IMG/VR virus record: IMGVR_UViG_3300047551_000100
Coordinates: 1-31,225 of that record
Reading direction: 5' to 3' (one strand)
Length of the DNA stretch: 31,225 nt
Source: a virus
Below, in pieces: positions 1-31,225 of this stretch (positions are counted from its first letter, which is position 1; the number at the start of each line of letters is the position of its first letter). The notes under the pieces were generated by a model. The model was not told the DNA's origin and did no database searches. It was given only the letters and a program-made list of their open reading frames with translations. Made by a program: the position numbers and the translations under genes.

Positions 1-63
1 GGCTTGTCCGTTAAACCTATTAACAAGTACGACTATACAAAACCACATTTGTTAAAGAAGTGA
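1..63 (+). CDS. 3' end of an upstream gene (partial)
   Basis: Frame 1 is open from the first base to a TGA at 61-63, giving about 20 C-terminal residues ending HLLKK. The stop sits 9 bases before the next start, and the Shine-Dalgarno of that gene overlaps it, which is how the rest of this operon is packed. In many phages the gene just before the portal region is the terminase large subunit. That identity is inferred from position only; the fragment is too short to recognise. Confidence 0.4.
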   Translation, partial: GLSVKPINKYDYTKPHLLKK

Positions 64-72
64 GGGGCTAAC

Positions 73-486
73 ATGAGTGTATTACATGATTACAAGTGTC
101 CGGTGCATGGCTACTTTGAAAGTCGGCAGGCAGTATGTCCTTCCGGCTGTACCGACGTGCAGTTGGTGTTCCTGCAACCTGTCGGAATTGCCAGTGATGC
201 AACGAAACATAATGACAAAACGCTAAAACAACTTGCGCTAGACTTCAAGATGAGCGATATTAAATCGACCAGAGAAGGTGAGGCGCAACCGCCGCGCCAT
301 GCCACGCCGAATAATCCGTTCGCACCCCGTTGGGGATCGCCTGCGGAAGTGGGTGGCTACAACCTTAACTCGATTGCAGGTGAGTCAGTATCAGGAATGC
401 AGGCGGTCAAGCAAGCGGGTACGAATTTGAGTGGCCCGAAAGTGGGGTCTTACATTGCCGACCATGAGAACTTACAGATCAAATGA
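73..486 (+). CDS. Small zinc-ribbon-like phage protein upstream of portal
   Basis: A 137-residue protein beginning with a compact Cys/His segment: YKCPVHGYFE at about 8-17, then CPSGC at about 22-26. This looks like half of a zinc ribbon of the FmdB/regulatory type often seen in phage head operons. The rest is Pro/Gly-rich with no recognisable catalytic motif. It starts at ATG 73 after a GAGGGGCTAAC leader and overlaps the portal gene by 4 bases (ATGA), so the two are probably translationally coupled. Function is unknown; a role in assembly or packaging is only inferred from position. Confidence 0.7.
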   Translation: MSVLHDYKCPVHGYFESRQAVCPSGCTDVQLVFLQPVGIASDATKHNDKTLKQLALDFKMSDIKSTREGEAQPPRHATPNNPFAPRWGSPAEVGGYNLNSIAGESVSGMQAVKQAGTNLSGPKVGSYIADHENLQIK

Positions 487-2129
487 GAATTCCTGAAAAC
501 CCAGTTGATCGCCAAGCGTTCTATGTTGACATCATGAACAAGTGTCTGGTGTCTCAAGGTGAGCGCCAAGCACAATACTCCACACTGCGTTCCTACTACC
601 TGTTCGGCGCTGATCAAAACTCACCGCCTGCGCACTTCAATAAAATCTATCCGCACATTGATCAACTGTCTGCTTTTATGTACTCGGCAGACACGACGCG
701 CTTCTCGATCAAGATGGGCGCGTCTGTGCCGGAAGTGTTCAAAAAGAAAATACCTGCACTGACCAAAGCATTGCACGACTACTGGATGGCAAGCAATGCA
801 GATCAAGTGTTTGGTCAGGCATTGAATTGGGCGTTTTGCTACAACTCTACCTTTGTCAAACTAATCTGGCGCAATGGTATCCACCCCTACATGGTGGAAC
901 CCGGCGTGTTTGGTGTGCTACGCGAAGACACACCGTACACAGACCGCCAAGAGGCAATGGTGCAAGAGTTCTACATGACCAAATCGGAACTCTACTCGCG
1001 CCTGTACTCGCATGAAAAACGTGATGAGATTCTAAGTCGCATTGCGTTAGCTGAACAACAAACCAAGAAGTACCCTGAAGGCGTTGAGCGCCTAGTGACT
1101 TCTGCGGTTGATCCGACGATTTACGGTAACGTGCAAATGAATCTGGCTGGCAACATGACGTACACGCCACAGATTGCAGAGCCTACCGTCAAGATGCGGG
1201 AGCTTTGGATATACGACGATAAGTTTGATGATTATGTCTGCGTCACGATTGCTGATCCAGACATTGTGATCTATGACCGTACATCCAAGAGTCTATTCTT
1301 ACAAGGTGAGCAGCCGTTTGTTCAAATCTGCCCATCGCCTCAATACGATTACTACTATGGTCAGTCTGAAACGCAGCGTCTTGTGTTCTTGCAAGAGATG
1401 CGTAATAAACGAACCGGACAGATACTCGAATTGCTGGATAAACAGGTCAACCCACCCAAAGCGTTTATCGGCTTCCAAGGAATCTTGGATGAAAAGATGT
1501 TTGCGCTTAATCGTGCCAACGGCATGGTGGCGTCTGATATGCCTAACGCCAAGGTAGAAGAGTTCACGCCAAACATCCCGAATGACTTGTTCCGCGAACT
1601 CGGTGAGATTGACGCCATGTTTGCTGAAGCCTCTGGTATCACCAGCGTCTTGTCGGGTCGTGGCGAAACTGGCGTTCGTAGCCAAGGCCATGCCTCGCAG
1701 CTTGCTCGACTTGGCTCCTCCCGCGCTAAGAAACGCGCATTGACCATTGAAGACAGCCTTGAGAAAATTGCAACGCTGTATCTGAAGATGATGATGGTCT
1801 ATGACGATACGCGCTACCGTGACGAAGATGGCAACGAATTCATTGCCGCCCAGTTTACGGAAGACTTTGTTGTCAAAGTCGATGCGCATTCCAACTCGCC
1901 AATCTTCATGGAAGACGCTAGAGACTTGGCGTTCAACCTATTCAGCGCTGGCGCAATTGGTAAGGCCAGCTTGCTAGAGATGGTCGAGCCGCCAATGAAA
2001 GATCGACTGGTGGAAGAGGTCAAGGCGATGGAATCTGCCGCAGCAATGCAGCAAATGATGCAGCCTCCTGCCGCACCGGAAGGTGGCGCACCAGAGCAAC
2101 CCGAACAACCACAACTGAGGGCCGTGTAA
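483..2129 (+). CDS. Portal protein
   Basis: A 548-residue protein in the size range of podoviral portals. The portal is a dodecameric ring at one capsid vertex through which DNA is packaged and ejected. Supporting features are an N-terminal helical region, a long central alpha/beta body containing the stretch VFLQEMRNKRTGQILELLDK (about 301-320) typical of portal stem helices, the segment EASGITSVLSGRGE (about 381-394) typical of the portal family, and a Pro/Gln-rich acidic C-terminus after about residue 515. It follows the zinc-ribbon gene with an ATGA overlap and precedes scaffold and capsid genes, the standard portal position. The call rests on family resemblance and context. Confidence 0.85.
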   Translation: MRIPENPVDRQAFYVDIMNKCLVSQGERQAQYSTLRSYYLFGADQNSPPAHFNKIYPHIDQLSAFMYSADTTRFSIKMGASVPEVFKKKIPALTKALHDYWMASNADQVFGQALNWAFCYNSTFVKLIWRNGIHPYMVEPGVFGVLREDTPYTDRQEAMVQEFYMTKSELYSRLYSHEKRDEILSRIALAEQQTKKYPEGVERLVTSAVDPTIYGNVQMNLAGNMTYTPQIAEPTVKMRELWIYDDKFDDYVCVTIADPDIVIYDRTSKSLFLQGEQPFVQICPSPQYDYYYGQSETQRLVFLQEMRNKRTGQILELLDKQVNPPKAFIGFQGILDEKMFALNRANGMVASDMPNAKVEEFTPNIPNDLFRELGEIDAMFAEASGITSVLSGRGETGVRSQGHASQLARLGSSRAKKRALTIEDSLEKIATLYLKMMMVYDDTRYRDEDGNEFIAAQFTEDFVVKVDAHSNSPIFMEDARDLAFNLFSAGAIGKASLLEMVEPPMKDRLVEEVKAMESAAAMQQMMQPPAAPEGGAPEQPEQPQLRAV

Positions 2130-2302
2130 TGGATCAAAGATCAGGCGCAATGAACTCACAGTCAATGGTCAAAAACGGGGATCAGCCCCGCATGACGCAG
2201 CGTGATATTCAATCGACAAGACAACCACCGTCGATGAGCTTTAACCGTAACGCCTTCAAGACTGCCACCCGAAATACTGGCACTAGAAGCACCGGACGAT
2301 AG
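2129..2302 (+). CDS. Small basic hypothetical protein after portal (57 aa)
   Basis: The portal stop and this ATG overlap as TAATG, and the frame stays open for 57 residues to a TAG at 2300-2302. The product starts MDQRSGAMNSQSM and ends TGTRSTGR. It is rich in Arg, Ser, Thr, Gln and Asn and is probably disordered and basic. An intrinsic terminator follows 12 bases downstream, so this is the last gene of the portal transcription unit. No family recognised. The tight overlap and the terminator position argue that it is real. Confidence 0.6.
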   Translation: MDQRSGAMNSQSMVKNGDQPRMTQRDIQSTRQPPSMSFNRNAFKTATRNTGTRSTGR

Positions 2303-2314
2303 TAAAATAGCAAC

Positions 2315-2338
2315 GGGCAACATTTTGCCCCTTTTTTT
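2315..2338 (+). terminator. Rho-independent terminator after the portal unit
   Basis: A perfect 6-bp stem GGGCAA / TTGCCC with a 4-base loop is followed by C and seven T residues. It lies in the gap between the 57-aa gene and the next promoter, where a terminator would separate the portal unit from the capsid unit. Confidence 0.8.
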
Positions 2339-2340
2339 AG

Positions 2341-2370
2341 TTGACGCGATAGTTAATTTATATCTATCGT
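2341..2370 (+). promoter_or_regulatory. Candidate sigma70 promoter for the scaffold/capsid unit
   Basis: TTGACG (2341-2346) matches a -35 box in 5 of 6 positions. Possible -10 boxes are TATCGT at 2365-2370 (18-bp spacer) or the overlapping TATCTA at 2361 (short spacer), so the -10 is not certain. A 6-bp inverted repeat CGATAG (2347-2352) / CTATCG (2364-2369) lies inside and could be an operator. The site sits directly after a terminator and about 25 bases before the next gene. Confidence 0.5.
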
Positions 2371-2392
2371 TCGCGCAACATAGGAGTACCAA

Positions 2393-2824
2393 ATGGCTGT
2401 GAAAACACAGGACATGATGGACTTGATGAAGGCTGATCAAGGAATGGGAGGCGAACCCGCCACCCCGCCTGCGTTTGAGCAGGAGGAATCGACTGCGCCA
2501 ATGGCAAGTCCGATGAGTACGCCAGAGCCAAAGCGCGGTGAAGAAGAAGCTGCGCGACTAAACATCATGATGGCGCTAGACATGATGCAACAAGCACTAG
2601 CCGCCTTCGACATGGGTTCGGAAGAATCCAAAACCATTGAGAAAGTGATCGCTGAGATTACGCGCCGCTTTGGTGAGCGCGAGTCTGATTCGCGTCGCTT
2701 GATGCCTTCTGAAATCATCCAGATGATTCAGTCTCTACCACAAGCGGGTGGCGCTACGCCGGGGCAGAGAGAAGCAATGTCAGCGCCTATCGCGGGAACT
2801 ACCGCACCACCACTTCCAATTTAA
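2393..2824 (+). CDS. Hypothetical head-region protein (143 aa)
   Basis: First gene of the capsid transcription unit, with a GGAG ribosome site 8-11 bases before ATG 2393. The protein is Met-rich and low in complexity: an acidic, Pro-rich N-terminal third (about 1-50), a helical middle with several MM pairs (ARLNIMMALDMMQQALAAF, about 54-72), a charged helix to about 105 and a Pro/Ala tail. The composition suits an assembly or scaffold-associated protein, as does its place upstream of the scaffold-like gene. No family recognised. Confidence 0.6.
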   Translation: MAVKTQDMMDLMKADQGMGGEPATPPAFEQEESTAPMASPMSTPEPKRGEEEAARLNIMMALDMMQQALAAFDMGSEESKTIEKVIAEITRRFGERESDSRRLMPSEIIQMIQSLPQAGGATPGQREAMSAPIAGTTAPPLPI

Positions 2825-2833
2825 GGAGCAATC

Positions 2834-3019
2834 ATGGAACTTTTTAAGCCAAAGGGTGCAATGACCGTTCGCCGCCCGACTGACAACTCGCAGATGAATG
2901 GTCAAATTTACAACACGCCTCGTTTTGCAGAAATGGGTGGCCTGTCGAACCCGTCGAAGACTGGTAAGCGCAACGCCATGACCATGAGCAAGCCGGGCGA
3001 CACCAAGAAAGTTTACTAA
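2834..3019 (+). CDS. Small basic hypothetical protein (61 aa)
   Basis: ATG 2834 follows AAGGAGCAATC, a strong ribosome site, nine bases after the previous stop. The product is basic and rich in Lys, Asn, Pro and Thr (start MELFKPKGAMTV, end KPGDTKKVY), and probably disordered. It lies between two head-assembly genes in one operon. No function recognised. Confidence 0.6.
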   Translation: MELFKPKGAMTVRRPTDNSQMNGQIYNTPRFAEMGGLSNPSKTGKRNAMTMSKPGDTKKVY

Positions 3020-3038
3020 TTAACACAAGGGGCTAATC

Positions 3039-3566
3039 ATGAGTCTGGAAAATTACTCTCCCGAAGCAATTGAAGAGCTTGCTGCGCTCTCAAAACGTCT
3101 ATCGGAAGACCCAAAAACACGCAAATCCTTTCTGAAACTGGCAAAAGAGGTCAATCCTGACCTGCCTGTGCCGGAATTAGAAATGGAAGAGGTGGTCAAC
3201 CAGCGTGTTTCGGCTTCTGAGCAGCGTGTGGCTGATCTTGAGAAGCAGTTGCGTGCGCGTGAGGTGCGTGATGAACTCAATCGCCGCCGTAGCAAACTCA
3301 AAGAGAGTGGTTATGCTCAGTCTGATGATGACATTCTTGAAATTGAGAAACTGATGACCGACAAAGGTATTGCCAATCATGAAACTGCCGCTGATTACTG
3401 GCGTCACATGAAGCAATCGGCAGTACCGACACCCGGTTATCCACAACCCGTCATGTCTCGCATGGATGTGAAGGGTTATATGAAGAATCCGGTAGCTGCT
3501 GCGCGTGAAAACGCAGCGGCGGCTTTGGCTGAATTACGCAAGAATCCAAAGCCAATCGGTTTGTAA
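3039..3566 (+). CDS. Putative scaffolding protein
   Basis: A 175-residue, highly charged and mainly helical protein directly upstream of the major capsid gene. Residues about 48-85 form a coiled-coil-like stretch (VVNQRVSASEQRVADLEKQL, then charged repeats). The C-terminus is short and basic (AELRKNPKPIGL), as in scaffolds that dock on the capsid protein. Scaffolding proteins template procapsid assembly and leave before maturation. The call comes from composition, size and the conserved scaffold-then-capsid order; I recognise no sequence family. Its leader contains GGGGCTAATC before ATG 3039. Confidence 0.6.
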   Translation: MSLENYSPEAIEELAALSKRLSEDPKTRKSFLKLAKEVNPDLPVPELEMEEVVNQRVSASEQRVADLEKQLRAREVRDELNRRRSKLKESGYAQSDDDILEIEKLMTDKGIANHETAADYWRHMKQSAVPTPGYPQPVMSRMDVKGYMKNPVAAARENAAAALAELRKNPKPIGL

Positions 3567-3596
3567 GGGGCTATTTTTAAACTTCGGAGGTAAATT

Positions 3597-4607
3597 ATGC
3601 CTATTGGTGGCGGCATTCTTCCGGCTTCGGGTACTAATCAGTACAACGAGTTGACCTACGTCACTCGTCGGGCATTTATCCCGAAGTTGGTCGTACAAAT
3701 CTACAATTCAACGCCCCTGATGGCGGCACTGATTGCAAACTCGCAGACTGCCTCCGGCGGTGTGTCGTCTGTATCGGTTCCAGTTCAGGGTTCCCAATTC
3801 GTGAATGCTCAGTGGTCGGACTATTCGGGTTCGTTCGCACAGCCTTCCGTTCAGCAAGGTGCTTACCAAGCTGAATTTAACCTGAAGCTACTGGTTTCTC
3901 CCGTACCGTTCCTCGGTATGGAAGGTGCCGTACAGCAAGACTACGCAATCATTCCTCTGATCGAAGCGCGTATGAACGACGCGACCAACGTGATGATGGA
4001 TTCGATGGCAACCGCGCTGTACACCAACACCACGAACAACCAGCAATTCATCGGTCTGCCTGCGGCAGTGGATGATGGTACTGGCACCGCAACCTACGGT
4101 AACATCAACCGTAGCACAAACACATGGTGGAAATCCAAGCAATACGCTGCTGGCTCGGTCAACCCGACCCGTCAAAACGTACTGCAATACATTTCCGGCA
4201 CCGTGAAGAATGGCGCAGAGGTTCCGACCTTCGGCGTTTGCGGCTTTGGTACTTGGACACTGCTGGCACAGGATTATGTAGGCCAAGAAAACTACATGAT
4301 CACTCCCGGCTCCGGCTTTGATGGTGACGCCAATGGCCCACAGGCTGCATTCCGCGCCCTGATGGTTGCTGGTGTGCCAATCTATCCAGACCCGTATTGC
4401 CCGGAAGGTACGCTCTACCTGCTGAATACGAACTATCTCTCGCTCTACATCCATGAGCAGGCATCGTTCGCCTTCACTGGCTTCGAGTCCACACTTCCGA
4501 ACTTCCAGATTGGCTACGTTGGTGCAGTTCTGATGATTGCAGAATTGGTAAACACCAAGCCGAAAGCCATGACGAAGATTACGGGCTACAACTCTTTGAG
4601 CCTGTAA
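3597..4607 (+). CDS. Major capsid protein
   Basis: A 336-residue protein that should form the icosahedral shell, probably with an HK97-type fold. Supporting features are its place after portal and scaffold-like genes, a strong ribosome site (CGGAGG before ATG 3597), an N-terminal arm with the segment YVTRRAFIPKLVVQIYNSTP (about 22-41), a long helix EARMNDATNVMMDSMATALY (about 123-142) like the HK97 spine helix, and a C-terminal beta-rich axial-domain-like region ending KITGYNSLSL. The sequence resembles capsid proteins of podovirus-like metagenomic phages. No protease gene is nearby, so cleavage during maturation is not suggested. Confidence 0.85.
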   Translation: MPIGGGILPASGTNQYNELTYVTRRAFIPKLVVQIYNSTPLMAALIANSQTASGGVSSVSVPVQGSQFVNAQWSDYSGSFAQPSVQQGAYQAEFNLKLLVSPVPFLGMEGAVQQDYAIIPLIEARMNDATNVMMDSMATALYTNTTNNQQFIGLPAAVDDGTGTATYGNINRSTNTWWKSKQYAAGSVNPTRQNVLQYISGTVKNGAEVPTFGVCGFGTWTLLAQDYVGQENYMITPGSGFDGDANGPQAAFRALMVAGVPIYPDPYCPEGTLYLLNTNYLSLYIHEQASFAFTGFESTLPNFQIGYVGAVLMIAELVNTKPKAMTKITGYNSLSL

Positions 4608-4617
4608 GGAGGAAATC

Positions 4618-4941
4618 ATGTCTCTTGCAACTAATAAAATCATTCTGGCTGGCGCTCAGAGCAATACTCCGGGTGCCTACTTCCAGACTGTTACCGTCAC
4701 CGCTGTCGATTCTGGCAACGGCACCGTTATCCCGGCTGGCATCTATGTGATGTTCCCGTCGGCTAACGTGACCGTGCTGGCTTACAACGGTTCCGCAAAC
4801 TCGACTGTCATGGCTGCTAATACTGGTGGCGTTGTGATTTCTGATGGTGTCAACGTCTATGCTAAGAATTCTTCTGGCAATGCGACTGTGACCCTGTTGG
4901 ACATCAATGGCGGTCAAGCTGCTGGCGAAACCTACGCATAA
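4618..4941 (+). CDS. Putative capsid decoration or head-associated protein (107 aa)
   Basis: A small beta-rich protein immediately after the capsid gene, with ribosome site AAGGAGG before ATG 4618. It alternates Val, Thr, Asn and Gly strands throughout, for example YFQTVTVTAVDSGNGTVIPA (about 21-40) and GNATVTLLDING (about 89-100). Almost no long helices are apparent. Position and fold type suit a decoration protein that binds the shell, but this is inference; no family recognised. Confidence 0.6.
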   Translation: MSLATNKIILAGAQSNTPGAYFQTVTVTAVDSGNGTVIPAGIYVMFPSANVTVLAYNGSANSTVMAANTGGVVISDGVNVYAKNSSGNATVTLLDINGGQAAGETYA

Positions 4942-4950
4942 GGGGGAGCT

Positions 4951-5352
4951 ATGGACGCAAATGCAGTAGGCCGTTCGTATCCAGATTCGTTTGGCAATTA
5001 CCGACTGGCAGAGCAAACAGGCGTAAGCCTCGCTGCCACAGGTGATGTCACGACTTTGGTTGCGCAGGCGGCAACTAAATACATTGTGCGTCGGATAGTT
5101 CTGTCTAACTTCAGTGGTAATGCAAGTGGTGCCAATGTGGGTGTCTTCACTGCCGCAAGCGGTGGAGGCACTGCCATTGCAGCCGATCAGACTTTGAGCG
5201 CCGCAACTGGCTCGACTAAGTTTGATGATCTGACATTGGCCTCCGCTGCAAACACTGACGTTCAAACTGCCCGAGTGCTTTATGTTAATTGTTCGGTCAA
5301 TGCCGCAGTCACTTGCGACGTTGCCCTTTATGGAGATATTGTCTCGTTATGA
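4951..5352 (+). CDS. Putative beta-rich head protein (133 aa)
   Basis: A 133-residue Ala/Val/Thr-rich protein with strong beta character (ATKYIVRRIVLSNFSGNASG at about 43-62, ARVLYVNCSVNAAVTCDVAL at about 107-126). A GGGGGAG ribosome site precedes ATG 4951. It probably forms part of the capsid or neck with the neighbouring 107-aa protein. The stop overlaps the next start as ATGA. No named family recognised. Confidence 0.6.
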   Translation: MDANAVGRSYPDSFGNYRLAEQTGVSLAATGDVTTLVAQAATKYIVRRIVLSNFSGNASGANVGVFTAASGGGTAIAADQTLSAATGSTKFDDLTLASAANTDVQTARVLYVNCSVNAAVTCDVALYGDIVSL

Positions 5353-5690
5353 CCACGATCTTTGTTCGCAATAATGGTTCTGAGCCTTTTTCCGACGGTT
5401 TAGATGGTGTTGTTTACCATTTTGAGCCGGGGAAAGAGATTGAGATTCCTGAAATTGCGGCAAAGCATATCTTTGGTTATGGCGATGATGATAAAGAGCC
5501 GTATCTTGTAAGACTTGGCTGGATGAAAATGAGTAACCAGTTTAACGAAGCAATGGAAAAACTGGCCTTGTTTTCTTTTTCGAAAGAGTCTGTAAAGCCC
5601 GTCCACTTGTCAGCCCCAGTGGTGGAACGAGTAGCCGCCCCAATGCCCAAGGCAAAGGGTGCGGCGAAAGTTGCAAACCTTAATGGTTAA
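5349..5690 (+). CDS. Hypothetical head protein (113 aa)
   Basis: I place the start at ATG 5349 because it overlaps the previous TGA as ATGA; a longer in-frame start at 5289 would lie inside the previous gene. The protein starts MTTIFVRNNGSEPFSDGLDG and has a compact N-terminal domain (about 1-75), then a Val/Pro/Ala/Lys-rich tail that looks disordered. This type commonly sits between capsid and adaptor genes in related phages. Its function there is unknown to me. Confidence 0.65.
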   Translation: MTTIFVRNNGSEPFSDGLDGVVYHFEPGKEIEIPEIAAKHIFGYGDDDKEPYLVRLGWMKMSNQFNEAMEKLALFSFSKESVKPVHLSAPVVERVAAPMPKAKGAAKVANLNG

Positions 5691-5692
5691 AC

Positions 5693-6331
5693 ATGGCCGA
5701 TACGCTGTCAGGTTACATTACGCAGACCCGGCGTTTATTGCATGACGTTAATGCGAACTTCTGGACAGATGCAGAGCTAACGGATTACATAAACGATGGG
5801 CGTAACACCCTAGTCCGAGACTCAGGGTGCAACCGCGTTTTGCAAAACCACACCGTACCGTACAACGTCGAAACCATCGACTTTTCTGACCTGCCGGAAG
5901 GCGTCAATACCGTTGATGTGCTAAATGTCATCCTCTACTGGGGGAACTCGCGCATTCCGCTGTATTACCTACCTTGGACTGACTTCAATGCTCAGTTGCG
6001 CTATTGGCAAAACTACAATGGGCGTCCGGTAGGCTTTTCCATGTATGGGCCTAAGAAGATTTTTATTGGCCCCAAGCCTGATCAGGCGTACCAAATGGAG
6101 ATTGATACCGTTGTCTTGGTTGATCCAATGGTAGCGGGTTCAGACGTAGAAACATTACCCACCCCATTTACTGAAGCGGTGCCTTTCTACGCCGCTTACA
6201 TAGCAAAATATCAAGAGCAATCCTACGGCGAGGCTGAAATCTTCAAGCAAGAGTACAGCAAGCACGTTATGGAAGCTCTGAACACTACATTTACTCGCAG
6301 GCTGCCGACACCTTATACAGCGGGGTATTGA
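5693..6331 (+). CDS. Head-tail adaptor protein (gp4/SU10-adaptor-like)
   Basis: A 212-residue protein of the size and layout of podoviral adaptors, which bind below the portal and connect it to the tail nozzle. The N-terminus SGYITQTRRLLHD...FWTDAELTDYINDGRN (about 5-35) is the characteristic helical start of this family. A beta-rich central domain follows (GPKKIFIGPKPDQAYQMEID, about 121-140), then the helical segment EAVPFYAAYIAKYQEQSYGE (about 161-180). Its place between capsid and nozzle genes agrees. Family assignment rests on recognition and synteny. Confidence 0.75.
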   Translation: MADTLSGYITQTRRLLHDVNANFWTDAELTDYINDGRNTLVRDSGCNRVLQNHTVPYNVETIDFSDLPEGVNTVDVLNVILYWGNSRIPLYYLPWTDFNAQLRYWQNYNGRPVGFSMYGPKKIFIGPKPDQAYQMEIDTVVLVDPMVAGSDVETLPTPFTEAVPFYAAYIAKYQEQSYGEAEIFKQEYSKHVMEALNTTFTRRLPTPYTAGY

Positions 6332-6332
6332 T

Positions 6333-8063
6333 ATGGCTGCGGCAGAGCAGAAAAAAAGTTACGCCGTAGTCAAAGACTTCAAAGGTCTTAACACCAAGAA
6401 CAACCGCACGGTGATTGGTGATGGCGAGTTTAGCTGGCTAGAGAACATCCAGCCCATTGGCTATGGCAACCTAAAAACAATCCCCGGCAACCAACAGCTT
6501 GCGAATGTTGCGTTTACTGCGAATGTTTCGTTTCTAGGCTCTGTCAACATCAGCAATAACGAGTATGTGCTGGCGTTTCAGAATGACGGTTCAGCACAGT
6601 ACGTCAACATTACGACAGGCGCTCAAGGCAACATAGCGCCAGCCAATACGTTCTCAAATGCTAACGTCATGGTGACGCAGTGGCGTAATGAACGTGCGCT
6701 GATTATTGATCCTAACAATGGCTACAAGACTTGGGATGGCACCAACCTTCATTCGATTGGCAGCATTAACTCTGTCACTATCAATAATGGCGGCAGCAAT
6801 TATTCTGCTTCCAACACAACCGTTACATTTGGTGCGCCCAACGAAGCCAACGGCGTGCAAGCCACTGGAACCGTCGTTGTAGTTGCCAATGCGGTATCTG
6901 AAGTCATTGTCACGGAAGCTGGCACAGGTTATACCTCTGCGCCCACTGTGACGATTTCTGGCGCAGGTGCTAATGCAAACGTGACCTGCACGATTTTGAA
7001 TCAAAGCGGTTCAGACATTGCAACCTTCTCAGGCCGCACTTGGATTTCTCAAGATCGGACGGTGTACTACAGCGCAACAGACACCTATAACGATTTTATT
7101 AACATTACTGCCGGGTTTATTACGTTAAGTGACGCAACGCTGCGTACTGTCATTACCCGCATTCTGTCTGCTAACAACTTCTTGTATGTGTTTGGCGAAG
7201 ACAGCATCAACGTCTTCTCGGATGTGCGGATTGACTCTACGCTTGGCACCACGTTGTTTACCAACACCAACGTATCTGCCTCGGTAGGTTCTAAGTTAAA
7301 GCACGCCATTTTTCCGTATTTCCGTTCAGTATTGTTTATGAACGAATATGGTGTCTATGCACTGGTTGGCGCTACAACGACTAAGATCAGCGATCCGTTA
7401 GACGGTATATTTCCGTTTATTAACTTTAATGAAGAGATTAGTGGCGGTCAGTGCTTAATCAATAATATTTTGTGCGCAGTTTATAACTTTAAGTTCAATG
7501 ACGATGGCACAGAGCGCTGGATTCAGGCGGCGTTCTTTGAGCGCAAGTGGTTCTTTACGAATCAATTAACTGATTGCTACTATGTGGTGCCTGCGTTTAA
7601 AGATGGTTTCTTAAATCTGTATGGCACGGCTGGTCAAAACCTATTTCAGTTCTATGAGGATGCGGCTAATCCAGTCGATATGATTGTGGAAACAGCCTTG
7701 TTGCCAATGGGTGATCCTATTCGTGACAAGCAGGCTTTGAAGATTGGTATTGAAGCAACGCTTGGCAATACGCCTATCGTGTTTGTTGCTTATGTTGATT
7801 CAGAAAACCAGCAATCTCCGGCAATTGATTTTTCTAACTCAATTACTTGGGTTAATAATGTAGGCACCGTGATCTCATGGAGCAATAATGCCAGTGCAAT
7901 TATTGGCTGGTCTAGCCCATCAAGCTCCGGCGCTGGTTATTATTTATACAAAAAAGATGCCAAGATGTTTGGCAAGTATTTGGGCATGACCCTAACAGGC
8001 AGTGTTACACCATTTACACTCAACGGTTTCGAGTTTGAGCATGAATTGAGAGCGAGGTTCTAA
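6333..8063 (+). CDS. Putative tail nozzle / packaged-DNA stabilisation-like protein
   Basis: A 576-residue, mostly beta protein following the adaptor, where podoviruses place the nozzle or stopper (P22 gp10 or T7 gp12-like role): closing the portal channel and carrying fibres. The N-terminus contains DFKGLNTKNNRTVIGDGEFS (about 13-32), a segment typical of these proteins, and the body alternates strands as in a beta-propeller. Between about residues 145 and 225 there are two copies of a Gly-rich repeat (NNGGSNYS... and EAGTGYTSAPTVTIS...), which look like an inserted small beta domain. It starts one base after the adaptor stop. Confidence 0.7.
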   Translation: MAAAEQKKSYAVVKDFKGLNTKNNRTVIGDGEFSWLENIQPIGYGNLKTIPGNQQLANVAFTANVSFLGSVNISNNEYVLAFQNDGSAQYVNITTGAQGNIAPANTFSNANVMVTQWRNERALIIDPNNGYKTWDGTNLHSIGSINSVTINNGGSNYSASNTTVTFGAPNEANGVQATGTVVVVANAVSEVIVTEAGTGYTSAPTVTISGAGANANVTCTILNQSGSDIATFSGRTWISQDRTVYYSATDTYNDFINITAGFITLSDATLRTVITRILSANNFLYVFGEDSINVFSDVRIDSTLGTTLFTNTNVSASVGSKLKHAIFPYFRSVLFMNEYGVYALVGATTTKISDPLDGIFPFINFNEEISGGQCLINNILCAVYNFKFNDDGTERWIQAAFFERKWFFTNQLTDCYYVVPAFKDGFLNLYGTAGQNLFQFYEDAANPVDMIVETALLPMGDPIRDKQALKIGIEATLGNTPIVFVAYVDSENQQSPAIDFSNSITWVNNVGTVISWSNNASAIIGWSSPSSSGAGYYLYKKDAKMFGKYLGMTLTGSVTPFTLNGFEFEHELRARF

Positions 8064-8756
8064 ATGCCAGTACCTAATATATTTGCAAATGCAACGGCGA
8101 CGATTCCGTTATCGCAACTGGATGCCAACTTTGCCACAGCGATTACGCTAGGTAATACTGCAATTCAGCTTGGCAACTCGGTATCGACGCTAAACAATAT
8201 GACGTTTGCCAACGTCACGATTAGTGGCGTAGCGACTGCCTTTCCAAACAACTTTCTGGCAAACAGTAATGTTGTTATCGGAAATACGACAGCGACGTTA
8301 GGCACGACAGTTTCAAGTGTCGGAAATCTGACACTGGCTAATGTGACAATTACTAGCGGAAGCATGACAAACGCTTCTGTTTCTAACACGACTGTTGGTA
8401 ATGCGGTATCTGATAGCGTTAGTGTTGTTGGCTACATGGGCGTTCCACAGAATAGCCAAAACAGCAACTACAACATTGTGTTGGGTGATGCGGGTAAGCA
8501 TATTTATCACCCTGCTGGTCAGGCTGCGGCAACTTATACGTTCCCGGCAAACTCGAATGTGTCATTCAGCATTGGCACGGCAGTTACCATCATCAATGGC
8601 TCTGCCAATAACGTGACCATTGCGATTACGACTGACACCATGACGTTGGCAAACTCAGCTAACACGGCTTCACGCACCTTGACTGCTAACGGTGTTGCCA
8701 CCTGCGTCAAGATTACCAATACGTCGTGGATTATTTCGGGAGCAGGCTTGTCATGA
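8064..8756 (+). CDS. Putative tail fibre / receptor-binding anchor protein (230 aa)
   Basis: The ATG directly follows the nozzle stop. The N-terminus MPVPNIFANATATIPLSQLD is a known type of phage fibre beginning and probably anchors to the tail. A repeated unit follows: GNTAIQLGNSVSTLNNMTFA at about 30-49, and a second copy about 43 residues later (GNTTATLGTTVSSVGNLTLA at about 73-92). Each is followed by NVTI. From about 130 a different domain with GTAVTIING-type strands resembles fibre tips. Asn/Thr/Val-rich composition fits beta-helical fibre segments. The stop overlaps the next gene by ATGA. Confidence 0.65.
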   Translation: MPVPNIFANATATIPLSQLDANFATAITLGNTAIQLGNSVSTLNNMTFANVTISGVATAFPNNFLANSNVVIGNTTATLGTTVSSVGNLTLANVTITSGSMTNASVSNTTVGNAVSDSVSVVGYMGVPQNSQNSNYNIVLGDAGKHIYHPAGQAAATYTFPANSNVSFSIGTAVTIINGSANNVTIAITTDTMTLANSANTASRTLTANGVATCVKITNTSWIISGAGLS

Positions 8757-10405
8757 CAGGCATCCTACAAGCACTTTTGATGGGTTACGGCGCTGCCGGA
8801 GGTGGCGGCGGGGCGTTAACTATTATCGAAACCTTTAATGCCACTGGCACATGGACTTGTCCTGACGGTGTGACGCAGGTGGACTACCTTGTTGTCGCTG
8901 GTGGTGGTGGCGGTGGATACTTTGGTGGCGGCGGTGGTGCTGGTGGGTTTCGTACTGGTACTGCACTATCAGTAACAGCGGGAACAACATATACCGTCAC
9001 TGTTGGCGGTGGGGGCGCTGGAGCAACTGGTGGAGCAAGAGGCACAACTGGTTCAAATTCTGTATTTAGCACAATAACATCTAATGGTGGTGGTGGAGGC
9101 GGTAGTCATACAAGCTCACCAAACCATAATGGTGGGAATGGCGGTTCTGGTGGCGGTGCTGCTGCTTTAGGTGTTCCACCATATAACGGCGGCACAGGTG
9201 GAACAGGAAACACGCCATCAACATCTCCCTCCCAAGGCAACAACGGTGGCAATGGTGAGGGTTCTTCTCTTTATGGCTTAGGTGGTGGTGGTGGTGGGGC
9301 TACCGCTGCTGGCGCATCTGCTGTTCCAAATAACGCTGGTAATGGCGGCAATGGAACATCCTCATCAATTAGCGGCTCGTCTGTAACTTATGCGGGTGGT
9401 GGCGGTGGTGGGGCAGATAATCGCGCTCCGTCAACAACAGGCGGCACTGGTGGTACTGGCGGCGGCGGCGCAGGAGGTAATGGTGCTAGTGGGCAAGTTA
9501 ATGGAACCGCTGGAACAGCTAACACTGGTGGTGGTGGTGGTGGTGGGGCATATTACAACCCAACAGCAAGTTTTGGTAATGGCGGCGCAGGCGGCTCCGG
9601 TATCGTCATCATCAAGTATGCAGTACCAACAAGCAATGTACTCGTATTCAAAGGCTCATCTCAATGGACTTGCCCAACAGGTGTGACTAGCGTTGATTAT
9701 CTAGTCGTGGCTGGTGGTGGTGCGGGGGGAAATGGGATCGGCACAAGTAGTTCTGGTGGAGGTGGTGGTGCGGGTGGTTTTAAAACAGGCACAGGACTAT
9801 CTGTAACCGCTGGAACGACTTACACCATAACTGTAGGTGGCGGCGGCGCAGTTGGTGGAACAACGGCTAATGGTGGGGATGGAAGCAATTCTATTTTTAG
9901 CACTATTACATCTGATGGTGGCGGTGGAGGTGGCGGCAGTTCTGGAACCGGCAACGCTGGCAATCCAGGCGGTTCTGGCGGTGGTGGTGGTGGACGATCA
10001 GGAGCAGCGGGAAGTGGTTATGTTGGACAAGGGAAAGCTGGGGGTAATGCTGGTGGTATTACTGGATTTGATGCGTCTGGTGGTGGCGGGGGTGCTAGTG
10101 CTGTTGGTGGTATTGGAAGCAGCACATCTCCCTATAACGCTGGTAATGGTGGTGATGGAACAGCTTCTTCTATTTCAGGCTCATCTGTTTATTATGCCGG
10201 TGGCGGTGGTGGTGGCGCAGAAGATGTCACATCAAACTTTGGCTCTGGTGGTTTAGGAGGAGGTGGCAACGGTGCAGACGGTAACAGTCCATCAAGCGCT
10301 GGAACGGCAAATACAGGCGGTGGTGGTGGTGGTAGTAGCGAATCTGGAACTGGTAATCCAGCATCGGCTGGTGGCTCTGGTATCGTAATTATCAAACTCA
10401 ACTAA
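8753..10405 (+). CDS. Glycine-rich tail tip / adhesin-like protein with two tandem units
   Basis: The start is ATG 8753, which overlaps the previous TGA, giving 550 residues. Two homologous units follow each other. Each begins with WTCPxGVTxVDYLVVAGGG (Trp34 and Trp305, offset 271) and ends with GGSGIVIIK (about 281-289 and 540-548). Between these lie long polyglycine runs with loops. Glycine-rich domains of this kind form polyglycine-II sandwiches in phage adhesins such as the gp38 class and bind host surface receptors. The DNA is low-complexity GGTGGT-type sequence, which favours length changes by slippage or recombination. It probably determines host range, but no receptor can be inferred. 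Confidence 0.75.
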   Translation: MTGILQALLMGYGAAGGGGGALTIIETFNATGTWTCPDGVTQVDYLVVAGGGGGGYFGGGGGAGGFRTGTALSVTAGTTYTVTVGGGGAGATGGARGTTGSNSVFSTITSNGGGGGGSHTSSPNHNGGNGGSGGGAAALGVPPYNGGTGGTGNTPSTSPSQGNNGGNGEGSSLYGLGGGGGGATAAGASAVPNNAGNGGNGTSSSISGSSVTYAGGGGGGADNRAPSTTGGTGGTGGGGAGGNGASGQVNGTAGTANTGGGGGGGAYYNPTASFGNGGAGGSGIVIIKYAVPTSNVLVFKGSSQWTCPTGVTSVDYLVVAGGGAGGNGIGTSSSGGGGGAGGFKTGTGLSVTAGTTYTITVGGGGAVGGTTANGGDGSNSIFSTITSDGGGGGGGSSGTGNAGNPGGSGGGGGGRSGAAGSGYVGQGKAGGNAGGITGFDASGGGGGASAVGGIGSSTSPYNAGNGGDGTASSISGSSVYYAGGGGGGAEDVTSNFGSGGLGGGGNGADGNSPSSAGTANTGGGGGGSSESGTGNPASAGGSGIVIIKLN

Positions 10406-10407
10406 CC

Positions 10408-10659
10408 ATGAAGAAAATATACAGGTTCTATGGCATTGACGTAGCGATGCAGATGTTGCGTCCTAATGCTAAATGGGAAATTTCTAACAACGTGTTTACC
10501 CGTTGGGATGATCCTAGACCTTGCCCATCAATAGAAGAAGTGTGTTGGGTAATGGATAAGATTAAAGAGTTTGAGGAAAGCATACCGACAATTTGGTTGC
10601 CGGAGCAGCTAGAGCAGCAGAAGCAAGAGGAAGAAGAACTAGAAAAGGCACTCGCATGA
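10408..10659 (+). CDS. Small tail-region protein (83 aa)
   Basis: Starts MKKIYRFYGIDVAMQMLRP two bases after the adhesin stop. It has a compact N-terminal part with DDPRPCPSIEEV (about 34-45) and a C-terminal Glu/Gln-rich helix (QLEQQKQEEEELEKALA), probably a coiled coil. I recognise this type as recurrent beside tail-fibre genes of aquatic phages, without a known function. A chaperone or tail-attachment role is possible. It overlaps the oxygenase gene by ATGA. Confidence 0.65.
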   Translation: MKKIYRFYGIDVAMQMLRPNAKWEISNNVFTRWDDPRPCPSIEEVCWVMDKIKEFEESIPTIWLPEQLEQQKQEEEELEKALA

Positions 10660-11258
10660 ATATGCACAACCTGTTTCCTACGCCAATCGGTATGTTCGAC
10701 TTAGATCGAGAATTTACCGATGAGGAACTGTTGTTTGTTCGCGGTCAGGAAACTAGAGCAAATGAGGGCAACACGACTAGCGTAAACAACTTTGTGCTGC
10801 GCGATCCAGTGATGACTTCTTTGCGGGATTGGGTAGAGGGCTGCGTTGCTGAATACTTTAAGGCAACTAGCGATCCAAAACACGACGTTGATTTGAGAAT
10901 CACTCAGTCTTGGTTTAACTATTCAGAGCAAGGTCAGTGGCATCACAAACACGCTCATCCGAATAGTTTTGTATCTGGTGTGTTCTATCTGAATACTAAC
11001 CCGGATGACCGTATTTACTTTTATCGTTCAGGCTGGCAACAAATCAAGTTCCCACCTGAAAACTGGAACTTGTACAACTCAGAATCGTGGTGGTTTGAGG
11101 CGGTGAAAGGGCGGCTGATTCTGTTTCCTTCGTCGCTTGAGCATAACGTGCCGACAGTTCAGGGTGAAGATGTGCGGATAAGCATGAGTTTTAATACGTT
11201 CCCAGTTGGCATTGTTGGGGATGAGATGTCGTTGACTGGTTTGAAATTGGAGGCTTGA
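10656..11258 (+). CDS. 2-oxoglutarate/Fe(II)-dependent oxygenase-like protein
   Basis: I choose ATG 10656 (ATGA overlap), giving 200 residues; the in-frame start at 10593 lies inside the previous gene. It resembles the phage family of putative 2OG-Fe(II) oxygenases (TIGR02466 / 2OG-FeII_Oxy_5), which hydroxylate substrates using Fe(II), O2 and 2-oxoglutarate. Visible features are a His cluster WHHKHAHPNSFVSGVFYL (His96, 97, 99 and 101), a distal His163 in LFPSSLEHNV, and Arg174 in VRISMSFNTF for 2-oxoglutarate binding. The substrate is unknown. Its place in the tail module suggests modification of a virion protein or a host surface component. Confidence 0.75.
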   Translation: MNMHNLFPTPIGMFDLDREFTDEELLFVRGQETRANEGNTTSVNNFVLRDPVMTSLRDWVEGCVAEYFKATSDPKHDVDLRITQSWFNYSEQGQWHHKHAHPNSFVSGVFYLNTNPDDRIYFYRSGWQQIKFPPENWNLYNSESWWFEAVKGRLILFPSSLEHNVPTVQGEDVRISMSFNTFPVGIVGDEMSLTGLKLEA

Positions 11259-11630
11259 ATGGCGCACTTTGCTGAACTTGATAGCAACAACGTGGTGTTG
11301 CGTGTCATTGTGGTGGATAACAAAGACACAAGCGATGCCAATGGCGTTGAGAAGGAATACATAGGCGCAGCCTTCTGTGAGCGTTTATTTGGCGGCACAT
11401 GGAAACAAACTAGCTATAACGGCAACTTCCGTAAAAACTTTGCTGGTATTGGCTATAGTTATATGCCTACGCCAATTGACGGTTTTGCGCCACCTCGTCC
11501 TTATGCAAGCTGGAACCTTGATCCTGATGTTTGCCAGTGGGTTGCGCCAGTGCCTATGCCTGAAGATGGAAAGCGCTATTCGTGGGATGAGGCTACAACG
11601 TCGTGGGTAGAAACTGAAGGGGGTATCTAA
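11259..11630 (+). CDS. Conserved tail-region protein (123 aa)
   Basis: The ATG follows the oxygenase stop directly. The protein is of a widespread phage type, with MAHFAELDSNNVVLRVIVVD at the start, the core QTSYNGNFRKNFAGIGYSYM (about 51-70), and an aromatic end YASWNLDP...WVAPVPMPEDGK...YSWDE. Such proteins are common near tail-fibre genes in many marine and freshwater phages. I know no established function. Trp/Tyr/Pro spacing suggests a small beta domain, perhaps a structural or carbohydrate-contacting part. Confidence 0.75.
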   Translation: MAHFAELDSNNVVLRVIVVDNKDTSDANGVEKEYIGAAFCERLFGGTWKQTSYNGNFRKNFAGIGYSYMPTPIDGFAPPRPYASWNLDPDVCQWVAPVPMPEDGKRYSWDEATTSWVETEGGI

Positions 11631-11959
11631 TGGGTATTCAAGCCTTTACCAAGCTAGGCAACACGGTTGTTTTTACGGCTGCAACCACTGCGCCTACGCC
11701 AGTGCAAGCAGCTTCTACAACGCTAGGTGGCAACCAGTACCGAATTATTAACCCCGGCTCTGTGACTGTATTTCTTGGCTATGGCACAACGGCTACAGAA
11801 GCAAATACTAATGCTGCAATAGTAACAACTACTGGCGCTGCTTTACCTTTGCTTCCCGGCACTGACGAAATTTTGACATTCGTGCCAAACGCTTACTTTA
11901 CTGGCATTACTGCTTCTGGCAGTACGTCGGTTTACATTACGCCCGGCGATGGTTTATAA
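11630..11959 (+). CDS. Small beta-rich structural protein, paralogue of 23299-23646
   Basis: A 109-residue protein with predicted strands throughout, ending SVYITPGDGL. It aligns along its whole length with the product at 23299-23646: AFTKLGNTVV versus AFQPMGNCVV at the start, NQYRIINP versus NQYFVFNP, and YITPGDGL versus YITPGEGF at the end. The two are therefore duplicated copies of one small domain. It overlaps the previous gene by one base (TAATG). The role is probably structural (tail or capsid decoration), but this is inference. Confidence 0.65.
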   Translation: MGIQAFTKLGNTVVFTAATTAPTPVQAASTTLGGNQYRIINPGSVTVFLGYGTTATEANTNAAIVTTTGAALPLLPGTDEILTFVPNAYFTGITASGSTSVYITPGDGL

Positions 11960-11987
11960 ACCGTCATAGCGTTAAAGGAATGACATC

Positions 11988-12710
11988 ATGTTAAAAACCG
12001 TAGTCACTGTTGGTGGTGGTACATCGGGCTTAACGTATAAGGGTACTTGGAATGCCAATACCAACTCGCCTACGCTTACTTCCAGCACTGGTGTCAACGG
12101 TGATTATTATGTTGTTAATGTTGCTGGCAGCACAGATTTAGATGGCATTACGGATTGGCAGATTGGTGACTGGGCAATCTTTAATGGCGCGGTTTGGCAA
12201 AAGATTGATCAGAGTGACACGGTAACGTCAGTCAATGGTCAGGTTGGCGCGGTTGTCTTAAATGCAGCCAATGTCGGTGCAGCCGCAAATACTGTCAACG
12301 TCATTGCTGGCACTGGGCTAACGGGTGGTGGTGCGCTTACTGGCAACGTCACCATTACCCTTGCCAACACTGCTGTTGCGGCAGGTAGTTACGGTACGGC
12401 AACGGATGTTTCGCAAATCACAATAGATGCGCAAGGTCGGATTACTAGCGCAGCCAATGTCGCCATTGCTATTTCTACAGCCAATGTCTCTGGCCTTGGC
12501 ACAATGGCAACGCAAAATGCCAATGCGGTAGTCATTACAGGCGGTGATGCAACGCTTGCCAATGTCACGGTAACATCCAACCTTTATGCCAACCTAGCAA
12601 CCAGCAACACAGCGGCAATGCCTGATCCTAGCTTGCCATTAGCGCCGGAAGGTTACATCACAGTCTATGTCAACGGAAACGCCAAGAAAATCCCTTATTA
12701 CGGAGTCTGA
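11988..12710 (+). CDS. Putative tail fibre protein (240 aa)
   Basis: Starts at ATG 11988 after AAAGGAATGACATC. The N-terminal domain has the well-known fibre features YKGTWNANTNSPTLTSSTGV (about 17-36) and WQIGDWAIFNGAVWQKID (about 56-73). It is followed by VTSVNGQVGAVVLNAANVGA (about 77-96), a linker seen in many phage side-fibre proteins, then Asn/Ala/Val repeats with TLANVTVTS, which echoes the 8064-8756 fibre. It ends with ITVYVNGNAKKIPYYGV, a tip-like strand pair. Probably a host-contact fibre; receptor unknown. Confidence 0.75.
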   Translation: MLKTVVTVGGGTSGLTYKGTWNANTNSPTLTSSTGVNGDYYVVNVAGSTDLDGITDWQIGDWAIFNGAVWQKIDQSDTVTSVNGQVGAVVLNAANVGAAANTVNVIAGTGLTGGGALTGNVTITLANTAVAAGSYGTATDVSQITIDAQGRITSAANVAIAISTANVSGLGTMATQNANAVVITGGDATLANVTVTSNLYANLATSNTAAMPDPSLPLAPEGYITVYVNGNAKKIPYYGV

Positions 12711-12712
12711 CA

Positions 12713-12934
12713 GTGGAGCCGCAGTTCCTCATCAACATTCTTTTTGCGACCGCAGGAGCCGCTTTTGGGTGGATACTGAACAGTATCTCTCGCTCAATCG
12801 TCAGGATCGAGGACAGAATTGCGGAAATGCCCATCATGTACGTCAATCGAGATGACTACCGATCAGACATCCATGAGATTAAGGGAATGCTTGGCAAGAT
12901 ATTTGATCGTCTTGACCAGAAGGCCGACAGATGA
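12713..12934 (+). CDS. Single-TM coiled-coil phage protein (GTG start)
   Basis: GTG 12713 lies three bases after the fibre stop and gives 73 residues. An N-terminal hydrophobic segment (LINILFATAGAAFGWIL, about 6-22) is followed by a charged helix with Arg/Glu/Asp heptads (IVRIEDRIAEM, later IHEIKGMLGKIFDRLDQK). One membrane span plus a cytoplasmic coil is the layout of several small phage membrane proteins, including some holin/spanin accessories, but also of proteins of unknown role near tail genes. It is the first gene of the coupled run leading to the ACP and ketosynthase (ATGA overlap with 12931). Confidence 0.65.
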   Translation: MEPQFLINILFATAGAAFGWILNSISRSIVRIEDRIAEMPIMYVNRDDYRSDIHEIKGMLGKIFDRLDQKADR

Positions 12935-13278
12935 GCCTGAACATGGATGCGCTGGCTACCCCGATCTTTGGGGAGCCGGACAGCCTCCGCGATTTCTTAT
13001 TTGAAAACGGTATCCAACACCAAGTCTTTTGGGAAAGACTGACTGACGCTGGCTTCTATGTGCCACGCTACCCCATCATTGATGCTGACCCGCAAGACCT
13101 TGATGACTGGCTGTTAATACATCAACAAGAACACCAGTCCTACGCCACTATTCTTAACCTAAATGACCCCTTTAATCTGCTAGACTTGGATTTCAACCAA
13201 GAAGATGACTTTTACGATTGGGTAAACAGTCATTTGTTGATCCATGAGCAGATAGCACGAACACTGGGGGTGACATGA
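12931..13278 (+). CDS. Acidic hypothetical protein (115 aa) upstream of ACP
   Basis: An acidic 115-residue protein, rich in Asp, Leu, His and aromatic residues. It begins MSLNMDALATPIFGEPDSLR and has two similar segments about 59 residues apart: DPQDLDDWLLIHQQEHQSYA (about 54-73) and a later EDDFYDWVNSHLLIHEQIAR (about 91-110). This suggests an internal duplication of a helical hairpin with W-x(3-4)-L-L-I-H-x-Q/E. I do not recognise a family. ATGA overlaps on both sides tie it to the membrane-anchored coil protein before it and the ACP after it. Confidence 0.65.
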   Translation: MSLNMDALATPIFGEPDSLRDFLFENGIQHQVFWERLTDAGFYVPRYPIIDADPQDLDDWLLIHQQEHQSYATILNLNDPFNLLDLDFNQEDDFYDWVNSHLLIHEQIARTLGVT

Positions 13279-13568
13279 TTTCCGATGAAAACTTTTTGCG
13301 CCTGTTTAATGCGGCAATGGCGCTGGCAAAACCTGTCGGAAAACCGACAATTAACGCTGAAGAAATAGATGTACGCTTTGAAAATCTGGATGTTGATAGT
13401 CTGGATTTATTGATTATTGGAATGTATTTGTGTGACGCTTTTGATGTGCCTGAAGCTGTTGGCAAAGAAATGAAACCAGAAACGGTACGAGAAATGAAAG
13501 ACTTTCTGGTAAACAATACGCCAATGACATCTTTTGATGTGGAAGCTGCCTTGATGGTGGTGGTATGA
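13275..13568 (+). CDS. Acyl carrier protein (phage-encoded)
   Basis: A 97-residue protein with the hallmark of an ACP: the motif NLDVDSLDLLIIGMYLCDAF with Ser42 in D-S-L, the site where 4'-phosphopantetheine is attached. Acidic helix II follows, then the family's usual helix IV region (KPETVREMKDFLVNN). Carrier proteins hold growing acyl or peptidyl chains as thioesters for partner enzymes. About 14 residues beyond helix IV extend past the usual 75-80 aa ACP length. No phosphopantetheinyl transferase is visible in the window, so activation would need the host enzyme (AcpS-like). It overlaps the ketosynthase gene by ATGA, implying coupled production as partners. Confidence 0.85.
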   Translation: MISDENFLRLFNAAMALAKPVGKPTINAEEIDVRFENLDVDSLDLLIIGMYLCDAFDVPEAVGKEMKPETVREMKDFLVNNTPMTSFDVEAALMVVV

Positions 13569-14689
13569 GCCTATTCCTAACCTACGGGCATACCGTATCC
13601 AACCCTCAAACGACGCTGATGGAAGATATTTTGCACCCACAGCGTGTGCATTTCATACCGGAAAGCTATCAAGGTGCCAAACAAGGGTTCAAATACCCGC
13701 CGCATAACCTTGCCAACATGGTCATGGCACCAGCAACACTGGAATGGTTGCGGGGAAACCCGGCACTAGGCAAGACTGCCTTCATTCTGGCAGCAGGCAA
13801 TGCACATTTTGCTGGCATCAATCCACGCAAAAACCAAACGCACACGCAGTTGCACTATGAGTATAAGTTTCTGCCCTTTACGCTAACGCAAGTCATGGCT
13901 GGCAGGCTGGCAAATATGATCTGCCAACCAGATTACATAGCCACAGACTCCACTGCCTGCGCTTCTAGCCTGAAAGTCATGATGGACTGCCTGATGCTAG
14001 AAGCCTTTGGCTTTACCCGCTTCATCATCCTTTCCGTTGAAGACGCCGTATCCAATTCTGTATTGCAATTCTTTGGTGACTCTGGTGCCTGTTTAACTTT
14101 GGCTGAAGAGACTACCAAAGACATCGTGCCGAGCGCCTTTGATAGCAGAAATGGTGGGTTTTACGTCGGTCAGGGTGCTGTCTTTGCTGTTTTGCAAACA
14201 GAGGGCGAAGTCAACCACTATGGCCTGACTCCTAAAGCTAGGCTGGTGGGTGCCTACCATGCGGCAGAGAAGTGGAACAACGCCATAGGCCAAGCACCCG
14301 ATGGTAAAGGCTATGTGGATGCGATTGAAGGTGCGATGCGGTATGGGGAAGTTTTCCCTACTGACATCAAAATCGTGAAGACACACGGCACTGGCACGGA
14401 ATCCAATAATGTGTCGGAAAAGTTAGCATTGATGGATACTTTGAGTGACTTTGTGGCAACGTCATTTAAGCCAAAAATAGGTCACACAATGGGCGCTTCG
14501 GGCTTGCTTGAAACGCTACTTTTGCTTGACAATCTGGTTTATGGTGTTGTACCTGCTATTCCTAACCGCACAGAAAAAGACGATATTTTTCTGTCCGAGG
14601 ACTGCGAGACTCCTGATGGGCTGATCCTTAGTCTTGCCGCTGGAATGGGGAATGTGTATTCCGCAGCAATCTTTGACCCAGTGAGGTAA
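13565..14689 (+). CDS. Beta-ketoacyl-ACP synthase (thiolase-fold ketosynthase, phage-encoded)
   Basis: A 374-residue enzyme of the FabF/KAS class, which joins an acyl chain on a Cys to an ACP-bound malonyl unit. Catalytic residues are visible in the right order: Cys132 in STACASS, His274 in KTHGTGTE, Lys302 five residues before His307 in KPKIGHTMGASG. It is shorter than typical KAS II (about 410 aa), mainly at the N-terminus. The C-terminal GFGGTN loop that carries the gatekeeper Phe in FabF is replaced by LAAGMGN (357-363), so pocket shape or substrate should differ. It follows its ACP with ATGA overlap and lies among virion genes. Intact catalysis is likely; the product is unknown. Confidence 0.85.
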   Translation: MSLFLTYGHTVSNPQTTLMEDILHPQRVHFIPESYQGAKQGFKYPPHNLANMVMAPATLEWLRGNPALGKTAFILAAGNAHFAGINPRKNQTHTQLHYEYKFLPFTLTQVMAGRLANMICQPDYIATDSTACASSLKVMMDCLMLEAFGFTRFIILSVEDAVSNSVLQFFGDSGACLTLAEETTKDIVPSAFDSRNGGFYVGQGAVFAVLQTEGEVNHYGLTPKARLVGAYHAAEKWNNAIGQAPDGKGYVDAIEGAMRYGEVFPTDIKIVKTHGTGTESNNVSEKLALMDTLSDFVATSFKPKIGHTMGASGLLETLLLLDNLVYGVVPAIPNRTEKDDIFLSEDCETPDGLILSLAAGMGNVYSAAIFDPVR

Positions 14690-14691
14690 TT

Positions 14692-15141
14692 ATGGTTCAG
14701 ATGGTGGACAGCCGAGAGCAAGAGCTAAGTCCAGAAGACATTATCGGCATTGCCGCAATGAACACGGATGCCGAGGCAGATCGCGGTAAAGCAATTGCCA
14801 TGATCAATGCCGAGCTTCAGATGGATGATACCTTGTTCGTCCGTCAAGGCAACACGCTTTTTATCATTCACAAGGCTGCGCCCGGTGTTGGTTGGTTCCG
14901 AGCCTTGAATGCAGACGTTGCGCCAAACTATCTTGAGAACAGCGTAGAGTTTATGCGTGCTTGTTACAAGATGGGTTTCGACACAATGGCTTCGACGTTT
15001 ACCGATCCAGCCATTTTGCAGATTTTCCGCTATATCTCAAAAAATCCACCCAATCCAGAAATGGGTTACAACATACGCAAGGCAGATAACGGTCAGTTTA
15101 TTGGCAGCATTAAAACTGGCCCTGCGCGGGGAGGTCAATAA
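14692..15141 (+). CDS. Hypothetical virion-region protein, possibly GNAT-like (T7 gp13-like)
   Basis: A 149-residue protein between the ketosynthase and the first large virion gene. An alternating pattern is visible: strands TLFVRQGNTLFIIHKA (about 44-59), strand GWFRALNAD, helix YLENSVEFMRACYKMGF (about 79-95), strand DTMASTF, helix AILQIFRYISKN, strands GYNIRKADNGQFIGSIKTG. This order fits the C-terminal half of a GNAT acyltransferase, and the size and place resemble T7 gp13, a GNAT-like internal-virion assembly factor. I see no clear acyl-CoA pyrophosphate loop (Q/RxxGxG/A), so enzymatic activity is uncertain. Its type is widespread in aquatic podoviruses, which weakens a specific link to the ketosynthase. 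Confidence 0.55.
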   Translation: MVQMVDSREQELSPEDIIGIAAMNTDAEADRGKAIAMINAELQMDDTLFVRQGNTLFIIHKAAPGVGWFRALNADVAPNYLENSVEFMRACYKMGFDTMASTFTDPAILQIFRYISKNPPNPEMGYNIRKADNGQFIGSIKTGPARGGQ

Positions 15142-17420
15142 TGGGAGTCGTTGCTGATTTTGTTGGGGATGTTTTCGATGCGGTTGGCGATGTCGTAGAA
15201 GCTGTCGGTGATTTTGTCGAAGACGTTGTTGAAGCAGTTGGCGATGTCGTTGACTACGTTGTTGAGAATCCTGAGATTGTTGTCATTGCGATTGCTGCGC
15301 CTTATGCTGTCTCAGCAGTTGGTGGTGCGATAGGGGCAAGTCAAGCAGCCATTACTTTAGCTACACAGCCGATTACTGCCGCTGCTATTTCCGCATCACA
15401 AGGCGGTGACTTAGAAGACATTGGTAAAGCTGCGCTCGGTAGTTTTGCTGGCGCTCAAATTGGTGGCGCTGTCGCAAGTAAAGTTGGTGGCGCAATTGGC
15501 GCTCAAGGCGCAACAACGCCAATTCAAACTGCTTTAGCTAATGCTGCTGGCGGTGCTGCGGGTGGTGCCGCTGGTGCTGTGGCAGTTGGTGCTGATGTTG
15601 GTAAGTCAGCAATTACTGGCGCTTTAGGTTCTGCTGGAGCTTCTGTCGCACGTTCTTTGGCTGGTTCTGAACTTGGTATTGATCAAACAGGCAGAGCCGC
15701 AGAAGCTATTGCCGATGTTGGCGAGGCGGTTGGTCGCACTGCTGGTGGCGGTAATTTAGGTGAAGAACTATTGCAGGCAGGACTTTCTACAGTCACAAGA
15801 GAAGGTCGCGCTGCTACTAGAGACTTGCTAACGCCAACGGATGCTGACATCCAAAAAGAGATTAAAAAGGCTGCTGGCGTTGAAGAAACCAGTGTTGCTA
15901 GAGTTGAAGATGACATTACTAAAGCATTAACCGATCCAAACAACACAGTACAGGTTGCCTTCCAAGGGCCGGTTACGCCTGATGCTATCAACCAAATTGC
16001 ACGCAATGCCTCGCTTGACCTTATCGAAACTTGGAAAGCACGCGCTGCTGCTGATCCAAAGTTTTTAAAAGAGCTTGCACAGCCACAAAACCTACAAGCC
16101 ATGCGTGCTGCTGGCATGGTTGACTTAGCGGTGGCTGTTAGCGCAATGGCAGCATTACCTGCGGGTGGTGCTGGCGCAACTTTGTTTGCTGCTGGCGTCA
16201 CTGCAACTGAAGCGGCAAGAGCTTTGCGTAATGCGGTGCAAGAGAATGAAATGCTTGGCGGCGCTTCGCCTGACCTTGCTTTTGCTTCAGCGATTATTGA
16301 TGCGGCAACAAAACCTGTTGATCCAACTAGAGCAGTCACAGTTCGAGAAGAGAACAGATTGCCAGAGGTTGAAGTTACAGCAAAGATTGAGCCTGAACTT
16401 ACGCCAGAGCAATACAAATCAAGTGTGCAGCGCTACATTGGTGACTTTGCAGACCCAAGAAGCGCCGCTACGCCGGTTACTGTTGAAGTTGATCGTGTTG
16501 CGAAGATTCTCAACATCACAACAAAACAGGCCGCTGCACTTAAAAACTCTCCAATCTTTGACTATCTGAGCAATCCATCGCCAGATGCTAAGTCAATTGA
16601 TATTGAGACACTGCCGTTGCGTGAGCGTGCAATTCTTGAGTATGCAGCAGCCAACAATCAAGGTGGCGTTAGCCTGAATGAAGATTTCAACGTCATCATT
16701 CCGGGTAAAACGGCAACAGCGCCAACTACTCAGACTGCAAGAGCGACTCAGCGTTTCCCGCAAACGCAGACGCAAACACAAACGCAGACTAAAGCTGGCA
16801 CCCAAACTCAGACTGGTACGCAGACTGGCACCCGTACTCAAACTGGCACACAGACTATTGCTGGAACACAAACAGGTACGCAAACCGGCACTCAGACTGG
16901 TACTCAGACTGGTACTCAAACCGCAACTGACACTGGAACGCGCACACCACAAGATGCTGGAACTACACCAACATTAACGGGTGGTGATAACGCACCGGGT
17001 GGTCGCACACCAATCGTATCTGATCGCCCTGTTGATGAACTCACTGGTTCCGAATTGTTGCAAAGTGAGCGCGGCGTAATGGGCGAAGAGGGTGATCGCA
17101 CGCTGACGGAAGAGGGCGGCGAGGAAACTCAATTGGCAGAACAGCCGCTTGACTTGGATCAGATTGAACAAGACCTGATTGATTTGTTAAGCCAATCGTT
17201 CCCATTAACGCCAACTGAAGAAGGTTTTGAGCCATTGGATGTGCGTCCTGCAAGGGTTGGTAGAGCAGCGCCTAAGTCAATTAGCCCTCGCGTAGTTGGT
17301 ACTAGCCCGGTAGCTGCAATTGTTGGTGAGAAAGAACCGATCTTTGGTGGTGAACCTGATCCACAGCAAGATGTTTGGAACGTGCGTTCCCTGCGTCTTA
17401 GAAAGGCACTAGGACTCTGA
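15141..17420 (+). CDS. Large internal virion / DNA-ejection-type protein (759 aa)
   Basis: The N-terminus contains tandem heptad-like units rich in V, G, D, F (FVGDVFDAVGDVVEAVGDFV, residues about 6-25, continuing to about 40), which form an amphipathic helix. Next is a hydrophobic Ala/Gly/Val region (about 44-200) with several membrane-compatible stretches. Mid-protein is helical, residues 541-602 are a Thr-Gln repeat, and the C-terminus is acidic, ending SLRLRKALGL. Long, low-complexity, membrane-interacting proteins encoded after tail genes in podoviruses are usually internal virion proteins ejected into the host envelope. This role is inferred; no enzymatic domain seen. Confidence 0.6.
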   Translation: MGVVADFVGDVFDAVGDVVEAVGDFVEDVVEAVGDVVDYVVENPEIVVIAIAAPYAVSAVGGAIGASQAAITLATQPITAAAISASQGGDLEDIGKAALGSFAGAQIGGAVASKVGGAIGAQGATTPIQTALANAAGGAAGGAAGAVAVGADVGKSAITGALGSAGASVARSLAGSELGIDQTGRAAEAIADVGEAVGRTAGGGNLGEELLQAGLSTVTREGRAATRDLLTPTDADIQKEIKKAAGVEETSVARVEDDITKALTDPNNTVQVAFQGPVTPDAINQIARNASLDLIETWKARAAADPKFLKELAQPQNLQAMRAAGMVDLAVAVSAMAALPAGGAGATLFAAGVTATEAARALRNAVQENEMLGGASPDLAFASAIIDAATKPVDPTRAVTVREENRLPEVEVTAKIEPELTPEQYKSSVQRYIGDFADPRSAATPVTVEVDRVAKILNITTKQAAALKNSPIFDYLSNPSPDAKSIDIETLPLRERAILEYAAANNQGGVSLNEDFNVIIPGKTATAPTTQTARATQRFPQTQTQTQTQTKAGTQTQTGTQTGTRTQTGTQTIAGTQTGTQTGTQTGTQTGTQTATDTGTRTPQDAGTTPTLTGGDNAPGGRTPIVSDRPVDELTGSELLQSERGVMGEEGDRTLTEEGGEETQLAEQPLDLDQIEQDLIDLLSQSFPLTPTEEGFEPLDVRPARVGRAAPKSISPRVVGTSPVAAIVGEKEPIFGGEPDPQQDVWNVRSLRLRKALGL
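16761..16946 (+). repeat. In-frame Thr-Gln / GTQT coding repeat
   Basis: A minisatellite inside the 759-aa gene. A QT dipeptide run leads into a 12-base unit of the form GGTACTCAGACT, which encodes GTQT and recurs about ten times with third-base variation. The codon variation shows that it is not a recent slippage product, and it keeps frame throughout. It forms a flexible, uncharged linker of about 60 residues. Confidence 0.85.
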
Positions 17421-17421
17421 C

Positions 17422-18531
17422 ATGAAAATTATTGAGATGATTGCTGGTAGTCGCGGTATGGGTGACGCTAAAGCAATGGCTGAGATGCTGCGTCGGATGG
17501 GGCGTCGTGGCGACACCATGCTTGCTCACATTACGCCAGAAGAAGCCGAGATGTTGATGGAAGCTGGTGGTAGTGGCACGATCAACCCGGCAACTGGATT
17601 GCCTGAGTTTGCTCGTCGCACTGATACCTACTATGGTTTTGAACCAGAGACAGAAACTTTCCGAGTGCCAGAGCCGGAGATTGAATCACGTCCGTTAAGT
17701 CCTTTCGACTTTGACGCTAATCAGCCACAGATTCAACTAACACGGCCTGATCAACCTGCTGTTAGAAATGTTAGACAAGATGATGTTGCAGGTGGAACCA
17801 CAGCGACGTATCAGCAACAGCCACGTTTGTATCCTGAAGTGGAGATGGCACCAAGAATTGAGCGCACGTTCCCAACGGATTTTCAAACTGCGCGTTTGCC
17901 TCAATATGAAGCAGTAGATTTTGGCCGCACTCCTGAATTTAGACCACTGGAAGACATTGCTGCGCCTGCCGCAGAGCCGGGGTTAGCGCAACGTGCTGAA
18001 ACTGGATTGCAAGAACTGCAAGATGTTTTGAACCGTTATCCGAATCTAACACGCGCTGGTACTGCGGGAGCCAACATTCTGGCGCAAGCCTTGATGTTTA
18101 ATCGTGCTAATCAAGCAATGCGCCGTGACATTGAATCTACTCGCGCTGCTGCCGAACCTTTCCGTCAGGCACAGCAAGAAGCAATGGGTAGAGCAACTGG
18201 CGAAGGCTTAACGCCAGAGCAACAACAAGCGTTAGAGATTGAGCAAGCCCGTGCGCGTCAAGGATTAGGTGCGCGTGGTACGCCAACGGGTAGTGCAGCA
18301 GCCGGTATTTTGGCAGCACAGCAGCGTCGTGCGCGTAGCCTAGCCCGTCAAGAGAGCTTTACTGAAGCCTTGCGTCTTGCCAACATTGCAGATCAGTATG
18401 ACCGTCGCGCACTAGAGATGGAATTGCAGCGTGATCAGCAGTTGGCGCAGTTGTTTGCTGGCATTCTAGGCCGTGAAGTACAGCAGGCACAGCGTACTCA
18501 GGCACCTGTACCCACTGCTACTGGGAGGTAA
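17422..18531 (+). CDS. Putative internal virion protein (369 aa)
   Basis: The N-terminal domain (about 1-65) contains RGDTMLAHITPEEAEMLMEA and GGSGTINPATGLPEF, a signature I recognise from a family of uncharacterised virion-region proteins of aquatic podovirus-like phages. The middle (about 70-180) is Pro/Glu/Arg-rich and probably disordered. The C-terminal half is a long Gln/Arg/Ala helix (about 200-365, for example EQQQALEIEQARARQGLGAR). It follows the 759-aa gene after one base, in a run of four large virion-type genes. Function unknown; an ejected or core protein is likely. Confidence 0.6.
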   Translation: MKIIEMIAGSRGMGDAKAMAEMLRRMGRRGDTMLAHITPEEAEMLMEAGGSGTINPATGLPEFARRTDTYYGFEPETETFRVPEPEIESRPLSPFDFDANQPQIQLTRPDQPAVRNVRQDDVAGGTTATYQQQPRLYPEVEMAPRIERTFPTDFQTARLPQYEAVDFGRTPEFRPLEDIAAPAAEPGLAQRAETGLQELQDVLNRYPNLTRAGTAGANILAQALMFNRANQAMRRDIESTRAAAEPFRQAQQEAMGRATGEGLTPEQQQALEIEQARARQGLGARGTPTGSAAAGILAAQQRRARSLARQESFTEALRLANIADQYDRRALEMELQRDQQLAQLFAGILGREVQQAQRTQAPVPTATGR

Positions 18532-18533
18532 TC

Positions 18534-19916
18534 ATGGCAGTTGACACACTTGGTGATGCACTTGGCACAGCACCATCCTTAGTTAAAGGTTTGGGTGCGC
18601 AGACAAGCATGAAAGGGCGTGCAGACTTTGCGCGTGGCAAGTTAGGCGAAACCTTTGAGGCTGGTGCTAGGGCTGAAGAAGAAGCGGCTAGAACTCAGTT
18701 TGGCATTGAGCAAGGCCAACGCCAGAAAGAAGCCGCAGCCGAGCGTGACTTGGCTACCAAGTCCAGAGCAGAGGCCGCTACGTTAGAAGCTGGCATGAAG
18801 CCGTATCAGCAATTTGAGGCACCGCAGATCAGTGCGTCTGACTACGCCAAGAATGCTGGTATGCGCTTGCTGTCTTCCCTGATTGTGGGTGGCATTGGTG
18901 GCGCTTCAGCACGCGCCCAGTTGGTTGCTATTCGTGAGATGCAGGATGCTGAAGACCGTGTACAAGGCGAAAGATTTAATGCTGCCAAGCTGAAGTTTGA
19001 CGAGGCAGACAAAGCCCGTAAAGAGCATAACAATATGCTCAAGGATCGCTTTGAGCGTATGTTGACCTTGCTTTCCAAAGATCGTAATGCAGCAATGGTG
19101 GAAGCCAAGCTGATTGAAAGTCAGGCTGGCAATGGCTTGATTGCTGCACAGCTACGCAAAGGAAACTATCAGAAAGCCTATGAGCTATTTACAAAAGCTA
19201 TTGCTGCTTCTGATCAGGCTGATGCTGAACTAGAAAAGCAGAAGACTATCTTTGCTCAGAAGGTTGCGTTAAAGCAAACTCCCGGCGCAGGTCGGGCTGG
19301 TGGTGGCACAACCAAAGTTCAGCAGCTACCAGCACAACTAGAGAAAAAGCTGGATGAGATTGGTACGACGTTCGTGACGCTGAACCGTGCTAACCAAACC
19401 AGAAAGCCACAGTATTTTGGCATTGCGCCTTCGGATGAAATTGCTAACATGATCATTGCTGGCGTTGAGCGTGGTTTGCCAGTGGGTGACATCATGCGTT
19501 CAGTAGGCTCGGGTGCGCCGAAGGTAACACCTGAGACAGTGAACTGGTGGAAAGACTACCAAGCATTTGTAGCCCAAGTGCGTAACAAGTTGTTTGGCGC
19601 AACCCTGACACCGCGAGAAGCTGAAGACTTCCGTAAGTTTACGTTGAGTCCTGCTACTGCACCTAACGTAGCTAATAGCTACTTTAACAATCAGATTAGC
19701 ATTATCAAGAGTGCCATTGAGCGCGAACGTACTAAGGCAAGATCGCGTGGTGTAACGGATGAAACAATCTCTGCTTACCTTGATGTGCCACAAGATCAGA
19801 CAGGTGGCCCCCGGATTCCAACGGTAAACACGCAAGCAGAATACGATGCATTGCCGCCGGATGCTGAATACATTGATGCACAAACTGGCAAGCGTGGCAA
19901 AAAACCTGCGAGGTAA
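18534..19916 (+). CDS. Putative internal virion protein with long coiled coil (460 aa)
   Basis: Starts at ATG 18534 after GGGAGGTAATC. Residues about 30-90 are an Ala/Glu/Arg coiled coil. A hydrophobic Gly/Ala segment (LLSSLIVGGIGGASARAQLV, about 107-126) could insert in a membrane. A second charged helical region runs to about 245, followed by a more globular C-terminal domain containing NWWKDYQAFVAQVRNKLFGA (about 338-357) and a Pro-rich end. Layout and neighbours suit a virion core or ejection protein. No family recognised. Confidence 0.6.
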   Translation: MAVDTLGDALGTAPSLVKGLGAQTSMKGRADFARGKLGETFEAGARAEEEAARTQFGIEQGQRQKEAAAERDLATKSRAEAATLEAGMKPYQQFEAPQISASDYAKNAGMRLLSSLIVGGIGGASARAQLVAIREMQDAEDRVQGERFNAAKLKFDEADKARKEHNNMLKDRFERMLTLLSKDRNAAMVEAKLIESQAGNGLIAAQLRKGNYQKAYELFTKAIAASDQADAELEKQKTIFAQKVALKQTPGAGRAGGGTTKVQQLPAQLEKKLDEIGTTFVTLNRANQTRKPQYFGIAPSDEIANMIIAGVERGLPVGDIMRSVGSGAPKVTPETVNWWKDYQAFVAQVRNKLFGATLTPREAEDFRKFTLSPATAPNVANSYFNNQISIIKSAIERERTKARSRGVTDETISAYLDVPQDQTGGPRIPTVNTQAEYDALPPDAEYIDAQTGKRGKKPAR

Positions 19917-19918
19917 TC

Positions 19919-22294
19919 ATGGCAAGAGATCGTTTTGGTGGCGAGGTAGTCGCTGAACAGCCTCAGACTGACCGCTTTGGTGGCAGTCTGGTAGAGCAGA
20001 TTCCCGGTCAAAGCGAGGAAACGCTACGCGCTGCTGCGAACTTGCCGCCTGAAAGCCGCATTGTCACCAAGTCACCATTCGAGACTGGCTTAGAAGCAGT
20101 AAGTGCTGTGCCAATTTTAAGTGGCGTATCAAAACTGTTTCAGCTTGGCACAAGAGGTACACGGCTTGCACCGTATGGTGCGCGTGCTGCTGATGTATTT
20201 ATCCCTAAGACTGGTAAAGAGTTACTCAAGACAGGTGCTTTATCAGGACTAGGTGGTGCTGCTGCACAAACAGCAAGCAATCTACTGCCACCAGAAACTA
20301 GCCCACTTACCCGCTTTGGTGTTGAGACTGCGGCTGGTGTCGGTACTGAAGGCCTTGCTCGTTCACTAGGTGTTGCAGGTCGCGCTTTTCGTCCACTGGT
20401 TCCCGGTGGTGTTGAGCGTGCCGCAGAGCGTGTAGTCAGAGCAATGACACCACAGCAAGTGGCTGCACTGCCTCAAACCGTTGAATCTAAGACCGCAATG
20501 GTGCGTGCTGCGCAAGAGAAGCTGCGTGGCAAGCCAATAAATGAGCCAATTGACGCGGCAGAAGTTGCAAGGCTGTTAAACATTGAGTCGGTTGAAGGTC
20601 GGCGTCGTGGTGAGCAATTGGCAGGTAGCTTAGTTGCTGGCACTGAACGTCGTTTGGCAGAGATTAGCCAGCCTCGCACAATGGAAGCTATTGGCGCTGA
20701 TGCCCGTAAGCTGGCAAATGATCGCTTGCTGCAACTAAAGGCAGATCGTGAAACCGCAACTCAAGCCAACAAAGAAGCCATGCTTACCGAAGCTCGCAAT
20801 AAAGAATTGCAAGGGCAGGGGGTGGAAGGTACTAGGGCTTTCAAAAACATGGAAGTTGCATTGGATGCGTTTATACGCGATCCAGTAACAAAAAGAGAAC
20901 GCATTACTGGTGCAACAAAAAACCAGTTTGAGGAAGTTCGCCGCGAAGCCCTTGGTGTTATCGTAGATCCACTAACCGGGGTAACAAGTAAAGCTAAAGT
21001 TGGTTTTGAGCGTCTTGAGCAATTACGTCGCCGGTTGGGTGATCGTGCTTCTGGCCTGCCTGAAACTGGCTTTGATGCCATTGGTCAGCAAGATGCTAAA
21101 GACCTTAAAGGCTTGGTTGAGCGCATCATGTCTGAATTTACTGGCAAAAGGTTTGACAAGTATCGTGCTGATTATGAGCAATTAAGCCAGCCGATCAACC
21201 AATTCCAAACTGCGGTAGGCCAAGCGTTGACAGCCCCTAGCGAAAAAATTAAAGGCGCAATGGCTACGCAAGCATCAACTTTGCCTGCAAAAATCTTTAG
21301 TACGCCAGAAAATGTTGATGAGTTTATTAAGTTTATTGGTGGTGACGCAAAAAATATGGCGGCTGTACAAGGCTTGGCAAGAAATTATGTCAGTGCTGAA
21401 TTGGCTAACAAAACACCTGCGCAAATGCGTAGCTGGCTGCAAACAAATAGCGGTTGGTTATCTCGCTTTCCTGATTTAAATAAACAATTTTCTGACTATG
21501 CACGCAAGCTAGAGCAAACTGGTCGTGTTGTTAAAAAAACAGAAACACTAACTGAACAGCGTGCAAGAATGTTTGAGATGGGCGGCACTCAGACACAGCA
21601 AGCTGAGAGCTTTAAGAACCTGATCATGGGTACTGGCAACGTGCGTGATGTTGCTTCTGCCGCCAAAGTCTTGGGTAGAACACCTGAAGGTGCTGAAGCA
21701 TTCAAAGCTGGTGTGCGTGACCTGATCGGCATCTTGCCTCCGGGGGCAATTGAAAGAAGCTACCGTGATCGCATCAAGCCTTCCATGCAGGCTAGTGGCT
21801 TGTACACGCCGGATGAGATTCGGTTTGTGGACGATGCAGTGGCAGACATTGTTTCTATTCAGACAGCTATTAGCCGCGCTTCTCAAAACATTGGTCGCAC
21901 ACCCGGTACGGAATCCTCTGCCCAAGAGCTTACTCGCTTGGTCAACAATGAGTTGGCGCAGGTCAAGAAGGGCGGCGCTGTGGCTGGCCTGTACACGGCT
22001 GGACTGGCTGCGCTGGCTAACCGCTTTGGTGTACTGCCTGAAGTGGGTGGTGCAGTAGGTGCGGCTGGTGGCTTTGGCGCTGCACTTGCGCTAGATCGTT
22101 ACCGCCAGTATGTTGCCAACATTCGCTCTGCCGTTAGCGACATCGTGACTGATCCGGTCAAGTTAAAGCAGGTGATGAAGGCTCCCAAAGAGCAGCGTCA
22201 GGGCGTGATTGCTACGCTAATTCGTCAAACCATCGGTACGCAAGTTGGCACTAGAGCGCCAGAAAGGATTGAAAATGCCCCTAATGAAAGGTAA
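19919..22294 (+). CDS. Largest virion / ejection-type protein (791 aa)
   Basis: The N-terminus carries two short repeats DRFGGEVV (4-11) and DRFGGSLV (18-25), a pattern I associate with large phage virion proteins. Hydrophobic Gly/Ala segments lie near 100-120 (LLKTGALSGLGGAAAQTASN) and near 680-710 (VAGLYTAGLAALANRFGVLP). Between them are long charged helices. No lytic transglycosylase motif is visible, so it is not an obvious T7 gp16 homologue. As the last and largest of four consecutive virion-type genes, it is probably injected with the DNA. It overlaps the next small gene by 20 bases. Confidence 0.6.
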   Translation: MARDRFGGEVVAEQPQTDRFGGSLVEQIPGQSEETLRAAANLPPESRIVTKSPFETGLEAVSAVPILSGVSKLFQLGTRGTRLAPYGARAADVFIPKTGKELLKTGALSGLGGAAAQTASNLLPPETSPLTRFGVETAAGVGTEGLARSLGVAGRAFRPLVPGGVERAAERVVRAMTPQQVAALPQTVESKTAMVRAAQEKLRGKPINEPIDAAEVARLLNIESVEGRRRGEQLAGSLVAGTERRLAEISQPRTMEAIGADARKLANDRLLQLKADRETATQANKEAMLTEARNKELQGQGVEGTRAFKNMEVALDAFIRDPVTKRERITGATKNQFEEVRREALGVIVDPLTGVTSKAKVGFERLEQLRRRLGDRASGLPETGFDAIGQQDAKDLKGLVERIMSEFTGKRFDKYRADYEQLSQPINQFQTAVGQALTAPSEKIKGAMATQASTLPAKIFSTPENVDEFIKFIGGDAKNMAAVQGLARNYVSAELANKTPAQMRSWLQTNSGWLSRFPDLNKQFSDYARKLEQTGRVVKKTETLTEQRARMFEMGGTQTQQAESFKNLIMGTGNVRDVASAAKVLGRTPEGAEAFKAGVRDLIGILPPGAIERSYRDRIKPSMQASGLYTPDEIRFVDDAVADIVSIQTAISRASQNIGRTPGTESSAQELTRLVNNELAQVKKGGAVAGLYTAGLAALANRFGVLPEVGGAVGAAGGFGAALALDRYRQYVANIRSAVSDIVTDPVKLKQVMKAPKEQRQGVIATLIRQTIGTQVGTRAPERIENAPNER

Positions 22295-22466
22295 AAGTGC
22301 TAAAACCATTAGCAAGAACATTGGCGAGATGGTTCGTGGCTTTAAGGAATCCGGCAAGATTGGTACGAGTAAGCCTTCGAGCGTGCGTAAAGCTGTCAAA
22401 CAGGCTACGGCGATTGCGTACTCAAAGGCTGGTAAATCGCGCATGAAGAGAGGGAGCAAGCGATGA
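22275..22466 (+). CDS. Small basic DUF6496-like phage protein (63 aa)
   Basis: I choose ATG 22275 (MPLMKGKSAKTISKNIGEMV) because AAAGGA lies just upstream and this is the usual N-terminus of the family; an in-frame start at 22245 lacks a good site. The C-terminal SVRKAVKQATAIAYSKAGKS resembles the VK-x-KQA-x-AIAxSxAG motif of small basic DUF6496-like proteins common in aquatic phages. The high Lys/Arg content suggests nucleic acid or capsid binding, but the function is not known to me. ATGA overlap with the next gene. Confidence 0.65.
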   Translation: MPLMKGKSAKTISKNIGEMVRGFKESGKIGTSKPSSVRKAVKQATAIAYSKAGKSRMKRGSKR

Positions 22467-22636
22467 ACTACGACAACGGCAACGGAAATGACAAGATGAA
22501 CTCTGGCGTGGAAGAGTTACGCCGGATGAAAGAATCTGCCAAGCAAATGGCAGACAAACGAGGTGGCCCAATGCTGGTTAGCGTTCGGACTACCATGATG
22601 CGTCAGAAACGTGACAATCGGAAAATGGAGCGATGA
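22463..22636 (+). CDS. Small charged hypothetical protein (57 aa)
   Basis: Open from ATG 22463 to TGA 22634-22636, with ATGA overlaps on both sides and GAGGGAGC as ribosome site, so it fits exactly between two genes. The product begins MNYDNGNGNDKMNSGVEEL and continues with a basic, Met/Arg/Lys-rich helix ending QKRDNRKMER. No family recognised. The precise overlaps are the main support. Confidence 0.65.
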   Translation: MNYDNGNGNDKMNSGVEELRRMKESAKQMADKRGGPMLVSVRTTMMRQKRDNRKMER

Positions 22637-22839
22637 AAAAACAAAAGGGGCTGAATCCAGAACTTGAGCAGGCTATCTATGACCTACTCAAACAAACAAT
22701 GAATGATTCAACAGCATCACTTACTGATAAAACCAAGGTGCTTGATCGGGTGTTGAAGCTAGAGCAGATCAAGCAAAAGATCAGTGACGATGAATGGGGC
22801 AAAGGATTTTTTAATCCTGACGATGAAGGAGATGAGTGA
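22633..22839 (+). CDS. Small helical protein (68 aa)
   Basis: A 68-residue protein with two predicted helices (LNPELEQAIYDLLKQTMNDS, about 7-26, and LTDKTKVLDRVLKLEQIKQK, about 30-49) and an acidic C-terminus WGKGFFNPDDEGDE. I recognise this as a recurrent small phage type near lysis or packaging genes. Its size and helical build would fit a packaging or terminase-small-like factor, but I see no diagnostic motif and do not assign it. It overlaps both neighbours. Confidence 0.6.
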   Translation: MKKQKGLNPELEQAIYDLLKQTMNDSTASLTDKTKVLDRVLKLEQIKQKISDDEWGKGFFNPDDEGDE

Positions 22840-23051
22840 TGGTTGACGGGGCTGCGTTAAAGATTATTAACATTGCGATGGATGTTTTATCACACAAGGT
22901 ATTGACGTTCGTTGCTCTGCTGTTTTGCTTTGTGTTGGCTTGCTGGACAATGGTGATGCCAACATGGGAAAGGATGGCGATGGCTGGTTTCTTTGCTGTC
23001 TTTATTTACTTGCCGTGCATGATCGTTGAAAGGAAATCGCATGAAACTTAA
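22839..23051 (+). CDS. Small membrane protein with two TM segments (holin-like candidate)
   Basis: I prefer ATG 22839 over GTG 22836 because GGAG (22828-22831) is then correctly spaced; stop and start overlap as TGATG. The 70-residue protein has two hydrophobic segments (VLTFVALLFCFVLACWTMVM, about 21-40, and MAMAGFFAVFIYLPCMIV, about 47-64), a short N-terminal helix and a charged end ERKSHET. Two spans and small size fit a class II holin or antiholin. Another holin lies 600 bases downstream, so this one may be an accessory or a membrane protein of other function. Confidence 0.6.
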   Translation: MVDGAALKIINIAMDVLSHKVLTFVALLFCFVLACWTMVMPTWERMAMAGFFAVFIYLPCMIVERKSHET

Positions 23052-23280
23052 CATAAACAAAACTAGCACGACGGTGATGATGTCAGACAATAGCGAGTAC
23101 AAGGGCAGCGCAGGCGAAGCGTATCGCCAAGCGTCTATCTCTGACACCTATGGTCGTGGCAAGCCTACGCGCACCAATCCGATGGGCTTCATGGGTATGC
23201 AGTGCTTCTCTGATTCGCCTAATCAGAAGCAGTCTCCAACCTCGAAGCCGGGTAACGCTGGCGGTAAAAGAATCATTTAA
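23041..23280 (+). CDS. Small hypothetical protein (79 aa)
   Basis: Starts at ATG 23041 (MKLNINKTSTTVMMSDNSEY) after AAAGGAAATCGC; an upstream in-frame ATG at 23026 lies within the previous gene and is less well placed. It overlaps the end of the membrane protein gene by 11 bases. The N-terminal 25 residues look like two strands; the rest is Gly/Ser/Pro/Asn-rich and basic, ending GNAGGKRII, so probably disordered. No family recognised. Confidence 0.6.
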   Translation: MKLNINKTSTTVMMSDNSEYKGSAGEAYRQASISDTYGRGKPTRTNPMGFMGMQCFSDSPNQKQSPTSKPGNAGGKRII

Positions 23281-23298
23281 CAACCGAGGAGATATATC

Positions 23299-23646
23299 AT
23301 CGCTAACAATATTGCATTTCAGCCTATGGGCAATTGCGTGGTAGCGCTTGCTGCCACTGCAAACACTGAGGGTAATGTTGTCTCGATCACTGCGGTTAGC
23401 CCGGTCAACCAATACTTTGTGTTCAACCCGGACAAGAACGATCCAGTGTTCGTGGCCTATGGTCAGACTGCCAACATTACTGCAACCATTCCCACTGAGA
23501 GTGGCGCTGCTGTGGTGGCGATTGCGCCGTATGCGGAGAAGGTATTCACAGGGCCGCAGGTTGGCCCCGGCAAGACCACTTACGTTCGCATCATTGCGCC
23601 TCACAACAACGCCAAGCTGTACATTACACCGGGTGAAGGTTTCTGA
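23299..23646 (+). CDS. Small beta-rich structural-type protein with apparent ATC start; paralogue of 11630-11959
   Basis: A 115-residue protein if initiated at ATC 23299; the first in-frame ATG (23326) would give 106 residues. GAGGAG at 23286-23291 is correctly placed for 23299 but is about 34 bases from 23326. From ATC it reads (M)ANNIAFQPMGNCVV, and the part before the ATG aligns with the paralogue at 11630 (AFTKLGNTVV), so translation upstream of the ATG is supported. Either an ATC start is used or an ATG has mutated to ATC (or been misread). The protein is strand-rich and ends YITPGEGF. Function unknown; structural or decoration role inferred. It shares one base with the holin gene. Confidence 0.65.
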   Translation: MANNIAFQPMGNCVVALAATANTEGNVVSITAVSPVNQYFVFNPDKNDPVFVAYGQTANITATIPTESGAAVVAIAPYAEKVFTGPQVGPGKTTYVRIIAPHNNAKLYITPGEGF

Positions 23647-24053
23647 TGTCGCTCGATCCGATCAGCGCCATACTCAACATTGGCAGCAAAGTCATAGACC
23701 GGGTGTGGCCTGATCCAACGCAGGCCGCTGCTGCCAAGCTAGAACTGTTTAAGTTGCAACAGTCTGGTGAGTTGCAGCAGATCATGGGGCAGTTAGAGAT
23801 TAACAAAGTGGAAGCTGGCAGTGCTTCCGTTTTTGTTTCTGGCTGGCGTCCTTTCATCGGCTGGATATGTGGTGCTGCCTGCGCTTGGAACTGGATTGGT
23901 ATTAGCATTGCCAAGACCATTGCAGCGTTTGCTCACTACGACATCAACCTAAGTCCTGCTGACCTGTCTGAAATGCTCCCGGTGCTAATGGGAATGCTAG
24001 GACTAGGTGCCTTGCGTACCGTCGAGAAGATTCAGGGAGTGGCGGCTAAATGA
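23646..24053 (+). CDS. Holin (GTA_holin_3TM-like)
   Basis: A 135-residue protein with a charged helical N-terminal part (about 1-60) and hydrophobic segments from the motif SGWRPFIGWICGAACAWNWI (about 65-84) onward and again in EMLPVLMGMLGLGALRTVEK (about 109-128). The GWRPFIGW...LGMLGLGxLRTxEK pattern is the signature of the 3TM-type holin family. Holins open the inner membrane at the end of infection so that endolysin reaches the cell wall. The endolysin gene follows directly with ATGA overlap, completing a lysis cassette. Confidence 0.85.
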   Translation: MSLDPISAILNIGSKVIDRVWPDPTQAAAAKLELFKLQQSGELQQIMGQLEINKVEAGSASVFVSGWRPFIGWICGAACAWNWIGISIAKTIAAFAHYDINLSPADLSEMLPVLMGMLGLGALRTVEKIQGVAAK

Positions 24054-24424
24054 TGGACTGGTCAAAGTACCCAAGTTTTCAGGCCATTGAGTTTGACTGC
24101 AAGCATTGCGGTAAGAACGAGATGAAGCCTGAGTTCATGGAAAAGCTGCAAGAGTTGCGTAATTTGTATGGCAAACCTATGCGGATTACGTCTGGCTACC
24201 GTTGCCCGAAACACCCTATTGAAGCGGCAAAGAAAACCTCTGGCGCACACACGACTGGTCTTGCTGCTGACATTGGCGTGGATGGTCGGGCTGCACATGA
24301 AGTCTTGACGCTGGCAATGCAGCTAGGGTTTACTGGGATTGGCGTGCAGCAAAAGGGTACTGGTCGATTCATCCATGTGGACACGGTACAAACGCCACCT
24401 AGACCAAATGTGTGGAGTTACTGA
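24050..24424 (+). CDS. Endolysin, M15-family peptidase
   Basis: A 124-residue single-domain enzyme (123 if the second ATG at 24053 is used). Zinc-peptidase motifs of the M15A family are all present: ITSGYRCPKHP (46-56), GAHTTGLAADI with His67 and Asp74 as zinc ligands, and RFIHVD with His109 as the third ligand. M15 enzymes cut peptide bridges or D-Ala-containing stems of peptidoglycan. A Cys pair CKHC (17-20) near the N-terminus is common in this phage subgroup. No signal peptide, so it depends on the preceding holin for export. Length is normal for a minimal M15A lysin. Confidence 0.9.
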   Translation: MMDWSKYPSFQAIEFDCKHCGKNEMKPEFMEKLQELRNLYGKPMRITSGYRCPKHPIEAAKKTSGAHTTGLAADIGVDGRAAHEVLTLAMQLGFTGIGVQQKGTGRFIHVDTVQTPPRPNVWSY

Positions 24425-24687
24425 TGGCTAAAAAGGGTGTCAGTCTAGCTATTGGGCGCGGTGAGAAGCTACCTGTAAGCAAGGGTGCTGGCTTGACTGC
24501 GAAGGGTAGAGCCAAGTACAACCGCGAGACTGGCAGCAATCTCAAAGCCCCTGCGCCTAATCCAAGGACTAAGAAGGATGCAGGCCGCAAGGCGAGTTTC
24601 TGTGCGCGTATGGCTGGTGTCGTGCGTAAGGCTAAAGGGCCAGCGACACGGGCAAAGGCATCACTCAGAAGGTGGAACTGTCGATGA
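24424..24687 (+). CDS. Small basic DUF6321-like phage protein (87 aa)
   Basis: The start is ATG 24424, overlapping the endolysin stop as TGATG. The Lys/Arg-rich protein carries the segment KGRAKYNRETGSNLKAPAPN (about 30-49) and the end SFCARMAGVVRKAKGPATRA...SLRRWNC, which I recognise as the DUF6321 type found in cyanophages and other aquatic phages. Function is not established; the strong positive charge suggests nucleic acid binding. ATGA overlap with the methyltransferase gene. Confidence 0.7.
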   Translation: MAKKGVSLAIGRGEKLPVSKGAGLTAKGRAKYNRETGSNLKAPAPNPRTKKDAGRKASFCARMAGVVRKAKGPATRAKASLRRWNCR

Positions 24688-25196
24688 GTCATCAAGCGCA
24701 GTTGGATTTTGTAGCAAGTCTGCGGTTTAAGTTTCCTGAATATTTCATTCGCAAGAACGTGCTGGAGATAGGTAGCTTAAACATTAACGGTTCAATCAGA
24801 CCATTCTTTGAGCAATGCACCTATGTTGGGGTTGATCTTGGCGAGGGAGCCGACGTTGATGTGGTGGCTAAAGGTGAAGACCTCACCTATGCTGATGGTA
24901 CTTTTGACGTTGTGGCAAGTTGTGAGTGTTTTGAGCATAACCCTGAGTGGGTGGCGACACTAAAAAACATGATCAGGATGGCGTCAGGTTTGGTATTCTT
25001 TAGCTGTGCTACCACTGGACGCAAGGAACATGGCACACCACGCACTAGCCCTCATGATGCGCCATTCTGCGGTGACTATTACCGCAACTTGACTGAAGAA
25101 GATGTGCGGCAGGAAATAGATTTAAGCGTATTCAAAAGATATGAATTTATAAGTAATGATACGGTTCACGACTTATACTTTTGGGGGATCAAATGA
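24684..25196 (+). CDS. Class I SAM-dependent methyltransferase
   Basis: I choose ATG 24684 (ATGA overlap), giving 170 residues. Motif I is NVLEIGSLNINGSIRPFF, motif II ends in YVGVDLGEG (Asp for the SAM ribose), and the post-II region is DLTYADGTFDVVASCECFEH, as in Methyltransf_11-type enzymes. The substrate is unknown: no DPPY/NPPY motif, so it is not an adenine-N6 DNA methylase; small molecule, sugar or protein methylation is more likely. The last 60-80 bases become AT-rich towards the HNH gene that follows. Confidence 0.75.
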   Translation: MSHQAQLDFVASLRFKFPEYFIRKNVLEIGSLNINGSIRPFFEQCTYVGVDLGEGADVDVVAKGEDLTYADGTFDVVASCECFEHNPEWVATLKNMIRMASGLVFFSCATTGRKEHGTPRTSPHDAPFCGDYYRNLTEEDVRQEIDLSVFKRYEFISNDTVHDLYFWGIK

Positions 25197-25690
25197 AAGT
25201 TTGCTTCAAATGCAAAAATTCAAAACCTCTAAATTTGTTTTTTAAGCATAAGCAAACAGGCGACGGATACCATAGTTGGTGCAAAGATTGTTGTAAAGCA
25301 GGAAATAAAATATCAAGAGATAAAACAAATTCAACAATTGAGGGTAGAGCAAGAATTTTTTTGCGGAATGCAAAAAATAGTGCAATTAAAAGAAGTCAGG
25401 AATTTGAATTAACAATTAAAGACGTAGTAAACGCTTGGCAAGAGCAAGAACAAATTTGCGCCTATTCAGGCAGAGAAATGACTCTACGGCATGGTCAATT
25501 AAACACAGTGTCAATTGAAAGAATTGATAGCAAAATTGGTTACACTAAAAACAATACAATCTTAGTATGCCAAGCAATCAACAGGATGAAGTCTGATTTT
25601 TCTTTCGAAGAATTTTACGATTTGTGCAAGGATGTAGCTCAATTTCTTGGCGACGAAAACCTTAATCTTCAAGTAGGAGCATATAAATGA
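25193..25690 (+). CDS. HNH-type endonuclease with N-terminal zinc ribbon (AT-rich insert)
   Basis: Start ATG 25193 overlaps the methyltransferase stop; 165 residues. The N-terminus has VCFKCKNSKPLNLFF and SWCKDCCKAGNK, two CxxC pairs forming a zinc ribbon common in phage HNH proteins. The C-terminal half has CAYSGREMTLRHG, SIERIDSKIGYTKNNTILVC and AINRMKSDFSF, an HNH/recombination-endonuclease-like beta-beta-alpha arrangement, although a classic HNH histidine pair is not obvious. Base composition is strikingly AT-rich (17 G/C in 25201-25260), unlike neighbours, pointing to recent acquisition, probably a free-standing homing endonuclease. Confidence 0.7.
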   Translation: MKVCFKCKNSKPLNLFFKHKQTGDGYHSWCKDCCKAGNKISRDKTNSTIEGRARIFLRNAKNSAIKRSQEFELTIKDVVNAWQEQEQICAYSGREMTLRHGQLNTVSIERIDSKIGYTKNNTILVCQAINRMKSDFSFEEFYDLCKDVAQFLGDENLNLQVGAYK

Positions 25691-25851
25691 AAAAACGAGG
25701 CGATCCGGGGTTGTATGAAGCAATCCACGCAAAGCGTGCCAGAATCAAAGCGGGAAGTGGTGAGCGCATGAGAAAGCCCGGCACCAAAGGCGCACCCACC
25801 GAAGCTGCATTCCGTAAGTCTGCTAAGACTGCACGCAAGACGAAACGATAG
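25687..25851 (+). CDS. Small basic phage protein (54 aa)
   Basis: Open from ATG 25687 (ATGA overlap with the HNH gene) to TAG 25849-25851. The sequence MKKRGDPGLYEAIHAKRARI followed by KAGSGERMRKPGTKGAPTEA is a type I recognise from many aquatic phages, often close to DUF6321-like genes. Its base composition returns to that of the genome. It is the last rightward gene before the terminator. Strongly basic; function unknown. Confidence 0.7.
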   Translation: MKKRGDPGLYEAIHAKRARIKAGSGERMRKPGTKGAPTEAAFRKSAKTARKTKR

Positions 25852-25860
25852 TACCTGCTG

Positions 25861-25916
25861 GCCTAGCCTTTTCTCCCTAGGCTCTTACCCCGCCTCTCCT
25901 CTGGCGGGGTTTTTTT
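25861..25916 (+). terminator. Strong intrinsic terminator at the convergence point
   Basis: The main hairpin has an 8-bp stem ACCCCGCC (25887-25894) / GGCGGGGT (25903-25910) with an 8-base loop, and the T run continues to 25916. A smaller upstream hairpin GCCTAG (25861-25866) / CTAGGC (25877-25882) lies just before it. It ends rightward structural transcription. The leftward glycosyltransferase stop overlaps its T-run. No A-tract lies on the left side, so it works mainly for rightward transcripts. Confidence 0.9.
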
Positions 25917-26643
25917 ACTCACTCGGTAGTAAGCCACCTTCAAACAGATACGTTCCCATGTGACCTAAACGGCACCAAGGGGCAGCATAAATCTTGCCGC
26001 CAATCTTGCGCCACTGGTGACAGAAGAAGTAATCTTCCGACAACAGGCGCTTGCTCTCAGGATCAATCGGATCAAGGTAGAAGCCGTAGATTTCCTTGCC
26101 AGCCATGTAATTCATGTCGCTCACAAAGGTCTGCGTGTGCGGCTTTAGCTTCTCAAACACCTCGCGCTTGATCAGCATGAAGCCCGTGCCAATGGCTGAT
26201 ACTTCACAAGGCTCATCTACCGGCACGGTGATGGAAGGTTCGGCATCAATCAAGTTGACCACGAAGCTGCCGGTAAAGTTTTTCAGGTTCTCTTGTCCTT
26301 CCAGTGCCGCCTGCCTAACGGTATGCCAATTGATTTCCTTCTTTGGATAGATTCCACCTATTACGTCCTTGTCCGCTTCCAGCATACGGACTGCATCCTC
26401 TGCCTTAAACGCAATATCTGCATCAATCCAGAATAGGTAGTCTGCGTCACTTTCCAAGAACTGATAGGCCATGTTGCAACGTGCGCGGGTGACAAGTGAT
26501 TCATTGAACATTAAGGATACGGATGTCTTGTAACCATGCTGGCCTAGGGTGCCAATCAAGTTGATCAAGGACTGAGCATAAACCCCAGTGCATTGACCGC
26601 CATACATAGGTGTTGCAATAAAAATATGCTTTTGCTTTTCCAT
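25915..26643 (-). CDS. Glycosyltransferase, GT-A fold
   Basis: A 242-residue protein of a phage glycosyltransferase type. It begins KHIFIATPMYGGQCTGVYAQ (strand-loop for nucleotide binding) and has VTRARCNMAYQFLESDADYL leading to WIDAD (Asp74 and Asp76, the metal-binding DxD). At the C-terminal side are SEDYFFCHQWRKIGGKIYAA with the catalytic-type ED (203-204) and LGHMG with His228. GT-A enzymes transfer a sugar from a nucleotide sugar. The acceptor is unknown: phage DNA, a virion protein or host glycans are possible. ATG 26643 has GGAG seven bases upstream. Last gene of the leftward unit. Confidence 0.8.
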   Translation of the reverse strand: MEKQKHIFIATPMYGGQCTGVYAQSLINLIGTLGQHGYKTSVSLMFNESLVTRARCNMAYQFLESDADYLFWIDADIAFKAEDAVRMLEADKDVIGGIYPKKEINWHTVRQAALEGQENLKNFTGSFVVNLIDAEPSITVPVDEPCEVSAIGTGFMLIKREVFEKLKPHTQTFVSDMNYMAGKEIYGFYLDPIDPESKRLLSEDYFFCHQWRKIGGKIYAAPWCRLGHMGTYLFEGGLLPSE

Positions 26644-26706
26644 GTGATCTCCGTAAAGGTGGGGCGTGCCACAGTGACGCTGCGCCCCGCAACGCTCCTA
26701 ATCATC

Positions 26707-27039
26707 CTATGGCTGATGGGGGGTAAATTCGTTACCTAACAGAGTCAGCAAGTCTGGAAGTCGAAGCATGGCTAGGGATTTCCCGCCATCCTCGCGCATG
26801 ATCACAAGGGGTATTTGACCTATCTCGCAAGCCTTCTCTGCTTGCTCCATAAAATCATACACTGCAATCTTGCGTCTGCGTTTGCATTCAATGAGATATT
26901 TACCAAGGATCAAGTCACCTTCATCCGACACCTGATACTGCTTCAGGTTGCGGCGAATGCGTATGCCTAGCTGATCAAATATCGCATTGGCGACTTCACG
27001 TTCATAGCTTGCGCCACGCTGCCTGTTAAGTTTGCTCAT
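26707..27039 (-). CDS. Holliday-junction-resolvase-like PD-(D/E)XK nuclease
   Basis: A 110-residue small nuclease. The N-terminus RQRGASYEREVANAIFDQLG contains the conserved Arg and Glu14. The catalytic core is GDLIL...YLIECKRRRK with Asp42, Glu51 and Lys53, the D-x(n)-E-x-K arrangement of the Hjc/RusA-like phage resolvase group. Such enzymes cut branched DNA from recombination or before packaging. It lies downstream of exonuclease and annealing-type genes, so it completes a recombination set. No clear Shine-Dalgarno precedes the start, which is therefore less certain. Confidence 0.75.
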   Translation of the reverse strand: MSKLNRQRGASYEREVANAIFDQLGIRIRRNLKQYQVSDEGDLILGKYLIECKRRRKIAVYDFMEQAEKACEIGQIPLVIMREDGGKSLAMLRLPDLLTLLGNEFTPHQP

Positions 27040-27121
27040 GGTAGGGGTGGGGTACTCGCTGCACTGGCTCTATCCTTGACGAGGTTAATCATCAAACCAG
27101 CATCCGCTTTCCCCCAAAAAG

Positions 27122-27268
27122 TTAATAACAGCTTGTGTTGCAGCTATTGCCGTAACAGCAAGTAGTACAGGTAACGCACCTACCTTGATCACAGTAGGTA
27201 TTGTAAGTGCAGCTTGCCCAAACAAGTGGTGCTGTAACGGCTAACCAGAGCGCTATCAAATATTTCAT
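27122..27268 (-). CDS. Cys-rich secreted peptide (48 aa)
   Basis: I choose ATG at 27268 because a perfect GGAGGT lies just upstream; a longer in-frame start at 27331 lies within the next gene. Residues 1-19 (MKYLIALWLAVTAPLVWAS) form a signal peptide with an A-S cleavage region. The mature part (about 30 residues) has eight Cys: CTYNTYCDQGRCVTCTTCCY and then GNSCNTSCY. This would be an exported, disulphide-bonded micro-protein. I associate similar small proteins with aquatic phages but know no function; periplasmic superinfection exclusion or host interference is a guess. Confidence 0.65.
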   Translation of the reverse strand: MKYLIALWLAVTAPLVWASCTYNTYCDQGRCVTCTTCCYGNSCNTSCY

Positions 27269-27278
27269 GTGACCTCCA

Positions 27279-27560
27279 TCAGAAGGGAATATCAGAATCA
27301 TCTTTCCGCTTGCTAGGAAACGGATTGACATTGCCGGGGCCGGTACTTTCAGGCGGCACCCAAGTATCTTCTTTGATCGAGATTAGCGCACCTCCTTTCG
27401 TGTCCTTAGTCCATGCTGCCAGCTTGATTGTGTCACCCGGAGCGTAGTGTTCAGATACCTTTAGTTCACCACGCCAGTCAGGACTACTTGCCGACTTCTT
27501 GTTACGGTTGCTCAGTAGTACCCCTGTACCCATCTTGCGTTCAATGTCTTGCCGATCCAT
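27279..27560 (-). CDS. SSB-like protein with DSDIPF tip (93 aa)
   Basis: A 93-residue protein with short strands (DWRGELKVSEHYAPGDTIKL about 28-47, LAAWTKDTKGGALISIKEDT about 47-66), a Pro/Gly linker (VPPESTGPGNVNPFPSKRK) and the C-terminal DDSDIPF. The last feature matches the acidic DDDIPF tip by which bacterial SSB recruits replication and repair proteins. It is smaller than typical SSB (about 150+ aa), so its DNA-binding part may be a reduced OB-fold. Neighbouring exonuclease, annealing-type and resolvase genes support a ssDNA role. AAGGAG precedes the start. Confidence 0.6.
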   Translation of the reverse strand: MDRQDIERKMGTGVLLSNRNKKSASSPDWRGELKVSEHYAPGDTIKLAAWTKDTKGGALISIKEDTWVPPESTGPGNVNPFPSKRKDDSDIPF

Positions 27561-27804
27561 GTTGCTTCTCCTTAACTAATGAATAACGTGCTATCTCTTT
27601 CTTCCCGACACGCACCGTTTGCGTCACGATAGTGTGTCCATCTTTCCTAAGTTCTTCAATGCGTGCCGCCAGCCGTAGCACGCCATACAGTCTTAGGCTA
27701 TCAAGGGCTGTAATGCCATCACCTTGCTGCAAGTGATCTAGGATCATGGCTGATTGCCCCTTGCCGCTGACTGGCTTCAACCCTTTTTTATCTGCTGATC
27801 GCAA
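27541..27804 (-). CDS. Winged-helix (HTH_39-like) DNA-binding protein
   Basis: An 87-residue protein with helix-turn-helix features: SAMILDHLQQGDGITALDSL (about 18-37), YGVLRLAARIEELRKDGHTI (about 40-59), then a wing TQTVRVGKKEIARYSLV. This matches the small HTH_39-type domain seen beside phage recombination genes. The start is uncertain: TTG at 27804 is one base after GGAGG; TTG at 27780 overlaps the preceding TGA; ATG at 27747 has GGGG upstream. The domain is intact from any of these. Probable regulator or DNA-binding accessory. Confidence 0.7.
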   Translation of the reverse strand: MRSADKKGLKPVSGKGQSAMILDHLQQGDGITALDSLRLYGVLRLAARIEELRKDGHTIVTQTVRVGKKEIARYSLVKEKQHGSARH

Positions 27805-28622
27805 GCCTCCTTTGCCTCTTTCACCCCTCTAGTCCATACCTCGAATAGCACTGGCTTATCAGCTTCAATCATGCCAAGCACAAAGTCATTCGCACTTTCT
27901 AGTGCTGTGATCTTTGCCAGCTTCTCAGCAGCGTTCAGCTTGGCGCTTGCCATGATGCTTGTCACCATATCCAAGTAGCCGTTGACAAACTCATCATCGT
28001 TGGCATGGTAGGCATAGGCTTCAGTCTTGCCCGGCACCATGAAAGCCACGCCTGTGGTGGGCTTGGGTGGTGGTGCAGGTACTTCGATAGGTGTCACTGG
28101 TTGTGGTGCCACTATCGGAGCTGTACGCGCTTCTGGGATGGTTTCAACTTCAGTCTCATCAAGCATTCCGAGTCCACAATGTGCAAGAACCGACCTGCGT
28201 ATCGCTTTCGTAGTCGCTTTAAGGATGGCATTAGCCAGTCTTTCGCCGACAAGGGTTGAGACATCCACTGCGCCTTGATTTTCTGAAACTCTACCGTCAG
28301 CGCCCGTGCATCGGACGGAGACAATGTAAATTCCATCCACACGTTCCCGATGCGTAATCTGAGTGGATAGCTTGTGGAGCGCACATAGCTGTTGAGTAGC
28401 GCTTGCGTTCGCGTAAAGGATTTGTTTTCCATTGAGGGTGAGCAAGTCAAAGGGTTTAGCGGCAGGATCAAGACCGACTTGTCGGCAGCGATACAAGTAA
28501 TACTCTTTCTTCTGATCCTCGTTCAGTCCTGACAAGTCACCACGCAACACAATGGATGATTGGATAGCAGGATCAAGTGCGACGATTGCTGACTCCCCTG
28601 CCATGTTGACTACGTTACTCAT
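27777..28622 (-). CDS. Putative phage recombination / single-strand annealing-type protein
   Basis: A 281-residue protein of a common phage type. The N-terminal domain contains YYLYRCRQVGLDPAAKPFDL (about 41-60) and LTLNGKQILYANASATQQLC (about 61-80), then ANAILKATTKAIRRSVLAHC (about 131-150) and GLGMLDETEVETIPEA (about 151-166). After this comes a Pro-rich linker (about 170-190) and a charged helical C-terminus. This type usually sits next to YqaJ exonucleases, like Red-beta/RecT partners, so an annealing role is likely by context. I cannot prove membership in a named annealase family. AAAGGGG precedes ATG 28622. Confidence 0.6.
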   Translation of the reverse strand: MSNVVNMAGESAIVALDPAIQSSIVLRGDLSGLNEDQKKEYYLYRCRQVGLDPAAKPFDLLTLNGKQILYANASATQQLCALHKLSTQITHRERVDGIYIVSVRCTGADGRVSENQGAVDVSTLVGERLANAILKATTKAIRRSVLAHCGLGMLDETEVETIPEARTAPIVAPQPVTPIEVPAPPPKPTTGVAFMVPGKTEAYAYHANDDEFVNGYLDMVTSIMASAKLNAAEKLAKITALESANDFVLGMIEADKPVLFEVWTRGVKEAKEACDQQIKKG

Positions 28623-28809
28623 GCTTGCCCCTTTCTTCCATCATGGCGTCTGCTACTTCATAAGCCCGTCGAGCAAACTCCTCAACAGGTGCAAATGTGT
28701 CGGAAGCCAACAAGCCTTGCATCGCTTTAGCTGCAAAGTAATCGCGCAAGTCCATGCCATCACTGCCTGCGCCTGTATATGGAAATGCTTTGAAATTATC
28801 TTGACTCAT
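28615..28809 (-). CDS. Small early phage protein (64 aa)
   Basis: The central segment GMDLRDYFAAKAMQGLLASD (about 18-37) followed by EEFARRAYEVADAMMEER is a recurrent small phage protein type, often located beside recombination genes. It is predicted to be helical throughout. GAGGT precedes ATG 28809 and the gene overlaps the following one by 8 bases. Function not known to me; a partner or regulator of the exonuclease/annealing pair is possible from position. Confidence 0.7.
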   Translation of the reverse strand: MSQDNFKAFPYTGAGSDGMDLRDYFAAKAMQGLLASDTFAPVEEFARRAYEVADAMMEERGKHE

Positions 28810-28816
28810 GATGACC

Positions 28817-29710
28817 TCACTTCAAAAGGAATCGACGGGAACCGGGTTGCTCGACCACAAACTTGTCATACATCTCTGGCATAGCGTTTTTAAACAAGTC
28901 TTTGGAAAAGGATTTAGTAGGCTTGCTGGCCTTCCAAGTGGCTAGGATTCGCCCATCATAGGTAGCTAGTTGGCTGGCTTCCATCATGTAGCCTTGCACT
29001 TTGGCAGCTAGGGCATCTTCTTGCGCTTCCAATGCCTTGCGCTGTTCTTTGACAACCTTCAGCATCTCGCAGATTTGCTCTAGTTCCTGATTGGCTAAGA
29101 GGCTATTGCCATTGTCTTGCTTGTACACAATCTTGGCAGCATCACCCATCGTTTCAGGGTCAAAGTTTTTAGCCTTGATGCGCCCCCAAAACTGTGCCAT
29201 TTCTCTGGCGTGTAAATCCCATTGTTCTTCTGAGAAATGCTGCGGGTAATGGCAGATTTCCTGACCGCCAAAGCAGACAACTAGCACCACGTTAGGGATA
29301 CGGTGGACTAAGGATTCATGCAGGCATTGAACACGGTAGCCAGTGTCAATGTCAGATGTACCATCGTCGCCATACTTCTTACGCTGGTGAATACCTAGAT
29401 TCTTGACCTCATAGAGTGTCTGCCCATCCTCTGAAATGTAATCAAAGTGGGAGGCAAGAAAGGTATGTTGCGGGTGATACAGGGAATAGTCAGCATCTTT
29501 GAAATTGATGCGTTGTCTGCGTGCAAACTCTTTCATGATGGGTTCTTGCATTACCAAACCCATTTGCACAGCTTCCACAGCGGATAAGTCATCTAACGGT
29601 TTAACGCCTATCTTCTCGGCGTACACCTCACCGGCTCTACCTTCAACAAACCGGCGTGCATCGTTAGACCATAGTGCGTTGTTACGCACTTCGGGTGAAA
29701 AGTCACTCAT
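28817..29710 (-). CDS. YqaJ-like / lambda-exonuclease-type recombination nuclease
   Basis: I choose ATG 29710 (MSDFSPEVRNNALWSNDARR) because GGGGCT lies upstream; a TTG at 29722 would place the ribosome site inside the gene. The 297-residue protein has PD-(D/E)XK nuclease features: Glu56 in GLVMQEP, Asp90 in ASHFDYIS, Glu101-x-Lys103 in TLYEVKNLG, and DTGYRVQCLHESLVH with Gln128. This is the YqaJ/lambda-Exo layout. The enzyme resects DNA ends to make 3' single strands for annealing proteins. A C-terminal coiled coil (about 205-240) and a small domain follow. Confidence 0.8.
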   Translation of the reverse strand: MSDFSPEVRNNALWSNDARRFVEGRAGEVYAEKIGVKPLDDLSAVEAVQMGLVMQEPIMKEFARRQRINFKDADYSLYHPQHTFLASHFDYISEDGQTLYEVKNLGIHQRKKYGDDGTSDIDTGYRVQCLHESLVHRIPNVVLVVCFGGQEICHYPQHFSEEQWDLHAREMAQFWGRIKAKNFDPETMGDAAKIVYKQDNGNSLLANQELEQICEMLKVVKEQRKALEAQEDALAAKVQGYMMEASQLATYDGRILATWKASKPTKSFSKDLFKNAMPEMYDKFVVEQPGSRRFLLK

Positions 29711-29722
29711 ATTTAGCCCCAA

Positions 29723-29839
29723 TTAGTTATCGTCCTGATCCCACAATAAGACTGATAGCATCAGGACAACAATTGCTATCAGACCACCGGCACCCACCAA
29801 TGCAGCGCCGATAAAAGTTAGTATTTGAGAGGTGTTCAA
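29723..29839 (-). CDS. Small single-TM peptide (38 aa)
   Basis: A TTG start overlaps the preceding TGA as TTGA, and the frame runs 38 codons to TAA, 12 bases before the exonuclease start. The product is (M)NTSQILTFIGAALVGAGG, then LIAIVVLMLSVLLWDQDDN: a hydrophobic helix of about 25 residues with an acidic end. GGGGTG lies just upstream. Small size and TTG start keep confidence moderate, but it fills the gap between two genes exactly and clearly encodes a membrane span. Confidence 0.5.
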   Translation of the reverse strand: MNTSQILTFIGAALVGAGGLIAIVVLMLSVLLWDQDDN

Positions 29840-30057
29840 GGCGCACCCCTTTCGCGGATAGCAAAGGCAATCTTTCTGCCGCACTCAATATGTCGTGGCG
29901 TCACAGTTTCTGTTACCTTGGCGCATTCCTCGCGCTCATAAGCCGCAGCTAGTTCAGCAAACGCATGAAGGCTTCTCCACTGGTTCTCGGTTGCACCCCA
30001 ATCTGGAGGCATGATTCCGGCTTCCGCTGCCCATTTAACAATGTCATCTCTGGTCAT
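29836..30057 (-). CDS. Small early protein (73 aa)
   Basis: I choose ATG 30057 (MTRDDIVKWAAEAGIMPPDW), which overlaps the preceding TGA and has AGAGGAAAC upstream; a longer in-frame start at 30117 would overlap the previous gene more. The protein has the common phage pattern MTRxDIxxxAxEAG...LHAFAELAAAYEREECAKV and ends with IRERG. It is a recurrent small early-region type in many siphoviral and podoviral genomes, of unknown function. Confidence 0.7.
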   Translation of the reverse strand: MTRDDIVKWAAEAGIMPPDWGATENQWRSLHAFAELAAAYEREECAKVTETVTPRHIECGRKIAFAIRERGAP

Positions 30058-30248
30058 AGTTTCCTCTGGCAAGTAAACGCCTGAATATCCACTCTGAAGG
30101 CCGCAGCAAAGCGGCAATCAGCGGCGATACGGCTCTCAGTTTGGACAACGCCTGCGTAGTAGGCAAAGGCTGCAATGGCGAAGGTAACGGCAGATTTAGC
30201 CCACCAGTCATTGATGACCTGCATTACCTTCTTCAGCATCTCAGCCAT
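30054..30248 (-). CDS. Small membrane-anchored protein (64 aa)
   Basis: ATG 30248 gives MAEMLKKVMQVINDWWAKSA, a basic/amphipathic start followed by VTFAIAAFAYYAGVVQT, a single membrane span (about 21-37), and a short exterior part with two Cys (IAADCRFAAAFRVDIQAFTC). A second ATG three codons in is also possible; the ribosome site is weak. Longer readings upstream are in the wrong frame for the neighbouring 91-aa gene. Ends with ATGA overlap. Function unknown. Confidence 0.55.
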   Translation of the reverse strand: MAEMLKKVMQVINDWWAKSAVTFAIAAFAYYAGVVQTESRIAADCRFAAAFRVDIQAFTCQRKL

Positions 30249-30258
30249 CAAAGCACGC

Positions 30259-30534
30259 TCAGAAGGGGCTATCACGCATGGCCTCCTCGAACTCCTGCCT
30301 CGCCTTCTCTCTGGCAATCTGGTTCTCAGTGTGCAGGACGAAGTAAATGGCTTTAGGCCCACAGTCACCATCCCTAAAGGACTGGCGTTGAGCAAAGCAA
30401 TACGGGAATTCTTCCTTGCCAGTAACAAGGCTGATTTCAGTGGTAACAGGATTGATGCAACGGTCTTTCTGACCGTGTTCATTGCCATAGAAATAGCAAT
30501 CAACACAGAGTTTGATGTCTTTTAGATAAGTCAT
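30259..30534 (-). CDS. Small Cys-rich protein (91 aa)
   Basis: ATG 30534 follows GGGGCTTATCC. The first 60 residues hold six Cys: CVDCYFYGNEHGQKDRC, then YCFAQRQSF and DGDCGPKAIYF. This suggests a small zinc-binding domain of a type common in phage early regions. The C-terminus is a charged helix (ENQIAREKARQEFEEAMRD). No export signal, so metal binding rather than disulphides is likely. Function unknown. Confidence 0.65.
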   Translation of the reverse strand: MTYLKDIKLCVDCYFYGNEHGQKDRCINPVTTEISLVTGKEEFPYCFAQRQSFRDGDCGPKAIYFVLHTENQIAREKARQEFEEAMRDSPF

Positions 30535-30564
30535 GGATAAGCCCCTAAATGGATGGATAACGGA

Positions 30565-30750
30565 TTAGGCGTCTAGTTCTATCAGTTGGAAACGGCGCTC
30601 TTTCAAGCGTAGGACGGAAGCAGACAGGTGACGGACAGACTCTTTGGCACGGTCTAGTGCAGCTTGAGCAGCAGCTTCTTGCAAGCGAATACGGTCAATC
30701 AAGTCTGTGTCTTGACGAGGATCGTAATGATCCTGAAGGGTGTAAATCAT
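30565..30750 (-). CDS. First leftward early gene, small coiled-coil protein (61 aa)
   Basis: I choose ATG 30750 (MIYTLQDHYDPRQDTDLIDR) because GGGAGG lies 5-10 bases upstream; the longer in-frame ATG at 30858 would lie upstream of the promoter. After a short start, the protein is one long charged helix with Ala/Arg/Leu repeats (QEAAAQAALDRAKESVRHLS and on), probably a coiled coil. As the first gene after the early promoter it could be a regulator or host takeover factor, but there is no recognisable motif. Confidence 0.65.
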   Translation of the reverse strand: MIYTLQDHYDPRQDTDLIDRIRLQEAAAQAALDRAKESVRHLSASVLRLKERRFQLIELDA

Positions 30751-30798
30751 GTGAACCTCCCTGATTAGGAAACGGATAATGTGCATCAGCACACGCAC

Positions 30799-30827
30799 AC
30801 AATAGTTCACAGAATACACAAAGTCAA
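30799..30827 (-). promoter_or_regulatory. Leftward sigma70 promoter of the early/recombination module
   Basis: On the minus strand, TTGACT (30827-30822) and TATTGT (30804-30799) are separated by exactly 17 bases, a near-consensus sigma70 promoter. It points at the gene starting at 30750, leaving a leader of about 45 bases with GGGAGG. A 14-bp element (30834-30847) lies just upstream of the -35 box. Confidence 0.75.
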
Positions 30828-30833
30828 CAACTA

Positions 30834-31079
30834 TTTTGAGAGATAGAGTGAAAGGCATTTGACCCTGTGGATAAGTCTGTGGATAACTTGTTTGTTTCTT
30901 TTTGGCAAGTAGAACACCTATATAAATATATCTATACGTTTACTATAATCTAAGTAAACGTATAGCTATACGGTTACTACATATATACGGTTACTATAGC
31001 TATACGGTAACTATAGCTATAGGGGTTATTGGAATATTGATCTACGTGGGTCAGTTGTTCAAACATCTATCTCTCAAAA
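30834..31079. repeat. Perfect 14-bp inverted repeat pair bracketing DnaA boxes and iterons
   Basis: TTTTGAGAGATAGA at 30834-30847 is the exact reverse complement of TCTATCTCTCAAAA at 31066-31079. The left copy lies immediately upstream of the leftward promoter; the right copy is in mirror orientation and reads rightward. This suggests a shared operator or activator site for divergent promoters, or boundaries of an origin. Confidence 0.7.
30866..30886 (-). promoter_or_regulatory. Two perfect DnaA boxes
   Basis: TGTGGATAA occurs at 30866-30874 and again at 30878-30886. Each is the reverse complement of the consensus TTATCCACA. The two boxes are 12 bp apart (start to start) and lie next to an AT-rich iteron array, a combination seen in origins that recruit host DnaA. 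Confidence 0.8.
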
Positions 31080-31152
31080 CTTATAGGAAAAGTCGTTTAC
31101 TAAGACTATACGTTTACTTTCCTATACGGTTTCTAAATCTATACGGTTCCTA
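30932..31152. repeat. Phased iteron array, consensus CTATACGGTTACTA
   Basis: Near-identical 14-mers occur at 30932 (CTATACGTTTACTA), 30952-30965 (inverted), 30966, 30983, 31000, 31106, 31122 and 31139, with weaker ones at 31017 and 31089. Starts at 30966/30983/31000/31017 are 17 bp apart, and 31089/31106/31122/31139 are 17, 16 and 17 bp apart. Copies 1 and 2 form a perfect 13-bp inverted repeat around an 8-base spacer. The array is AT-rich and intergenic. It resembles Rep-binding iterons; repressor operators are the alternative. Confidence 0.8.
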
Positions 31153-31225
31153 TACATATAGGTAGGCGCGTGTCAATTTGGAAACATGAAATCTATTTTT
31201 TTTTGAAGATTCAAATGTCAAAGGA

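What the first reader, a model, noticed from the sequence alone, without database searches (positions are those of the whole stretch)
13275..14689. Phage-encoded acyl carrier protein coupled to a catalytically complete ketosynthase
Seen: an ACP with DSL (Ser42) and a KAS-type enzyme with Cys132, His274, Lys302 and His307, genes overlapping by ATGA, placed between tail-fibre and internal-virion genes. Known: the ketosynthase condenses acyl and malonyl units on ACP; ACP needs phosphopantetheine from a host transferase. Inferred: a dedicated acyl-chain or polyketide-like activity expressed late with virion proteins, perhaps lipidating a virion protein, altering host membranes, or making a small signal. 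I do not recognise this pair as a described phage system.
Basis: partly seen in the sequence, partly recalled or inferred. Interest (0 to 1): 0.88.

Follow-up and report, generated by a model that had tools for sequence, protein, structure and literature searches.

The report
Phage acyl-making operon for ejection protein
Hundreds of uncultured viruses of bacteria carry a fixed three-gene set (an acyl carrier protein, a ketosynthase with an intact active site and an acyltransferase-fold protein) immediately before the gene of a protein probably injected into the host cell, which suggests that these phages attach a home-made acyl group to that protein, something not described for any phage in the papers searched.

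Summary
In detail: ACP (13275-13568, DSL Ser42) and ketosynthase (13565-14689) overlap by ATGA, and C132/H274/K302/H307 match E. coli FabF C163/H303/K335/H340. The pair is not a one-assembly oddity. Relatives of the KS occur in 432 IMG/VR contigs; all four catalytic residues are invariant in 77 distinct sequences and dN/dS is 0.03-0.10.

The 149-aa gene at 14692-15141 is conserved next to ACP-KS in every locus with intact flanks and is predicted to have a GNAT acyltransferase fold. The fourth gene encodes a long presumed ejection protein.

The GNAT is inherited together with a special N-terminus on that protein: Ser or Gly at position 2 (64/74 distinct N-termini versus 26/224 control ORFs) followed by a valine-rich amphipathic helix. 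Related phages without the GNAT have a different N-terminus, and the two traits switch together. Some phages lost ACP-KS, leaving a KS fossil, but kept the GNAT.

Best explanation (confidence 0.5): viral KS and ACP make an acyl-ACP and the GNAT transfers the acyl group to the N-terminus of the first ejection protein, aiding membrane insertion. The chemistry and target are inferred. Closest analogues: T7 gp13 (also predicted GNAT fold here) and HlyC-type protein acylation.

The parts
13275..13568 (+). Acyl carrier protein, 97 aa, phosphopantetheine site D41-S42-L43-D44
   Evidence: ORF; profile of 19 orthologues matches ACPs in the PDB, E=1.6e-4; D41, S42 and D44 in 74/74 distinct orthologues
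13565..14689 (+). Beta-ketoacyl-ACP synthase-like enzyme, 374 aa, C132/H274/K302/H307; FabF gate motif GFGG replaced by GMGN (M361)
   Evidence: Pfam 5e-14, PDB KAS II 4e-20, FabF alignment, residues invariant 77/77, dN/dS 0.03-0.10
14692..15141 (+). GNAT-fold putative N-acyltransferase, 149 aa; invariant or nearly invariant D6, S7, E41, G53, N54, T55, N73, A74, D75
   Evidence: adjacent to KS in all loci with intact flanks; AlphaFold2 pLDDT 88; nearly all top PDB fold matches are GNATs; conserved residues. No sequence-profile match to any known family
15141..17420 (+). First presumed ejection (internal virion) protein, 759 aa; M-G start, amphipathic (VVEAVGD)n helix 1-45, hydrophobic segment 46-64. 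Candidate acceptor of the acyl group
   Evidence: position and N-terminal conservation; ejection role inferred from cassette position and a lytic transglycosylase (SLT) gene in the equivalent cassette of MW202545
17422..18531 (+). Second gene of presumed ejection cassette, 369 aa
   Evidence: homologue in a module-less relative, E=4e-17
18534..19916 (+). Third gene of presumed ejection cassette, 460 aa
   Evidence: position; no family match
19919..22294 (+). Fourth gene of presumed ejection cassette, 791 aa
   Evidence: position; homologue in a module-less relative, E=4e-18
12931..13278 (+). Conserved 115-aa gene just upstream; NOT part of the module (present in phages with and without it); used as the anchor for comparison

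Best explanation
The window carries a late three-gene acylation module. (1) Inferred: the ACP is loaded with phosphopantetheine on Ser42 by the host's transferase. (2) Catalytic residues shown, reaction inferred: the viral KS condenses an acyl primer with malonyl units on this ACP, probably with host FabD/FabG/FabZ/FabI completing the chain, so that a defined acyl-ACP is set aside from the host pool. (3) Fold predicted, activity inferred: the GNAT-fold protein takes the acyl group from ACP and places it on the alpha-amine of the N-terminal Gly or Ser (after Met removal) of the next gene's product, the first ejection protein. (4) Inferred: the acylated amphipathic helix helps this protein, the likely counterpart of T7 gp14 which enters the outer membrane first, to insert into the host envelope and open the DNA channel.
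For: Gene unit: ACP+KS+GNAT are contiguous in the 69 further viral loci that hold all three (exceptions are cut by contig ends) and in 73/73 loci found with the GNAT as bait, across phages whose later cassette genes differ. Catalytic residues invariant 77/77; all three genes under purifying selection. Fold: GNAT topology at pLDDT 88; PDB matches are GNATs including the N-alpha-acetyltransferases RimI and Ard1 and the AHL synthase TofI. Target: among 62 phages sharing the 115-aa upstream gene, GNAT presence tracks a valine-rich amphipathic N-terminus on the first ejection protein: 36/37 with GNAT against 1/25 without, and both exceptions are threshold effects. Both traits change 7 times on the upstream gene's tree and always together; phages with an identical upstream protein show the joint swap (L144/L147 against L145/L146). 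Position 2 is Ser/Gly in 64/74 distinct N-termini, against 26/224 other long ORFs of the same loci (p=5e-33) and 6/23 GNAT-less counterparts (p=1e-7). 20/74 have no Lys in the first 60 aa, which favours the alpha-amine. Order of steps: ACP-KS was deleted at least twice leaving KS fossils, with the GNAT kept, so the GNAT is nearer the target. Without KS the N-terminus is often cationic instead of acidic (median +3 against -6, p=0.005), as if charge replaced a membrane anchor.
Against: No chemistry is shown; no virion or mass data exist. The GNAT has no sequence-level match to any acyltransferase and lacks a canonical CoA loop (N73-A74-D75 stand where R/Q-x-x-G-x-G/A is expected), so it could be a non-enzymatic assembly factor, as suggested for T7 gp13. 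Position 2 is not strictly Gly/Ser (A, T, P, K, N in 10/74), and Pro there could not easily be acylated. The N-terminal bias could partly be shared ancestry: only 3 of the 7 co-switches lie on well-supported branches. That the fourth gene is an ejection protein rests on position. ACP-KS can be lost, so it is not essential everywhere.
Confidence: 0.5

Rival explanations
1. The GNAT-fold protein is a structural chaperone of the first ejection protein (like the proposed role of T7 gp13 in virion morphogenesis) that binds its amphipathic N-terminus; ACP-KS is an accessory, for example making acyl-ACP that the GNAT binds as a stabilising ligand without transfer.
For: T7 gp13 sits at the same place before genes 14-15-16 and also models as a GNAT fold; gp13 is described as a morphogenesis factor (PMC6775973). 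The GNAT lacks a canonical CoA loop, and GNAT-only phages exist.
Against: A catalytically complete, strongly conserved KS plus ACP is hard to explain without acyl transfer; the Ser/Gly bias at position 2 points to N-terminal chemistry.
Confidence: 0.2
2. Host-metabolism gene set: ACP and KS boost or redirect host fatty-acid synthesis or membrane composition during infection (the auxiliary metabolic gene reading).
For: This is how phage ACPs have been read before (PMC11705849, PMC8224337). The KS has the elongating tetrad.
Against: The genes sit inside the virion-protein cassette and were never seen apart from the GNAT. The KS is far below FabF equivalog cut-offs and its gate loop is altered. 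The profile search of bacterial and archaeal genomes returned no close cellular relative: one virus-like contig binned in a MAG and one distant bacterial KS. It does not explain the N-terminus co-switch.
Confidence: 0.13
3. Small-molecule product: KS+ACP+GNAT make an N-acyl amine or acyl-homoserine-lactone-like signal (LuxI enzymes are GNAT-fold and use acyl-ACP).
For: TofI, an AHL synthase, is among the fold matches (rank 31, E=9e-4).
Against: Many plain GNATs match better. GNAT-only states and the link to the ejection-protein N-terminus are unexplained. The first presumed ejection gene follows directly.
Confidence: 0.08
4. Lysine acylation of the ejection cassette in the manner of HlyC/CdiC, not N-terminal.
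For: Same logic: an acyltransferase using acyl-ACP makes a secreted protein membrane-active (PMC8510554). One column is His in 61/70 GNATs and D75 is invariant.
Against: The His is not invariant, so the catalytic His/Asp dyad of those enzymes is not met. 20/74 N-terminal regions, the window's included, have no Lys in the first 60 residues.
Confidence: 0.09

Closest known systems
T7 gp13 (Pfam PF11090) and the cobavirus/SIO1 pc40 GNAT
   Same: small GNAT-fold protein encoded directly beside the ejection (internal virion) protein genes; fold of T7 gp13 predicted here, link to pc40 proposed in PMC6775973
   Different: no ACP or KS in T7; no detectable sequence-profile similarity (hhalign probability below 1%)
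Toxin-activating acyltransferases (HlyC/ApxC, CdiC)
   Same: GNAT-type enzyme (own knowledge of the ApxC structure) using acyl-ACP to acylate a protein that must bind or enter a membrane (PMC8510554)
   Different: those rely on host acyl-ACP and acylate lysine with a His/Asp dyad; here ACP and KS are viral, and no His is invariant
Type II fatty-acid synthase KAS II (FabF) with AcpP
   Same: KS fold and C-H-K-H residues; ACP DSL motif; acpP-fabF gene order as in E. coli
   Different: a viral clade 53-99% identical to the window's KS but distant from all FabF; GFGG gate becomes GMGN; sits in a virion-protein operon
Phage-encoded ACPs reported as auxiliary metabolic genes (Alteromonas phage R22Y gp30; Rhodobacteraceae prophages acpP/fabF/fabG)
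   Same: ACP (and fabF) in phage or predicted prophage genomes (PMC11705849, PMC8224337)
   Different: no GNAT, no ejection-protein link described; the prophage case has the host order fabG-acpP-fabF
P22 gp14 (DUF2824, PF11039)
   Same: small protein gene directly before injection genes 7-20-16; a DUF2824 protein is among the viral fold matches of the window's GNAT
   Different: no sequence similarity; no ACP-KS

Membership tests
KAS / beta-ketoacyl-ACP synthase superfamily | Cys-His-Lys-His catalytic set in a thiolase-fold KS | tested here: met
   invariant in 77/77 distinct sequences
FabF (KAS II) proper | curated equivalog score; GFGG gate loop with Phe400 | tested here: not met
   81.5 bits against cut-off 493.75; gate loop GMGN, M361 invariant
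Acyl carrier protein (PP-binding) | DSL serine in an ACP-like sequence | tested here: met
   profile search E=1.6e-4 to solved ACPs; D41, S42, D44 in 74/74. Single-sequence Pfam score below cut-off
Acyl carrier protein (PP-binding) | carries phosphopantetheine | not testable with these tools
   needs mass spectrometry
GNAT superfamily | GNAT fold | tested here: met
   model pLDDT 88; nearly all of the 35 PDB matches with E<=0.001 are GNATs
GNAT superfamily | R/Q-x-x-G-x-G/A pyrophosphate loop | tested here: not met
   beta4-alpha3 junction is N73-A74-D75, N73 and D75 invariant; LuxI and HlyC types are recalled to lack it too (own knowledge)
Toxin-activating acyltransferase (HlyC/CdiC) | conserved His/Asp catalytic dyad | tested here: not met
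   best His column 61/70, no invariant His
T7 gp13 family (PF11090) | sequence-profile match | tested here: not met
   no Pfam hit; hhalign probability 0.1%
T7 gp13 family (PF11090) | GNAT fold and position directly before ejection genes | tested here: met
   that the following window genes are ejection genes is itself inferred
Phage auxiliary metabolic gene | host-derived, close cellular relatives | tested here: not met
   profile search of one genome per 84,980 species gave one virus-like contig in a MAG and one distant KS; searched by short conserved peptides, so distant relatives can be missed
LuxI-type AHL synthase | LuxI-family sequence | tested here: not met
   no Pfam or NCBIfam match

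The most novel reading that the evidence does not exclude
Phages make their own acyl donor (viral ACP + viral ketosynthase) and use a viral GNAT-fold enzyme to lipidate the N-terminus of the first protein they eject, so that a virion protein becomes membrane-active by a largely self-contained acylation pathway; T7 gp13 would be a counterpart of the last step.
Probability: 0.42. Interest if true: 0.93.

Novelty: categorically new. Interest (0 to 1): 0.8.

Why it matters
If the reading holds, it would be the first case I know of in which a phage synthesises and attaches an acyl group to one of its own virion proteins. It would give a chemical answer to an open question: how ejection proteins stored inside a capsid insert into the host envelope within moments of release. 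It also suggests a function for the small GNAT-fold genes in front of ejection genes in podophages such as T7 (gene 13), whose biochemical role is unknown to me. The hypothesis is directly testable by intact-mass analysis, and natural controls exist: phages with all three genes, with the GNAT only, and with none.

Tried and rejected
Pfam, PHROGs, NCBIfam and PDB-sequence searches of the third gene gave nothing; only the fold showed what it is. Homology of the third gene to T7 gp13 or P22 gp14 by profile alignment: not detected. The idea that the 115-aa upstream gene belongs to the module: rejected, since it occurs without it. Lysine acylation of the amphipathic region: not general. The idea that ACP-KS had simply moved elsewhere in phages lacking it: 13 virus records searched, no KS in 12 and only a stop-ridden fossil in the other (the records may be fragments). 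KS fossils in the spacers of L165-L172: none convincing. phrog_35856 does match the KS (5.8e-33), but its function is unannotated. The acpP-fabF-fabG prophages of PMC8224337 keep the host gene order and may be host operon stretches; not used as precedent for this system.

Full report
What is there. The window is a 31,225-base virus record with a portal related to the SU10 portal family (Pfam E=2e-8) and a major head protein. The finding's two ORFs are exactly as described: ACP 13275-13568 and ketosynthase 13565-14689, overlapping by ATGA. The KS is a true KAS-superfamily protein. Its C132, H274, K302 and H307 fall on FabF C163, H303, K335 and H340. It is not a FabF equivalog, and the gate loop GFGG reads GMGN. 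The ACP is weak alone, but its family profile finds solved ACPs with DSLD on the phosphopantetheine serine.

It is widespread and selected. A KS alignment found relatives in 432 IMG/VR contigs. One record of the annotated phage collection has a close full-length relative, the Manatee Spring virus MW202545, whose KS was already labelled 3-oxoacyl-ACP synthase. The only close match in bacterial genome assemblies is a contig in a MAG that carries the same virus genes (L119). The four KS residues are invariant in 77 distinct sequences and the ACP Asp-Ser in 74. dN/dS against relatives is 0.03-0.10 (KS), 0.09-0.24 (ACP) and 0.05-0.13 (third gene).

The third gene. Directly after the KS (-11 to +2 bases in the first set of loci) lies a gene of about 150 codons. 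No sequence library recognises it. AlphaFold2 with 19 family sequences gives pLDDT 88 and the order of helices and strands of a GNAT acyltransferase. Nearly all top solved-structure matches are GNATs, among them the protein N-alpha-acetyltransferases RimI and Ard1 and the AHL synthase TofI. E-values are around 1e-4 and TM-scores mostly 0.4-0.6, so the fold is credible but the relationship remote. The conserved residues D6, S7, E41, G53, N54, T55, N73, A74, D75 include the strand 4-helix 3 junction, where acyl-thioester binding is expected in GNATs (own knowledge of the fold).

The fourth gene and the natural experiment. The fourth gene encodes a long protein that usually begins M-(S/G)-x-V followed by a valine-rich amphipathic helix and a hydrophobic segment. 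The amphipathic moment of the window's stretch was not reached in 1000 shuffles. I used the 115-aa upstream gene as an anchor to collect phages with and without the module. Of 62 loci with enough sequence, 24 had ACP+KS+GNAT, 13 GNAT only, 25 none. The valine-rich N-terminus was scored in 36 of 37 GNAT phages and in 1 of 25 others. The two exceptions are threshold effects: L165 is amphipathic by eye, L161 is not. Fisher p=6e-15, but this ignores relatedness. On the anchor's tree each trait changes 7 times and always together (7 independent pairs on the best tree, 3 on well-supported branches; L161 and L165 were re-scored by eye for this). L144/L147 and L145/L146 have identical anchor proteins but differ in both traits.

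N-terminal residue. Residue 2 of the GNAT-linked protein is Ser or Gly in 64 of 74 distinct N-termini. In other long ORFs of the same loci it is Ser or Gly in 26 of 224, where Ala dominates (p=5e-33); in the GNAT-less counterparts in 6 of 23 (p=1e-7). Ser, Gly and Ala all permit Met removal, so the shift away from Ala is informative. Common descent may explain part of it, and the p-values do not correct for it.

Losses. In L127/L128 the space between the anchor gene and the GNAT is 131 bases and holds a decayed piece of KS (98 nt at 81% identity, E=2e-21; stop codons inside). L142/L144/L147 hold another (52 nt at 87%, E=1e-12). So ACP-KS was lost at least twice and the GNAT stayed. In GNAT-only phages the N-terminus is often cationic (median +3 against -6, p=0.005, 12 against 63 sequences), which would be a plausible substitute for a lipid anchor; this is inference on few lineages.

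Mechanism. The best reading is a late acylation module: viral KS and ACP make an acyl-ACP, the GNAT moves the acyl group to the N-terminus of the first ejection protein. In T7 the first ejected protein, gp14, goes to the outer membrane and forms a pore (PMC8954989). CdiC shows that acylation by an acyl-ACP-using acyltransferase can strengthen a protein's hold on the outer membrane (PMC8510554). Shown: genes, residues, selection, linkage, co-switch, fossils. Predicted: the fold. Inferred: every chemical step, the acceptor, and that the fourth gene is ejected (supported by a lytic transglycosylase gene in the equivalent cassette of MW202545, SLT E=2e-16).

Relation to known systems. T7 gene 13 and P22 gene 14 lie directly before the ejection genes. 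T7 gp13 models as a GNAT fold at pLDDT 94, in line with a suggestion made for the cobavirus GNAT in PMC6775973. Neither matches the window's GNAT by sequence profile. Phage ACPs are known as presumed metabolic genes (PMC11705849, PMC8224337). In nine paper searches of an open-licence library I found no account of a phage KS-ACP-GNAT unit or of acylated ejection proteins; the library lacks most subscription journals.

Verdict. The system is larger than described, and its most likely target is the first ejection protein. Interest 0.8; the mechanism stands at about even odds until mass spectrometry is done.

Noticed in passing
L285 3001-3414 (T7 gene 13): T7 gp13 is predicted with high confidence (pLDDT 94) to have a GNAT acyltransferase fold, with protein N-alpha-acetyltransferases (RimI, Ard1) among the best solved matches.
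   Followed up: partly
window 10593-11258 (+): 2OG-Fe(II) oxygenase (Pfam 2OG-FeII_Oxy_5, E=2e-20) inside the tail-fibre region, another possible protein-modifying enzyme.
   Followed up: no
window 8726-10405 (+): 559-aa protein with two matches to the Gly-rich domain PF21722 (E=4e-44), likely fibre.
   Followed up: no
window 16600-17000 (within 15141-17420): Low-complexity TQTGTQTQ repeat inside the 759-aa presumed ejection protein; its C-terminal motif (IFGGE..WN..SL..K) is also kept in a phage lacking the module (L121).
   Followed up: partly
L122 about 17040-17890: Unannotated ORF in MW202753 between two annotated genes looks like the first ejection protein of that phage (starts MGSAAPVV, ends KPVWNVASLKTKDETGSA).
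   Followed up: no
window 24672-25196 (+) and 25915-26643 (-): SAM-dependent methyltransferase (phrog_32762, 3e-58) and a conserved unknown (phrog_1574, 7e-53) near the lysis genes.
   Followed up: no
L119: Contig binned in a Balneolaceae MAG carries the module at 72% KS identity; probably a virus contig, a possible host hint.
   Followed up: no
N-termini of GNAT-only loci L142, L144, L165, L193, L195, L196, L204: Where ACP-KS is missing the ejection-protein N-terminus is often Lys-rich and amphipathic, like a membrane-active peptide.
   Followed up: partly

Follow-up and report, generated by a model that had tools for sequence, protein, structure and literature searches.

A DnaA-box and 17-bp repeat locus as the probable replication origin of a podovirus-like phage family

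What is the function of an array of 17-bp repeats that lies beside DnaA boxes in an intergenic region of a podovirus-like phage? A preliminary description of this DNA took the regular spacing as typical of iterons bound by a Rep initiator, and considered either plasmid-like replication (a phage-plasmid) or an operator array for an early regulator. The window (the whole stretch of DNA analyzed, 31,225 bases) is an entire viral record rather than a complete genome, and it ends 73 bases past the array. Since the record stops just beyond the array, sequence past position 31225 was taken from relatives. Several contigs break near the array (the window at 31225, and the ends of L009, L010, L018, L026, L027, L033 and L045), a probable effect of repeats and strain variation on assembly. 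Coordinates of the features are collected in Table 1.

Table 1. Positions in the window of the repeat locus and of the operon beyond it.
Feature	Position	Strand	Remark
RusA-like/PDDEXK nuclease	26707..27039	-	profile scans
SSB, weak match	27279..27560	-	profile scan
Winged-helix protein HTH_39, candidate array binder	27541..27804	-	profile scans and fold search
Rad52-fold single-strand annealing protein	27777..28622	-	not an initiator
RecE-like/YqaJ exonuclease	28817..29713	-	profile scans
61-aa protein, opening the operon beyond the array	30565..30750	-	conserved in the family; no Pfam match
Sigma70-like promoter TTGACT-N17-TATTGT	30799..30827	-	consensus match only; reads into early operon
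Left arm TTTTGAGAGATAGA of perfect 14-bp inverted repeat	30834..30847	+	exact in 22/34 close relatives
DnaA box TTATCCACA, perfect	30866..30874	-	tandem pair kept in relatives
DnaA box TTATCCACA, perfect	30878..30886	-	12-bp pitch to the other box
Least stable 200-bp stretch, candidate unwinding region	30919..31118		nearest-neighbor energy
Array block 1	30932..31013	+	direct copies at 30932, 30966, 30983 and 31000, inverted copy at 30952-30965, all in 17-bp register
13-bp inverted repeat, 8-nt loop	30932..30965		first copy and inverted copy
Right arm TCTATCTCTCAAAA of the same 14-bp inverted repeat	31066..31079	-	exact in 33/34 close relatives
Array block 2	31106..31152	+	direct copies at 31106, 31122 and 31139; steps 16 and 17

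A motif scan of the window returned eight copies of CTATACGGTTACTA with two or fewer mismatches within 30932-31152, seven of them direct and one inverted, confirming the at least eight 14-mers in two blocks, spaced mostly by 16 to 17 bp, that had been described. Steps between direct copies are 34 bp (the inverted copy lying inside, in register), 17 and 17, followed by a 106-bp gap and then 16 and 17. The single match outside the array, at 1341, is at chance level; the expectation is 0.93 matches per whole window, and nine were reached in none of 100 shuffles. Tandem Repeats Finder reported period 17/34 at 30927-31021 and period 17 at 31123-31160. Across relatives, the ends of the repeat unit are most constant (CTATA-N7-TATAG, with TATAGCTATA at each junction) and the central seven bases are variable. 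Since the two ends of a unit are complementary to each other, the inverted copy keeps exact 17-bp register. Hits from an Rfam search were all below threshold, in TA-rich DNA, and attributable to chance.

Two perfect tandem DnaA boxes (TGTGGATAA, minus strand) were located at 30866-30886, 45 bp from the array; the boxes noted earlier beside the repeats are thus real, lying just outside the interval then quoted (30932-31152). One further perfect box, the third in the window, stands alone at 3437. Flanks of the boxes were inspected by eye for DnaA-trios, and a consistent trio run was not seen. A perfect 14-bp inverted repeat (30834, 31066) encloses the boxes together with array block 1. In each of the six genomes tested (the window and five complete or near-complete relatives), the 200-bp stretch of lowest stability is that of the array, and the ardC promoter region ranks second in all five of those relatives. 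A smaller CTATA cluster occurs at this other early promoter, before ardC.

The locus is intergenic, as had been stated. On one side is a terminator-like hairpin closing the ArdC antirestriction cluster, and on the other is the promoter-like TTGACT-N17-TATTGT site (both seen in the relative L006). The operon beyond this promoter encodes the 61-aa protein, a RecE-like exonuclease, a Rad52-fold annealase, a winged-helix protein, an SSB-like protein and a RusA-like nuclease. A 281-aa protein was considered as initiator and ruled out by its Rad52 fold. The ArdC cluster and the RecE-like operon share one direction of transcription, and the locus is therefore not a divergent operator region. From DnaA box to promoter the gap measures 38 bp in the window; among relatives whose TTGAC promoter is clear it ranges from 27 to 77 bp, and such a variable distance is unlike that of a phased activator site. 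Just upstream of the array, L006 carries at 9175-9378 a small phage zinc-binding protein (weak Phage_zn_bind_3 match) that is present in only five of the loci searched.

Several genes elsewhere in the window are recorded here for their own interest. The product of 25181-25690 is an HNH/endonuclease VII-like protein with further matches to PHROGs families whose names are Srd anti-sigma factor and decoy of host sigma70. In the late/tail region, 13275-14689 is occupied by a beta-ketoacyl-synthase-like gene (Pfam Ketoacyl-synt_C), an unusual phage cargo; ketoacyl-synthase homologues are present in G004 and G008, and the small protein preceding it looks acyl-carrier-protein-like by eye, with no profile match. 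Tandem repeats with 12-36 bp units, threonine/glutamine-rich, lie at 16759-16939 inside a 759-aa late protein.

The array was compared in related phages, as had been suggested. Of 52 distinct relatives, 43 have tandem TTATCCACA boxes (pitch 10-12 or 21-23 bp, second box with no more than one mismatch) upstream of recE, and in 37 both boxes are perfect; shuffles gave 0/1040. The boxes persist at 41-46% RecE identity, where the repeats cease to align. Close relatives form three groups that share repeat ends and differ in the middle seven bases, and whole units are gained or lost (L017 is 34 bp, or two units, shorter than L015). In distant relatives the repeats differ in sequence and recur with a period of 17, 18 or 19. 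When array periodicity was compared with 300 shuffles in ten regions, nine of them, the window included, stood out: no shuffle matched in six and at most three did in the other three; L093 failed this comparison. DnaA boxes are more constant than the repeats, which turn over quickly.

There are exceptions to this arrangement. L093, L152 and L165 keep the boxes without a periodic array, and L165 and L184 have their TA-rich DNA on the opposite side. L008 keeps the array and has no DnaA box. The box pair is absent from L110, a complete record in which no initiator was found. In the clade of L092, L095, L265/L355 and L266/L358 both boxes and array are absent, yet again no initiator was found; this clade carries, next to ardC, a small DNA polymerase III beta-clamp-like gene (L265 1087-1734; L266 2571-3218) that matches Pfam DNA_pol3_beta_2 and whose top PHROGs family is labeled RusA-like.

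Replication genes were sought in the window and in relatives. G002 has a 45-bp end repeat and was therefore taken as a complete circular map (35,992 bp after the end repeat). No initiator, helicase, primase or polymerase was recognized in the G002 gene list or in PHROGs/Pfam scans covering the window genes and the L006 genes missing from the window. In the pooled PHROGs scan of window genes, no initiator was among the matches listed (25 of 51 families). Family searches found Rep_3 in none of 17 records and DnaB in none of eight. A small initiator of unrecognized type in the phage is possible. A capsid search of genome contigs was tried as a route to the host and was set aside, as it returned only two metagenome contigs that both look misbinned. 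Cumulative GC skew, proposed earlier as a check, was calculated for five complete or near-complete genomes; it follows the direction of transcription and does not decide the origin.

One variant bears on the role of the locus. In L048 (RecE 99% identical), boxes, array and ArdC are absent, and an O-like initiator, a primase zinc-ribbon protein and a DnaB-like helicase are there instead. The first 6.7 kb of L048 belong to a different, abundant phage lineage, and sequence from 7984 on to the array-bearing phage family; this helicase lineage is otherwise without any gene of the array-bearing family. A contig from another sample, L047, shares 136 bp with L048 at 7489-7624, beside the junction, at 99% identity. 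This match backs part of the L048 junction, and L048, being one contig, could still be partly chimeric; L047 makes a chimera less likely as the sole reason for this gene arrangement.

Because replication genes are not recognizable and the arrangement is kept in relatives, the locus is probably an origin that borrows host machinery. Specifically, we consider it probable that a podovirus-like phage family relying on the host replisome starts replication here, with the array as unwinding region. Binding of host DnaA to the tandem boxes would nucleate strand opening in the adjoining AT-rich 17-bp array, which may in addition be a binding array, weak or co-regulated. The next step would be loading of DnaB helicase, DnaG primase and DNA polymerase III, all from the host; exonuclease, Rad52-like annealase, SSB and resolvase of the phage would then turn early theta copies into concatemers. 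An origin opened by DnaA accounts for the boxes, the low stability, the missing replication genes, the intergenic position and L048. The unit length of 17-19 bp is left unexplained by this reading.

Double-stranded DNA phages that are well studied mostly encode their own initiator, and a literature search found no description of such an arrangement of DnaA boxes and repeat array. Only tentatively do we advance a more specific version, in which the lineage has no initiator, helicase, primase or polymerase of its own and host DnaA alone starts replication at a phage-borne oriC mimic. The tandem boxes would be its fixed part and the fast-evolving 17-19 bp array its unwinding element, the whole being swappable for an O/primase/helicase module. 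If this is true, a common freshwater phage family would offer a natural minimal DnaA-driven origin, phage growth would be tied to host DnaA activity, and many independently evolved pairs of DnaA boxes and unwinding region would be available for comparison. From the L048 variant it seems that the origin element can be exchanged for a replication module of lambda type, and the reverse.

The strongest rival is an operator array, in which HTH_39, a 77-aa CI-like HTH protein or a host protein would bind the repeats and control the early operon promoter, with the DnaA boxes tuning transcription. Such regulation could coexist with origin function; as an explanation of the locus we think it unlikely. 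It fits the sigma70-like promoter downstream, the dyad symmetry of the unit ends CTATA-N7-TATAG, as expected for a dimeric HTH protein, the CTATA cluster at the ardC promoter and the presence of encoded HTH proteins. These proteins are not encoded adjacent to the array, and clear co-variation with the repeats was not seen. HTH_39, for which a fold search gave generic winged-helix matches only, was rejected as a co-evolving array binder as its recognition helix is nearly invariant while the repeats change. The helix of the 77-aa protein does vary, yet lineages A and C, whose repeats are the same, differ in this helix, and this candidate was likewise dropped. Some 100 bp separate the promoter from block 1, and about 280 bp from block 2; the distance from promoter to boxes differs by 50 bp among lineages. 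The three relatives with boxes and no periodic array also argue against an operator, which in addition leaves both L048 and the least-stable position unexplained.

Plasmid-type iterons bound by an unrecognized phage Rep initiator, with replication as a phage-plasmid, are improbable. Although small early genes without an assigned role exist, and the repeat length and adjoining DnaA boxes resemble the RK2, P1 and F origins (PMC4980987), the family searches for Rep_3 and DnaB were empty, no partition or maintenance genes were recognized, and capsid and array gave no meaningful plasmid matches. A Rep gene had been anticipated beyond 31225; sequence there in the relatives examined holds no Rep-like gene beside the array. 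Furthermore, centers spaced by 17 bp are not separated by whole helical turns. Of the original proposal of a replication locus, the origin is retained on the strength of the conserved boxes, the least stable DNA, the intergenic site and L048, and the Rep initiator and the phage-plasmid find no support. Quite improbable, too, is a DnaA-handling site, at which the boxes would titrate or reload host DnaA (like datA or DARS) while the origin lay elsewhere or replication was by recombination only. Each genome has just one to four boxes, a melting-prone array is their constant companion, and L048, which has an initiator set, is without the locus; these observations must be set against the tandem boxes of many other viral contigs and an exonuclease/Rad52 set that could support recombination-dependent replication. 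That the region is AT-rich simple-repeat DNA with no sequence-specific role is hardly credible: the rapid turnover of repeats between lineages would suit it, whereas the strict register with its in-phase inverted copy, a periodicity that beats shuffles, and conservation of the boxes and of the 14-bp inverted repeat would not.

Among known systems, likeness to SU10-like podoviruses is at profile level and concerns structural proteins only, the portal and adaptor of the window matching SU10 Pfam models. The iteron plasmid origins RK2 oriV, P1 oriR and F oriS are alike in having short direct repeats by DnaA boxes and AT-rich DNA. In those plasmids, iterons of 17 bp (RK2) or 19 bp (F and P1) are combined with DnaA boxes and the Rep protein is encoded (PMC4980987). 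The phage locus differs in having no recognized Rep gene (Reps that escape detection are possible) and in that its units abut at 17 bp, include an in-phase inverted copy and themselves form the least stable AT-rich DNA. The 17-bp spacing, taken at the outset as typical of Rep iterons, is unlike that of cooperative plasmid Rep iterons, since its steps are not whole helical turns. A lambda-type origin would be alike as a phage direct-repeat origin (O iterons) used with the host replisome. The lambda origin sits within the initiator gene O; here O or P was not recognized in the window or L006, and an O-like protein is present in the variant L048 only. Bacterial oriC and its basal unwinding system share pairs of perfect DnaA boxes in tandem, 2-3 bp apart, and adjoining melting-prone DNA, and judging from gene content the phage locus would, like oriC, need no initiator gene beyond host DnaA. 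It differs from oriC in being phage-borne and in having its repeat array on the 5' side of TTATCCACA. In bacterial origins, a tandem box pair with a gap of 3 bp or less is commonly found beside the opening site (PMC8287927). Pairs of the form TTATCCACA-N3-TTATCCACA occur in at least 119 viral stretches (including L111-L190), mostly without genes of the array-bearing phage family; use or regulation of host DnaA may therefore extend to many other phages.
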